A stretch of 64,000 bases of DNA, taken from positions 10,751,425 to 10,815,424 of the forward strand of contig CP092869.1 in assembly GCA_030710605.1 (NCBI GenBank), written 5' to 3'. The notes below the pieces were generated by a model, which was given only the letters and a program-made list of their open reading frames with translations, did not search any database and was not told the DNA's origin. The DNA is from Cordylochernes scorpioides. Lineage: Eukaryota; Arthropoda; Arachnida; Pseudoscorpiones; Chernetidae. This document shows positions 1 to 64,000 of this stretch, piece after piece; the stretch's first letter is position 1; each line of letters opens with the position of its first letter. A program made the translations under genes and the position numbers.

Positions 1-96
1 GAGGAAGAAAATGGTGTTGAATCGTTTTTGAAGACAACTCTCAGATTTATAAAATTAAACTTTAAATCATTTTTAGATATAGAGAGAAACGATTAC

Positions 97-979
97 TGAT
101 ATTGTATAAGACATTATATCGAAGTACAATTACTTATGGTTATTCAGTATGGTATCCATTCATAAACAAAAAGTCTAAGGACAAACTAAATTCTCTTCAA
201 TATAAAATATTAAAACATTGTATACAGGCCTACAGTACAACATCATCGGACTGTACACACATACTTGCACAAGTCCCCAAACTTACTGATTATATTGAAT
301 CTAACATGTTGAAAACCGAAATAAATTACAACCGATTTGACTCTTCAAGTAGGAATATAATTTCTAATTATATAAGGGAAAAAATGCAGAAATACTATGA
401 GAAGACTAATACCATTTTCAAGTCCTTCTTCACTGACTCCCAAATACCCAAATATGTCAAGCCAAATTTTTACAGTGTCCAATTTTTTACTGGACACGGT
501 AACTTTAGATCATATTTGTACAAAGTCAGAAAGACGGATTCGCCTAAATGCTCATGTGGTGCAGAAGAAGAAAATCCTGTACATATTCTAACGGACTGTC
601 GACTTGTAGAGGACTTGAGAGTCAAAAATCAAATAAATATAAATTGTCTAAATCAAATAGTTAATAATAGATATATGTATATAAATTTTAATAGATTTTG
701 TAGAATGTTTTTTAGTAATAGATAGCCTGGGCTGTAATAACTGATATATAGTTATATGCTGTAAATAGCTCTAAATTTCTGTTCTTATCTGTGATGTTCA
801 CTAATATTCATTATAGGGTAATTAAATCGTTAACTAACTGACAAATATGTTAATAATTTTTATTATATAATAACTAAAATCATATTAATAATTACTGTAA
901 ATAAGCTCCCAAACTTGTGTATGCATGCAAATATCCAAGACGGATATCGCGTGCTTTGTAAATGATAATAAATAAATAA
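97..979 (+). mobile_element. 5'-truncated R1/Jockey-type LINE insertion
   Basis: The insertion is flanked by the 5 bp direct repeat ATTAC (92-96 and 980-984). It ends in a short GATAATAAATAAATA-type tail. The uninterrupted version of the target survives in inverted form near 14.5 kb, which shows that the 883 bp here are inserted. The 5' part, with endonuclease and most of the reverse transcriptase, is missing, as is usual for incomplete target-primed insertion. Confidence 0.75.
102..725 (+). pseudogene. LINE ORF2 C-terminus (partial)
   Basis: This 207-residue open frame is the C-terminal part of a non-LTR retrotransposon polymerase. It begins in the reverse-transcriptase thumb (LYKTLYRSTITYGYSVW). 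It continues to the FTGHGNFRSYL motif and a C-x-C-x9-H-x4-C knuckle (CSCG...H...C), both typical of the R1/Jockey/I groups downstream of the RT. The catalytic palm is absent, so it cannot act alone. A diverged relative is at 23177-23494. Confidence 0.75.
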
Positions 980-1130
980 ATTACCTTGTATTTAAGGCAA
1001 CAAAAGATTCATCCAATTTTCATACATTTTCTAACCAGATTCAACTTGTGAAAAACAGACGATCAAGGAAAAATAAACAAATTAATAATAGAAGGTAAGT
1101 TCCTATTTTTTACAAGCTTTCATACTCAAA

Positions 1131-1730
1131 GAATATTTAACTTCTTGCTTCATATGGACTACTGAAGAGACGATTAAGAAAAGAAGAACCAGCTTGTCTG
1201 GACATCTTATCTGACACTCGAAGTAAATAAAGGTACTGATGGATGGCTGTATGGAGGATGGAAATCAGGAAAAGCAATGCCGAGAATATAATTATTTACC
1301 AATTTATGTAAAAGACATTAAAATAACATCAAAAACCTAACCAGTGAAAGAAATCTCTGAGAAGACTACTACCAGCCTCCAACCTATAGCTGGCTGAGAA
1401 AAATTAGATAGATTAAAAAATTAGGAGGGCCTGTCTCATCAGCATCGCTAGCTTCATCTCGAGATCGTTCTAATATTGTAGCATGGGCGCTGTTCTGTTG
1501 CTTATATTTGGCCGTAATATTTTATTTTCTTTACACAATTCTTTGCACTAATTCCTTATATGGTAATATGGAGAATTTAAAAGAGAGAGAGTGAAGGCAT
1601 TCTCTACAGATATTGAAAATGTATTGTCGGGATTATGGAATTCAAAGACATATGCAAATTAGTGGGTATTCTCGGTACATCACTATCATGTTACTAGAGC
1701 TATATAGCTATAGGAGAGAAAGACTAATAT
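1131..1730. other. Intergenic, nothing recognised
   Basis: AT-rich sequence without a convincing exon, RNA or element boundary. Confidence 0.5.
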
Positions 1731-2083
1731 CTTCTTCTTCTTTCTTATCTCCACTCAATCATATTAGAGTATCAAGCTTGTAAAGCTTGAGACCTGTTGG
1801 GTGAAGTAGAATGCGTCTGCCTTTGTCATTAAGACTGGGAGAACTACTCGGTGGCAGGTCGACTTAGCTCCAAAAGAAATGGCCGCCTCTGACATGAGGA
1901 ACAGACGCCATGTGAAGCCGCTCCTAACATGGAGTACAAACGCTGCTCATCCTGTATACCTAGATTAGGAGTCTTTACAGGGTACTATCAGCCGGGCCAG
2001 CTGAGCCCAAGTTTTTTAGTGAGCTTGTTACTACTCCCCCTCCTCCTTTTTCATCTGGGCTTGGGACCGGCAAAGGCGGAGTT
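1731..2083 (-). repeat. Family A SINE-like repeat, copy 1
   Basis: Nine copies of this ~350 bp repeat lie in the window. Read on its sense strand (minus here) it begins AACTCCGCCTTTGCCGG and ends in a (GAA)n-type tail, as SINEs and LINE 3' ends do. Apparent secretory-like ORFs in it are shared by most copies and are not genes. No clear pol III A/B boxes were found, so it may be a LINE 3' fragment rather than a true SINE. Confidence 0.75.
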
Positions 2084-2571
2084 AAGACCAATATTAATCT
2101 TGACCAAAGACCTCAAGGACTGGAGTGGAATATGCTAATATATAGCAATTGAGAGTTTAATTATTCAAGCTTCTACTGAATGAGAGAGAACCTAGACAAG
2201 TCACCATGAGTAATCCACCAAGAACAGACTATATAATCAGAATAGTCATACAATAGTTCCTGCAATCTGGAAGATTGATTTGTTGAATTCCCTGAGAAGG
2301 TTCGCCCTGAAAGAGTGATGAGTGGAGCCTTCACAATTTTTTCACATTTTCAGTTTACAAATTGTAGAAATTTGTTTTCTATATATTCAAAGCAATAACG
2401 CGTTGAAACTTCAACATCATTAATTTGGCAATGTTAAAAAGTACCGTGGAATATGGTGATGAAAGAATTGAAGCGAAGCGACTATACATAATAAGGGTTT
2501 ATTTAAATATAAAAAATATACATGTGTGAATATAATTTACAGATATATATATATATGGCAATTCCCTCAGC
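2084..2571. other. Downstream flank of gene A
   Basis: AT-rich, no other gene seen. It contains the predicted gene A poly(A) signal at 2498-2503. Confidence 0.5.
2498..2503 (-). promoter_or_regulatory. Predicted poly(A) signal of gene A
   Basis: AATAAA on the minus strand, about 69 bases beyond the gene A stop codon. The position is right for the cleavage signal of a short 3' UTR. Confidence 0.45.
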
Positions 2572-5500
2572 TCAGCCGAGAAAGGTCTCTCCTCTGTAGG
2601 AGAGGTAGAGGAATTGGTCATCAGACTTGTACATCTGTACACATTTTCCACATAGTCAATAAAATGATTTATGGTCTTGGTCACAAGTGAAAATGTATAT
2701 AAGGTTTTCCCAAAAGTTAGTGTTTTTCTTATTATACTTGGCGAATAACATCATTACGGCGAATAGATAATAATACATATAACAATTACTTTATACATTA
2801 TACAAGACATTATACATAACGGAAAATAATATTGGTATTCCTCTTTTTGCAAGTGTTTACGAACTTTTGGGACAACCTTGTAAAAAAAGGTTATCAACAC
2901 ACACAATGTATCGTTTAAGTTTCTTCTGGAAATTCCGCAATAGTTATACTTCTCAAAGAATTCACATTTTACCGATTAAAACTTATGGAAAAACAAGGAC
3001 GTTTCATATTTTGATGTCCCTGGTCATCTATTTTTTTTAAGGAGACAGGTAATTTGTTTCACATTTGGTTATCTCGTGTGTCTACAAAAAATATCAATGT
3101 GTACCAAATATATTTCAGAGTTATTGTCTGAATACCGAAACATTCTCAAAGGTACAACTTCTTTAGGTTTTGTCCATGAGTATATATTGATGCATATTTC
3201 GCTAGATGAAACAACTCTTTGGTCTCTTGAAAGATTTCACCATTCGCGTAATTATGGTCATACATCATAATTGAGATGATACAATCGAAACTACCATGTA
3301 CCAACGAATTCTATTGTTCATGGCTTTCATGCGAGGAGATTTACAAATTTTCAAAACTTCATTTTGAGGTACTTAAACTTCCCGAAATGACCTGACGGTC
3401 TCTAGACAGTATATGTTTCTCTGTGTTTTATCAAACAGGGACAATTTAGATATCCTTTTAAGTTAAGAAAATATATATGTACCAGATTATTTGTCAGTCT
3501 CACCTATGGCGGAAATTTTCAAGAATAATCAAAAATAAATGTGTTGATGCATTTAGATTGTTCTCATGACGCTAACATTTTCCATTGCAGAATAAGATCA
3601 ATTATCTAGTATAACGTTTAAAATTCAATGTGGACCTCTGGTGTTGAAAATATACGTTTATTGTTTGCATTATCTTCAAAGATTAATGCTTTTTATTATT
3701 ATTTATTAAACATCAAGGCCCGATATCGATGTATTTGCTCCTATTATAAAGAAAACAAACAAAACAAATAAATTAAAACATATACACTGCGTGACATTGA
3801 AAATGGAACACCAAGAAATAGTGGCCTGAAAATTATGCAAATTTCAGGGTAGTCGCGCCTAACCGAGTTATGTAAATGATGTAAAATGCGCAGCTCTCGT
3901 GCGCACATGGAGTAAGATATAAGGAAAGGAACTTGCAGAAAGGACAGTATTCGTGTCGTTATTTCTTCAAGGAAAATTATGTAGAAATTTTGTTCTTGTG
4001 TCAAAAGACACGTGTAATAACAGAGAATGCCAGGTCATCGTAAACGGAGGCAGTTCAAGCAGACAGACGCTTTTACGAGGGGCATGGTGATCGGACTGAA
4101 AAGGGCAGGTTGGTCCATACGTCAAATCGCAGCTGATACACACCTTGGTGCGTCCACGGTGCACCGACTGTGGAGAAGATGGTTGGAACAAGGAAATGTG
4201 GCAATTTATAGGAATGCCGGTGCAACCAGAGTGACGTCAGCACGTGTGGATCGGCGTATCCTTCGACAAGCAGTGGCGGCCCCACAAGCCACTTGTACCG
4301 CCATCCTGCAACATGTGCAAGACACCCTAGATCATTCCATCTTGACCAGAACCATTTCCCGTCGATTGGTTGCTAATGGCTTGCACTCATGCCGTCCGCT
4401 AAGAAGACTGCCATTGACCCCACCGAATAGGCGCCAACGTTTGGAATGGTGCCGGGCTAGATCGACGTGGATGACGGAATGGCACAGGGTCGTGTTCTCA
4501 GATGAGTCGCGTTTCTGCTTGTCCAGTGATAGTCGCCGTGTACGCGTGTGGCGTCGACGTGGAGAAAGGTCCAATCCGGCAGCAATTGTGGAACGCCCCA
4601 CCGTGCGACAGCGTGGACTCATGGTTTGGGATGCAATCGCGTATGATTCCAGGTCACCTTTACTTCGTATTCAGGGCACTATGACGGCCCAACGATACGT
4701 TGATGATGTGCTGCGACCGGTGACACTCCCCTACCTTCAGGGGGTACCCGATGCCCTTTATCAGCAGGATAACGCCCGACCGCACACTGCTCGCATTAGC
4801 CAACAATCTCTGCAAGATGTACAGATGCTTCCCTGGCCACCGTACTCTCCTGATCTCTCACCAATCGAGCACGTCTGGGACATCATTGGACGCCGTTTGC
4901 ATGCCTTGCCACAGCCGCGTTCAGAAGACGAACTGTGGCAAATGGTTGAGAGGGAAAGGAGAGCCATCCCTCAGGACGCCATCCGTACTCTGATTGACTC
5001 TCTACCTAGACGTGTTGCTGCGTGCATCGCCGTCCGCGGTGGTCCTACTTGCTACTAAGCCGACGCCGTTCTCGCTCTGTATTATGACTATCATTTTGAA
5101 ATAAAGATCACTTATTGTTCGTCCCTTGCTCTCTCTGTCTGCCGAGTTTCATCACTTTCTGGCCACTATTTCTTGGTGTTCCATTTTCAATGTCACGCAG
5201 TGTATATCGAAACAATGTGATTATATCAAAATACGAAACTATTTTAGACGCGTATGATTCTTTTAAAAATAAAACAATTTCTACAGCCCTTTGTGCAATG
5301 GAAAATTTAATGGGAGGGCCTGGCTCATATATATATAGGATTATATATTTACATATTTACATGTATTAATCGAAACAGAGTTTGAAGGATTTATATAAAT
5401 AAAGTGGTTGAGAGAGAGAGATGTAAGAGAGAATAATGCTTAGTAATTCTTGCAATATCCTTCACATGTGCGATGAGCTGATGCTCTAATCACTACACAA

Positions 5501-8500
5501 TGATTGAAGAGGTCAGAATTGAAACAGAGAAGCATGTAGCTGTTATAAACCAGTAGCTGTACTGTAGATAGATGGATAGATGTAGACTATTATACCTTTA
5601 TTAGGGACTTGCCCCATACAGTTCTCCAAATTGGGTAAGGTAATAATCATCTTGTGTTGTTTACATAGAAATTGAACTGGCTTTACTCTTCGTCTCAAAG
5701 TCATTCACTTGTTGACTGGTCCTTACATAATGATTATCTAAAATATTTATAGTAAGCTATTGCCTTCAGATTTGTTTGCTGATATTTTTGATAGCAATAC
5801 GTAGGGTGAAGTGTTGGTACATTTAATTTGTTGATATAGGGCCTTCCTATCTACATCAAGGGCTGTAAAATTAAGCAGGTTGTGGAGCATTTAGGTTGAT
5901 TTAAAAGTAGAAATATATTTTAGGCTTTATTTATTTAAATGGCTTTTATTATATTACACCGTATCAGATACAAGCTTAAGAATTACAAGTTAACAATCGA
6001 GTTATATGATGATAAATTATATGTTATAATATATACAATATTTCGCAAAATAATAATCTGTGGATTAAATATTATTATATTAATATATTATATACAATAT
6101 TATATTATATAATTAAAATATAAATATACGACACAGGTAATGGGGGAGTTCTTCAGTAATTTCATTGTCACACAGTGTACACATTAAGTTGATTTAGACT
6201 AATATGGACAAACCTGATAGGCAGTTCCCATGTCGGTGTTTCCAGAAAGAGCAATGTTGCCGTCAGCCAGCAGGTAGATGGTATCTGTCGGCTTGAGAAC
6301 GATCCTCTTCCGTAGAAAGCTGTAGACCAGATGGCAGGGAGCATCCGTAGAAAACAGGTATTTGTGTCGTTGAAGATCGGGTAGCGTAGACCTCGGATGT
6401 TTCTCTATGATTACCTGGCGACACAGAGCTTTTAGTGAAATCCATCATACCAAGAACATAGTAAATAGATTTGTGTGTATTTAGGATTATAAATTATCAC
6501 TGAATACAACATTTAGTATCAACATAGATTACTTTGAGGAACATAATACATTTCTCTAAAAATCACTACTATTTTTATAATCCATCCAAAAATAGAAATT
6601 GCCGATGTCTCCTAAATACACTTCCCTCAACGGCGACTTCCTCATCTAACCTAAAATTCTTTCTTGCTAGTCATTTCGGCTACTTCTTCTTCTTCTTTCT
6701 TATCTCCACTAAATCATATTAGGGTATCAAGCTTTGACAACCATCATGACTGGGTGAAGTAGAATGCGTCTGCCTTTGTCATTAAGACTGGGAGCACTTC
6801 TCAGTGGCAGGCCGACTTAGCTCCAAAAGAAATGGCTGCCTCTGACATGAGGAACAGACGCCATGTACAGCCGCTCCTAACAATGGAGTACAAACGCTGC
6901 TCATCCTGTATCCCTGTATTAGGGGCCCTTACAGGGTACTATCAGCCGGGCCAGCTGAGCCCAGGTTTTTTAGTGAGCTTGTTACTGCTCCCCCTCCTCC
7001 TTTTTCATCCGGGCTTGGGACCGGCAAAGGCGGAGTTATCTCGGCTACGATCTCTTGATATTGATATCTGTTGCTAGCTTTAAATGTTTGAATCAAACAT
7101 TTTCTCGATTTTTAAAGATAATATTGAATTATTCAATACTTTTTGCTTTTATTCTTTCTCTAGCTTTTTGTATATTTTCCTACTACTCTCTCATGTTCTA
7201 ATACCTATATGGGTTGATGTAAATTGTAGGAATGCCAGTAGAATATGCTCATATCTTTGAATATAAAAAAATCAGAAAAACATATGGCAGAATAATTTTG
7301 AAATAGATTAACTTTAACGTAATAAAAATATATCTATTTATTTAATTCAATTTTAGATAATAAAAAAAACATATATTGGATTTTTAAAAAATATTTATTT
7401 TGCCAATATTTCGGCTGGCTGAACGCCAAACCTTTATCAAGGCATTACATTTTTGTATACACAAACTCAGCGCCGCATTAATTCAATATAAAGTGCTATG
7501 TCCCCCTAGGGACACTTGCGCTGTCATACATGTATACCTTTACATTTGACTATACATATTTATTTACAATAATTTTAGGCTGTGAAGAATATTCATATTA
7601 TCAATACATAACAATAACGCGCCGTCTATATAATACAAATGAAAACACCAAACGCAAATATTTCTTTTCACAAATAAATCAAACTTCTTGCAATGCTTGA
7701 TGCAAATATTTAAATATAATTCTACTGTCCTAAAAGCTTATGTCCATAGTTTGCTTAAATACCACTTCTGATAATTAAATCTTCAGTGTAGAATATAAAA
7801 GTCTTCTTCTTCTTCTTTCTTATCTCCACTCAATCATATTAAGGTATCAAGCTTGTAAAGCCTGAGAGACCATCATGATTGTGTGAAGTAAAATGATTCT
7901 GCCTTTGTCATTAAGACTGGGAGCACTACTCAGTTGCAGGCCGACTTAGCTCCAAAATAAATGGCCACCTCTGACATGAGGAACAGACGCCATGTGCAGC
8001 CGCTCCTAACATGGAGTACAAACGCTGCTCATCCTGTATCCCAGGATTAGGAGCCCTTACAGGGTACTATCAGCTGGGCCAGCTGAACCCAGGTTTTTTA
8101 GTGAGCTTGTTACTGCTACCCCTCCTCCTTTTTCATCCGGGCTTGGGACCGGCAAAGGCGGAGTTGCATATAAAAGTAGAATGATCCAATACAGTATTAG
8201 AGCTCTGAAGAAGCAGTCTGGTGGATTAAATTGGCGAAACCTATGGGAGTGTTCACCACTAATGAGGTAAGCCCTCTCAATTAATTTTTTCATCACAGTA
8301 AGGGCAGTAGAGGTTATATAATTGTCATATTATATTAACAAGGAGAAGGTATTACCTTATCATATAATTGGAATTTCCTTTTGATAATTCAGTTGTACAA
8401 TCACAGAAAATTCATTTTTCCTAATTTGACTACCTGAATCCAGTACACAATTTCACATTAGCACTTTTCAAATTCAAAGCTCAGATTTTAATGTTCTCCT

Positions 8501-10981
8501 ACAATATTTAATTGTTTTTAGCTCAAATAACTTTCAAATATACTTTTTATAATACAATATATTGCGGTTTATAATTGTAGAACGGCATTTGAAAATTATC
8601 CCACATGTGTTTCTTTTGAACTAAAAATCGAAATGTATTTTAAGGAGAAATAACGCATCCCATTCCCATCTCTGGACACTTTTATTTTCCGTTCATCATT
8701 ACTCTTCACAATTCATCCTTTCATACTTCATCCCTAATGTTAGAAATAATCGTTATTTCTTCTTTAAAAATATTTCGATTTTTCTTTCAAAAGAAACACA
8801 TGAGGGATATTTTTCAAATGTCATTCTACAAATATACTTTTTATTGTCCCAAAAGAGGTAACTCTCTCGTAATATATGAATACGCTAGATGGCACTATTG
8901 CATCTCTCTTGAAAAGTTTTTTTTTATTAGGATGATGTAATAGTGCCTAAGTTCGAATGCACAATTAAAGGAACAGTTACTTCTTTCCGTCCGCCGCTAC
9001 GGTAACCGTGAACAGGGAACTCTGAAATATGGCTGACAAACGGGGCAATGGCCTTTCAATGGATTGGACAAGACACCACCACAGCATTTGCTTCTGCCCA
9101 GAAGTTCTCCTCTACGCGGGGAGAAGCAGCACAAGTAAGGGACTGCCCTGTAGTACGGTGTCGTGAGCCGCTACGGTAACCGTGAACAGGGAACTCTGAA
9201 ATGTGGCTGACTAACGGGGCAATGGCACCTTTCCTTTCCATGGATGGACAAGACACTACCACCTCTTTTGGTACATGTATATCATCCTCCAGAAACCTTT
9301 TTATTTTTTATTTTTAAAGTGACTCCAAACGTTTCATAACCTTGTATGTTAAGCTATGTTTTGTTTTGTAGCCATGAGTCAACCCAGCCAAAGGAAATCC
9401 TTGGAAGATAAATCTATAATTAAACTAACAAAGACTTCAGGTGCCTACAAAGTGGATCAATAAATTCTGGGTCGCTTCGATTTAGAAAGAACTTGGTTGT
9501 TATTGGTCATCTGATTTTTTATTCTATACAATACGATACTTGAAGTATTATGGATTTATCGTAAAGATAGAGGCTGCCTGGCCGGCATTCATATTCATAT
9601 GAAAAATAGACACTTCGGCCAGTTAGAGTTATTTATTTTTCTCAACTTTTCGACAAAAATCTTTTATCTTCGTCAGGAGGAGTAAATAAAAATAAATCAT
9701 TTGGAAAGGGGCGTTAAAAATTGTTCACTCTTTTTAACACCTTGCCAAATGCTTTATTTTTATTTACTTCTCCTGACGATGGTAAAATATTTTTGTCGAA
9801 ACGTTGAGAAAATAAAAAACTCCAACTGGCCAAGGTGTCTATTTTTCATAGAAATATTTTGGATTTGTTATTGTAACATGCTTTGTATTTATTTATGTAA
9901 AATATTTAATTATTCTTTGATTTTTCTTCATAGTTAGGCAGTCGGCGATACTGTACTTTCTTTCCTTCTCTAATATCGCATAAGTTTTTTTGTTCTGTTT
10001 ATTAATTATGGTTAACCTTGTTGTAATATATTTACGAAATTTTGGGACAACCTTGTAATTCTGAAAATTGGCCCACCTGTTGAATGGCCAACCTTGATAT
10101 AGAAAATCAGAGATTAAATCATTTTTCTATTTAAGAATCTATATATATAAAAATGAATGTATGTGTGTGTGTGTGGTCTGTTTGTCCTTTATGCCTGACC
10201 AAACCACTCATTGGAACGCCATGAAACTTTGGGAAGTTATTTAGTATAGTACTGGGAAGGTTTCTAGCAAATACAATTTTTGAAATAACTTTTCGCTTTA
10301 AAATAATCAAGATAAATATTCTAATTTATCTGTTATAATTCAACAATCTGCTCTAAATATTATCATGATGATACGATGATTTTGTAATGTAGAAAATTAG
10401 GAAAGACAAAATTCAGGATGACACGGCAATTTATTTGAGACAAGAATAATGATACAATTCCAAGGCAAGATACTATTCCTTTAACTTCCAATTACCGAGG
10501 GAACCAATTAATATTCATTTTATTCAACTTTTCGAGTATTTTTCAAGGGACCGGGAAAAAATGTTCACTTTATCGAGAGATTCGTTAGACAAACCTTTAC
10601 TCGGGTAAAACCCGGGCGAAGCCGGGTACGTCCGCTAGTAATGTTATAATTTTACAAAGGTTACCAATATTATCAAGGTTGTCCCTGAAGTTTGTAAACA
10701 CTTTCAAAATATAAATCAAAATATGTTTACGAACTTTTGGGACAATCTTGTATTAGGTCAAATTTTCATAATATACAGTGTGTGAAGATCTAGAATAGGT
10801 TCTAGTATTTTAAAAGTAGCATATATTTACGTACTGGAACTTTGTCTGGATGTCTGATGAGCATTTTGACGGCTTCAGCATAGCGGTTCTCGAAGGCTGA
10901 TTCTTTGTATTTGAAGGTGACTGGGGCTGCACTCACTATACCTGGATTAGCAGAGTCCCAGTTGCCATGTTTCAGACACAT
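2572..10981 (-). CDS. Gene A: divergent Atg8/LC3-like protein with C-terminal glycine
   Basis: Predicted three-exon gene on the minus strand: 10835-10981, 6214-6414, 2572-2634 (136 aa). Exon 1 carries a ~22-residue N-terminal extension, then FKYKESAFENRY...HPDKVP, the Atg8 helical region. Exon 2 starts VIIEKHP and holds KYLFSTD, FLRKRIVLKP and GTAYQ, matching the ubiquitin-like core. Exon 3 is MYKSDDQFLYLSY...ETFLG-stop and resembles the LC3 end. Junctions are GTACGT donor / CAG acceptor and GTTTGT donor / CAG acceptor, both phase 0. The start ATG follows an in-frame TAA 24 bases upstream, although an upstream exon is possible. Known Atg8 proteins are conjugated through this glycine to phosphatidylethanolamine on autophagic membranes. 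Here glycine is already terminal, so ATG4 trimming would not be needed. Introns of 4.4 and 3.6 kb are full of transposons. Expression is unproven. Confidence 0.8.
2699..2882. mobile_element. MITE with AAGGTTGTCCCAAAAGTT termini
   Basis: Short element whose ends, TATAAGGTTTTCCCAAAAGTT and its inverted partner AACTTTTGGGACAACCTTGTA, face each other. TA at the termini suggests a Tc1/mariner-derived MITE. Related ends recur near 10030, 10675, 13062 and 24383-24716. It lies in gene A intron 2. Confidence 0.6.
2883..3782. other. Gene A intron 2 sequence
   Basis: AT-rich. Around 3100-3190 there is a degenerate copy of the 76 bp unit seen as an array at 31706-32166. Nothing else was recognised. Confidence 0.5.
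3783..5204 (+). mobile_element. Apparently intact Tc1-like transposon
   Basis: 1422 bp element flanked by TA duplications (3781-3782, 5205-5206). Its first and last 44 bases are perfect inverted repeats starting TACACTGCGTGACATTG. It encloses one uninterrupted transposase gene and lies in gene A intron 2, antisense to it. Identical termini and an open ORF imply a recent insertion. Confidence 0.9.
4027..5058 (+). CDS. Tc1-like transposase, full length
   Basis: The 343-residue protein is the cut-and-paste transposase of the enclosing element. Residues ~15-60 are a helix-turn-helix DNA-binding region (GWSIRQIAADTHLGASTVHR), followed by a second basic binding domain. The catalytic triad can be read as D159 (VFSDESRF), D248 (YQQDNARPHTA) and E281 (SPDLSPIEHVWD). 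By my count 32 residues separate the last two, against 34 in classical Tc1. The length is normal for the superfamily and there are no internal stops. The ATG at 4027 is 244 bases inside the left terminus. Likely functional, but not shown. Confidence 0.92.
   Translation: MPGHRKRRQFKQTDAFTRGMVIGLKRAGWSIRQIAADTHLGASTVHRLWRRWLEQGNVAIYRNAGATRVTSARVDRRILRQAVAAPQATCTAILQHVQDTLDHSILTRTISRRLVANGLHSCRPLRRLPLTPPNRRQRLEWCRARSTWMTEWHRVVFSDESRFCLSSDSRRVRVWRRRGERSNPAAIVERPTVRQRGLMVWDAIAYDSRSPLLRIQGTMTAQRYVDDVLRPVTLPYLQGVPDALYQQDNARPHTARISQQSLQDVQMLPWPPYSPDLSPIEHVWDIIGRRLHALPQPRSEDELWQMVERERRAIPQDAIRTLIDSLPRRVAACIAVRGGPTCY
5591..6180 (-). mobile_element. LINE 3' fragment, split by a solo LTR
   Basis: The reverse complement matches 41990-42376, with the same C-terminal knuckle region (CTLCD...ITEELPHYL) and 3' end. 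The coding part is decayed. Bases 5881-6133 are an insertion absent from the 42 kb copy. It lies in gene A intron 2, in gene orientation. Confidence 0.7.
5881..6133. mobile_element. Putative solo LTR (253 bp)
   Basis: It begins TGTGG, ends ACGACA, and is flanked by the 5 bp direct repeat CAGGT (5876-5880, 6134-6138). The 42 kb LINE relative has CAGGT once and lacks this segment. TG...CA ends with a 5 bp duplication are LTR-retrotransposon hallmarks. The internal region was probably lost by LTR-LTR recombination. Confidence 0.65.
6683..7037 (-). repeat. Family A repeat, copy 2
   Basis: Near full length, with the CTT-rich tail side at 6683 and the conserved GGCAAAGGCGGAGTT end at 7037. It lies in gene A intron 1. 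Confidence 0.75.
7038..7801. other. Gene A intron 1 sequence with Penelope-like end
   Basis: 7385-7450 reads on the minus strand as GATAAAGGTTTGGCG...CCGAAATATTGGC, the type of 3' terminus seen on Penelope-like elements. Bases 7490-7545 share a stretch with 24025-24065. Otherwise AT-rich. Confidence 0.35.
7802..8167 (-). repeat. Family A repeat, copy 3, with target duplication
   Basis: This copy interrupts a family F MITE and is flanked by the direct repeat ATATAAAAGT. The uninterrupted F sequence near 19710-19730 shows the empty site. A ~10 bp duplication plus a GAA-type tail supports retrotransposition. Confidence 0.75.
8578..8825. repeat. Foldback (family T) without tRNA core
   Basis: Inverted arms around CATTTGAAAATTATCCCACATG and AAGGAGAAATAACG. 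This is the same foldback family that elsewhere carries a tRNA-like core (11264, 12939, 22866, 57675); only a trace of the core is left here. Confidence 0.6.
8994..9265. repeat. ~90 bp direct duplication
   Basis: The block CCGCTACGGTAACCGTGAAC... occurs at 8994-9080 and again at 9169-9265, with unrelated sequence between. Moderately GC-rich. No open frame spans both copies. Confidence 0.6.
9555..9850. repeat. Foldback with Penelope-like termini
   Basis: Inverted arms contain TTTTGTCGAAACGTTGAGAAAATAAA and its complement around 9630-9690 and 9770-9830, with CCTGACGA hinges. Such sequence resembles Penelope-like 3' ends. The flank CGTAAAGATAGAGGCTGCC recurs at 13840-13872, next to the first gap. 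Confidence 0.5.
10138..10638 (+). mobile_element. Non-autonomous Helitron-like element
   Basis: It starts TC after A at 10138 and ends CTAG before T at 10638, the rule for Helitron insertion between A and T. Just inside the 3' end is the hairpin AAACCCGGGCGAAGCCGGGT. The 5' end TCTATATATATAAAAATGAATG is shared with elements at 25661 and 58665. No Rep/helicase ORF. Confidence 0.75.
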
Positions 10982-11114
10982 GCTGTGATTACACCAGGAG
11001 GTTTAGAACAAGCTACCTGACACCTTTGACATTTGAGGGGAGTGAGAAAATCTTTCCCACTCTTCATCAAATGCCTCACAAACCCAACTTCATCAAATAC
11101 ATTCCATAATTGTA

Positions 11115-11345
11115 GAACAATGTTTAACAATTTTGCCGCAAATGTTTCTTTTGAATGAAAAATCGTAATTTATTTTAAGGAGAAATAACGACTATTTCTA
11201 TCCTTAGGGATGAATTATGAGAGGATGAATTGTAAAGAGTAATGATAAACAGAAAAATAAAGTGTCCAGGGATGGGAAACGAACTCACAGTGTTCCGCTT
11301 ACCGGGCAGATGCCATGTCCACTAGGCTACCCTGGACATCGGATA
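11115..11345. repeat. Family T foldback carrying a tRNA-like core
   Basis: The left arm (from about 11115) has the AAGGAGAAATAACG block found in the 8578, 12805, 22690, 56640 and 57518 copies. The tRNA-like core is at 11264-11336. Confidence 0.6.
11264..11336 (-). tRNA. tRNA-like sequence, Thr(GGT)-type, probably pseudo
   Basis: Folds as a 73-nt tRNA: acceptor TCCAGGG/CCCTGGA, U8-A9, D arm GCC/GGC, anticodon loop CCGGTAA with GGT at the anticodon. The T-loop here is altered (GAGTTCGTTTCCC) and position 33 is C rather than T, so function is doubtful. It is part of a dispersed element. Confidence 0.45.
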
Positions 11346-11579
11346 AAACAGAAAGGAGAATTTTTTGAACCCCAAAGAGGTCTTGAGAAAGCAAAATGTT
11401 CATACTCTAGATAATAATTCAACACATTTATATTATTGAATACAAATATCAAGCTTCTAAGGAGAAGTTTCTTTTCATGAAAAGAAACTTGTATTTAATA
11501 CTGATACAAGGAGGATTATTTTTATGTGAGCAATAGTTACCCAGAATTATTTGAAAAATTAAAAATTAAAACAGGTAAA

Positions 11580-12080
11580 TAGTTTCTTTTTATTTATATT
11601 GCAAGCTTTCGAGCAATTATACTGCTCTTCAACGGGCGGATATTCTTTGTACAAACTCTAAATAAAATATATACACTGTAAAATTGAAAACTTTTTGTTA
11701 TTAGCATGTGCTCTCGCGGGCGTGCATCAGACTGTTTCCAGCTAAAGTGATAGATATTATACTGGGATTAAATATATTTACATTCTAATAATTATTAATA
11801 TTCAGATTATTTGTCAAGGATATTGTTATATTGGGTTGGGAGGTCAATTTTTCTATTAATGCTATTTATTTTTGATGATACCAGTGCTTCTAGAAATAAT
11901 CGTTGTTGCTTTCTTTCTATGTCTTGATAATGGGCTATTACTTGTTTGAGATTAAATGTGTGTCCAGTGGTGCTGGTGTGTTGATATATTAAGGATCTAT
12001 TGTCTTTATATCTTATGTTTCTCTCGTGTTCTTTTAGTCTGGTCTCTATTGTCCTACTAGTTTCTCCTACATTTTGTTAA
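11580..12080 (-). mobile_element. Penelope-like element 3' remnant
   Basis: Contains a GIY-YIG endonuclease C-terminus (separate entry), followed on the minus strand by CCCGTTGAAGAGCAGT and GCTCGAAAGCTTGC, a typical Penelope-like 3' region. The reverse transcriptase part is missing. Confidence 0.75.
11807..12073 (-). pseudogene. Penelope-like GIY-YIG endonuclease fragment
   Basis: The minus strand reads NVGETSRTIETRLKEHERN, then about 70 more residues to a stop (TAA at 11807-11809). The [Y/N]VGET-S-R...R..EH block is the second half of the GIY-YIG nuclease core that Penelope-like elements fuse to their reverse transcriptase. The frame stays open over 88 residues but lacks the GIY half and all of the RT. 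Confidence 0.8.
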
Positions 12081-12171
12081 ATATTATCACCTTATATTAT
12101 CACTACAAAAAAGACAAGTATTCCAAATGTTTAGTTAAAAATATTCAATTAACAAAATCTTTTGAATACAC

Positions 12172-12320
12172 ACACACACACACACAAAAACATTTATTAA
12201 GACACACAGGTCTTACAGAGGATTCTCCTTGGGGTTACAAGACGGAGAAACCTATGAAAGTGGGAAATATACAAAGGGGTAAAAATGGAGAAAGATTATA
12301 TACACATGGTAAATATATAC
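12172..12320 (-). repeat. LINE 3' end, minus orientation
   Basis: ACACAAAAACATTTATTAAGAC...GGATTCTCC reads on the minus strand as a 3' UTR ending in AATAAATG and a GT-rich tail. It is similar to the ends at 36704-36775 and 35924-36062. Confidence 0.45.
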
Positions 12321-12804
12321 AGATTATTATTTGAATAATCCTATGGAAAATAAGAATACGGATTTGTTAAATCTATTGAATACAAAACGTGATAATAATT
12401 TTACAAGTGATAATCTACAAGAATGGTAAGGGATAGTGACATAGCCAAATATTTATTTGATAAACTAACACACCACAGAGTATTTACAATAATTATTCAG
12501 TGAAAAAATTAAATTTGAAAATATTTTTTTTAATATAAACAATAATAAAGATAGAGAGAGAGAGATGTGCACAACCTTCAAAAATTGGTATTAAAACGTT
12601 TCGTGAGGTTTTCAAAAAAAAATTCAAAATATTAAATATTTTATATCAGAAAATAGTACAAAGTGAAATTGTGTTGATATAAGGCAGTTAAATTGATTTT
12701 TAAAAATACTTTGATGAACGCTGAATGTGCAACTTGAAGTTGTTTATATTGGGCAAACACCCTTCGTTGATAAACCTAGAATATTTAGCCAACAATCTCA
12801 ACGA

Positions 12805-13040
12805 TTATAAACGACATTTGAAGTTACACCGCGTGAGTTTCTTTTTAATGAAAATTCAAAATTTATTTCAAGGAGATATTTTGGATGAGGTATGAGAAGG
12901 TGAATTATGAAGAGTAATGATAAACGGAAAATAAAAGTGTCCAGGGATGGGAATCGAACCCACAATGTTCCGCTTACCGGGCAGATGCCATGTCCACTAG
13001 GCTACCCTGGACATATTTTAGTTCAAATTTACAATTGGAG
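12805..13040. repeat. Family T foldback with tRNA-like core
   Basis: The left arm ACGACATTTGAAGTTACACC...GGAGATATT and the tRNA-like core at 12939-13011 are present. The right arm is truncated. Confidence 0.6.
12939..13011 (-). tRNA. tRNA-like sequence, Thr(GGT)-type
   Basis: A complete 73-nt cloverleaf can be drawn: 7 bp acceptor (TCCAGGG/CCCTGGA), D arm with AGTGG, anticodon stem TCTGC/GCGGA, loop CCGGTAA, T arm GTGGG-TTCGATT. Both internal promoter boxes look usable. C33 is unusual. It is embedded in a multicopy foldback. Confidence 0.5.
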
Positions 13041-13159
13041 AAATCACATATCATTTCTATAAGGTTATCCCAAAAATTCGTGTTTTCTTAAAACGTTTTT
13101 TTTTTTCTTATTACATGGCGAATACTCTTATTACGGCGAATACATAATTCAATTACTTT

Positions 13160-13345
13160 ATCAAAATACGAAACTATTTTGGACGCGTATGTTTCTTTTT
13201 AAAATAAAACAATTTTTACTGCCCTTACTGCAATGGAAAATTTAATGGGAGGGCCTGGCTCATCAGTGGTGAACCCTCCCAGCGGTTTCGCCAGTTCAAT
13301 CTACCATTCCGCGGGTATATTGCATTTTTGGAACTTCCTTTTATA
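13160..13345. repeat. MITE family E/F fragment
   Basis: Shares TTTACTGCAATGGAAAATTTAATGGGAGGGCC and CCCTCCCAGCGGTTTCGCC blocks with 44641-44875 and 5215-5345. Confidence 0.55.
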
Positions 13346-13897
13346 GTGATACTGATGTTAGACTCTTGGAATGGGTATATATATATATTTACCAATTATT
13401 TTATATATTTTTATCTATTTATTCATATATTTATCATTATTTAATATTATTCATTCACATTTATTCAATTTTGTATATAACCCATTATAATATTATATCA
13501 ATTAAGAAACTCATCTTCTAATCTTTCTTAATTGATTTACTTTACTAGAAGAGTCTTTACCTTTAATAATATTATATGAAGATTGAAATAAAGTAGCTTC
13601 AATCTCTCTCTCTCTCTCAAATCATGATAAATGCTATAATTAAATCGAAGTTGAAAATAAATCACAGAATTTATCTCTCCCTCTATGTCTCTTTCAATAT
13701 GTAAATAGAACTTCCACTAAAAGCTTACTACTAATAGCCATATGATGCAAAAATATATATATAAAATGTAATCCGCTTACAATGATCAACTCAATCTACC
13801 CAACATGCCTATACAGAAAATAAACTAAGAAGGATTTTCGTAAAGATAGAGGCTGCCTGGCCGGCATTCATAGTTCTTTAAATTAAAGATACTTCTG
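13346..13897. other. AT-rich intergenic sequence up to the gap
   Basis: Low-complexity TA and CT runs. No coding signal. 13838-13873 repeats 9560-9595. Confidence 0.5.
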
Positions 13898-13997
13898 NNN
13901 NNNNNNNNNNNNNNNNNNNNNNNNNNNNNNNNNNNNNNNNNNNNNNNNNNNNNNNNNNNNNNNNNNNNNNNNNNNNNNNNNNNNNNNNNNNNNNNNN
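13898..13997. other. Assembly gap, 100 N
   Basis: Exactly 100 N, the usual placeholder for a gap of unknown size. The order and orientation of the two sides are not guaranteed. Confidence 0.99.
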
Positions 13998-14400
13998 CAA
14001 GCTCACAAACAAAAGGGAGAACCTTATCTAACACGATCACTTGCGTCATATATACCTGCTGCCGCTACACAATTCTACGACTGTTTAATTTAGTTAGAAT
14101 ATTTATGTTTATATAAAGGTTTCATATATTTTTCTATGATTGTGTAAATATTCATTTAATTTATCATCATCACCTTTTTTGTTTACAAAAATGTTATAGG
14201 AAAAATAAAGTAATGTAATTGAACGAAGTGGTTGCCCTCATGTTTACTGATCCAATGTTTTAATAATCTAAGGTTTGTGTTGTAAGAAAAATTATACAAC
14301 GACCTAAAATGTTTCTATTATGAATTCTTTAGTATCCTACACACTATTTACATAATAAAACTTGTTTACACATACCAACTATTGTTGATGCTAAAGTATC
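13998..14400. other. Intergenic, nothing recognised
   Basis: AT-rich. From about 14330 the first unit of a degenerate ~60 bp repeat (GTATCCTACACAGTTTACAT) appears. Confidence 0.45.
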
Positions 14401-14650
14401 TGAAGAAAGAAAATGATTATTCTTTGAGTGTGAAAGCTTGTAAAAAATAGGAACTTACCCTCTATCATTGATTTGTTTATTTTCTTTGTGTTATTTTTGC
14501 ATAAGTTTAATCTTGTTAGAACGATGTTGTAGATAATTTTGTTGCCTTAAATACGAGGTAATCGTTTCTCTCTATTTCTAAAAATGTTTCAAGTTTAGCA
14601 AATTAATTTTACAAATCTGAGAGTTGTCTTCAAAAACGATCCAACATTAT
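14400..14650 (-). repeat. Copy of the 1-1136 segment
   Basis: The reverse complement aligns with 1-96 plus 985-1136 and lacks the LINE, so it preserves the empty insertion site. The former open frame has stops here. Confidence 0.55.
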
Positions 14651-14693
14651 CCTACACAGTTTACATAATAAAACTTGATTCCTAACCAACTAT

Positions 14694-15240
14694 TCCATGA
14701 AAGCAATGGTCGCCTCTCCCGTCAAAATAAACGTCAGAATCTGACGCCATCTATTGACCGTCGCCGCAACTAGCGGCATCGGGTCGGTGACAAAGCCACA
14801 ACACCAACTTTGGCAAACTGAATAGCGTCCACCTAGATGGCGTCAGATTCTGACGTTTATTTTGACGGGAGAGGCGACCATTGCTTCCATGGATTAATTT
14901 CTTCCCGGCAAATTTTCCATCTATGTTTTGCCAATAGATTTGGCCCAGCCACATTGCTAGCAAAACACCTCTTTGGTAGATTGTGAGGATTCCATTAGAT
15001 CCCGTGTGGATCTCATGGAATAAAGTCCGCCCTAGACTGACGAGGGCCAATAGCCCGAAACCGTGGTCTCTAGGTGGACGCTTATCAGTTTGCCAAAGTT
15101 GGTGTTGTGACTTTGTCACCGACCCGATGCCGCTAGTTGCGGCGACGGTCAATAGATGGCGTCAGATTCTGACGTTTATTTTGACGGGAGAGGCGACCAT
15201 TGCTTCCATGGATTAATTTCCTCCCGGCAAATTTTCCATC
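14694..15240. mobile_element. Long-inverted-repeat MITE (family G)
   Basis: Contains repeated and inverted blocks of GTCAAAATAAACGTCAGAAT and GGTCGCCTCTCCCG, GAATCTGACGCCATC, and a core including CCTAGACTGACGAGGGCC. Relatives are at 20590-20745, 29570-29885 and 49558-49685. Open frames here are artefacts of the inverted repeats. Confidence 0.7.
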
Positions 15241-15415
15241 TAACCAACTATTGTTATGTGTTCTAGAGTATCCTACACAGTTTTGGTAATCAAACTTGAT
15301 TTGATATACCAACTTTTTACAAAATAAAAACTTGATTGCATACACCTATTGTTGGGAATGCTAGGTGTATCCTACACATTTTGCCTAATAAAACTTGATT
15401 CCAGACACTATTCTC

Positions 15416-16116
15416 TCAATAACTTTATTAAGACCATTACTCTCATACATTAATTATCTTAGAGATACAACAAAGAGGGGTGAAAGGTAAGGAAAGAAAT
15501 TAGAATGAAATGGTTTTATATGGTAAATATATTCGACTATACGATTTGAAATACTTTAAAGCAAATTTATATAGTTACTATAGACAAATTACCTGGAAAA
15601 TGACCGAGTTTTGACAGATTGAATTTTAACCTGAGCACATATACATAGAATAAATCAGTAAAAAGTATTTTAGCCAATTCTGGAGTAATTTAAAATCAAC
15701 GATTAGTCGATATTAATTCCGACAGATGGCGCAATTCATCAGCAATATTTAGTTTCACGATCAAGAGATTACATTTTCTGAACATTTATCAAATTATTAC
15801 AGTACAATTTCACTTTTGTGATATTTACACGAATGGTATGAACCGAATGGTTTTAGACAGCTACAACCTGTGATCAAATCCCGTCATTGTGCCTTTTTTT
15901 TTAAGAGTTGGTGGACAAGTGGGTAACACTGTCGATTCCCGACAGTCATGAACTGGGATTGAATCCCGTGTTAACATTTTGTTTAATATGTGAATACACT
16001 CATATATTATTCATTGTTGTAAATATCATAAACTAGGTTGCTCTTGCAGAGCGGTACTCAATAAAGTGATTTTGGAACCAAAAAATAAAATTGCGCTATT
16101 TTTCACACATATAAAA
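15416..16116. other. Intergenic with a weak tRNA-like remnant
   Basis: 15897-15975 contains GTGGACAAGTGGGTAACA and GGGATTGAATCCC, loosely like pol III boxes, but no proper cloverleaf forms. 15640-15800 is an old repeat also seen at 22255-22340. No coding signal. Confidence 0.3.
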
Positions 16117-16305
16117 TAATATTAAAAATGGCATATCCTGACCAGGAGCACATGTGCTTTACAGAAGGCAGAGCGCCATCTGGTGGAACAGAAATCAACT
16201 AAACATTGATTTAGCCTGTTCCCTGATATTTGGCCAACCCAATTTCTTGATAAATTAAGAAAAACCATCCACGAACGCGTTTCGCGCTTTTGGCGCTCGT
16301 CAGCG
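16117..16305 (-). repeat. Family H repeat
   Basis: Begins TAATATTAAAAATGGCATATCC and runs to the CGAACGCGTTTCGCGC block. It is the inverted counterpart of 17343-17515. Further copies lie at 20762-20915, 22228-22405, 51925-52080 and 62270-62415. Confidence 0.65.
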
Positions 16306-16693
16306 TGGAGTAGGCTGAACCATTGCGACCAAAAAAATATTTTTTTTATCCCAATGGCTTCCCGAAAAACCAAGAAATGGGTATTTAAGGCCAAACTTGC
16401 GTAAATACGCTTAACACATTAAAAAACGATAAAAATATAAAATAATGTTAATTTAAGAATTGGTCAAAAGGCACCAGTGTTGAACGCGAACCCAAATCAA
16501 GTTGGTTATGGAATTTTACTTTACTTGGAGTTTTCTTTATTTCTTTACTGGCAGATATGCAAAACTATTAAAGAATGAGGTGTTGAATCATGAAAGTAAA
16601 TGTGTGAATTTAATTATAAAATTTTATATAAAATGAATATTTTTGAAGATTAGAGATTCTGGATCACGATGATAATGCTCCACTTTATGATAT

Positions 16694-16975
16694 TGTAGCG
16701 TATAAATTAAGTCTTGGATTATGTAAAAGTATTTATTGATGGCTTCAGACTAGTCGTCAATTATTAACAAGTCAACAAAACTATCTACAGCTAGAGAATC
16801 TTGAGCAAGCAAGCAAAGAAATATTTTGATCATTATTTTACATAAACAGATTAATATATATTTATATAATCTGTTGAATATTTTCATTGAATAATTTAAT
16901 TAAATTGAACCTGTTTCCAAATATTTTCATTGAATAATTAAATTAAATTAAATAATAAATTATTTCTTCGCCACA
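16694..16975. mobile_element. Putative solo LTR (282 bp), ATAT duplication
   Basis: Starts TGTAGCGTATAAATT, ends TCTTCGCCACA, flanked by ATAT (16690-16693, 16976-16979). A sister copy with the same ends and duplication is at 38953-39194. 4 bp duplications fit Gypsy-type integrases. Confidence 0.7.
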
Positions 16976-17236
16976 ATATAATCCCACCATACTATTTAAA
17001 TGATCATCTATTGAAGTTAATAACCCATTGTCAATGTTGCTATAGCGATAAACAATTGAATGCATTGATTAGATAAAGTTGGAAGTTATCACAATAATAT
17101 TACGATTATATAATTTAATCTTAAAATGGTGTAGATTCACATTAATCTTTTATTTTTATTTATACCATCCTTTCAGCAAGTCACTGTCGCTATTTTCATG
17201 GTATAAACCGGGGGTCGGTGGAAGGACGGTTTAGAC

Positions 17237-17654
17237 CAGAGGTCGGCAAACTGCAGCTCGCGAGCCACATGCGGCTCTTTGGATGTGAAGCTCTTTATAT
17301 ATATATATATATAGTTCCATACTTCATGTATAACATAGTTCCAAGCGCGAAACGCGTTCGTGGATGGCTTTTCTTGATTTATCAAGAAATTGGGTTGGCC
17401 AAATACCAGGGAACAGGCTAAATCAATGTTTAGTTGATTTATGTTCCACCAGATGGCGCTCTGCCTTCTGTAAAGCACATGTGCTCCTGGTCAGGATATG
17501 CCATTTTTAATATTAATATAGTTCCATACGTAAATATTATTTATGTGAGTACTGTTTATTGTCGGCAAGAAAAAAATTTGAGGTTTTTAAAAACTTTGAA
17601 ATTTTGTAAATTTCAATTTTTGGCTCTTGAGACTCAAAAGTTTGCCAACCCCTG
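17237..17654. mobile_element. hAT-like MITE with a nested insertion
   Basis: Termini CAGAGGTCGGCAAACT and AGTTTGCCAACCCCTG are hAT-type inverted ends. A shorter relative without the insertion is at 31325-31520. The 8 bp flanks are inverted rather than direct copies of each other, so the target duplication is not clean. Confidence 0.7.
17323..17515 (+). mobile_element. Family H insertion inside the hAT MITE
   Basis: Flanked by a 14 bp direct repeat ATATAGTTCCATAC (17309-17322, 17516-17529). The 31.4 kb hAT copy carries this site once. It ends exactly at GCCATTTTTAATATTA, the same end as at 16117. Confidence 0.75.
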
Positions 17655-17756
17655 ATCTAAACCGTTGGGTTTCGACCTCTACAACCCGGGATCGAATCCT
17701 GCATTGGGGACTTTTTTCTTATTTAAAAAATAAATGCTCCAATGGGGCCCCCGATT

Positions 17757-17890
17757 CTTTCAAAAGTCCAACCCCACCAACGAGTGCAAGTAATCAAACA
17801 GGGCTCTAGCATATTTGTAAGTTCAAAAGTCGAACTGCTTTTCACATGTGTATAATTATGTTATACTTACAGTAAAAGAAGTCGCCAACT
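17757..17890 (+). repeat. Old three-copy module with splice-like sites
   Basis: AAAGTCCAACCCCACCAACG followed by GTAAGT, then TATACTTACAGTAAAA. Related copies lie at 39305-39440 and 45745-45825 on the minus strand. Similarity covers both the exon-like and intron-like parts, so a dispersed repeat is likelier than an exon. Confidence 0.35.
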
Positions 17891-18236
17891 TCTACCCACC
17901 ATGATTATCATGGCCTGTACCACGTGTGTTGTTTCTTATTCCATTATTCCCTCCCTGTACCACGTTTACTAGTGTTAATAAAAAAAATGATATAAACTGA
18001 CAACTGTTGTCGATGTGCTCAGGTTGGATTATTGACACCACGTTAAACGCAATATTAAAACATCAATAGCAACACAATGAGAATGCTTACTTTGAAAACG
18101 GCTTTAGTGGGTCACCGAGGCATCGGTGTATAAAATGTTCGTGAGTTTCTCATTTCGAGTTCATATATAATCCCAAACAACAAAAGTTATTCATTTCTGA
18201 GGTTCAAGCATTCAACAGAAACCAATATGGTTGAAA
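17891..18236. other. Intergenic, nothing recognised
   Basis: No coding or element signal was found here. Confidence 0.45.
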
Positions 18237-18500
18237 AACATTTAAAATTACAAAATATTTCCTCACAATGAGTTTCTTTTTATTACAAAACGCTAGCTTT
18301 CAAGCGATAATTGCTCTTCAACGGGCTTAAAAAACATCGACTATATCTTACAAGAAATATATACAAATATAATTTCTTGTAAGATATAGTAGATATTTTT
18401 TAAGCCCGTTGAAGAGCGATTATCACTTGAACTCTAGCAATTTAAAATAAAAAGATACTCATTGTGAGAAAATATTTTGTAATTTTAAATGTTTTTCACA
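18237..18500. repeat. Near-perfect palindrome with Penelope-like ends
   Basis: Arms of ~125 bp meet near 18365. Each includes CCCGTTGAAGAGC and the (AA)GCTAGC-type end seen at the Penelope-like remnant at 11.6 kb. It looks like two 3' ends joined tail to tail. Confidence 0.65.
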
Positions 18501-18621
18501 ATTCTATCATGAATAGAAATATATGTAAATATTTACATCGAGCAATATGATTTTGGAAAAATAATTCATATAAGCCCAGTTAGGCGTAATTTAAACATAA
18601 CCATGCCATGTATATATTAAA

Positions 18622-18800
18622 TAACGAAACTTCGAAACTATTATAGACTCGTATATATGATTCTTTCAAATATTAAACAATTTTCTACTGCCCTTATTAG
18701 GGGGCAGTATTAAGGACAGTAAAACATTATTTAATTTTTAAAATAATCATACGCGTTTATAATAGTTTCGAATTCTCATTACACATGGCGCGCTAATTTA
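18622..18800. repeat. MITE family E, foldback
   Basis: Inverted arms with CGAAACTATTATAGACTCG and its complement around a GGGGCAGTATTAAGGACAG core. Confidence 0.6.
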
Positions 18801-18826
18801 TCATGAAAAAATTAAACTATTTAATA

Positions 18827-19203
18827 CTGCGCCAATTTATAATTGTTACGAATAGTATTTGAAAATCAAAATAATATAATTTTGAATATCGTTGTGAAAA
18901 TTTACATTTTTATTTTTATATTTTAAAAACACACAAAGTTTGGAGCGGGACGTTTCACAAGAGTGACATCCACGTCGCTAATTTATAATTGTAACGAATG
19001 GTATTTGAAAATCAAAATAATATAATTTTGAAATTTCGTTGTGAAAATTTACATTTTTATTTTTATATTTTAAAAACACACAAAATTTGGAGCGGGACGT
19101 TTCACAATAGTGACATCCACGAAGCCAATTTATAATTGTAACGAATAATATTTGAATTAAAACATTTAATCGGGTAAAACCCAGGCGTTGCCTGGGTCAT
19201 TCG
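18827..19203 (+). mobile_element. Helitron-like element with internal tandem repeat
   Basis: Two ~156 bp tandem units (AATTTATAATTGTAACGAAT ... GTTTGGAGCGGGACG ... TGACATCCACG), then the 3' hairpin AAACCCAGGCGTTGCCTGGG and CTAA. The same end, as CTAG, is at 25530-25660 and, inverted, 58145-58250. Confidence 0.65.
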
Positions 19204-19234
19204 GCTAATGTATCATTAAAAAAAATGAAACTAT

Positions 19235-19435
19235 TTAACACTTTTTATTCAACTGAAACATTCTTGTACTGATCTTAGTGCGATGGAAAATGGTGTTAAC
19301 TAGTTTCGTTTTATATGGGTATCGTGTCATAGCAGAACTACTGACATCAAGATCTGACTCAAGGTCTGTGAGCCAGACCTGGCAGAAATATTTGCCATAG
19401 AAATCTCTCAGTTCGATTATTTTTGGAATTTTCAT
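19235..19435 (-). other. Unidentified coding-looking stretch
   Basis: The minus strand reads IELRDFYGKYFCQVWLTDLE and onward for 66 codons. Composition is protein-like and no repeat copy was noticed, but splice sites are unclear and no family is recognised. Confidence 0.2.
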
Positions 19436-19549
19436 ACTTCTTTGTAGAATATCATCATCAACCTATACAGTCCTATATCATTGAAATATATTTCCAACTT
19501 TACATACTTCTTTGTAATAAATGAAATAAAAAAAAGTACCAATGTTTCT

Positions 19550-19800
19550 TTTAAACATAAAACAAAATTCAACTGTCCTTACTGAGATGAAAAAATATTG
19601 GGTGGCCTTGGTTCATTATTGGTGAATCCTCCCAGCGGTTTCGCTGATTTTTAATCCACCAGACCGCTTCTTTAGAGTTTTAATACTGTATTGGATCATT
19701 CTACTTTTATATGCAACACTGAAGGATGGAATCTTAGAAATGGTATTTAAGCAAACTATGGACAGAGGCTTTTAGTACAGTAGAATTGTATATAAACACA
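19550..19800. repeat. MITE family F
   Basis: Carries CCCAGCGGTTTCGC...CCACCAGACCGCTTC...TGTATTGGATCATTCTAC and a CAGTAGAATT end. Relatives are at 7720-8310 (interrupted), 51600-51870 and 62500-62760. Confidence 0.6.
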
Positions 19801-20400
19801 TAATTGTCAAAATTGTAAATTAAATTCACTGTGCAATAGATTGATAAAGAGGGAGCAATCTCTCGAAATATTTAGAGAAAAAAATTGTTTTTTTTTACAG
19901 ATTCAGGTACGTTCTTTTACATATATCTTTATTTTGACCATCGGGCTTATACAGATTCACCGCAGAAAAGAGGCATAGATGGAGAGTAGAATTATATTAA
20001 AATATTCGCATTGAGAGCAATGCTCTTCCGCAAAAAAAAAAAAGGTACAAGGTCAGTTTACACACAGTTTTGTTTGTAAAAGAAACATTCATGATTTGCA
20101 TTGAAGTTCAGATTTACTTAGCAGATAGGACTTACAGTGAAGTCCATGTTTACTAAGCCGGGATCAGATATTAATGATATCATCTAACTGGCGTTATCTG
20201 ACACCAGCATCTCATATTAGTCAAAGTTGATCAGTTTCTCCATGACCTATTCTGTCATATTTCTTTCAGAATCCTTCACGATAATTTATCTTTAAAAGCT
20301 ATAATCAAAAGAAGATCAAAATCATGAGTGGAAAAGTCTCTTGTAGGTTTTTTATTTATTCGAGCTTTTTACGAGTTTTCCCTAGCATTTCTCCCCTTCA
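19801..20400. other. Intergenic, nothing recognised
   Basis: No open frame or repeat boundary could be supported. Confidence 0.45.
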
Positions 20401-20589
20401 ACAGGAATGTTGTTGTTGTTGTGTCCAATGAAGAGCCTCAGATGTCTCCATACATCTCTATCACAGCAGTCACAATACCCTCTATCTTGGGTGTGTAAAG
20501 CTGCTGCTCTGGGTCCATGTCAATTTTCTGAAAGGCTGGGTTCAACAGAAATAAAAATAATATATGAGATAATAAATTGTTATATATAT

Positions 20590-20745
20590 ATAGATGGAAA
20601 AATTTCCGGGAGGAAATTGATCCATAGAAGCATAGGGCGCTTCTCCCGTCAAAATAAACGTCAGTTTGCGGGGACGGTCAATAAATGGCGTCAGTTTTTG
20701 ACGTTTATTTTGACGGGAGAAGCGCCCTGTGCTTCTATATATATA
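20590..20745. mobile_element. Short MITE, family G
   Basis: Inverted arms AGAAGCATAGGGCGCTTCTC / GAGAAGCGCCCTGTGCTTCT with GTCAAAATAAACGTCA inside. Confidence 0.7.
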
Positions 20746-20761
20746 TATATATACTAAAAAT

Positions 20762-20915
20762 AAAGAAGGCATTTCCTGACCACGAGCACATGTGCTTTTT
20801 AGATGGCAGAAAGCCATCTAGTGGAGCAAAAATAAACTAAACGTTTATTTAACTTGCTCCGTGATATTTGGCCAACCCAATTTCTTGATAAATCAAGAAA
20901 ATTCATCCACGATTT
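20762..20915 (-). repeat. Family H repeat
   Basis: GGCATTTCCTGACCACGAGC to GGCCAACCCAATTTCTTG. A diverged copy. Confidence 0.55.
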
Positions 20916-20939
20916 ATTATTTTTTATTGTTTTTTTCAT

Positions 20940-21397
20940 ATATATATGTAGATATTTCATCTCCTTTTAATATGTGAATTAATCCTCAGACTGATGAAGA
21001 GCGTCACGACCGAAAGCTCACGTTACATGTGTAAATAAAGGAATTCTTCACCTTACGCTTATTATTCGTCTATAAATTTAACTGAGATTTCGATGAATTG
21101 AGACTTTCATTAGGAAATCTCAGGTTCTTATCATGTTTCACCGTTTCCTGTGTTGCAATTTGACGTCATTTTTTATTTTTGTTCATTTCCTTTACTTCAG
21201 TTGAGGAAACATCCGAGCTACTTGATCCGTTCTTGCATCAATTTGCATCTCTGGTCCGTTAAGTTCATCCTTTAATGAGGAAATCAGCTTGGCACTGATA
21301 GTACTTCATTTAATAGCCGATGTTGGTACGTGGCCACAGTAAAGTAATGGTAACGAATGAGCGGAAAGATTATAATGTAGACTGTCGCTTATACTTT
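20940..21397. other. Intergenic; possible Penelope-like tail
   Basis: 20993-21040 (GATGAAGAGCGTCACGACCG...GAAAGCTCACG) resembles a Penelope-like 3' end. The remainder is unrecognised. Confidence 0.3.
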
Positions 21398-21748
21398 TCT
21401 TCTTCTTCTTCCTTATTTCCACTCAATCATATTAGGGTATCAAGCTTGTAAAGCTTGAGACTTTGATGGTTGAGATTTGACAACCATCATGATTGGGTGA
21501 AGTAGAATGCGTCTGCCTTTGTCGTTAAGACTGGGAGCACTACACAGTGGCAGGCCGACTCAGCTCCAAAAGAAATGGCCTTCTTTGACATGAGGAACAG
21601 ACGCCATGTGCAGCTGCTCATCATGTATCCCTGGAGCCCTTACAGGGTACTATCAACCGGTTCAGCTGAGCCCAGGTTTTATAGTGAGCTTGTTACTGCT
21701 CCCCCTCCTCCTTTTTTATCCGGGCTTGGGACCGGCAAAGGCGGAGTT
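21398..21748 (-). repeat. Family A repeat, copy 4
   Basis: Near full length. The downstream text (CTCTTGATTCCTCAT) is shared with copy 5, so the two may have been copied with flank. Confidence 0.75.
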
Positions 21749-22227
21749 GAACTACCCTGAGTCTACTCTTGATTCCTCATACTCTATTCTGCCTTGAAGT
21801 TTTGCTCAAAAACGTTCTCTTCGGGCAAGCAGCTCTAGCAGCCTAGACGGAAGTAAATACTCAAGACTATTCAACCATATTCTTCAGGAATATAAGATTC
21901 ACTCCAAATCGTCTTGTTTCTCCCTAAAATTCATGACAGAGAGATCACCATCCCCATTCTCACGAGTAAAGATCATGTCCTGCAAAATTGGATTTTTTTA
22001 TTTAATAATTTAAATTTAGATATATATAATATTTCCACGCGTAAAATTAGGGAAGACCAACTTCGGGATGAGACAAAAAACTATTTCAGGCAAGAACAAA
22101 CTAAGAATGATAAACCAAAGAGATAAGAAACGAAGGAATTTTACAGAGTAGTAAAGTATAAACATCAAAAATGATACTCTGTTAATAAAATAATACATAC
22201 CTTGCGACAATATTATTAAGAAAAAAA

Positions 22228-22580
22228 GGCATTTCCTGATCATGCAACTGAAAATTTACTGATGGATTTCGCCATCTATCGGAATAAATATAACTAATCG
22301 TTGATTTTTAAATATTCTAGAATTAGCCAAATACCCATTCTTGATTAATCAAGAAAAGCTAACCACGTACGCGTTTCGGGGCTATTGGTCCTCGTCAGCG
22401 ATTAATTTAATTACCTGATCCAAGTACAATTTCATTTTTGTACTATTTTTATATAATATCATGTGAAAATAATAATAATAATAAACAGGTTAAATCAACG
22501 TTTAGTTGATTTCTGTTCCACTAGATGGCGTTTAGTTTTCTAAAAAACACTCATGTTATTGGTTAGGAGAGATATGTCTA
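22228..22580. repeat. Family H, inverted pair
   Basis: Opposed copies at 22228-22405 and 22490-22580, including CCACGTACGCGTTTCGGGG. Confidence 0.5.
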
Positions 22581-22689
22581 ATTTGTTTTTAATATAGTAT
22601 CATATAACTATTTTTTTAAATAATTTGTAATCTCAATTTATATATATAATAGCTAATTGCAAACCTTATTGAAATCCCTTCTTCTCTTT

Positions 22690-22985
22690 CTACCACTTTT
22701 GATAATAATAAATATATTTGTAACACGACATTTGAAAATTATCCCGCATGTGTTTCTTTTAAACGAAAAATCGAAATTTATTTTTAAGGAGAAATAACGA
22801 TTATTTCTAACCTTAGGGATGAAGTATGAATTGTGAAAAGTAATGATAAACGGAAAAATAAATGTGTCCAGGGATGGGAATCGAACTTCCAGTGTTCCGC
22901 TTACCGGGCAGATGTCATGTCCACTAGGCTACCCTGAAATTTTCAAATGTTGTTTTACAATCATAAGCCGCATTATAATAAATAT
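22690..22985. repeat. Family T foldback, both arms kept
   Basis: Left arm CGACATTTGAAAATTATCCC and right arm AAATTTTCAAATGTTGTTTT enclose the tRNA-like core at 22866-22938. This is the most complete copy of the family. Confidence 0.7.
22866..22938 (-). tRNA. tRNA-like core, decayed acceptor
   Basis: Same cloverleaf as at 12939. The 5' acceptor strand reads TTCAGGG instead of TCCAGGG and the T-stem is altered. Probably a pseudo-tRNA. Confidence 0.4.
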
Positions 22986-23176
22986 ATTTGTACGTTATAA
23001 TATTTCATCTTTTAATTGTTAAATACTCACAAAGAAGAGAGAAGCAAACAAATTACATCAATATTTTGCTCCCTACGAAATTCTGTAATGCTTCCTTTTT
23101 AAACATAAAAGGTTATTTAAAGCCAATATGTGTGAATATATGCAAATAATGCAAATACAATACAAATGTAACTTTT

Positions 23177-23494
23177 CAAATCTTCTTCACTAACAACATA
23201 CCAAAATATTTCCGACCAAACTTTCATAATTCTCAAATAATTTATAATCATGAAAATTTCAGAAGCTTTTTAAAAAGAATTAAAGCGGTGGAAGACTCGA
23301 GTTGTTTTTGTGGACATGAGGAACAAACCTCAATACATCTTTTACTGGATTGTCCTGTTTTTCAAGACTACAGAATCGAAAATAATTTAATAGTAACAGA
23401 TCCAAATATTTGTATTTCCAGTAAAGAAATGTATATTAAATTCAACACCTTTTGTAGATATATTTTAATTTATATAGAAACAAATATCTTTTAA
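23177..23494 (+). pseudogene. LINE ORF2 C-terminal fragment
   Basis: Reads FFTNNIPKYFRPNF, HENFRSFLKRIKA and CFCGHEEQTSIHLLLDC without a stop. It is colinear with the 102-725 fragment (FFTDSQIPKYVKPNF, CSCG...H...C). Only the post-RT part is present, ending at TAA 23492-23494. A dead relic of the R1/Jockey-type LINE. Confidence 0.7.
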
Positions 23495-24382
23495 GAAACT
23501 GATAATTTATATTATGCTGATTGTACATATTGCCAGACACTCTTTGTACACAGTTCGTTTTTCTCGGTTTTTTTTTTCTCTCTTTCTCATTGTTAACATC
23601 ATATGACTATTTTATTCACGGTCTAAAATAATTGTATATATATGTTATATTAAAATATTAATTTGTTCAAAATTATATTTCATAAATTCAAATACTTTTT
23701 TTAATCGACCGCCAGAGGTCTGCTTCCCCTATAAAGCCTCATTGTTGTTGTTTCCCGATGGCCGGCTCAAACATTTGTACATTATGTAAATAAGTTTTTC
23801 ATTTTTTGATTCATACGCCTTAAGCTAGGCATTACTTTTATCAAATTATGTTTTATATATTCTTTTAGTTCAATTAAAGCAAACTCTGATTAAAACTATT
23901 TTTATTATTATACTTTAAAGATTTTTACCACGACTGCATTACCATAGCATAATTCTCAAGATAATCCAAAATCAAACAGAAATATCTATATTTTTTATAT
24001 ACAACCTAAATGTATAGACAAATGTAAAGGAATACATGTATGACAGCGCAAGTGTCCCTAAGGGGACATAGCGCTTTAAATTTAAATAAATAAATAATGA
24101 ATATATGCAAATACGTGCTTAAAAAGAGGTAAACAAAAGATGTCAGAGGATGATAACATCGTCTAGTAAGTTGGCAGAGTGCCAAATAACATCTCACAAG
24201 TTTGTTGACGTCTGCATTGAAATATTCAAAGGCTGAAGAGGATTGTTCTCCATATATTTTACCAGGTGTGCTGTAAATACCTTTATATTTCAACATTCCA
24301 ATGGAAACACTCACAAATACCAAAAGAATTATGTCATCGAACTTCAACAATGAAATATTTTTCATTATGGATATTGGTATAA
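23495..24382. other. Intergenic, mostly AT-rich
   Basis: 24025-24065 shares sequence with 7490-7545 (repeat). A minus-strand open frame at 24006-24407 overlaps that repeat and has no recognisable domain. Confidence 0.4.
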
Positions 24383-24716
24383 GGTTATCCCAAAAGTTCG
24401 TAAACATATTATAATTTATATTGTGAAAGTGATATAGAACATCAGAGATTCTATAAGAATTCTGTTATAATTTTACTATGGTTACCAATATTACCAAGGT
24501 TGTCCCAAAATTTAGTAAACATATTATAATTATGATTTATATTTTGCAAGTGTCTACGAACTTTTGGGACAACCTTGTAATTCTGAAACTTGGCCCACCT
24601 ACTGATTGGCCCCCCTTGATATAGTGCATCAGAGATTCTATAAGAATTCTGTTATAATTTTACCAAGGTTACCAATATTACCAAGGTTGTCCCAAAATTT
24701 CGTAATCATATTATAA
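24383..24716. repeat. Tandem MITE ends
   Basis: AAGGTTGTCCCAAAA(G/T)TT ends recur, with a direct duplication of GAGATTCTATAAGAATTCTG at about 24447 and 24629. Same family as 2699-2882. Confidence 0.6.
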
Positions 24717-25194
24717 TTATTATTTATATTTATAACTCAACAACCTTAATATCTGGTCCCCGAGCCTTTCTGAAAAATCAAGGATTGGTATTTAATGCCA
24801 AAAAGGCTTGATAACGCAAAAAAAAAACTTATTATAAAAAGGAGTAAAAGTTAAATTGTGATTGTGTTTTTATTATAAAAATATGATTGTATAAGTTACT
24901 TATGGCTTGCTATATATATTTTCTGCATTAATTAAAATTCAATGATTAGTTGATGTATTTTCCTACAGATGGCGCGATATATAAGCAAATTTCAGTTGTG
25001 CGATCAAGAAATGCTTTTCTCTTGAAAGTATAGATTGTCAACTGTCAATAACCAGGACTCCTGAACCGTACAGAACAAGGTAGTGACTGTCAACTGTGTG
25101 TTTCATAGAACTATATTGTAGCAAAGTATTTATCACATGAACTTATTATTTATATTTTGCCACTCTAAAAACTTCCCTCATTGCTTATCTTGTC

Positions 25195-25430
25195 TATCAA
25201 CATATATAGTCACGACCGTCTTTCCTCAACAATTCCTCATCTCTGTCACGGATAGGCGCGCATCATCATTATGATCATTATCATTATCTAATGATATAAT
25301 AATAATTATTATTATATTATTATTATTATTATTTTATTATTATCAACATATATAGTCAAGACCGTCTTTCCTCAATTCCTCATCGCTGTCACGGATGCGC
25401 GCGCATCATCATTATGATCATTATCTTCTA
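25195..25430. repeat. Direct duplication around ATT microsatellite
   Basis: ATCAACATATATAGTCACGACC...GCGCGCATCATCATTATG occurs twice, about 143 bp apart, separated by (ATT)n. Confidence 0.65.
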
Positions 25431-25529
25431 TAGAAGCTTCTATCTTTATAATTATGTATATTTACAAAAAGTCAATTCGCTCGCGCCTCTAGCGGTGAGA
25501 ATGAGGGGTAATACCAGATGACTTAATGT

Positions 25530-25660
25530 ACATGTAAAGTTTGGAGCGGGACGTTTCACAAGAGTGACATCCACGGCTCCAATTTATAATTGTAACAAAT
25601 AGTATTTGAATAAAAACATTCAATCGGGTAAAACGCGGGCGTTGCCCGGGTCATTCGGCT
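25530..25660 (+). mobile_element. Helitron-like 3' end fragment
   Basis: GTTTGGAGCGGGACG... to AAACGCGGGCGTTGCCCGGG and CTAG. It abuts the next Helitron-like element directly. Confidence 0.6.
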
Positions 25661-26021
25661 AGTATATATATAAAAATGAATGTTTGTATGTTTGTTTGTT
25701 TGTTTGTATGTCCGGTATACAAATTCGCAGTAGTTCACTAATTCAAACCAAAATTTCCATACATTGGTAAAAAAATACGGGGAAAACGATAGGCTATTTT
25801 AAAAAATATTTAAATCAATTATTAAAACTATATATTCAAATTATTCTACTTAGCTCACGAACAGCGCCCTCTATCAAAGATTAGATTAAATTATGCTGAT
25901 GCAAACAAATAGATAATGCTAATAACAAACAATTATAAAAAAAATCTTATCTAAATATATATCACTCGGGTAGATATGCACACGGGTCAATCCAGGGGCG
26001 AAGCCCGGGTCACCCGTCTAG
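25661..26021 (+). mobile_element. Helitron-like element, second 3' hairpin type
   Basis: 5' TATATATATAAAAATGAATG, 3' hairpin GGGGCGAAGCCCGGG and GTCTAG before T. The same family is at 34463-34806. Non-autonomous. Confidence 0.65.
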
Positions 26022-26926
26022 TATCTTATAAATGTTGATTTGTTCTTACCTTAAATAAATTACCGTGTCATTCTGAAGTTTGTCTTTCCTATTTTTCTAT
26101 ATATATACGCGCGCGTTACATTTTTGTGAAGATTATTTATTTATTACCAGTTGCAAACAAGACACGCTATATCCGATCTGGATAATTACGCGTGAAACTT
26201 TTTACAATAATTAATATTGTAGTAGAGTAGGTAACAGAATTATCAAAAAGAAAATAAACAATTAAGAAAAAGAGCATTGAATAAACATATCCATTAAACA
26301 AATAAGCAACAACATAAGCAGATAGAAGGTAGTTATTTACAGTATGTTAAGCAATGATGGAAGTTGATTTAATGAAGTTATCTGTAATGTATCGTGGAGA
26401 GAGAAGTGGAGTTTAGTGGAGATGCTGGGTAGATTAGGGAAGACAAACTGAGGATCGCTGAGAAGACCTCGAGGCCATGGGTTATGTAATTTACATTTTC
26501 CAAGACTGGCCTTAGAATTCCGCCGCCGTGTCAAAGTCAAGGCTTCCCTACAAGAAGACGATGTCCCTATTGACGATACGATGCCGAAGCCGCTCTTCAC
26601 ACCGCAAAAGAAAATATGTGAAGCTACTAGGGACAAAGTTTCAAGACTCAGAGGGAATCTTGGCAGAAGCACGTTATATCCATGTCAGTATCTACAATAT
26701 TTACAAGCTGTGAGTCACAGCTCCCATAGGGAAGGAGCTATGTAGAAAAGTATTTATTATATGTACATATTGTTATTATTTTTTTTATTATTTATATTTT
26801 GTTACTGTGGAAACTTTCCTCAATGCTTATCATGTATCTTATAAATGTTGATTTTTGTGCTTGCCTTAAAAACAAATTACCGTGTCATTCTGAAGTTTGT
26901 CTTCCCTAATTTTCTTCGTGACAATA
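26022..26926 (+). mobile_element. Remnant LTR retroelement
   Basis: 26025-26100 and 26830-26926 share an LTR end (AAATTACCGTGTCATTCTGA). An ~80-codon open frame between about 26490 and 26742 runs into the second LTR, which begins TGTAGAAAAGTATTTAT. No RT or integrase motif is visible. Confidence 0.4.
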
Positions 26927-27468
26927 TTATTACGTAGAAATAAAAGCACATTTTAGATGGAGAGAGAATGTTCTAGAGCGTTTAAGAATCATGTAGAAAA
27001 AGCGGAAGACAACTGATTGGCCAATCTACAGCTATTGCGCAACGCTCGGTGCTGGCGGCTTTCTGATTGGCTGACCAACCGTGACCGTTCTGGAAAGATC
27101 TACTCCGGGATATATAGGGATGAGAAACTCATGCCAGGTGGAGAATAAAGATAAAAGAAAGGTCGAAGAACGAAGCTACGTGGTGTACTCCAAGCAAGCT
27201 GCTGTCTCAAGAGTTCAGACTGCTGATTACCGCCGACGCCGGTGTACTTCCTGGAAGATTCTAGAAGGTTCTACGAACTTCTGTCTCCTGTTCTGCTCCT
27301 GCTTTCCCTCACCGTGCTGCAGTTGGTGAGTTTGTAACTGCTGTGTTCTTTATAGTTGTTTTATTTTTGCGCTCTTCTGTAATTATTTTATCGATTAGAC
27401 TTAAATAAAGTCCTAAAGATCCTTTGTACCCACGGAAGTTATTCTTTGTTAACCAACAACGCAACAAT
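26927..27468 (+). promoter_or_regulatory. LTR-like block with promoter features
   Basis: Moderately GC-rich block with two GATTGGC (CCAAT-type) boxes near 27023 and 27064, a TATATAGGG box near 27112, an AATAAAGTCC poly(A) signal near 27403 and a CAACGCAACA end. The layout resembles the U3-R-U5 of an LTR, but the left boundary is uncertain. The open frame at 27081-27329 lies across it. Confidence 0.4.
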
Positions 27469-27714
27469 ATTATTAAACAATTTCGTTTTATTTATATAAC
27501 ACTCCGTGAATAGAAAAGATAGGAACATTGCTATCTCTGAATTCTCTATCTCTCTGCTATGTGATATCCACTTAGTATAAACATCGAGGTTGCTTTTGGT
27601 TTAGCTATAGTTGTATAAATAGAAAATGGAATCTTTGGCAACAACACAATATGTTGTATACGGTTATTATATTATTTGAAAAGGGTGATTTATAATATAG
27701 GTATTTCAAACATA

Positions 27715-27850
27715 TTATATTAGAAACTATTTGTATCTAAAAGTTTTCTTTTTATAAATAAAACCTTTTCTACTGTGTGTTCTTTTTGCGATGTAGAATA
27801 TATTGAGAGGTCCTGGCTTATAAATGATGAAACCTCCCAGCAGTATTGCA
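27715..27850. repeat. MITE family E/F fragment
   Basis: GATGTAGAATATATTGAGAGG and CCTCCCAGCAGTATTGC blocks. Confidence 0.45.
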
Positions 27851-28059
27851 AGAATAAGAGGAGAATATTCTTATTTCCTTAATTTTGAATTCCTTTTCAT
27901 GTTCATAAGTCTACAGGAAAAAAATCATCTTTTGACAAAAAAAAAAAATACAAGTAGGTGAAAGTAGATAGATAGACACTTATGGACAAAACATAAGTAA
28001 GTTGAAAATCTTTGATGTCCTAAGGGATCTATCTTTTTTTTTTAAGACAGAGGCGAGTT

Positions 28060-28300
28060 TGTTTACACTTGGTTATCAGGTGTGTCTTCAATAAAGGTCA
28101 CTGTAATATCTTTCAGAGTTATTGTCTGAATTCCGATATACATGGTAAAAGGTACAACTTCCTCAAGTTTTGTCCATGAGTGTATATTGGTTATCTCGTG
28201 TGTCTTCAAGAAAGATATCACTGTAATATCTTTCAGAGTTATTGTCTGAATTCCGATATACATGCTGAAAGGTACAACTCCCTTAAGTTTTGTCCACACC
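28060..28300. repeat. Two copies of the 76 bp unit
   Basis: CTTTCAGAGTTATTGTCTGA...AAAGGTACAACT...TTTTGTCCATGAGTG occurs twice, related to the array at 31706-32166. Confidence 0.65.
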
Positions 28301-28325
28301 ATATAGATCGGTATTAGGAAAGGTT

Positions 28326-28632
28326 TTCTTCTTTCTTATCTTTACACTGGGTGAAGTAGAATGCGTCCGCCTTTGTTATTAAGACTGGGAGCACTACTCA
28401 GTGTAGGCCGACTTAGCTCCAAAAGAAATGGCCACCTCTGACATGAAGAACAGACGCCATGTGCAGCTGCTCCTAACATGGAGTACAAACGCTGCTCATC
28501 CTGTATCCCTGGATTAGGAGACTTTACAGGGTACTATTAGCCGGGCCAGCTGAGCCCAGGTTTTTTACCGAGCTTATTACTGCTCCCACTCCTCCTTTTT
28601 CATCCGGGCTTGGGACCAGAAAAGGCGAAGTA
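28326..28632 (-). repeat. Family A repeat, copy 5
   Basis: A shorter version lacking the CAATCATATTAG part of the tail side. Confidence 0.7.
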
Positions 28633-28784
28633 GAACTACTCTGAGTCTACTCTTGATTCCTCATATTCCATCTTGCCTTGAAGTCTTGCTCACAAGGTAA
28701 ACTTAAATAAACACACAATAACCGAAAAACAAATAATTATTGTTCAATTGAATTTATAAATCCAATTGCCATCTATCGATAAAT

Positions 28785-29120
28785 TTGTGACAAATAAATT
28801 TACTGGCAATGTGTTTCTTTTTAAAAAATCATCAAATATTATCTCTACAGACCTTACTGCAATGATAAAAGTTATTGAGCCAAGCCAAGCCTTCTCATTC
28901 AATAACTTTTCCGAATATCATTTGTTGGTTAGAAGTTGATTCAAAAGAAAACACAGCCACATCAACCTATGATTCATTTAACTCCTGACGTTTCAGTGAC
29001 TTCCTATTGGATGATGTAGCTGTGTTTTTCTCTGAATCAACAACTTATATCATTGCAGTAAGGTCTGTAGAGATAATATTCGATGCTTTTTTTAAAAAGA
29101 AACACATTGCCAGTACATTT
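28785..29120. repeat. Foldback element
   Basis: Arms TACTGGCAATGTGTTTCTTT...CAGACCTTACTGCAATGA and their complement at 29040-29120 enclose ~170 bp. Confidence 0.65.
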
Positions 29121-29569
29121 ATTTTTTTACAAAAATAATGATTATGTCATTTCAGAATTAGATTCAGTGTGTTTCAGAATTAAGAAAACAGTTAAAAATA
29201 TAAATAAAAGTAAGAATAACTGAGAAATACATTTTATTTTATTTTTGAGAAGACACCAACTCGCCTCATAATTGGAATCTTTTGTTCGTTAGACGTCTCA
29301 GTGACTATCATTCATTCTCGTAGGGTGGGAAAAAAACTTTGTTTTGCCAGGTAAATATTAGGCAGATGTCTATATCTAGATTTCTTTTACCTCAAGTTGT
29401 TTTTATTGAGTTAGAGAGACAGAGAGAGAGAGGGCAATGAAGAAAAGATAATTAATTTGAAAGCTAGAGGCCCAGTTTTATCACCTAAGGAAACTATCAG
29501 TATATGTTCTAAGAACTCGCCATTTTAAATAGCACCTGCGGTTTATTTCAGCAGTAACAAGAATAATTA
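29121..29569. other. Intergenic, nothing recognised
   Basis: A GA-rich run near 29415-29430; no other structure was noticed. Confidence 0.45.
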
Positions 29570-29885
29570 TAGGTGGACATTTTTCCGGGAGGAAATTGAT
29601 TTTAAAAAGCATAGGGCGCCTCTACCGTCAAATTAAACGTCAAAACTAGACGCCATCTATTGACCGTCTTCGCAAACTAGCGTCATCGGATTGGTGACAA
29701 AGCCACAACACCAGCTTTGGCAAACTGAAAAGCGTCCACCTAGAGACCTTGGTTTCAGTCTAATGGCCATCGTCAGCCTAGGGCGGACTTTATTGCATGA
29801 TATACACGCGGGATCTAATGGAATCTTCATTATAGATGGCGTCAGGTTTTGACGCTTAATTTTACGGAAGAGGAGCACTGTGTTT
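29570..29885. mobile_element. MITE family G
   Basis: Shares CATCTATTGACCGTC, AAGCGTCCACCTAGAGACC and the CCTAGGGCGGACTTTATTGC core with 14694-15240. Confidence 0.65.
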
Positions 29886-30279
29886 TTTTTTTTTTTTTTT
29901 TAAGAATAACTTAGTCTCTAGAAAGTATTATTATCCGAACAGATAGAATAGGGATAAGTGAAAGGTTTAAATGTCAAGAAAGTTATATTTACATTAAAAC
30001 TATCACACAAAAAAATCGATTTTCTATTTCAAACAAAACATGCTATTGTTGAATCTGTATTTTAAAGGGAAAATTGGCGTTGGGTAGTTTCATTTTATAT
30101 ATAGATGGCGCTTAGGTCATATGTTTAAAAGGAAAATTGTAGACAATGTACTCAACGAATGAGCTGTGAGGTAAAACAAAGAGGAATATTGATTTGTATA
30201 AAGACTTTGGAATAATAAAATATAAATTATTGAGCATTTATATCATAGCAGAGTATAGCATACAAAATCCTAAAGAAGA

Positions 30280-30940
30280 AGAAAGTAAAGCAAAGAAGCA
30301 ACAAATAGGTTGTAGAGCTAAATGAAAGTTGAATACGTGAAATATAATAGAGATCAAGGAAGACTATGAAAGTAACGAGGACAACATAGAGTCAAATCTA
30401 GGTGTAGAACGTAAAATACAAAAACCTAAGGAGAAAGAAGAAGGAAAACGAATCAAGAGAAACAACAACTAAGTTATAGAGCAAAATTAAAGTTGAAGCG
30501 AAAAATATATAGAGATAAAGGAAGACTATGGTAGTAATGAGGACAGTCTAAAGTCAAATCTAGATGTAGAATGTAATATACAAAAGCCTAAGGAAGAAAT
30601 AGAATAAGTAAACAAAAGAGACAAGAAGTAAGTTATAAAGCAAAATAAAAGTTGAAGCGATAAATATATAACGATCACTACTAAGATAAGGCTTTGGAAG
30701 TAGCGAGAGAACTTTAGAGTCAAATCTAGATGTAGAATGTAATAGAAAAAGCCTAAGGAAGAAATTAACCCAGAGAGACAAGTGTGTTATAAAGCAAAAT
30801 AAAAGTAGAAGAGATAAATATATAGCCATTAATTCTACGATAAGGCTATGGAAATAAGAAAAGAAGTCTAGAGTCAAATCTATATGTAGAATGTAAAGGC
30901 TAAAGAAGAACTAGAAGAAATTAGCCAGAGAGACAAGAAG
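30280..30940. repeat. Degenerate ~160 bp minisatellite
   Basis: GAGTCAAATCTAGATGTAGA recurs at about 30389, 30551, 30717 and 30871 with shared purine-rich filler, so four or so units. It lies next to the GC-rich exon candidate at 30953. Confidence 0.7.
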
Positions 30941-30952
30941 GCTGCCACTCAC

Positions 30953-31047
30953 CGGCGTGGCAGCGACGCAGTGTTCGTATCAAGGCGCTGGCGTTGCTGC
31001 GACTTACGCAACAGCCGCAACCTTCCGGCGCTGTAATTCCCGGCCAT
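30953..31047 (-). CDS. Candidate first coding exon, gene not identified
   Basis: A small GC-rich island in AT-rich surroundings. On the minus strand an ATG in good context (AAGATGGCC) opens 31 codons (MAGNYSAGRLRLLRK..., basic and arginine-rich) and runs into a strong donor, CG|GTGAGT, after two bases of the next codon. No further exon could be linked, and the downstream minus-strand flank is the minisatellite. It might be the 5' end of a host gene whose remaining exons lie below 30 kb, or a chance island. No family is recognised. Confidence 0.35.
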
Positions 31048-31324
31048 CTTCCGTTCACCATTTGGGCATTCCCTCGATAAAATATTTTGTTATTTCAATG
31101 AGGAAACTGTTTAATCATGCATAGGATACTTCAATATAGTCATTATTGCCTGGATTTCCAAACACTTATAGAATGGTCATCAGCCCTTTTTGGTGTTCTA
31201 ACCTTGTAATGGTAGGTATTCCCAGCTTATCAAATATCGCTAGGGGTTAATTGAAACTTGATTCTCTAACTTCAAGGCTAATGGTTGATGCAAATAATGA
31301 GGCTTTGAAAATAACAGCCTTGCT

Positions 31325-31520
31325 CAGGGGTCTGCAAACTTTTGAGACGGAAGAGTCAAAAATCACAATTTACAAAATTTCAAAGTTTTTAAAGAGTCAG
31401 AAATATTTTTATTGGCAATAATAAACAGTACTCACATAAATAATATTTGCGTATGGAACTATGTAAAGAACTTCACATCCAAAGAGCCACCGCATGTGGC
31501 TGGCAGTTTACCGACCCCTG
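31325..31520 (-). mobile_element. Short hAT-like MITE
   Basis: CAGGGGTCTGCAAACT ... CAGTTTACCGACCCCTG. It is the uninterrupted relative of 17237-17654, in opposite orientation. Confidence 0.7.
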
Positions 31521-31705
31521 GTCTAGATATTATTTTCAAAATTTTATTCTATAAGAACTTAGCTCTCTGGCTATAAAGAAATATATCTATCTTTATATAA
31601 GTCAACGTATGTGAATATATACACTCATAGACAAAACCTGTGTTTAGTGAACAGAGGCAATTTTGTTCACATTTGGTTATCTTGTGTATCTTCAATAAAG
31701 GTCAC

Positions 31706-32166
31706 TGTAATATCTTTCAGAGTTATTGTCTCAATCCCGGTATACATGCTAAAAGGTACAACTTCTTTGAATCTTGTCCATGAGTGTATCTTTCAGAGTT
31801 ATTGTCTCAAACCCGGTATACATGCTAAAAGGTACAACTTCTTTAAGTCTTGTCCATGAGTGTATCTTTCAGAGTTATTGTCTCAATCCCGGTAAATATG
31901 CTAAATGGTACAACTTCTTTGAGTCTTGTCCATGAGTGTATCTTTCAGTTATTGTCTCAACCCCGGTATACATGCTAAAAGGTACAACTTCTTTAAGTCT
32001 TGTCCATGAGTGTATCTTTCAGAGTTATTGTCTCAATACTGGTATACATGCTAAAAGGTACAACTTCTTTGAATCTTGTCCATGAGTGTATCTTTCAGAG
32101 TTATTGTCTCAATCCCGATATACATGCTAAAAAGTGAAACTTCTTCAAGTTTTGTTCATGAGTGTA
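31706..32166. repeat. 76 bp tandem array, six units
   Basis: Successive units start GTATCTTTCAGAGTTATTG at 31786, 31862, 31938, 32012 and 32088, after a first unit from 31706. Spacings are 76, 76, 74, 76; one unit lacks AG. The unit contains TTGTCCATGAGTGTA, the terminus of the MITE at 45869-46087, so the array grew from a MITE end. Confidence 0.9.
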
Positions 32167-32560
32167 GTTGTGTGCCAATAGAAATACTTCTTAAGTTAAA
32201 ATGCATCAAAAAAAATTCATTTTTTGTTTATCATTCCAATACAGAACGTTAAGGTGATGATAAAGAATTTGCCACAACACCTGTTTTATCAAACTCAGAG
32301 AAAAACCAACAATCTGCATACCATGATTTAGGGCCATGGCCCTCATCAATACAGGGGCGGTTTATATGAAGCCTTCTGTACTGTGGAGTAATTAACCAAA
32401 ATACATTGTTTCAATGATTTTTGAAGGGAGCGATGTTTCTTTTAATACATTAATACCATCCTCCCGCAACTTTATATATATATATATATATAACTATAAT
32501 ACATATAAAGAACTTTTTAATCTCATCTAACTTAAACACAAAAATAATTATCAACTTTTA
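32167..32560. other. Intergenic, TA-rich
   Basis: Contains a TA run at about 32475-32500 and part of a dispersed repeat also seen near 46560-46700. No coding signal. Confidence 0.4.
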
Positions 32561-32591
32561 TCTTATATATATATATATATATATATATATA

Positions 32592-34435
32592 CGCCGACCG
32601 TGCGGCCACGCGTCGCGCGAGCTCCGCGTATTTCGCCTCTCATTCTACTGACTGCCCTTGTTACTCAACTTCAATCATACCATCGGACTCGCCGTAAGAC
32701 AGGCTTCATCTTGAGCCACATTTAAAGTCATTTCATCAAGTTTGAAATTTTCATCGATTCAATTTTCATAGGTTTGTAAATCTACAAGTTGTAGATTTAC
32801 AGCATCACCATGGCGACAGCCGGGCCGGCTGCTGCGTCACCATCGTCATCACTCACCTCATTTGCTGGTCGAAAATCACAATTTACATCCTCATCTTCGC
32901 AACTACAAACTGAAAAATCTACATATTTAACGCAAGCAGGAGATCTACATGCAAAAATCACTGCCCAAAGACCAATCTTTTCTCAAGAAGAACTCAGAAA
33001 ATTCGATCAAGACAGAAAGGCGACGTATGAAAGGAGAAGTTCAACGACAAAATCTACGATACAATTCGTCTCGCTTCCGGACTGTACTGCGGAAGAACAC
33101 CTAGACGGAATCGCCAAAGTCATAGGCCGACCCAGCATCCACTCCATCGGTAAGATTAATGGTCAAGCCATAGTCTCTTTGGCCGGGGTTGAACAGGCAG
33201 AAATGCTGATCAACACTGGCTTTCAAGTCAAAGACAAAACAATATATCCCTACCCGCTCTTTAACATCCCGAAAAAATACATCTTATCCGGGGTAATGCT
33301 GTTCATACAAGATGAAGACATTGTGAGAACCCTACAGCCTTATGGACAGGTGTTGAGCGTCCGACCCCTCCCCTTCCCCACCGACAATCCTCTATACAAG
33401 CACCTCTCCTCTTTGAGGAGAGAGATCATCTTCAAAAAGAAGGAAGACACTGCCATGCCAGCTATCATCACCATCGACTACATGGGCAACAACTTTAAAA
33501 TATTTATTGCCGAAGATGTCATTTGCGTGGGCTGCAAACGACATGGCCATATCAGAGCCAAATGTCCTTTCGACCCCCGGATCAGGGAAACAGTAACAAG
33601 ATCCTTTGCAGATGCCCTGAGTCCGACTGCACAGCCACGAACCCCTACCCCCGAACAACCTCCAATGGAGAAGAGCATCCCCACAGAAAAAGGAAACATG
33701 ACCTCCGTGAAAGGGAGAAATCATACGTCGAACCCGGACGAAGAAACAAAACCAGTCCCCCCTGGTGGAGGAACAGCCACTCACCCGTGTTCTGAATCGA
33801 GGACCGACGCAGGAACCGAAGATTCTGACGAAGACACATCAGCCAGGTGCTCACAGTGGTCGATGGACTCCTCTCAACTCCAGAGGGAGTTGATAGACTG
33901 CGAGCACAGAGACAACCCTAAAATGGAAAGGATCATCGCGTTGGTATTCAAAAGGGCAGGTGTTTCTAGACAGACCAAGGTCTGTCAACAGCTTGAACTG
34001 CACCCCGACCTGAAGTATAGGACCTCCTGCTACCTCAAGAAATGTGAAGATTATAAGTCAAAAAACTTCAGAGACCTCAATACCGACCAAAAAAGAGCAC
34101 TCAACGACAAAATAGGAAAATTGAGGCTAATTCAAACGGAGATCGACAAGTATGATGCAGTATACGATGCAATCCTCGATGCAAAATATCCGACGAAGAA
34201 GAGACCGCTTAATGAGTCTCAGCATGACAACTCTGACCAACAAGAAGACAGGAACCTAGATAAAAAACCCAAGCCCACTCCCCTAGAAGTGAAGACAACC
34301 CCTCCGCCATATATAGAAATGGAAATAGACGGAAAGACTACAACAGCTAGATCGACTCCTTCTTGATACCCCTTCCCCTCTGACTGCTGACTGTATTTGC
34401 CTCTTTTAACTGAATAAAGACCGTTTTTTCGCGTT
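32592..34435 (+). mobile_element. Gag-only (ORF1-only) retroelement in a TA tract
   Basis: A GC-rich start (ACGCCGACCGTGCGG), one gag-like ORF and a 3' end with AATAAA at 34413-34418 and CGTTTTTTCGCG, bounded on both sides by (TA)n. There is no reverse transcriptase, LTR or poly(A) tail. It is best read as a non-autonomous LINE relative inserted in a TA microsatellite; a retrocopy of an ORF1 gene is the alternative. Confidence 0.6.
32810..34366 (+). CDS. Gag-like protein with one CCHC zinc knuckle
   Basis: 518 codons, uninterrupted, ATG in ideal context (CACCATGG). Residues 1-80 are Ser/Thr-rich. About 82-235 look like the RRM-type nucleic-acid-binding fold of LINE ORF1/gag proteins (IQFVSLPDCTAEEHLDGIAK; later IDYMGNNFKIFIAEDV). 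A CCHC knuckle follows: C239, C242, H247, C252. Residues ~255-350 are disordered and P/T/E-rich. About 360-460 is a helical, charged domain I do not recognise, then a basic tail. In LINEs such proteins coat the RNA. No pol ORF follows: only ~70 bases separate the stop from the element end. GC content and codon use differ from the AT-rich flanks. The open frame implies a recent copy. Confidence 0.75.
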   Translation: MATAGPAAASPSSSLTSFAGRKSQFTSSSSQLQTEKSTYLTQAGDLHAKITAQRPIFSQEELRKFDQDRKATYERRSSTTKSTIQFVSLPDCTAEEHLDGIAKVIGRPSIHSIGKINGQAIVSLAGVEQAEMLINTGFQVKDKTIYPYPLFNIPKKYILSGVMLFIQDEDIVRTLQPYGQVLSVRPLPFPTDNPLYKHLSSLRREIIFKKKEDTAMPAIITIDYMGNNFKIFIAEDVICVGCKRHGHIRAKCPFDPRIRETVTRSFADALSPTAQPRTPTPEQPPMEKSIPTEKGNMTSVKGRNHTSNPDEETKPVPPGGGTATHPCSESRTDAGTEDSDEDTSARCSQWSMDSSQLQRELIDCEHRDNPKMERIIALVFKRAGVSRQTKVCQQLELHPDLKYRTSCYLKKCEDYKSKNFRDLNTDQKRALNDKIGKLRLIQTEIDKYDAVYDAILDAKYPTKKRPLNESQHDNSDQQEDRNLDKKPKPTPLEVKTTPPPYIEMEIDGKTTTARSTPS

Positions 34436-34966
34436 TATATATATATATATATATATATATAAATCAATGTTTGTATGATTGTTTGTTTGTATATCCGGTA
34501 TACAAATTCGCAGTAGTTCACTAATTCAAACCAAAATTTCCAAACATAGGTAAAAAAAAAAACGGGGAAGACGATAGGCTATTTTAAAAAATTTATAAAT
34601 CAATTATTAAAACTATATATTCAAATTATTCTACTTAGCTCATGAACAGCGCCCTCTATCAAATATTAGATTAAATTATGTTGATGGAAACAAATAGATA
34701 ATGCTAATAACAAACAATTATAAAAAAAATCTTATCTAAATATATATCACTCGGGTAGATATGCACACGGGTCAATCCCGGGGCGAAGCCCGGGTCACCC
34801 GTCTAGTTATATATATTTGTGACTTATGCGTTTTCTTAATATTTGACACACCTATATCTAGATGAATTTAACCAATTCTGGAAGGATTTTATTTGAGAGA
34901 CAAATTCCATCCCGAGAAGAGTTTCTTGAAAAAATATTCTACTTGACTCTAAAGATTTCAGGTATT

Positions 34967-35058
34967 GGAGCCCTTCTACAGGAGTAAGGTTAATTATAAC
35001 ATTTTATTAATTAAAATAACTTTACTCCCTTGTAGAGAAGGGCTCCAAGGACTGAAAG
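34967..35058. repeat. Short palindrome
   Basis: GGAGCCCTTCTACAGGAGTA and its near complement TACTCCCTTGTAGAGAAGGG face each other across ~30 bases. Confidence 0.6.
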
Positions 35059-35085
35059 CTCGAGTCAATTAAATAATATATTTTT

Positions 35086-35800
35086 TTGCAAGATATACTT
35101 CCCTGGATTGAATTTCTCTCACTTCAGCCTCTTCAGTCCACTTTACAACAGGCAGAGGAGTTGTTCGAGAGCTGGAATGCCAACACCGGAGAGATTACTA
35201 CCATCATTCTTACGAGTAACGATCATGTCCTGGAAGATCTTGCTTCCTTGCAACCTGAAACGAATCCAATTTGTCCTTACTGCTTGGAAGAGACACAATG
35301 GATCACCTTCTATTTCACTACCTACATTTCTAAGGTACAGAATGCAGAAAGCTTTACTAACTGAACTGGCTTACTATATCCCGCATCGTTGGCTCACCTT
35401 CCAAACTGGTTACCAGCATGGAGATTCCTGATTTAACTGGTCCATCTCTAAAACTCGCCAAACTAGAACCTAATACAAGTACTTGTATTTGATTGCTGGG
35501 CAGTCCGGGTAGTTTGAAATCTGGTTAAGTCAATCTCAATCTCTCTCTCTCTCCAAAGGAAACAGCTTCTTCAGTCTACTTTACAACAGGAAAAGGAGTA
35601 GTTCGAGAGCTTGGATGCTAAAACCATCCTCGAATCTCTTTATAAAAGCTATTATAGGGAGGAGATAGTCTCCCCTTTTAAGAGGGAGGACGTCCTCGAG
35701 TACCTGACGTCTAAGCAGAGGTCTGAAGCTATTCCTCGACATGGCAATAATCGGGGAGATCTGTCCAGGACGTGACATCATACCAGACGACCATCAGTGG
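35086..35800 (+). pseudogene. Decayed LINE-like coding fragments
   Basis: 35086-35364 reads LESWNANTG-type sequence ending CPYCLEETQWITF. A related LQQ...EEL-like stretch recurs at 35560-35680. The pattern resembles the C-terminal part of LINE polymerases, but motifs are weak. Confidence 0.3.
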
Positions 35801-35923
35801 GATTCCTCTGAAATAAAATTATATTTAATTTTAATTTTTTTTCTCCTATTAACCCTTTATAATCTTATATGGACATTGTAATAAATCAGTTTCAATCTCT
35901 CTCTCTCTCTTTCAACAACAACA

Positions 35924-36062
35924 CAACACAACAAAAGCTTTATTAAGACCTTTTAGTCTTATACAAATTCTCCAAGCAGAAATATAGGATACATGCAGGA
36001 AAAACAGTGATAGAACTTAATTATATCATGATATTTATATACAGGGAAATTTATATAAAGAC
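35924..36062 (-). repeat. LINE 3' end, minus orientation
   Basis: AACAACACAACACAACAAAAGCTTTATTAAGACC is the complement of AATAAAGC-(TTG)n. The same sequence is at 37838-38060. Confidence 0.6.
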
Positions 36063-37382
36063 AATCAAGTTAATAGATTAATATGGGCAAATTGGAGGCA
36101 AAGGAAGTTACTATACATGGATTTACCAGGGATTCTCGTGTGGAGTTATTTGGTAGCAGCTCTGAGACTTTTCATAGCTATGTAGAACTTTTCCTAATCA
36201 TCATCCCCGCCCTTGACATTGCCGGTTGGACTTCACTTGTAAGCATTTCGACCTGTGAGTCAATTGTGGAGTGTCTCTCTCTTTCAAATGATATTATATA
36301 AAGGAGATTATATATATATATATAAATTATTTTTGGAAATTCTGGAAGTGGAGTTACTGTTATAGTGTTTCGACACGCCATAATATGGAAATTAGCTATA
36401 TAACGGTCTAAATTTCAAATTTGGTTCCAGTAAATGGTTATTACAAAATACTAATTAAATTCTACTGTCATTACAAATATTACTATTTTACGATTAGATA
36501 AAATTGGGTTTGTTTGTATGACTATTCGGAACATATGCAAATTATTCCAAAAGCAAGCTAATTTGCATATTTTGGGGTTCGAAACTATGTTGATAATATA
36601 TTAATAAATTCTTACCAGAACGACTACAGTAGAATATACTCAATGAGAGGACACTACTGCTAGAGGACAACTCTTTACAAAAGACAGCTTTCATCACCAA
36701 AATTACAACAACAAAAAGTATTTATTAAGGACAACCCGTCTCATAGAGGATTCTCCTTAGATATGTAAACAGAGAAGTAAACAGTTATCTACAGAAAGTG
36801 AAGATTAAGATCGACCTTTCTTCAAGTTGGATCCATCATCTATGTTTTGCCTATTGACTGCTGTTTTCCAGAATATCCAAAAATACAATGCATTGTTCCT
36901 GTTTTTACTACTTTTGCCAATAAAGCATATGGAAATTTTTTTTTCATAGCCAATCTTTTGACGGAGAATTTCTCTCATCCTCCAGAGCCGGACAATAAAA
37001 CGTATAGTGTAGAAAGTCCTTGATAACATCACCAAAATTACCATTTTATCATTTAGCTGATCTCTGGAAAGAGAAATCCTCTTTCTAATGGACACTTTGG
37101 TTCTGCAATTAGGTGTTGTCCATTAGAGAGAGGTGTTCTATTGTACTACTATTTAGAATAATAATAGCGTGAGAGAGAGAGAGATTATGATAACTTATAT
37201 TTGTTTGAAACAATATTTGGACGAATATTCACTTAGGCTGAGCTTGGGGCGAAGCCGAGACATTGTCAAAAGTGATGAAGGAATTTCTAGTTCGTTATAC
37301 CATACTATGAATATATATATATATTGTAGCGCGAAGTAATTTATTTTTCATTAACAGATTATCAATTTTTATCTTTATATCG
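36063..37382. other. Intergenic with LINE-end and foldback fragments
   Basis: 36704-36775 is another (TTG)n LINE end on the minus strand. 37245-37265 (GGGGCGAAGCCGAGAC) is a decayed Helitron-like hairpin. No gene seen. Confidence 0.4.
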
Positions 37383-37610
37383 TGTTTGTACTCCCTGTTA
37401 GGAGCAGCTGCACATGGCGTCTGTTCCTCATGTCAGAGGTGGCCATTTCTTTTGGAGCTAAGTCGACCTGCCACTGAGTAGTACTCCCAGTCTTAATGAC
37501 AAAGGCAGACGCATTCTACTTCACCCAATCATGATGGTTGTCAACAGACACCATCAAGTGTCACAACTTGATACCCTAATATGATTGAATGGAGATACGA
37601 AAGAAGAAGA
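37383..37610 (+). repeat. Family A repeat, copy 6 (5'-truncated)
   Basis: Starts at the GTTTGTACTCC position of the family and ends in GAAAGAAGAAGA. 5' truncation is typical of reverse-transcribed repeats. Confidence 0.75.
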
Positions 37611-37837
37611 TGTTTATATCGCGTAACATAGAAAATTAGGAAAGACAAACTTCAGAATTACACAGCAATTTATTTAATGTAAAACCAAATTAAAATTAAT
37701 AAAATAGCAGAGAGGCAATGAGAATATTTTACAATATATCAAAATACAAATATCGAAAATATTTTTTATAGAATAATAAATAATCTGATACAATATTCTG
37801 CTACTCTCTGTGTAAACTTGTTTCATTGCTTCTCAAC

Positions 37838-38060
37838 AACAACAAAAGTTTTATTAAGACCTTTTAGTCTTATACACATTCTCAAAGCAGTAATATAGGA
37901 TACATGCAGGAAAAAAACAGTAATAGAACTTAATGATAACATGATATTTATATGTAGGGAAAATTATATAAAGACAATCAAGCTAATAGATCAATCTGGG
38001 CACATTGGGGCAAATATAGTTACTATACATGGATTTACCACTGATTCTTCTCTCATTGGT
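37838..38060 (-). repeat. LINE 3' end, minus orientation
   Basis: Close copy of 35924-36062 with the CAACAACAAAAG tail complement. Confidence 0.6.
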
Positions 38061-38952
38061 TCTCTTGTATTTCATAAATGTTAATCCACCAAGAACACCA
38101 ATGATTGCAGAAATCATCTATAACCTCTGCATTCTTCACCAAATGTGCAACTTTGCTGGGTCCACAGCGGTATTTCAGGAAATAGACTGGTGGATCAGGC
38201 GGTAAAAGGCACAGCACATTCTAACTTGTCACTTTTGGGCTCAAAATTCATACACTATGGTTAGTAGCTCGTAAAAGCATATTCTCTCTAACTTGCCACT
38301 ATCTTTTACTTCCCTCCCAAATAGCGTCGCGTGCGGTAAAAAAGAAAAGATAGCCCATAAAATGTGGACAGACATCCAAGATGACTCCACCAGAAATCTA
38401 CGAAGATCTGCTGATACCCCGAAACTACTGCTCCCAATGCTTCAAAACATCATACAAGGATTTACCTCAATAACAATTCTGACTTGCCATGGTTACTTTC
38501 AGGCAAACTTTGCAAAAGTATTGATAGAAGATCCAACTGGCTTCCATTGCTAAGATGAAGACCAAACCGTGAACCTCTTTACCTACCAAACCTTCCAATA
38601 CCAAATATTCCTGACGGCCACCCTCCTAGGGATCACCAACCTAAGTACAGTATCCCTAGAAAATCTCCCAAGAAAGAAATCTGCCCACCTCAGTAATTGG
38701 ACTTCCACTGACATTGTAAATAAAACCAAGAAGGTGTCAGCCCGGGTAGTTGGTGATTTCTGTACGTGGCTTCAGGAACCTGAGTTTTCTAAATAAATAA
38801 TAAATTTTAATTTGTTCTTGACTCAAATATATTGCAGTGTCATCCTGAAGTTGCCTTTCCCAATTTTCTATGTTATAACATAATAGTTAGATAACATACT
38901 ATATTTATAATTCAACAATAAAGCACAATAATCAATTGAACAACTATTATAT
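38061..38952 (+). other. Unidentified stretch with two open frames
   Basis: 38293-38553 and 38569-38796 are open (e.g. VSARVVGDFCTWLQEPEFSK) and less AT-rich than the surroundings. No domain is recognised and no repeat copy was noticed. They may be exon remnants or an old element. 38810-38885 is an LTR end of the type at 26850. Confidence 0.25.
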
Positions 38953-39194
38953 TGTAGCGTAGAAATCAAGTGTTTGTATATCTGTATAAATATTTATTGA
39001 TGACTTCACCACGACCAGTCGACAAATACAAACAAATCAACTAAACTATCCACAGCTAGAGAATATTGAAGAAGCAAGCAAAGAAATATTTTAAAGATAA
39101 TTTTACAAATACAGAGTAATATATATTTTTATAATCTGTTGAATATTTTCATTGAATAATATTAAATTAAATAATAATTATTTCTTCGCCACAA
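38953..39194. mobile_element. Putative solo LTR (242 bp), ATAT duplication
   Basis: TGTAGCGTAGAAATC ... TTCTTCGCCACA, flanked by ATAT at 38949-38952 and 39195-39198. Sister of 16694-16975. Confidence 0.7.
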
Positions 39195-40306
39195 TATTAG
39201 CCTTCAACAAAACAAGCCATCAAGAGTAGTATTCCTTGTTGATAATGAAGCTCACCTAAGACTTAAGTACCTAAGTATGCCATGACAATCATGAGGAGTA
39301 GTAAACCACTGTTTTTACTGTAAGTATACCTAATATCCACACATGTAGAGAGCAGTTCGACAATTGCACTTACAAGTTTGCCAGATCCCCGTTTAGTCAC
39401 TTCACCCACTGGTGTGGATGCATTTCTGCAAGAATAAGAAGCCACGGAAGCAATTTTTTTTCCAGAAAAAAAGTGCCCAATGCGAAATTTGATTCAAGGG
39501 CTGTAGAAAAATATCGACGGTTTATAAACTCCTACACCAACCCTCACTGATCAATATAAAACGGCAAAATGACACCTGGAACCCGGGATATGATTCCATT
39601 TATCTTTTAGCAAAGGTATTAGACACAATATCTGAAAAATGAAAGGTAAATAAAGCCCATGTATGTAAAAGTGTTGCATCATGGCTAATGCACCTATTTT
39701 ATTTTGATTTGTAATATTTTTCATATACAGTAAAACCTCTCTGTAAAAGACACCTAGTTGCAGATCAAAAATGTCCTTTATGAAGAGGTGTCCTCTTACT
39801 GGAGAGTTGTTAAATAGTAAAAGTGGTAATTTTGACAATGAAAACTGTCTTTTGTAGAGAGGTGTCCTCTAGCCGGAGGATATTTTCATGGAGGTCCTAT
39901 TGTATTTTTAATTCAAATTGAAATTTATGTTTATTTATTTTAATAAACAGAATATGTATTATAAATAGATATTGTGTATCATAACCTCACCATTTGTATT
40001 TTAATACACTGTGTGTACCTACATATCTCTATAATTTAACGTGAGAAATATCATTCTGTAGGCTACTTAAAATAGAGTTATCTCCTTATTTACATATGGA
40101 GTAGAGCTTGGATAATTCGAACGTCTTCAATTTGAATATTCATCTTGGTCCCTATAATTTCCTATAAATAGAATTTTCATTTTAATTCGGATATTAATTT
40201 GGATAATTCTTTTTTTTTTGTCCCTTGGGCTTTGAAATACCCAAGTTTGACTGTATAAACTTGTAGGATGGTTGAAACACGCTCTGGAAATATACAAGAT
40301 ATATTT
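39195..40306. other. Intergenic
   Basis: 39305-39440 is the minus-strand copy of the 17.8 kb module. 39728-39905 is a foldback remnant. No gene seen. Confidence 0.4.
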
Positions 40307-40610
40307 AACTCCGCCTTTGCCAGTCCCAAGCCCTAATGAAAAAGGAGGAGAGAGAGCAGTAACAAGCTCATTAAAAAACCTGGGCTCAGCTGATAGTACC
40401 CTGTAAGGGCTCCTAATCCAGGTATACAGAATGAGCAGCGTTTGTACTCCATGTTAGGAGCGGCTGTGCATATGGTGTCTGTTCCTCATGTCAGAGGCGG
40501 CCATTTCTTTTGGAGCTAAGTCGGCCTGCCACAGAGTAGTGCTCCCAGTATTAATGACAAAGACAGACGCATTCTACTTCACCCAGTGTGGGGATAAGAA
40601 AGAAGAAGAC
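40307..40610 (+). repeat. Family A repeat, copy 7
   Basis: AACTCCGCCTTTGCCAGTCCC to AAGAAAGAAGAAGAC; sense strand plus. Confidence 0.75.
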
Positions 40611-40949
40611 AATATATGTCTGAGAAGAGAATCAAGGCTGAAGAGTCTTCCAAACCGCAACCTGGTGTAACAATATATAATATAAAAGCTCATGGAATCT
40701 ATTCGAATATTATCTATATGGATATCCTAGAAACCACTTACGTAATGTCTGCTATCTGCTAATATAACCCGGGTAAACGACTCCAGGAAACCTGCTTAAT
40801 TCTATAGCTTTCTTAATAGACGTTAATAGACCGAACATCTGAGGAAATTGCTAGGTAAATAGTTCTCCCTGTGTAATGGATAGAATTATTATCGAGAAAG
40901 ATGATTAGATACAAATATTCTCATATTATAAATGAAAGCATATAAGCAC

Positions 40950-41950
40950 GAATATTTCTTTTAAATATAAAATAAACATCTACTGTCCTTACTGCAATGA
41001 CAAATAGACTAGGAGGGCCTGGCTCATTAGACGAAACCGTTGGAAGGTGCTTGCCTTAAATAAATTGCTGTGTCATCCTGAAGTTTGTCTTTCCTAATTT
41101 CCCTCGTCAAAATATAATCTTATATGGACGTTGAAATAAAGTAGTTTCAATCTCAATCTCTCTCGTGTTTAAAGAAAAAAAATCAAAAAATATTTTATCC
41201 AATCTGAAGCCAAGTGTGGAATAATGGAGATCCACTTCGGGACGTCGGCCAGACGGATTGGGTGACTGTAAACAAACATACCCACCAGCTGCGCCAGCCG
41301 GCAATAAAGGGAGAGAGCATGCCTGGTCTTCTGACCAGTTGGGTGTTTTCTTCTGTCCTCTTAACATGTTTTAAAAAAAGTTAGTTTGAAGGAGACTTTT
41401 ACCCTCTCCTTTCTGCTATTTAGTGATCTGATTTAAATCCTTGCAACAGCCCACAAAAGAATCATCACTGCGATTTCTTCTACCGAATTTCGCATCAGTG
41501 TTTTGTGAAACGATTACCAGACATTCCTTCACACCAAGTATAGCTATCAAGTTCAAATTACTGTTATCTACTTTTAGGTTTAAAATATAAGCAAAATTAG
41601 TAGTTTGTTCAGATATAACTAGATTTTTTTAATCGTTATGCATATGCAACAGGATGAATCTCTAGTGAAACATATGTGAATACATTTTTTTTTCATATCA
41701 ATTTATCTATCTAAATCTCAAATTACCTAAAATCAAACACAGTTTCAAAGCTTAATACAATAGAACTTGGATAATTCAAACATCTTAATTCGAAAACGTC
41801 TTTAATTCATTTATTTATCTTGGTCCCTAGACTTTTAAGCCTTTTATTCAAAACGTTTATAATTCGAATTTTTGGATATTTTGTCTTTTTTTCGGTTCCT
41901 TGGGCTTTGAATTATTCAAGTTCTACTGTACTTTATTCACAAATCTATCT
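40950..41950. other. Intergenic with MITE E and LTR-end fragments
   Basis: 40950-41045 is a family E/F fragment and 41047-41110 an LTR end. The minus-strand open frame 41107-41367 has no domain. The remainder is AT-rich. Confidence 0.4.
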
Positions 41951-41989
41951 AATTGATCCAATATAAAAAAAGTTTTTTTTTTTTTTATA

Positions 41990-42376
41990 ATGGCGTTTCC
42001 GTTCTGACGTTTGAGGCCAAAAACTTAATATGTACACTGTGTGACATGGAAATTACTGAAGAACTCCCCCATTACCTGCTTAATTGTACAGCCCTTGATG
42101 CAGAGAGGAAGGCCCTATATCAACAAATTAAATGTGCCAACATTTCACCCTACGTATTGCTTTCAAAAATATCAGCAAACAAATCTAAGGCAATAGCTTA
42201 CTATACATTTTTTAGATCATCATTATGTAAGGACCAGTCAACAAGTGAATGACTTTGAGATGAAGAGTAAAGCCAGTTCAATTTCTATCTTACTACCTAT
42301 GTAAATAACACGAGATAAGTATTACCTTACCCAATTGGGAGAATCTGTATGGGGCAAGTCCCTAATAAATACTTTT
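41990..42376 (+). pseudogene. LINE ORF2 C-terminus and 3' end
   Basis: Reads LICTLCDMEITEELPHYLLNC (knuckle C-x2-C...H-x4-C) and ~60 further residues, then a 3' UTR ending CCTAATAAATAC. It preserves the empty site for the solo LTR in the 5.6-6.2 kb copy. Confidence 0.65.
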
Positions 42377-43059
42377 GTGTGTGTTTTTTTGGCGTTTCCA
42401 AATATTAGTGATATACCTTTCTAACAATTTTTTTAAAAAGTTAAACCTTTTTTTTACTGTTTTTATTCATATGTATTGAATACAATATTTGCAGACCCCA
42501 AATAACTAAAACTGAAAAGACAATAATTATAAATGATTGTTCCACAATATTTAGAAACTTTCTAAATCAATAAACAACTGTAACATTTGACATGATTAGA
42601 TTGAAAAATGAAATAACGAACTCACAGAAAGTTTACTAAATCCCTCACTATATCTCTAACTCAATTCTGTAATGGAATAAACTTTAATCCAAAAGAGATC
42701 TTATAAGACAGAAACAATGGAAACTAAGCCTAACTGAACAATGGCGTCGAAGAAATGTAATATTCGTCTGGTCGTTGTTTATTTCTCGTCTTTTGACTAC
42801 TGCCCAGATGATATTCTGTGATTAGATTATTCGCGTGATTTATTTTTGGTGCCTTTTGACCGAAATATTGGTTCTTTTTTTTTTTCTTATAGATATTTTT
42901 TAAACTATAAAAACATTTTAAATACATATTGCTGTATCATGATTTATGCATCATTTTTTTTTTTTTTTTTTTTTTTGTTAATAAAATTTTAATATTGTTT
43001 CAAAAATATATATTATTTTACATATAAAAAAATACGAATTTACCTTTCATTATATATAT
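42377..43059. other. Intergenic, AT-rich
   Basis: Includes a long T run at about 42955-42977. No gene seen. Confidence 0.45.
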
Positions 43060-43797
43060 TGTAACGTAGAAAATTAGGAAAGACAAACTTCAGGATAACA
43101 CAACAATTTATTTAATGCAAGCAATAAACAACATTTATAAGATATCAGATAAGCAATGAAGAAAGTTTCAAGAGTAGCAAAATATAAATAATAAAAATAT
43201 TAAGAATTAATAATCTGTACATAAATATGATAAATACTAAGTAGTTGTTGTAACATAAAGGTAACCCAGGCCCCAGGAGCGTATCCTTAGATCGCCAACT
43301 ACCCTGGCTGTCCTTCTCTTCTTCTTCTTTCTCATCTCCACACTGGGTGAAGCAGAATACGTCCGCCTTTGTCATTAAGACTGGGAGCACTACTCAGTGG
43401 CAGGCCGACTTAGCTCCCAAAGAAATGGCCGCCTTTAACACGAGGAACAGACGCCATGTGCAGCGGCTTCTAACATGGAGTACAGACTCATCCTGTATCC
43501 CTGGATTAGGAGCCCTTACAGGGTACTATCGGGCCAGCTAAGCCCAGGTTTTTTTACCGAGCATGTTACTGCTACCCCTCCTCCTTTTTCATCCGGGCTT
43601 GGGACCGGCAAAGGCGGAGTTTAGGAGCCTGTTTTGGTAGCCTTAGTAAACCAGTTCACCAGGTGTTTCCAGACTGCTTTGTTTCTAGGTAAATTCAATA
43701 GAGAAGTGTCATTGAATGAGGGCATTCCAATAAATGTAGCCATTTGGAATTGCTGTAGTGCAAATGCTGGGAAGCTGATGATAAATACTTTGCTACA
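43060..43797 (-). mobile_element. LTR with a nested family A copy
   Basis: Minus-strand ends TGTAGCAAAGTATTTATCA and TTTTCTACGTTACA. The same LTR ends occur near 25127 and 26850. Family A copy 8 (43312-43621) is inserted within it. Confidence 0.55.
43312..43621 (-). repeat. Family A repeat, copy 8
   Basis: Missing the CAATCATATTAG segment, like copy 5. Confidence 0.7.
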
Positions 43798-44226
43798 ATA
43801 AATTTAGGTATTGAATTTTGACACAGAGTATGTATTATATTATTATACACAACACACTACTTCAAAAGTTGACATAAGCACTGACTTGACGATCTATGGA
43901 TACGCTTCAAGAGCCTGGGTTACCTATATGTTTAAGGTCAAACCAATTTTTGACATGAGCTACAGACGAAAAGACATGGGATTACCACATCCACGAAGAA
44001 GACAACAAATAAATAAACATATCAAGTATTGATGAAAAGTATTTTCTTCAATATTCAATTCTTTATTTTGTTTTGATGATGGAAACCTTAGTGCACACAA
44101 CACAGGAAAGGGGGAATTTAAGAGTGATGACTCCTCAAACTTATACCTGGTATAACAATGTACTATACACCTGTATATTTTGAAGATAAGGCTATCGAAA
44201 TATTATTATTATTATCATTATTATAT

Positions 44227-44600
44227 TGGGCCACAGCACTGACCAGGAGTCAAAATAGCAAAAGTAAATATCCTTGTTTTCTTTTACTATTATTATTTAT
44301 TTATTTTTTTGAAGTTGTAAATAAAAATTTGTAAATACACTGACCATTCGCAGTACACTTTTCAGAAAAAAACTTGTAACCTTTTTGAAAAATAAATTTA
44401 TTATAATTATTATATACGAGGAGCTACCAGGAGAGGCCACTGCTGGAGAGCTACAGGACATCAGGGGACCATATCTGTGAGGGCCACAGCACTGACCAGG
44501 AGTCAAGATAGCAAATGTAAATATCTTTGTTTACTTTTACTGTAACTATTGCGATATTGTAAATAAGAATATGTAAATAAACTGACCATTCGTGGTACAT
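44227..44600. repeat. ~255 bp direct duplication
   Basis: GGCCACAGCACTGACCAGGA...AATACACTGACCATTCG occurs at 44229-44355 and 44480-44600. The intervening GAGGAGCTACCAGGAGAGGC is single copy. Confidence 0.6.
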
Positions 44601-44640
44601 TTTTTAAAGAAAAAAATTGAAACATTTTTTTTTTAATAGA

Positions 44641-44875
44641 GTTATCTATCAAAATTCAAAACTATTATAGACGCGTAAGTTTCTTAAAAAAAAACAATTT
44701 CTACTGTTCTCACTTATGGTAGATTAATGGAAGGGCCTGACTCATCAGTGGTGAACCCCTCCCAGCGGTTTCGCCAGTTTAATCTACCATAAGTAAGGAC
44801 AGTAGAATTTTTTTTTAATAATCATACGCGTCTATAATAGTTTCGAATTTTGATAATAGATGGCGCGCTAATGTA
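44641..44875. mobile_element. MITE family E, complete foldback
   Basis: Arms CAAAACTATTATAGACGCG / CGCGTCTATAATAGTTTCG and TTCTACTGT / ACAGTAGAA around the GGTGAACCCCTCCCAGCGG core. Confidence 0.7.
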
Positions 44876-44939
44876 ATATAAAGTTATCTATATATAAGCA
44901 TTGTATATATTGGATTCTCGAAAAAATTTATTATCCTTA

Positions 44940-45322
44940 TATTTCTAGGAGCTTGGCCCATTATCTATTCCATTGCCCTTTCCTACAGGAAAAGAGACTG
45001 GAAATTCGCGAAATTTCGGGGCTAACTCACTACAATGAACAACATGTATATACAATTTTTACTACTCTCCTGCTGGATAAAACATTTGTTTATAAATATT
45101 TTACATTTTTCAAGGCGATTGATAAAATGAGGGAAGAAGTGCTTAACTCCACAGACAACGGCAGATTGCTCCCCCTCCCCTCTAAATTGTTTTTCCTCCT
45201 CACTCATGTACATATATAACCTTTTAGACTCTAAAAATCTAAATCTAAACTCTAAAATTTAGAGGAATCCCCTTGTAAGACAATAGTGTATTAATAAAGG
45301 TTTTTTGTTGTTGTTGTTGTAT
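44940..45322 (+). pseudogene. LINE ORF2 C-terminus with (TTG)n tail
   Basis: AHYLFHCPFLQEKRLEIREI is the H-x4-C end of a LINE knuckle. The frame runs ~88 codons to TAA. The 3' UTR ends AATAAAGG-T(TTG)n at 45295-45322, the tail type of several other fragments here. Confidence 0.65.
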
Positions 45323-45868
45323 ATCTAGGAGATACCTAGTATTTCCATTGAAGTTGTTTATAAATTTAACTAAATAACGCGAGTCACTCTCACTATACCA
45401 CTTAAGCCAAGCCCCTTAGACCAAAGTATGAAACCATCTGATGAAAATTTTAGACACATATATTAAATATACATATGCAAAATCTATAATTGTTATAATG
45501 ATAAATATTATGAATATATTGATAGAAGGATAAAAAAGATTGTTGATTATAAATTAACGTATGAATATGATAAATATCAATGATTTATAATCATAATAAA
45601 AATATATTGGAACGTTCTTTATCGTCACTAGTAAGATTATCATTAGGGTGATGACAAGTGCATCGTTCTGATGTATAATTAAAGTGAGAGGTGACTCTTT
45701 TGCTACATGAATATCATCCTCTCTCAACTTTAAGTTATATTAAAAAGTGTATACAGTTACCAGTGTGCCAAAGCCCCATTTGACTACTTGCACTCACTGG
45801 TTGGGTTGGACTTTGCAAATATCAATTGTCACCGCACATGGTATTAGAAAAATGGAATGAATTATTAC
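45323..45868. other. Intergenic
   Basis: 45745-45825 is a minus-strand copy of the 17.8 kb module. Otherwise unrecognised. Confidence 0.4.
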
Positions 45869-46087
45869 ACTCATGAACAAAACTTAAAGAAGTTGTACCT
45901 TTTAGCATCTATATCGGGATTCAGATAATAACTCTGGAAGATATTTGATACATGATGACCTTTATTGAAGACATACGATATAACTAAGTGTGAACAAAAT
46001 TGCCTCATCTCCTTAAAAAAAAAAAAAAAACAGAAAAATGGCAAAATCAAATAATTTTGACTTCCTAAAGTTTTGTCCATGAGTGTA
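45869..46087. mobile_element. MITE, TACACTCATGAACAAAAC termini
   Basis: TACACTCATGAACAAAACTT at one end and its inverted partner GTTTTGTCCATGAGTGTA at the other, with TA-type flanks. Its end is the building block of the 76 bp array. Confidence 0.7.
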
Positions 46088-46103
46088 TATTGTACAAATA
46101 AAT

Positions 46104-46345
46104 CTAAAATTGATCTGAAAGCTTGAAACACGCTTCCTGATTAGACTTTCTAGCTGTTGGCAACTGCCACTGGAAATTCGGGAAGTCCTTCGCTGGTATC
46201 TGTGGCTGTAAGGATATGATGTAACACGGCCCACGTGACAACTTCTTATTGCGCTTGTTGCCTTCAGCTCGACTCTCCTTTTGGCCTCCAATTCCTCCAA
46301 TTTGGCCTTGATAAAGGTAAGTAATTTCTTGGAAAACTTTCTGCA
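46104..46345 (-). CDS. Candidate terminal exon, gene not identified
   Basis: On the minus strand a TG-rich tract and CAG acceptor (about 46345) lead into an open frame of ~80 codons ending TAG near 46104 (KVFQEITYLYQGQIGG... to ...CFKLSDQF). A second frame (AKLEELEAKRRVELKATSA) is also open, so the frame is undecided. It is less AT-rich than the neighbourhood. No domain is recognised and no partner exon was found. Confidence 0.25.
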
Positions 46346-46404
46346 CACACACAGAAATATTTGTTAATTTGCAATATGCATTTATCGTATTTTATTCCAG
46401 TTAG

Positions 46405-46855
46405 TATGACCTTACCTATTTCTATATCTCTCGCTATATATAAAGTCGAAGCATATAAATACAACCTAAAATTGCGAGAGGATTATATTCCTGGACCAAA
46501 AGAGATACCTTTCCTTTAAAATGCATTAAAACAATTGCAATTTGCTCATCACCCCAGAACCTAACGTAAAGGAGATCATAAAGAAAAGGCCATAACATCA
46601 GTTTTGGCACACACACACAAATTCAAATTAAAATTATTTATTTTCAACATAATAAGAATATTATGATGCATTAGCGTGCCAAAACTGATTTTGTGGTTCA
46701 TTCTTTATCATCTCCTTTAATTGGTTTTATGCATGTTTAAAGGAAGGAGTCACTTTTGGTTCCAGGAATATAATCCTCCCTCAATATCATGTTGCATTTA
46801 TATACTTTGGCTTTATATATAACGAGAGAGAGAAGTAGGTAGGGTCATACTATCT
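46405..46855. repeat. Foldback with ~190 bp arms
   Basis: TATATAAAGTCGAAGCATAT...GGATTATATTCCTGG...CAGTTTTGGCAC and its diverged inverted copy flank ~35 bp near 46640. Confidence 0.65.
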
Positions 46856-47079
46856 AGAATGAAATACAATAAATGCAGAAGAATTTTTTATTTTAAAAAA
46901 TAACGCGTCTATAATAGTTTCGAATAGTAAGGATATGCACATATCTCAAACTCCCTGCCATTTTGCAACCTTTCAAAAAAATAGGAATTGTCGGGGTCTT
47001 CAGAATGCATCTCTGTCACAGCGATTGCTTCCTTATTTCAATCAAATTTATTTCCCACTAGTTATTCCTTAATGCTTGA

Positions 47080-47440
47080 AAACAAGTAAAAATTACAGGT
47101 GGCCAAGTCGGATGAGTACGAGAAGGGCAGCAATCCATACAGTTTTGATGCGACAACTCCGGATGAATGTGCTGGGGCATTGTTATAGTAAAAAATCATT
47201 TTGTTATTAGCCAAAATGGTCTAATAAATTCCTGTAATGTTTTATCCAGTGATAGTCTTCTCTTTTCTATAAATCTTATAGGATTAACATCCTTTGTATA
47301 TCTCTCAATATCAAATCTCATAACTTTTACGGAATAGAATCCCTAGGATGAACCCATTGTTTAGATTGTTGCTTGGTTCCTGGAACATAATAATGAATCC
47401 ACGTCACATCGACGGCCACAACTCGAAACAAAAACTCCTC
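47080..47440 (-). pseudogene. Decayed mariner transposase fragment
   Basis: The minus strand shows VTWIHYYVPGTKQQSKQW and, in shifted frames, NNAPAHSSGVVASKLYG-like text: the first and second catalytic regions of a mariner transposase. Several stops and frameshifts; inverted termini were not located. Confidence 0.6.
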
Positions 47441-47539
47441 TGAAACTCGCTTGAATTATTCCTAGCACTGCATTGAATTTAAAGTTTTATTCGCTTGTTT
47501 TCTGCCATTAACAATCTCTCCATTAGGTTCCATTGCCTC

Positions 47540-47935
47540 AGCTTTTCTATTATAGTCCTGGGGTTTCCCAGAGATCTTTTTTGGAGGATTCGATACAATT
47601 CAATAGATTTTCAGGACTGGCTGGTTTGGAATCGCCTTTGGGGCATTTCGGGAATGTTTTCTATTATAGTCCTGGGGTTTTCTCAGAGGTCTTTTTGGAG
47701 GATTTGATACAATTCAATAGATGTTCAGGACTGGCTGATTGGGAATCACATTTGGGGCATTTTTCGGGAATGTTTTTTCTATTATAGCTTCAAAATAAAA
47801 ATATTCCCGAAATGCCCCAAATGCGATTCCCAACCACCCAGTCCTGAACATCTATTGAATTGTATCAAATCCTCTAAAAAAAGACCTCTGGGAAAACCCC
47901 AGGACTATAATAGAAAAGCTGAGACAATGGGAACT
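47540..47935. repeat. Two direct copies plus one inverted copy
   Basis: TTTTCTATTATAGTCCTGGG...GGGGCATTTCGGGAATG is repeated directly (about 47546 and 47659), then returns inverted at 47795-47935. Confidence 0.75.
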
Positions 47936-48880
47936 AATGGAGATCGTTTGAATGACTTGAGGAATAAGCAACAACAACAACACAAATTCGGCACCCAATC
48001 AAAACAATATCATTTACATATTTACAAAATTTTATGTTAAATATTGTTTTTACCGTCCCCTTGAGACATACCTATGTCCTCTGCTACTTCACTTTCGTTC
48101 GTCGATCTGAAAGAAATATGTCGTTGACTCTTTCTATCATTTCCTTGGTAACCTCCTTTAGGAGTCTTAAGCATTCCTAATCAAATACCGATATGCTGAA
48201 ACTTTTTAAAATCGATTAAACCAATTTCCAATATCTAATTATAGGTATGGTTTGATTAAAAAATTCCCATAAACGAGATCCAGCTTTTTTCATCACATAT
48301 TTTCCTATCTCCTAAATCAAAATAGGAATGACTGAGCGATATACTGCAAATTTTCTACCTTAGCCTAAACAACGCGAAATGACTTACTGGAATATCTATC
48401 AAATCAAAACAATACCATGAATTAGTGCGGAATTTGGCTCGAGCGTGTTTGAAGAATGCCAAAAACATGGCGATAACAACATTATTATTATTATTATTTA
48501 GCAAAAAAATCGCTTAGGGATAAATTTCTTTGTTAAAACTCCGCTCTGAACGATTTTTTTTCCATATAGAAGAAACATTAGGGAAAGTTTCAAAAGATCG
48601 CAGGCAGCTCAAAGACTTGGATGACTTCGGATGTCGAGCATGGGCGTGCAAGGCGAACTTAATATTTGATGTTGGACCATGGTCTCCATAATTATCTTTA
48701 ATTTTAAATGGCTTTTATATACTGTTTTCTGATATTTCCTTTACATGGTGAATCAATGTATAAAGCTAAATGTTTAAATAAAGGCTTTCACCCTTATGCT
48801 CAAAACTGGGCAACTCTGTGCTTCACTTCCATCAATAATTGACAATATGACCCAGAATAAGTATACTGCTACGGCGTTTT
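47936..48880. other. Intergenic, nothing recognised
   Basis: AT-rich with a short ATT run near 48482. Confidence 0.45.
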
Positions 48881-49131
48881 ATGGTTTCCACAAGTCCATA
48901 TCTCAGAAGAAGGCCAAGTGACACTCACTCCTCACTTTCTTACTGCTACTCTTTTTATGTTGTTTTTATTGCTTCCCTCTTTCTCTTTCTTGTTTTTTTT
49001 TTCTTTTTCTTCTGTATATATCGTTATTTCCTTTGTCTCACTGCTTTGTTCTTATGCATACCTCTGGTGAATCCTGTATAGGGTCAGTGACCCTGAATAA
49101 AGGCTTTTTGTTATTGTTGTTGTAATAAAGG
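48881..49131 (+). repeat. LINE 3' end with (TTG)n tail
   Basis: Ends CCTGTATAGGGTCAGTGACC, CTGAATAAAGGC and T(TTG)n. The same sequence lies at 52775-52965 and, inverted, at 61365-61560. Note the GGGTCAGTGACCC palindrome. Confidence 0.7.
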
Positions 49132-49291
49132 CTTTCTTGAGTGTAAATTGTGTTTTTGTGATTATCTCACTATATAATATTTAATCAATAATCATGTAAC
49201 CTAGATATGAAATCTCTATTGTTTACTTTCTACTGATTGATTTGTGTCTGTATTATTTCCACTGATCCTATATGGTATGTGTAGATATGCC

Positions 49292-52200
49292 ATGAACTTC
49301 AAATTCAAAGAAACTCCATTTGAAGAACGCCAAGCATTCACCACCAAAGTACTACAGAAGTACCCTCATATGATGCCTGTAAGTACGGCTGTGATATATA
49401 TACCCCTTCACCATTATATATATGTGAATTTTGACGGGATAAAATTGTTCTAACAAAGACAAGCTATTATATATAGTAGTAGGTTGGTATAAGTTAGTAA
49501 TCATCATAATCATCAGCGACAGTATTCTACCTAGAAAACGTTGGGTCAAGTACATAGAATGCCTCAGTTTGCCAAAGCTGGTATTATGGCTTTGTCACCT
49601 ATCCGATGCCACTAGTTTGCGGCGACGGTCAATAGATGGCGACTAGTTTTGACGTTTAATTTGACAGGAGAGGAGCCCTATGATTATAAATATATGTAGT
49701 CGATTCAAGAAGGGTTGACGGAGGACGAGTTAAGCCGACGTGGAGTGAACGAACCGAGAAGAAGGAGTTTCAATGGGAGAATCTCACATTCTCTTGGAAA
49801 AAAAGAGAGGAAGAGATTGATATGGATATTTATTACATCGTTCACATAAGATTATGTCTGCGCTCACATGAGTCCATTGCCTGGCGTGTGCTCTGGCAGA
49901 TGTGGCAGGTAAGGGAGGTCCCTGACCCCCGCAGGACGACGGCTTTCCGCCTCGCGCTCCGCCCGATAAATAAAGCTGGCGTATTCCTGCAGTAGACGCT
50001 GGCAAAAGGACCACAGGTGCCGCGCGTTCAGGAGCACAGTAGCTTCGAGCCCGGGAGCCAATAGGTCTCGCAGCCGCAATAACAAGATGTCGCCTCGAAA
50101 ACGTAGGGATCTCAGGTTGACGAGGTGGCAAATCCGTTGGTCTAGCTCAAAGATGCTAAACACGTCCTCCCAGAGACACAACATTCTCTTCCTCGGGTAC
50201 AGACCAGCCAAGAGTATCAGTTGGTGGCCCCACGCAGTGAAGCCTGAACCCCCTTAAGGCGGGTGAGCTGAAGCTGTCCCACAATTCCCAGCAGCCAGAT
50301 ACTCCCTCGGAGACCGGCCGCTTCGCGATACCTCCAGAAAGTGGCAAAGCATGGTTCGATCTCCATTTACGAAACCACCAGCCGAGCTTTTAGCTGGCCG
50401 ATGGTGGTGTGCCGTGGAGATGGTGCATGATGGATCCAAGAACCAGGTTGTTGGCCGTGCTATCCCGACCCACTTCGAGATGGCTCGCTCTAGCAGCCTT
50501 ATTAAGTAAATTGACCGGGAGATGTTCCTGATAGAGATTGTGAAGTGCAGAACAGCGAGCCACTCAGAAAGCCAGAAGATCACCATTAAAAAGTCTATCC
50601 AACGATTTGTGAAACCACCCCAAAGGCTGTAACTTTTGTCCAGGTTGACAGACAGCCCGGATTCCATGTAGAATTATTCGAAAAAGAGAAAGCGGAGTCG
50701 GGTTATCTGAGCGATGTTGACATCCGCTCATGGCCTCGTGTATGCAGCGTCTAGTCAAATTGTCCGGTCAAAATTAGTTTGTTCGGTCTATTTGGAGGCG
50801 ACAGTAGAGCCTGGCGTCTCAGTTCTACGGGCTTCTCTGTCAATGGGTTTCTGACCTCTAAATAAAATGTATACCCTGACTGTGTATGTGGATTTCCTTC
50901 TCTGCCTCAACATTTTTTTAGATTTTTATTTTCTGCAGAGCTACATTTGTATGGCAATTTAGAATATGAAATGTATTACATAGAGATAAAATGTAGGTGC
51001 GTATTACTCATTAACTTTCCCTGGTTCCCAAAAACAAAGATCAGATTCTAAATCACATCTTGTTTTATGTTTTCAGATATTGGTCGAGAAACATCCCTGC
51101 TCAAAACTTCCCACTATGAACTCAAGCAAGCTCACGCTTCCCGACAACTTAAAATTCGGTAACTTGGTTTCCCATATCTGGAGTCGGTTGAAGCTGAAGG
51201 CACCTATCGACTCTGTGGAATTCAAGGTGAACGGCAACGTACCCATCCTGAGTCAGGAGAGCATAAAGGCTGTGTATCAGGTACCTAATTTCACTCAAAA
51301 CTTGTTATATAATGCACATGTTAGTAAGTAGTAGTCCCTGATTATGTTTGGAAGCTTCATTGAATTTGTAAAAATTCATTATCAATTTCATATAAGGATT
51401 TAGCGCTCAATTTGTGCATGAACTATCTGTACAGGAACTGCATAGCCGTAAGAATATACATAAAATACCATCCTCCCGCAACTTTGTATTGTAATCTGGC
51501 TTAAAATCGGCTTTGCCACTTCACCAGCTCAAACACCTTTTATAAAACAGATAATTTAAAGAGAAACTAAGTGTATATAATACAATATCCATAAAATAAA
51601 AGGATTTAAGCACGAATCTTTTATACACAATTCAAATTTCTACTGTTTTTACTGCGGTCAAAAAATATATTGGGAGGGCTTGGTTCATCAGTGGTGAACC
51701 CTTCCAACGGTTTCATCAATTTAATCTACCAGACCGCTTCTCAGAGCTCTAATACTGTATTGGATCATTCTGCCTATATATGCAGTACTGAAGGGTGGAT
51801 TCTCAGAAATGGTTTTCAAGAGAACTATGGACATAAGCTTATAGGACAGTAGAATTACACATATTATAATATGTGGAAAAACAATTTTTAAAAATATATA
51901 TAGGTCAAGTGTTGATATTAAAAACAAAAGAGACATATCCTGTCCAGGCTTTGGGTTGGCCAAATATCACGAAGCAAGTTAAATGAACGTTTAGTTTATT
52001 TTTGCTCTACTAGATGGCGCTCTGTTATCTATAAAAGCTCATGTGAGCCTGGTCAGGATATGCCTCTTTTGTTTTAAATATTATAATATATTGTTGCACT
52101 GGGCTGCGGTTTGGCAGATTCTTCAATCTTGATTCTCTCCTCAGACGTGTTTTGCATCTTTCCAGAATGTGTCTCAACCATCCTACAAGGTTAAACCAGT

Positions 52201-52670
52201 CAATAATAAGACATCTATATTTTTAGGTAGCACCTAGATATCTCTTTATTTATCACATCAAAGTTTAAAGCAGGTTGGGTATTTAGTGTATCAAAATACA
52301 AATGTTTTATAGTACATAATATTTATAGTAATAATCTGTTTTATAAAATAAATAAATGTATAATTTAAATTTTAAATATATTAAAAATAATATTATAAAT
52401 AATTTTTAAAATACGCGCATTAATCATGATGCAACAATATAATGCATAGATTTCAGCGTATATTTTTAAAAGACAATAAACAAAGTGTTGCAATATTAAT
52501 TCTGATCCTTGTGTGTCCAGAGGTACAAAGATGAGGATGGCTATCTGTATATATCTTACCAGGAAACAAATTTACCCAATTGGACAAGTTCAACAAATAT
52601 TATTAAATTGTCTATCCTTACTATTGTAATTGGACTTACCACCACCTTTCTTTTCCAATACTTCGTCTAA
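49292..52670 (+). CDS. Gene B: Atg8/LC3-like protein with a predicted C-terminal membrane anchor
   Basis: Three exons, 49292-49378, 51077-51280 and 52521-52670, give 146 aa. Donors GTAAGT and GTACCT, acceptors TTTTCAG and GTGTCCAG; both introns are phase 0 and sit where gene A has them. Residues 1-29 (FKETPFEERQAF...KYPHMMP) match the Atg8 N-terminal helices. Residues 30-97 (ILVEKHP...SKLTLP...VNGNVP...AVYQ) match the ubiquitin-like core, and 98-110 (RYKDEDGYLYISY) the last strand as in LC3. Instead of ETFG the protein runs QETNLPNWTSSTN, then residues 124-146, with no charged residue from 127 to the end. There is no C-terminal glycine. The inference is a tail-anchored Atg8 that would not need ATG4, ATG7 or ATG3. 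The start ATG is preceded by a possible acceptor, so a 5' UTR exon is likely. Confidence 0.78.
49558..49685. repeat. MITE family G fragment
   Basis: CAGTTTGCCAAAGCTGG...GGCGACGGTCAATAGATGG, in gene B intron 1. Confidence 0.6.
49784..50876 (-). pseudogene. LINE polymerase fragment in gene B intron 1
   Basis: The minus strand reads ESGLSVNLDKSYSLWGG (post-palm RT region) and continues in shifted frames to about 49784. GC-rich against its flanks. The YxDD palm and endonuclease are not visible. The same fragment is in the inverted copy at 63475-64000, so it predates the duplication. Confidence 0.5.
51600..51870. repeat. MITE family F
   Basis: CCAACGGTTTCATC...CAGACCGCTTCTCAGAG...GGACAGTAGAATTAC, in gene B intron 2. 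Confidence 0.6.
51925..52080. mobile_element. Family H element with inverted termini
   Basis: AAACAAAAGAGACATATCC and GGATATGCCTCTTTTGTTTT face each other, with the AGATGGCGCTCTG core. In gene B intron 2. Confidence 0.65.
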
Positions 52671-52747
52671 AAGAGAGAATCTGTTTGTGTATTGATATCA
52701 ATACATTATTCAATATAAAGTTTACATGAGACATATATAGGTAGAAA

Positions 52748-52753
52748 AATAAA
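52748..52753 (+). promoter_or_regulatory. Predicted poly(A) signal of gene B
   Basis: AATAAA about 78 bases after the gene B stop. The inverted copy has the same signal at 61581-61586. Confidence 0.45.
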
Positions 52754-52774
52754 CATATATTGATTAATACTTGT

Positions 52775-52965
52775 AATTGCTACTCTTTTTGTGTTGTTTT
52801 TCTTGCTTCCCTCTTTCTTTTTCTTGTTTTTTTTTTCTTTTCTTCTATCTATATCGTTGTTTCCTTTGTCTCACTGCTTTGTTCTTATGCATACCTCTGG
52901 TGAATCCTGTATAGGGTCAGTGACCCTAAATAAAGGCTTTTTGTTGTTGTTGTTGATTAATACTT
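52775..52965 (+). repeat. LINE 3' end with (TTG)n tail
   Basis: Truncated copy of 48881-49131, inserted just past gene B in TACTTGTAAT-like target sequence that recurs on both sides (about 52768 and 52961). Confidence 0.65.
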
Positions 52966-53724
52966 GTAATAAATATACATCCGTATAACCAAAAATAAAT
53001 ATTTTTGAATATCTTTTGTGTTTGAGTGTTCGATATATTATAATTTGCATATTCCATTTATTCAGCATAGGTTTCATTAAAATTTGAGGTACTTGGATTA
53101 AACTTACATAAGAGTATGCCGGGTTGCAGTAGCGATTAAAAGTTTAAACACCGTAATATGCAAAGTATTTCTTATTTAGGTATAGCTAAACTTTTAGTTT
53201 AAAACATGGGTCATTTAAAATCCCAAGCAAATAAACCCCCCAATAGACGGAATAATTTGTATATTTTAGGGATTATAAATATTTAGTGGTGATGCATATC
53301 TCCATGGTTAAACCAATTCCTGAAGTTTTCTCCTCAATTGCATCAATATACTAGTAACATTGAAAAATTATAAATAAATTTTAAGCGCTATATTTTTAAA
53401 AACATTTATATTCAAAATTATTTCTCCTCAGCCCTTTGGGAAAAATCGTTAAGAATGGTCGCAAAAAATCAGCATTGCTCCTCACCCAATATCGCCGATA
53501 ATAAGATGATAAACCTTAAAAGCTTCTTTATTGTAAATTATTCGACTTCGGCGATCAATTTTATTTAGTCATAATCATGTATAATGCCCTCTTGATATAC
53601 TTGGTATCCCAAAATGTTTATTTGGTCGCAACCCATCTTTTTTGAAACAGTACAGGTATGAACATAAATTAAATAAATGCTCTAAGAAGCTATCAGAATA
53701 GATATAATCTCGTCACCCTATTAG

Positions 53725-54235
53725 CATAAGTACGTTGTCCATATGAGTCCCTTCAGCAAAAGTAATACATCATTCATTCTTTCAAAGATCTTGGTTTCAT
53801 TGCAAAGTCCAAACGGCAATACCTTTAATTCATATAGACCAACTGCGTAATAAATGCAGTTTTCTATCCTCTTTGTTTATCTCAATTTGCCAGTAGTCTG
53901 ATTTTAGGTTGATCGTTCAGTACGATTTTGTACCTCTCAAACTGATTAATGCATGGTCAATGTTTAGTAGAAATGCATATCTTTCTTGGTTACTTTGTTT
54001 AAGCCTTTGTATTCAACGTAAAATCGCAACGAACCATATTTATTCCTCACTAGGATGACTGGTGAGGCCCATGGGCTTTCTGATGTCTGAATAAAGTCTG
54101 CACCTAACTTCTTGTCGACCTAATCCTAAATGATCTTACGTTCAGTTAGGCCAACTGGATAAGGGCATATGCCTATTGTCTGTAAATATTCGATGCTTGG
54201 TGGCGCTTTGAGGCTTATTTTGATGATAACTGGGT
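53725..54235 (-). pseudogene. Gypsy-type reverse transcriptase remnant
   Basis: The minus strand shows SPWASPVILVRNKYGSLRFY, GLNKVTKKD, YELKVLPFGLCNETKIFERM and GLIWTTYL in order, the RT blocks of Ty3/Gypsy pol. Many stops and frameshifts; the YxDD box is destroyed. No LTRs are linked. Confidence 0.75.
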
Positions 54236-54365
54236 TGAAGAATCATTATATATATTTTTAGCTAATTGCAAGATTTTAATAGCTATATTTAATATGTTTG
54301 TATTTTATTTATATCATCATTTCTTTGTTCTCAGCATAACTCTTTCTCTTTTAGATATTCTTAAA

Positions 54366-54744
54366 AACTCTGCCTTTGCCGGTCCCAAGCCCGGATGAAA
54401 AAGGAGGAGAGGGAGCAGTAACAAGCTTGCTAAAAAACCTGGGTTCAGCTGGTCATGCTGATGTACCCTGTAAGGGCTCATAACCCAGGGATACAGGATA
54501 ATCAGTGTTTGTACTCCATGTTAGGAGCAGCTGCACATGGTGTCTGTTCCTCATGTCAGAGGTGGCCATTTCTTTTGGAGCTAAGTCGTCCTTCCACTGA
54601 GTAGTGCTCCCAGTCTTAATGACAAAGGCAGACGCATTCTACTTCACCCAGTCATGATGGTTGTCAAACAGACACCATCAAGGGTCACAACTTGATACCC
54701 TAATATGATTGAGTGGAGATAAGAAAGAAGAAGAAGGAAGAAGA
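54366..54744 (+). repeat. Family A repeat, copy 9
   Basis: Full length on the plus strand: AACTCTGCCTTTGCCGG to a (GAA)n tail at 54723-54744. Confidence 0.75.
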
Positions 54745-54917
54745 GATATTCTTATATATTTTAGATATTGGCATTCTATCTTCTTAATTTTCTATCTCTT
54801 CTCTCTATATATATGTTCATTTATTTGTCCCCTATACATATCCTTAATATTCAAACAATCTGGTAGAAATTTCAACAGGATATGGTTTTAAATCTGAAGA
54901 GGTTTTTGTCACATTTA

Positions 54918-56214
54918 CAGGGTTGTACCAGGTAAATTGGGAATTTCAACAATGGTATTTTAACTGATATTTTTTGCAAGTGAAAATTAAAATATCCGAA
55001 TGAAATTTGACACAGTAGTAGATAAAAGGATATAGTTTTTATTTATGAAGTTTCCATTATTAGCTACAACAGTCTCGAGGCGAGTGCGGAATGAAGCACA
55101 GGCCTTGGCGACGATGACCTTGTCCATTTGGGTCATCACCGTGTGAACTGCTTTCTTGACAGACTGGATGGTGGTATGAGGAGCTTTGTTGACATCTCTC
55201 TCAACAACGCCCCATACATAGTAGTCGAGAGGATTGCAATCTGGAGAATTAGGGGACAAAAATATCAGGACCCCAGTGACTAGGGACGTTAAGTGTCAGC
55301 CACGATTGTGTCTTTTTTGCCTTATGGGCTGGAGCTGAGTCCTGTTGGAAGACATACTTCCTTCCTGCGGCCACCATGTCCATCCAAGGCTTCACAACGG
55401 TCTCCAGAACATTGATGTAGGTGTCAGCGTTCATCCTAAGGCCCTTCTCAAAGAAATGGGGAGGCATGACATCACCTTCACTGCTGATAACGCCAAGGAC
55501 CATTACGGAGGCAGGAAATTTCGTGTGCATCACGACAGGTATCTCTGAGGGGTCTTTACAGATCAGCGATCATTCCTGGGATTACCTTTTGGTCCACGTC
55601 AAAGTTCTTTTCGTCAGAGAAGAACCTTAGCATGCCAAAAGAGTCGTGTTTCAGGTTGTTGAGGACGGCAGCAGCCTTTCCTTTTCTGTTATTCTTCATA
55701 TTCTCAGTCAGCAACTGACCTTTCCGAAGGGCATAAGACTTGAAACCAGGTCGTCATGGATAGTTCTGACAATTGTCATAGAGCCAACGTCCATTTCCTT
55801 GGCTATGGCCCTCATGCTCTTCCAGGGTTTCCATCAATCTTCTCCTTGACATTTTTGACAAATTCTTCGCCTCTTACCCTGTCCGATCGACGCGAGTGCT
55901 TTTTCCTTGTAGCTATCCCCTCTTTGTTACTGTCGGCCTCATCAAACTGTTTCTTGACACGATAAATAGTGGTTTTGGGCAACTTAAGAAAATCCACTAT
56001 CTCTTTGGGGCTCCTTCCGGCGCGCAGAGCAACGATGATGGCAGCTCGATTTTCAAATTCTCGGTTACTCCTTCATCACTACACTGCGCACACATGTACT
56101 GTTGCATTTTACATGAATATGGCTACGTAATGAAAAAAACAAGTTTTTAATCTCAAGTAGTTTTTTGTTTTATGGACTGTCAAAGTTAGTCCCAATTTAC
56201 CTGGTACACCCCTG
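54918..56214 (-). mobile_element. Mariner/Tc1-superfamily transposon, 1.3 kb
   Basis: TA-flanked. Termini CAGGGTTGTACCAGGTAAAT and ATTTACCTGGTACACCCCTG are inverted. It holds one broken transposase gene on the minus strand. Confidence 0.85.
54987..56100 (-). pseudogene. Broken mariner-like transposase
   Basis: N-terminal helix-turn-helix (FLKLPKTTIYRVKKQFDEAD), then a middle with several breaks, then VMVLGVISSEGD, the second catalytic aspartate in VFQQDSAPAHKAK, and the third region NSPDCNPLDYYVWG with Asp, so a DDD-type triad. The frame changes near 55249-55260, between these two, and again upstream. Inactive copy with its internal order intact. Confidence 0.8.
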
Positions 56215-56639
56215 TATATTCAAGCAAAATTGAAAAAAAAAACACGTTTCATTTATTTATTCCTTCTCAGTTTACAGGTGTTACATTCTAGTCACCATGT
56301 CCTGGCTATTTACATATGGAGAGTTGGTGGAGTAGAGGTGACAGACCTTGCAGGGAGGGCAGAAAGAAAAAACACACCAAGTACTGTGATAATTTATTTC
56401 GAGTCAATACATGATGATAATAATATTGATGCATAATTTTTTATGGGCAGAACAAGATTTTCTCGGAAAAACATTCACTCAGGTAGCAAATATAAATAAG
56501 AAAAAGTTAAAAGGGCATCTTCACTCCTTTACATTAATACTTCTGAAAAAAATCATAAATTTAACAAGTAAGTGTGTTTAGATTCAGTGTCAGTTTGAAA
56601 TTTAAGCTATTCAAAACCTATTCAAATTGAACTAATAAC

Positions 56640-56885
56640 TAATTTATAAAACGACATTTGAAAATTACCCCGCATGTGTTTCTTTTGAACGAAAAATCGA
56701 AATTTATTTTAAGGAGAAATAACGATTATTTCTAACTATAGAGATGAAGTATGAAAGGATGAATTGTGAAGGGTGATATTCCCATCCCTGGACACTTTAT
56801 TTTTCCGTTTATCATTACTCTTCACAATTCATCCTTTCCTACCTCATCCCTAAGGTTAGAAATAATAGTTATTTCTCCTTGGAAT
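56640..56885. repeat. Family T foldback without full tRNA core
   Basis: Arms CGACATTTGAAAATTACCCC...AAGGAGAAATAACG and GTTATTTCTCCTTGG, with only the 3' part of the tRNA-like core (CCCATCCCTGGACAC). Confidence 0.65.
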
Positions 56886-57517
56886 TCAAATATTCTGTGA
56901 TATAGAGATCATAACGAGATCTGGAAGGAAAATCTTATCATTCTAAAATAAAATAATTCAAAAATGAAAATGAAGTTTAAAAGGATAATACTAGTAAAAA
57001 TTAAATATTAATTGGAGTACTATGACTACTAATTAGAGTTATAATCATATAATCATAACAGATAACATTTGTTGAAATAATATTAGTCTGGAAAATATTC
57101 ACTCAGAAATTAACATCAAAAAAGAACTAATCAACGAAGATTTTCCCATCGAATTGATAGATAGAATAATAGAAGACATGAACCAAAAATATGAAAATAA
57201 TACTTTAATACAAAATCTAAAGTGCTAAAACAAAGAATTCACTAAGAAAGAAACTGGGTTATTTAGTTTTAGCATATAATTATTATAATAATTTTATAAC
57301 ATCAAAATATGCAAAATGTTTGTTTATTGTCTAATATCAGTCTTTGATTATAGCTGATATGCTAATCTATAGTTCCAGCTATATACCTATAAAATTTTCG
57401 AATGGTGTTTCAGTAGTTATGGCTCAGGATAACAGGAAACATCAATTGATATTTAGGATAATATAGATTTAGTATTTTAAGTATTATTATTCTTAATACA
57501 ATATAATGCGGCTTATG
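56886..57517. other. Intergenic, AT-rich
   Basis: 57120-57230 is open for ~35 codons (KELINEDFPIELIDRI) but ends quickly. 57300-57440 shares blocks with 60040-60310 (ATATGCAAAAT...GTTTTGG). No gene seen. Confidence 0.35.
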
Positions 57518-57765
57518 ATTATAAAACGACATTTGAAAATTATCCCGCATGTGTTTCTTTTAAACGAAAAATCGAAATTTATTTTTAAGGAGAAATAACG
57601 ATTATTTCTAACCTTAGGGATGAATTATGAAAGGATGAATTGTGAGGAGTAATGATAAACGGAAAAATAAAAGTGTCCAGAGATGGGAATCGAACCCACA
57701 GTGTTCCGCTTACCAGGCAGATGCCATGTCCACTAGGCTACCCTGGACATATTTTTCCGTTCGTA
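57518..57765. repeat. Family T element, right arm lost
   Basis: The left arm ACGACATTTGAAAATTATCC and the tRNA-like core are complete. It stops at ATATTTTTCCGTTCG. Confidence 0.65.
57675..57747 (-). tRNA. tRNA-like sequence, Thr(GGT)-type, best copy
   Basis: 73-nt cloverleaf with U8-A9, AGTGG D loop, anticodon loop CTGGTAA (T33 present, anticodon GGT), and T arm GTGGG-TTCGATT-CCCAT. The acceptor has one G-T pair. Both pol III boxes are intact. It is part of a repeat, so function is uncertain. Confidence 0.55.
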
Positions 57766-58144
57766 AATATTATATTAATTAATTTAAAATACAATATAGT
57801 TATTATTCTTATTGGTGTCTTTCGGACTATCTTGAAAAATGGCAACCTAATTAGGCTAATCAAGCAGAACCTTCATGAGATCATACACTTCTATACAAAG
57901 AACAGTTTCATCACCAGTATTACCATTTTACTACATAGCAACTATTTGGTAAGAGGTCACCTTTTCTCTAAAGGACACTTTTGATCTACAACTAAGTGTA
58001 CTTTATAGAGGTTCTACTGTATTTCTTTTTAACAATGACTCTTTCTATAAAAAAACTTTTAATTAGAAATGTCAAATTGTTAAAGAATTTGCAATCCAAC
58101 TTCTTCAATTCAACACCCCCAATAATATAGATTTAGTAGTTACT

Positions 58145-58665
58145 AGCCGAATGACCCGGGCAACGCCCGGGTTTTACCCGATTAAATGTTTTTATTTAAA
58201 TACTATTCGTTACAATTATAAATTGGCGGCGTGGATGTCACTCTTGTGAAACGTCCCGCTCCAAACTTTGTGTCTGAGAAGCGATATTTTTATAGAAAGA
58301 TGATCTGGCTTTTGTTTTCTGCTCGAATGAATGTTTTTCTGTTAGAATTTTGTTCCTGCGTACAAAATAATGAGCTGGTTTCACCCGTGGTATCTGCTTT
58401 TTGGAATTTTTCCCGATATAATTTTGTATCTGATAATCTTACATGATACAGCAATATCGTCATCGTCATTTTCTGACTAATATATATAGTTTTAATAATT
58501 GATTTATATATATTTTTTTAAATAGCCTATCGTCTTCCCCGTATTTTTTTACCTATGTATGGAAATTTTTGTTTGAATTAGTGAACTACTGCGAATTTGT
58601 ATACCGGACATACAAACCAACAAACAAACAAACATACAAACATTCATTTTTATATATATAGAAGA
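58145..58665 (-). mobile_element. Helitron-like element, minus strand
   Basis: Minus strand: 5' TCTATATATATAAAAATGAATG, 3' hairpin AAACCCGGGCGTTGCCCGGG...TTCGGCTAG. It joins the 5' region of one family to the 3' end of the other. The 71-codon frame at 58231-58446 has no domain. Confidence 0.65.
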
Positions 58666-58702
58666 TATAATATAAATGAGTTTTAAAAATTGTTTTGAAA
58701 AA

Positions 58703-58773
58703 TGCATCGGCTGGGAATCGAACTCTGGCCGCCCGCGTAGCAGGCGAGCATTCTACCACTGAACCACCGATGC
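58703..58773 (-). tRNA. tRNA-Gly-like, mutated anticodon (GCT)
   Basis: 71-nt tRNA-Gly frame (GCATCGG/CCGATGC acceptor, GGTTCAGTGG A box), but the anticodon loop reads CTGCTAC and the T stem has mismatches. Likely a pseudogene of the neighbour. Confidence 0.6.
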
Positions 58774-59049
58774 TTTAAAAAAATGGCCATATTTAGGTAT
58801 TCATTCCATTCCGGATTAGTCCGCGTAAAAAAAGTTCTTCAAATGAAAAAAAGAAATAGCCAAAAATACTAATCAAAATGCAGCCGAAAATTTCCTCAGG
58901 TTTATAAAAAACGACATGCAAAATTTGGTACCAATTGGTTCAGTAGTTTTTGAGTTTATCGCGAAACAGACAGAAAGACAGACAGAAATTGACTTTTATA
59001 TATATAGAGATATAATATAAATGAGTTTTAAAAATTGTTTTAAAAAAAA

Positions 59050-59120
59050 TGCATCGGCCGGGAATCGAACCCTGGCCGCCCGCGTGGCAGGCGAGCATTC
59101 TACCACTGAACCACCGATGC
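59050..59120 (-). tRNA. tRNA-Gly(GCC)
   Basis: 71 nt including discriminator A. Acceptor GCATCGG/CCGATGC, A box TGGTTCAGTGG, anticodon loop CTGCCAC (GCC), B box GGTTCGATTCC. A run of eight T follows the 3' end on the minus strand, a pol III terminator. It matches the eukaryotic tRNA-Gly pattern closely, so it may be functional although it lies in a duplicated repeat. Confidence 0.8.
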
Positions 59121-59365
59121 TTTAAAAAAATGGCCATATTTAGGTATTCAATCCATTCCGGATTAGTCCGCGTAAAAAAAGTTCTTCAAATGAAAAAAAG
59201 AAATAGCCAAAAATACTAATCAAAATGCAGCCGAAAATTTTCCTCAGGTTTATAAAAAGCGACATGCAAAATTTGGTACCAATTGGTTCAGTAGTTTTTG
59301 AGTTTATCGCGAAACAGACAGACAGACAGAAATTGACTTTTATATATATAGAGATAGAGATTTCG

Positions 59366-60385
59366 TGAAAAAGACAAATATATTTTTAATTTCTCGTTGA
59401 TAATAAAATAATGATATTAATTCATTATCATTAAAATATCATCATAGCTTTGAAAAAAATATAAAACACGTCCGGGTTCTGCTGGAGTGGATGTGTGTTC
59501 ACCCAAAAATACTGTTTCAACAAATGTTAGATATTCGCTTATAAAATATTATTCTTAATTAGACAAATGACCCAGACAAAGCTAAGGATTTATTCGATGT
59601 AGTTTCACCTTTTACCCGAGTGTAAAAAGGTATAAAATAAAATATTTGTTAAAAGAAGATTACAAATTTGTTGAAAACCTGTCAACTATTTTAGACTCAA
59701 AGAGCTTCTCATTCATGAAGGGTTGTATGGACTATACTGTTATACAGACTGATATCCCCGGTATTATTCAAATAGCAACTGAACAAAACATTCAAAAAGA
59801 CAAAGAGCAAATCTTAAATACCTTTCATTACAGTCATTTCAAACACTTAACAAATTCAATAACAGCATAACTATATCTACTCAAAAATACTCCTCTGGAA
59901 ATTAAAATACTTTAACGAATATTATTTATTAAATTAAAATCGAAATTTCTTCCAGGGTTATGTTTTTTAGAAAGTTTTTATTATTTGAACTCAAGCTTTC
60001 GGGTCTATAAGCCTATCGACGGAGGTAACACACTAACTCTAATATGCAAAATGGTTTGTTATTTGTCTAATATTAGCCTTCGGTAGTTAATATATTAAAC
60101 ACTTATTATTCGGCTATTTATATGCAAAGGAACTCACAGGCTTAACGGTCCCCGAGATGTTACATTGAGCTCAATACAGAGATGGCTGGTGTCGTGTTTG
60201 GGATGTAATACATACAGTAGGCCATAATTAATATTTTCGATCGCGAATAAAATGTAATTATTATTATATGCAAAATTTTTCAATGGTAATTCAATAGTTT
60301 TGGAATAGAGAAGTATCAATCATTAATGTATTTTGATTAAAATAGATTCAGTAGAGAGTTTGACACGAAAATATTGTTTTAATAA
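59366..60385. other. Intergenic up to the second gap
   Basis: An open frame at 59646-59870 has no recognised domain. 59985-60030 (CAAGCTTTCGGGTCTATAAG) resembles a Penelope-like end. 60240-60310 repeats 57380-57420. Confidence 0.35.
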
Positions 60386-60485
60386 NNNNNNNNNNNNNNN
60401 NNNNNNNNNNNNNNNNNNNNNNNNNNNNNNNNNNNNNNNNNNNNNNNNNNNNNNNNNNNNNNNNNNNNNNNNNNNNNNNNNNNNN
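60386..60485. other. Assembly gap, 100 N
   Basis: Exactly 100 N. The inverted duplicate begins at the very next base. Confidence 0.99.
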
Positions 60486-63400
60486 TAGGGTGACGAGATT
60501 ATATCTATTCTGATAGCTTCTTAGAGCATCTATTTAATTTATGTTCATACCTGAACTGTTTCAAAAAAGATGGGTTGCGACCAAATAAACATTTTGGGAT
60601 ATCAAGTATATCAAGAGGGCATTAGACATGATTATGACTAAATAAAATTGATCGCCGAAGTCGAATAATTTACAATAAAGAAGCTTTTTAGGTTTATCAT
60701 CTTATTATCGGCGATATTGGCTGAAGAGCAATGCTGATTTTTTGCGACCATTCTTAACGATTTTTCCCAAAGGGCTGAGGAGAAATAATTTTGAATATAA
60801 ATGTTTTTAAAAATAGCGCTTACAATTTATTTATAATTTTTCAATGCAACTAGTATATTGATGCAATTGAGGAGAGAACTTCAGGAATTGGTTTAACCAT
60901 GGAGATATGCATCACCACTAAATATTTATAATCCCTAAAATATACAAATTATTCCGTCTATTGGGGGGTTTATTTGCTTGGGATTTTAAATGACCCATGT
61001 TTTAAACTAAAAGTTTAGCTACCTAAATAAGAAATACTTTGCATATTACGGTGTTTAAACTTTTAATCGTTACTGCAACCCGGCATACTCTTATGTAAGT
61101 TTAATCCAAGTACCTCAAATTTTTATGAAACCTATGCTGAATATAAATGGAATATGCAAATTATAATATGATCGAAATAGTTTGCATATTTTGAGTTCAA
61201 ATTTATAACAGTAACTTCTAATTGATCTATCTCTTTGGAGTCAAAATCTCATTCAGATAGGTCAAATATTGTGGAAACGCATGGAGAACAAACACACACA
61301 CTCAAACACAAAAGATATTCAAAAATATTTATTTTTGGTTATACGGATGTATATTTATTACAAGTATTAATCAACAACAACAACAAAAAGCCTTTATTTA
61401 GGGTCACTGACCCTATACAGGATTCACCAGAGGTATGCATAAGAACAAAGCAGTGAGACAAAGGAAACAACGATATAGATAGAAGAAAAAGAAAAAAAAA
61501 AAAGAAAAAAAAACAAGAAAGAGGGAAGCAAGAAAAACAACACAAAAAGAGTAGCAGTTACAAGTATTAATCAATATATGTTTATTTTTCTACCTATATA
61601 TGTCTCATGTAAACTTTATATTGAATAATGTATTGATATCAATACACAAACAGATTCTCTCTTTTAGACGAGGTATTGGAAAAGAAAGGTGGTGGTAAGT
61701 CCAATTACAATAGTAAGGATAGACAATTTAATAATATTTGTTGAACTTGTCCAATTGGGTAAATTGGTTTCCTGGTAAGATATATACAGATAGCCATCCT
61801 CATCTTTGTACCTCTGGACACACAAGAATCAGAATTATCATTGCAACACTTTGTTTATTGTCTTTTAAAAATATACGCTGAAATCTATGCATTATATTGT
61901 TGCATCATGATTAATGCGCGTATTTAAAAAATTATTTATAATATTATTTTTAATATATTTAAAATTTAAATTATACATTTATTTATTTTATAAAACAGAT
62001 TATTACTATAAAATATTATGTACTATAAAACATTTGTATTTTGATACACAAAATACCCCACCTGCTTTAAACTTTGATGTGATAAATAAAGAGATATCTA
62101 GGTGCTACCTAAAAATATAGATGTCTTATTATTGACTGGTTTAACCTTGTAGGATGGTTGAGACACATTCTGGAAAGATGCAAAACACGTCTGAGGAGAG
62201 AATCAAGACTGAAGATTCTGCCAAACCGCAGCCCAAGGCAAAAATATATTTTAATATTTAAAACAAAAGAGGCATATCCTGACCAGGCTCACATGAGCTT
62301 TTATAGATAACAGAGCGCCATCTAGTAGAGCAAAAATAAACTAAACGTTCATTTAACTTGCTTCGTGATATTTGGCCAACCCAAAGCCTGGACAGGATAT
62401 GTCTCTTTTGTTTTTAATATCAACACTTGACCTATATATATATTTTAAAATTGTTTTTTTCACATATTATAATATCTATAAATAATAAATATTATAATAT
62501 GTGTAATTCTACTGTCCTATAAGCTTAGGTCCATAGTTTTCTTGAAAACCATTTCTAAGAATCCACCCTTCAGTACTGCATATATAGGCAGAATGGTCCA
62601 ATACAGTATTAGAGCTCTGAGAAGCGGTCTGGTAGATTAAATTGATGAAACCGTTGGAAGGGTTCACCACTGATGAACCAAGCCCTCCCAATATATTTTT
62701 TGACCGCAGTAAAAACAGCAGAAATTTGTATTGTGTATAAAAGATTCGTGCTTAAATCCTTTTATTTTATGGATATTGTATTATATACACTTAGTTTCTC
62801 TTTAAATTATCTGTTTTATAAAAGGTGTTTGAGCTGGTGAAGTGGCAAAGCCGATTTTAAGCCAGATTACAATACAAAGTTGCGGGAGGATGGTATTTTA
62901 TGTATATTCTTACGGCTATGCAGTTCCTGTACAGATAGTTCATGCACAAATTGAGCGCTAAATCCTAATATGAAATTGATAATGAATTTTTACAAATTCA
63001 ATGAAGCTTCCAAACATAATCAGGGACTACTACTTACTAACATGTGCATTATATAACAAGTTTTGAGTGAAATTAGGTACCTGATACACAGCCTTTATGC
63101 TCTCCTGACTCAGGATGGGTACGTTGCCGTTCACCTTGAATTCCACAGAGTCGATAGGTGCCTTCAGCTTCAACCGACTCCAGATATGGGAAATCAAGTT
63201 ACCGAATTTTAAGTTGTCGGGAAGCATGAGCTTGCTTGAGTTCATAGTGGGAAGTTTTGAGCAGGGATGTTTCTCGACCAATATCTGAAAACATAAAACA
63301 AGATGTGATTTAGAAGCTGATCTTTGTTTTTGGGAACCAGGGAAAGTTAATGAGTAATACGCACCTACATTTTATCTCTATGTAATACATTTCATATTCT

Positions 63401-64000
63401 AACTTGCCATACAAATGTAGCTCTGCAGAAAAAAAAAATAAAAAAAAATGTTGAGGCAGAGAAGGAAATCCACATACACAGTCAGGGTATACATTTTATT
63501 TAGAGGTCAGAAACCCTTTGACAGAGAAGCCCGTAGAACTGAGACGTCAGGCTTTACTGTCGCCTCCAAATAGACCGAACAAACTAATTTTGACCGGACA
63601 ATTTGACTTGACGCTGCCTACACGAGGCCATGAGCGGATGTCAACATCGCTCAGATAACCCGACTCCGCGTTCTCTTTTACGAAGAATTCTACATGGACT
63701 CCGGGCTGTCTGTCAACCTGGACAAGAGTTACAGCCTTTGGGGTGGTTTCACAAATCGCTGGATAGACTTTTTAATGGTGATCTTCTGGCTTTCTGAGTG
63801 GCTCGCTGTTCTGCACTGCACAATCTCCATCAGGAACACCTCCCGGTCAATTTACTTAATAAGGCTGCTGGAGCGAGCCATCTCGAAGTGGGTCGGGATA
63901 GCACGGCCAACAGCCTGGTTCTTGGATCCATCATGCACCATCTCCACGGCACACCACCATCGGCCAGCTAAAAGTTCGGCTGGTGGTTTCGTAAATGGAG
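60486..64000. repeat. Right arm of large inverted duplication
   Basis: Reverse complement of 50361-53720. About 155 bases longer, mostly from a ~130 bp stretch near 61165-61300 that is absent on the left (between TTTGAGTG and TATTATAATTTGC there). The LINE fragment at 63475-64000 and the F, H and LINE-end repeats are all present. Confidence 0.95.
61664..63284 (-). CDS. Gene B copy 2 (exons 2 and 3; exon 1 outside the window)
   Basis: Exon 2 63081-63284 and exon 3 61664-61813 keep the reading frames, GT-AG sites, poly(A) signal (61581-61586) and hydrophobic tail of gene B. Against copy 1 the 354 coding bases differ at four positions by my reading: Thr to Met and Val to Ile in exon 2, one synonymous change and Phe to Leu in exon 3. 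Exon 1 should lie about 1 kb beyond 64000. Both copies could be functional, or this could be the second haplotype of one locus, since the arm abuts a gap. Confidence 0.75.

What the first reader, a model, noticed from the sequence alone, without database searches (positions are those of the whole stretch)
49292..52670. An Atg8-family protein that ends in a membrane anchor instead of the conjugated glycine
Seen: three exons encode an Atg8/LC3 fold up to the last beta strand (YKDEDGYLYISY). There the family normally has ETFG or similar; this protein continues with a ~13-residue polar linker and ~20 uncharged, mostly hydrophobic residues ending at the stop. Known: Atg8 proteins attach to membranes by C-terminal glycine conjugation to phosphatidylethanolamine through ATG4, ATG7 and ATG3. 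Inferred: gene B swaps lipidation for a tail anchor, giving a permanently membrane-bound Atg8 that could act as a fixed receptor or scaffold for LIR proteins. I know of no described animal Atg8 built this way.
Basis: partly seen in the sequence, partly recalled or inferred. Interest (0 to 1): 0.92.

Follow-up and report, generated by a model that had tools for sequence, protein, structure and literature searches.

The report
Atg8-like protein with membrane-anchor tail
In an unnamed animal genome, a gene derived from the autophagy tag protein Atg8 has lost the glycine used to attach it to lipid and ends instead in a stretch that looks like a membrane anchor; it belongs to a local cluster of unusual Atg8-like genes, some of which share this design, but no expression data are available yet.

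Summary
Gene B (window 49292-52670, +) is three exons with proper splice sites encoding 146 residues. They match Pfam ATG8 (2.9e-17) and solved GABARAP over residues 1-115 (8.6e-17). The place of the conjugated glycine holds Asn, and the protein ends in 20 uncharged, mostly hydrophobic residues. A profile scan of the window found no other last exon near B. The gene is not alone. It has an inverted twin B', and both belong to a cluster of about ten Atg8-like loci on contig C7 spanning about 350 kb. Two of them, C1 and C2 (39% identical to B), also end in a hydrophobic tail. D ends in neither glycine nor tail; A and A' keep Gly. Outside types B, C and D, all eight last exons examined carry the Gly. 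Silent sites between cluster gene types are near or past saturation while proteins are less diverged, so the coding sequences were selected. Best reading: tail-anchored Atg8 paralogues that bypass ATG4/ATG7/ATG3 lipidation. Membrane insertion, partners and expression are inferred. Neither species nor relatives could be examined.

The parts
49292..49378 (+). Gene B exon 1 (MNFKFKETPFEERQAFTTKVLQKYPHMMP); donor gtaagt follows
51077..51280 (+). Gene B exon 2 (68 aa, ubiquitin-like core); acceptor ttttcag before, donor gtacct after
52521..52670 (+). Gene B exon 3: last beta strand YKDEDGYLYISY, linker, hydrophobic tail, stop TAA; no glycine at the conjugation position
52593..52667 (+). Approximate hydrophobic tail of B (about residues 122-146; the uncharged run is 127-146)
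   Evidence: DNA search of 52555-52680 matched only B and B' in the genome
63081..63284 (-). Inverted twin B', exon 2. Its exon 1 lies just outside the window at C7:10816452-10816538 (L012:1452-1538, -)
61664..61813 (-). Inverted twin B', exon 3 with the same tail (one change, F to L) and stop
10835..10981 (-). Gene A exon 1, related Atg8-like gene of the cluster
6214..6414 (-). Gene A exon 2
2572..2634 (-). Gene A exon 3, ends GETFLG then stop: keeps the terminal glycine

Best explanation
Gene B is an Atg8 paralogue that exchanged reversible lipid conjugation for a C-terminal membrane anchor. The protein would be made in the cytosol and inserted after translation by its tail, with the Atg8 domain facing the cytosol, permanently on an endomembrane. 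It would need no ATG4, ATG7 or ATG3 and could not be released by ATG4. There it would display a modified Atg8 surface to a set of partners. Genes C1 and C2 of the same cluster have the same architecture. Shown: Atg8 ancestry, intact exons, loss of Gly, a hydrophobic tail in two diverged gene types, past selection on the coding sequence. Inferred: tail insertion, orientation, partner binding, tissue. A role outside bulk autophagy, possibly in the germline as for Drosophila Atg8b, is a guess.
For: Spliced models match PF02991: B 2.9e-17, C 2.2e-17, D 1.2e-17, A 7.1e-22. The two exon boundaries and their phase agree with those of the genome's C21 GABARAP-like gene, so B is not a retrocopy. The glycine is replaced in B (N), C (N) and D (S), while eight of eight other last exons examined have it: C13 twice, C16, C11, C22, C24, A, A'. 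Hydrophobic tails: B 2.08, C1 2.53. dN/dS: B-D 0.575/1.59, B-A 0.685/2.02, B-C 0.604/saturated, C1-C2 0.011/0.044. B and C share RYKDEDG with four silent differences in seven codons. B against B': exons 5 differences in 441 and no gap columns, outside 85 in 3469 and 85 gap columns. The tail DNA search found no copies beyond B and B'. ATG4-like sequence is present elsewhere in the genome.
Against: Four of the five coding differences between B and B' change the protein, so recent constraint is not visible there. B's tail is only moderately hydrophobic: its best 19-residue sum on the Hessa scale (values recalled) is 0.22, near zero, against -3.64 for C1, and 29 of 853 random frames reach its Kyte-Doolittle value. 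Common origin of the B and C tails is not shown: the match with C over residues 1-45 of exon 3 scores 21.9 bits, that with tail-less D over 1-26 20.6. C has no in-frame ATG in the exon 1 found. No transcripts, no relatives' genomes, no structure model of the spliced protein.
Confidence: 0.58

Rival explanations
1. B and its relatives are decaying duplicates in a palindromic, transposon-bearing region. The last exon lost its Gly by mutation and happens to read into hydrophobic sequence.
For: B/B' differences are 4 nonsynonymous to 1 synonymous. Tails as hydrophobic as B's occur in 29 of 853 window frames. Stray exon-3 copies exist, one with a frameshifted tail. D' exon 3 and E exons 1 and 3 were not found.
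Against: Open frames and splice sites are kept in A, B, C and D over distances at which silent sites are near or past saturation while the proteins still match Pfam ATG8. A tail recurs in C1 and C2. Exons of B and B' show no gap columns while the DNA around them has 85.
Confidence: 0.17
2. B is membrane-anchored but does not work as a LIR scaffold. It acts as a fixed regulator of the Atg8 conjugation enzymes or of unrelated partners, as prenylated ubiquitin-fold proteins (MUBs) regulate ubiquitin E2 enzymes.
For: The LIR docking site is altered (E17F, L50T, L63H), and other positions compared changed too (R28M, K46S, R65W). MUB is called an early-acting regulator of E2 activation (PMC4996978, start of abstract seen).
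Against: K48, P30, P52 and I64 are kept and six pocket changes are fairly conservative. No interaction data either way.
Confidence: 0.17
3. The hydrophobic C-terminus is not a stable anchor: it is buried, removed, or serves as a degradation signal, and B is a soluble Atg8-fold protein.
For: B's tail is borderline on the Hessa sum. D of the same cluster ends without Gly and without such a tail.
Against: Twenty uncharged residues at the very end fit a tail anchor, and C1's tail is strongly hydrophobic with a short polar end.
Confidence: 0.08

Closest known systems
GABARAP/LC3 (Atg8) family, PF02991
   Same: Ubiquitin-like core with N-terminal extension, exon boundaries, Pfam and PDB similarity
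   Different: No conjugation glycine; hydrophobic C-terminal tail; altered LIR docking site
Drosophila Atg8b (lipidation-independent, male germline; PMC7615515, passages seen)
   Same: A duplicated Atg8 paralogue with a role that does not need lipidation
   Different: Described there as an intronless, probably retrotransposed copy acting in non-lipidated form; no transmembrane tail is mentioned, and the word 'transmembrane' does not occur in that review
Some plant clade II Atg8s (PMC7615515, passage seen)
   Same: Departure at the C-terminus: no residues after the glycine, as in gene A of this cluster
   Different: They keep the glycine; B does not
Membrane-anchored ubiquitin-fold proteins (MUB) and UBL3 (listing and abstract starts)
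   Same: Ubiquitin-fold proteins that are membrane-anchored
   Different: MUB is prenylated according to the abstract, not transmembrane; not of Atg8 descent (recalled)
Tail-anchored membrane proteins (class; recalled)
   Same: Single hydrophobic segment at the extreme C-terminus
   Different: I know of no member with an Atg8 domain (recalled)

Membership tests
Atg8/LC3/GABARAP (by descent) | Profile similarity to PF02991 over the core | tested here: met
   63.2 bits, cut-off 27, profile positions 2-101 of 104; PDB GABARAP over residues 1-115
Atg8/LC3/GABARAP (by descent) | Exon boundaries as in the genome's canonical multi-exon gene | tested here: met
   The C21 gene splits after YPDRVP and after LYQ, both phase 0, as B does
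Atg8 as conjugable modifier | C-terminal glycine for ATG7/ATG3 and PE | tested here: not met
   Aligned residue is Asn in B and C, Ser in D; Gly in eight of eight other last exons examined
Atg8 as LIR-binding protein | HP1 and HP2 pocket residues | tested here: inconclusive
   4 of 13 identical to C13 Atg8, six fairly conservative, three not (E17F, L50T, L63H) (pockets from PMC7564214, passages)
Atg8 as conjugable modifier | Processing by ATG4 and PE conjugation | not testable with these tools
   needs biochemistry; ATG4-like sequence is present in the genome
Tail-anchored membrane protein | Hydrophobic segment within the last ~30 residues | tested here: met
   KD19 2.08 at residues 124-142; uncharged run 127-146; borderline on the Hessa sum
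Tail-anchored membrane protein | No signal peptide or other hydrophobic segment upstream | tested here: inconclusive
   The hydropathy maximum lies in the tail and the N-terminus reads MNFKFKETPFEER; no signal-peptide predictor was run
Tail-anchored membrane protein | Post-translational membrane insertion | not testable with these tools
   no localisation data

The most novel reading that the evidence does not exclude
An animal lineage holds a cluster of fast-evolving Atg8 paralogues in which conjugation has been abandoned by three gene types and, in two of them (B/B' and C1/C2), replaced by a transmembrane tail: a class of genetically encoded, permanently membrane-bound Atg8 proteins independent of the lipidation machinery.
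Probability: 0.55. Interest if true: 0.87.

Novelty: new variant of a known kind. Interest (0 to 1): 0.74.

Why it matters
Atg8 biology is built around reversible conjugation of a C-terminal glycine. A natural Atg8 that is anchored for good would separate what Atg8 does on a membrane from how it gets there, and would offer a natural counterpart to lipidation-deficient mutants. A cluster in which glycine-ending, tail-less and tailed paralogues sit side by side also suggests a route by which a ubiquitin-like modifier becomes an ordinary membrane protein.

Tried and rejected
Rejected: retrocopy or intron artefact (exon boundaries and phases match the multi-exon C21 gene). Rejected: tail derived from a repeat (the DNA search matched only B and B'; the tool warns that very common words are skipped). 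Not found: an alternative Gly-ending last exon; very diverged exons could be missed, as Pfam misses E exon 2. Not shown: common origin of the B and C tails. A tree of 11 rows was too weak to order the cluster genes: no starred branch, 88/93 for the canonical genes plus A, 90/89 for the canonical genes alone, four rows under half filled, E on a long branch. Weak hits elsewhere: of those outside C7 and the known Atg8 places, I fetched five (C1, two on C2, C9, C15); against the family profile the best scored 11.7 bits with a bias of 3.7 and did not look like Atg8. The other such weak hits were not looked at. Identifying the animal failed: insect odorant receptor PF02949 and arthropod hemocyanin PF00372 gave no match, but both answers say that absence is not shown; the mollusc hemocyanin query did not complete. 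Literature: ten searches of the open PMC library; no listed title or abstract start described a naturally transmembrane Atg8, but alone had 1,667 papers of which 20 were listed, and two searches returned nothing. Passages were read in PMC7615515 and PMC7564214.

Full report
What is there. Exon 1 (49292-49378), exon 2 (51077-51280) and exon 3 (52521-52670) join in phase 0 with gt...ag introns into a 146-residue protein. It matches Pfam ATG8 at 2.9e-17 and the solved GABARAP 8x8u over residues 1-115 at 8.6e-17. After the last strand the protein continues QETNLPNWTSSTNIIK and then LSILTIVIGLTTTFLFQYFV to the stop. The best 19-residue hydropathy mean is 2.08 (residues 124-142), against 0.55-0.92 for the three sequences without such a tail that were measured (C13 Atg8, A, D). 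Of frames with at least 36 residues before a stop, 29 of 853 in the window and 18 of 832 in six other C7 loci do as well as B, and 5 of 853 in the window as well as C1.

It is part of a cluster. The window lies at C7:10751425-10815424 of a 2.62 Gb genome in 24 contigs. Protein searches of the whole genome found Atg8-like exons of five types on C7 between about 10.66 and 11.01 Mb; the tool calls such counts lower bounds. A' and A (both -) end GETFLG; A is in the window. B (+) and its inverted twin B' (-) carry the same tail. D (+) and D' (-): the exon 3 assigned to D ends YQEGASSSANLSNSFK, with neither Gly at the right place nor a tail; D' exon 3 was not found. E (+) and E' (-) are known only by exon 2. 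C1 and C2 (+) end in a stronger hydrophobic segment with a short polar end. Two stray exon-3 copies exist, one C-like with a frameshifted but still hydrophobic tail and one D-like. B and C are 39% identical in alignment A1 and 33% in exon 2. Exons were assigned to genes by order and strand, not by transcripts. The arrangement is palindromic: B/B' lie in arms around window 57.1 kb, and D/D' and E/E' are symmetric around C7 10.896 Mb (computed from positions).

Glycine loss is specific to these genes. The genome also has dispersed Atg8 genes. All six of their last exons that were examined (C13 twice, C16, C11, C22, C24), and those of A and A', have Gly at the conjugation site; the C16 copy carries an internal deletion. 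B and C have Asn there, D Ser. The last exons of the C21 and C19 genes were not located. ATG4-like sequence (PF03416) matches at eight places on three contigs, so nothing here suggests loss of the lipidation pathway; ATG3 and ATG7 were not searched.

Selection. Nei-Gojobori counts give dN/dS of 0.575/1.59 for B-D, 0.685/2.02 for B-A and 0.604 with saturated dS for B-C; C1-C2 0.011/0.044; A-A' 0.003/0.022; D-D' over exons 1 and 2 0.009/0.017 (in the between-type table the A row lacked its last codon). B-B' has 4 nonsynonymous and 1 synonymous change (0.012/0.011), so it gives no sign of recent constraint, though exons carry 5 differences in 441 and no gap columns against 85 in 3469 and 85 gap columns outside. 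B and C share RYKDEDG with four silent differences in seven codons. The cluster gene types were therefore under protein-level selection for much of their history; this concerns the Atg8 core and was not shown for the tails by themselves. Whether the tails have one origin is open: the B-C match extends across the tail at about 45% identity but scores little more than the match with tail-less D (21.9 against 20.6 bits).

How it may work. Without the glycine, conjugation as known cannot occur. A C-terminal hydrophobic segment with no comparable stretch before it is the layout of a tail-anchored protein (class definition recalled). The protein would sit on a membrane with its Atg8 domain in the cytosol, out of reach of ATG4-mediated release. 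The docking site for LIR motifs is partly kept: pocket residues were taken from PMC7564214 (passages), transferred to GABARAP numbering by me and compared. In B, P30, K48, P52 and I64 are unchanged, six positions hold fairly similar residues, and E17F, L50T and L63H are not conservative. Partners may therefore differ. A lipidation-independent role for an Atg8 paralogue has a precedent in Drosophila Atg8b in the male germline (PMC7615515, passages), and a membrane-anchored ubiquitin-fold regulator of conjugation enzymes in MUB (PMC4996978, abstract start).

Limits. That it is an animal follows from LC3-like and GABARAP-like genes side by side (LC3 is metazoan-specific according to PMC7615515), and is not otherwise shown. 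C lacks an in-frame ATG in the exon found, so its 5' end is unresolved. B's tail is moderate. The claim of novelty rests on ten searches of an open-access library, seen mostly as listings, and on my own knowledge.

Noticed in passing
window about 3785-5205 (ORF 4021-5058, +): A Tc1-like transposon inside the second intron of gene A, with an uninterrupted 345-residue transposase frame (HTH_Tnp_Tc3_2 5.9e-17, DDE_3 6.2e-15) and terminal inverted repeats seen by eye.
   Followed up: partly
window about 30.9-64 kb and on to the end of L013: Arms of a large palindrome centred near 57.1 kb, about 97% alike near B and 89-95% further out, traceable at least 26 kb to each side, which is the limit of the DNA fetched.
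   Followed up: partly
C7 about 10.843-10.957 Mb: A second symmetric arrangement (D/D', E/E') around 10.896 Mb; E exon 2 is so diverged that Pfam gives no match.
   Followed up: partly
window 11262-11337, 12937-13012, 57673-57748: Three tRNA-Thr (ggt)-like genes, plus a Ser at 58703-58773 and a Gly at 59050-59120; tRNA genes or tRNA-derived repeats.
   Followed up: no
L001, L002 (C13) and L003 (C16): Intronless Atg8 copies: two about 37 kb apart in opposite orientation on C13, ending VYG-HLHSIYL, and one with an internal deletion on C16.
   Followed up: no
L027:1570-1620: The stop of D's last exon overlaps a donor-like sequence (TTCAAGTAAG), so D could splice on to a further exon; not resolved.
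   Followed up: no
window 32795-34366 (+): A 523-codon open frame with a CVGCKRHGHIRAKC zinc-knuckle-like motif; no Pfam family below E 0.017; probably a retroelement Gag-like protein (recalled resemblance).
   Followed up: partly
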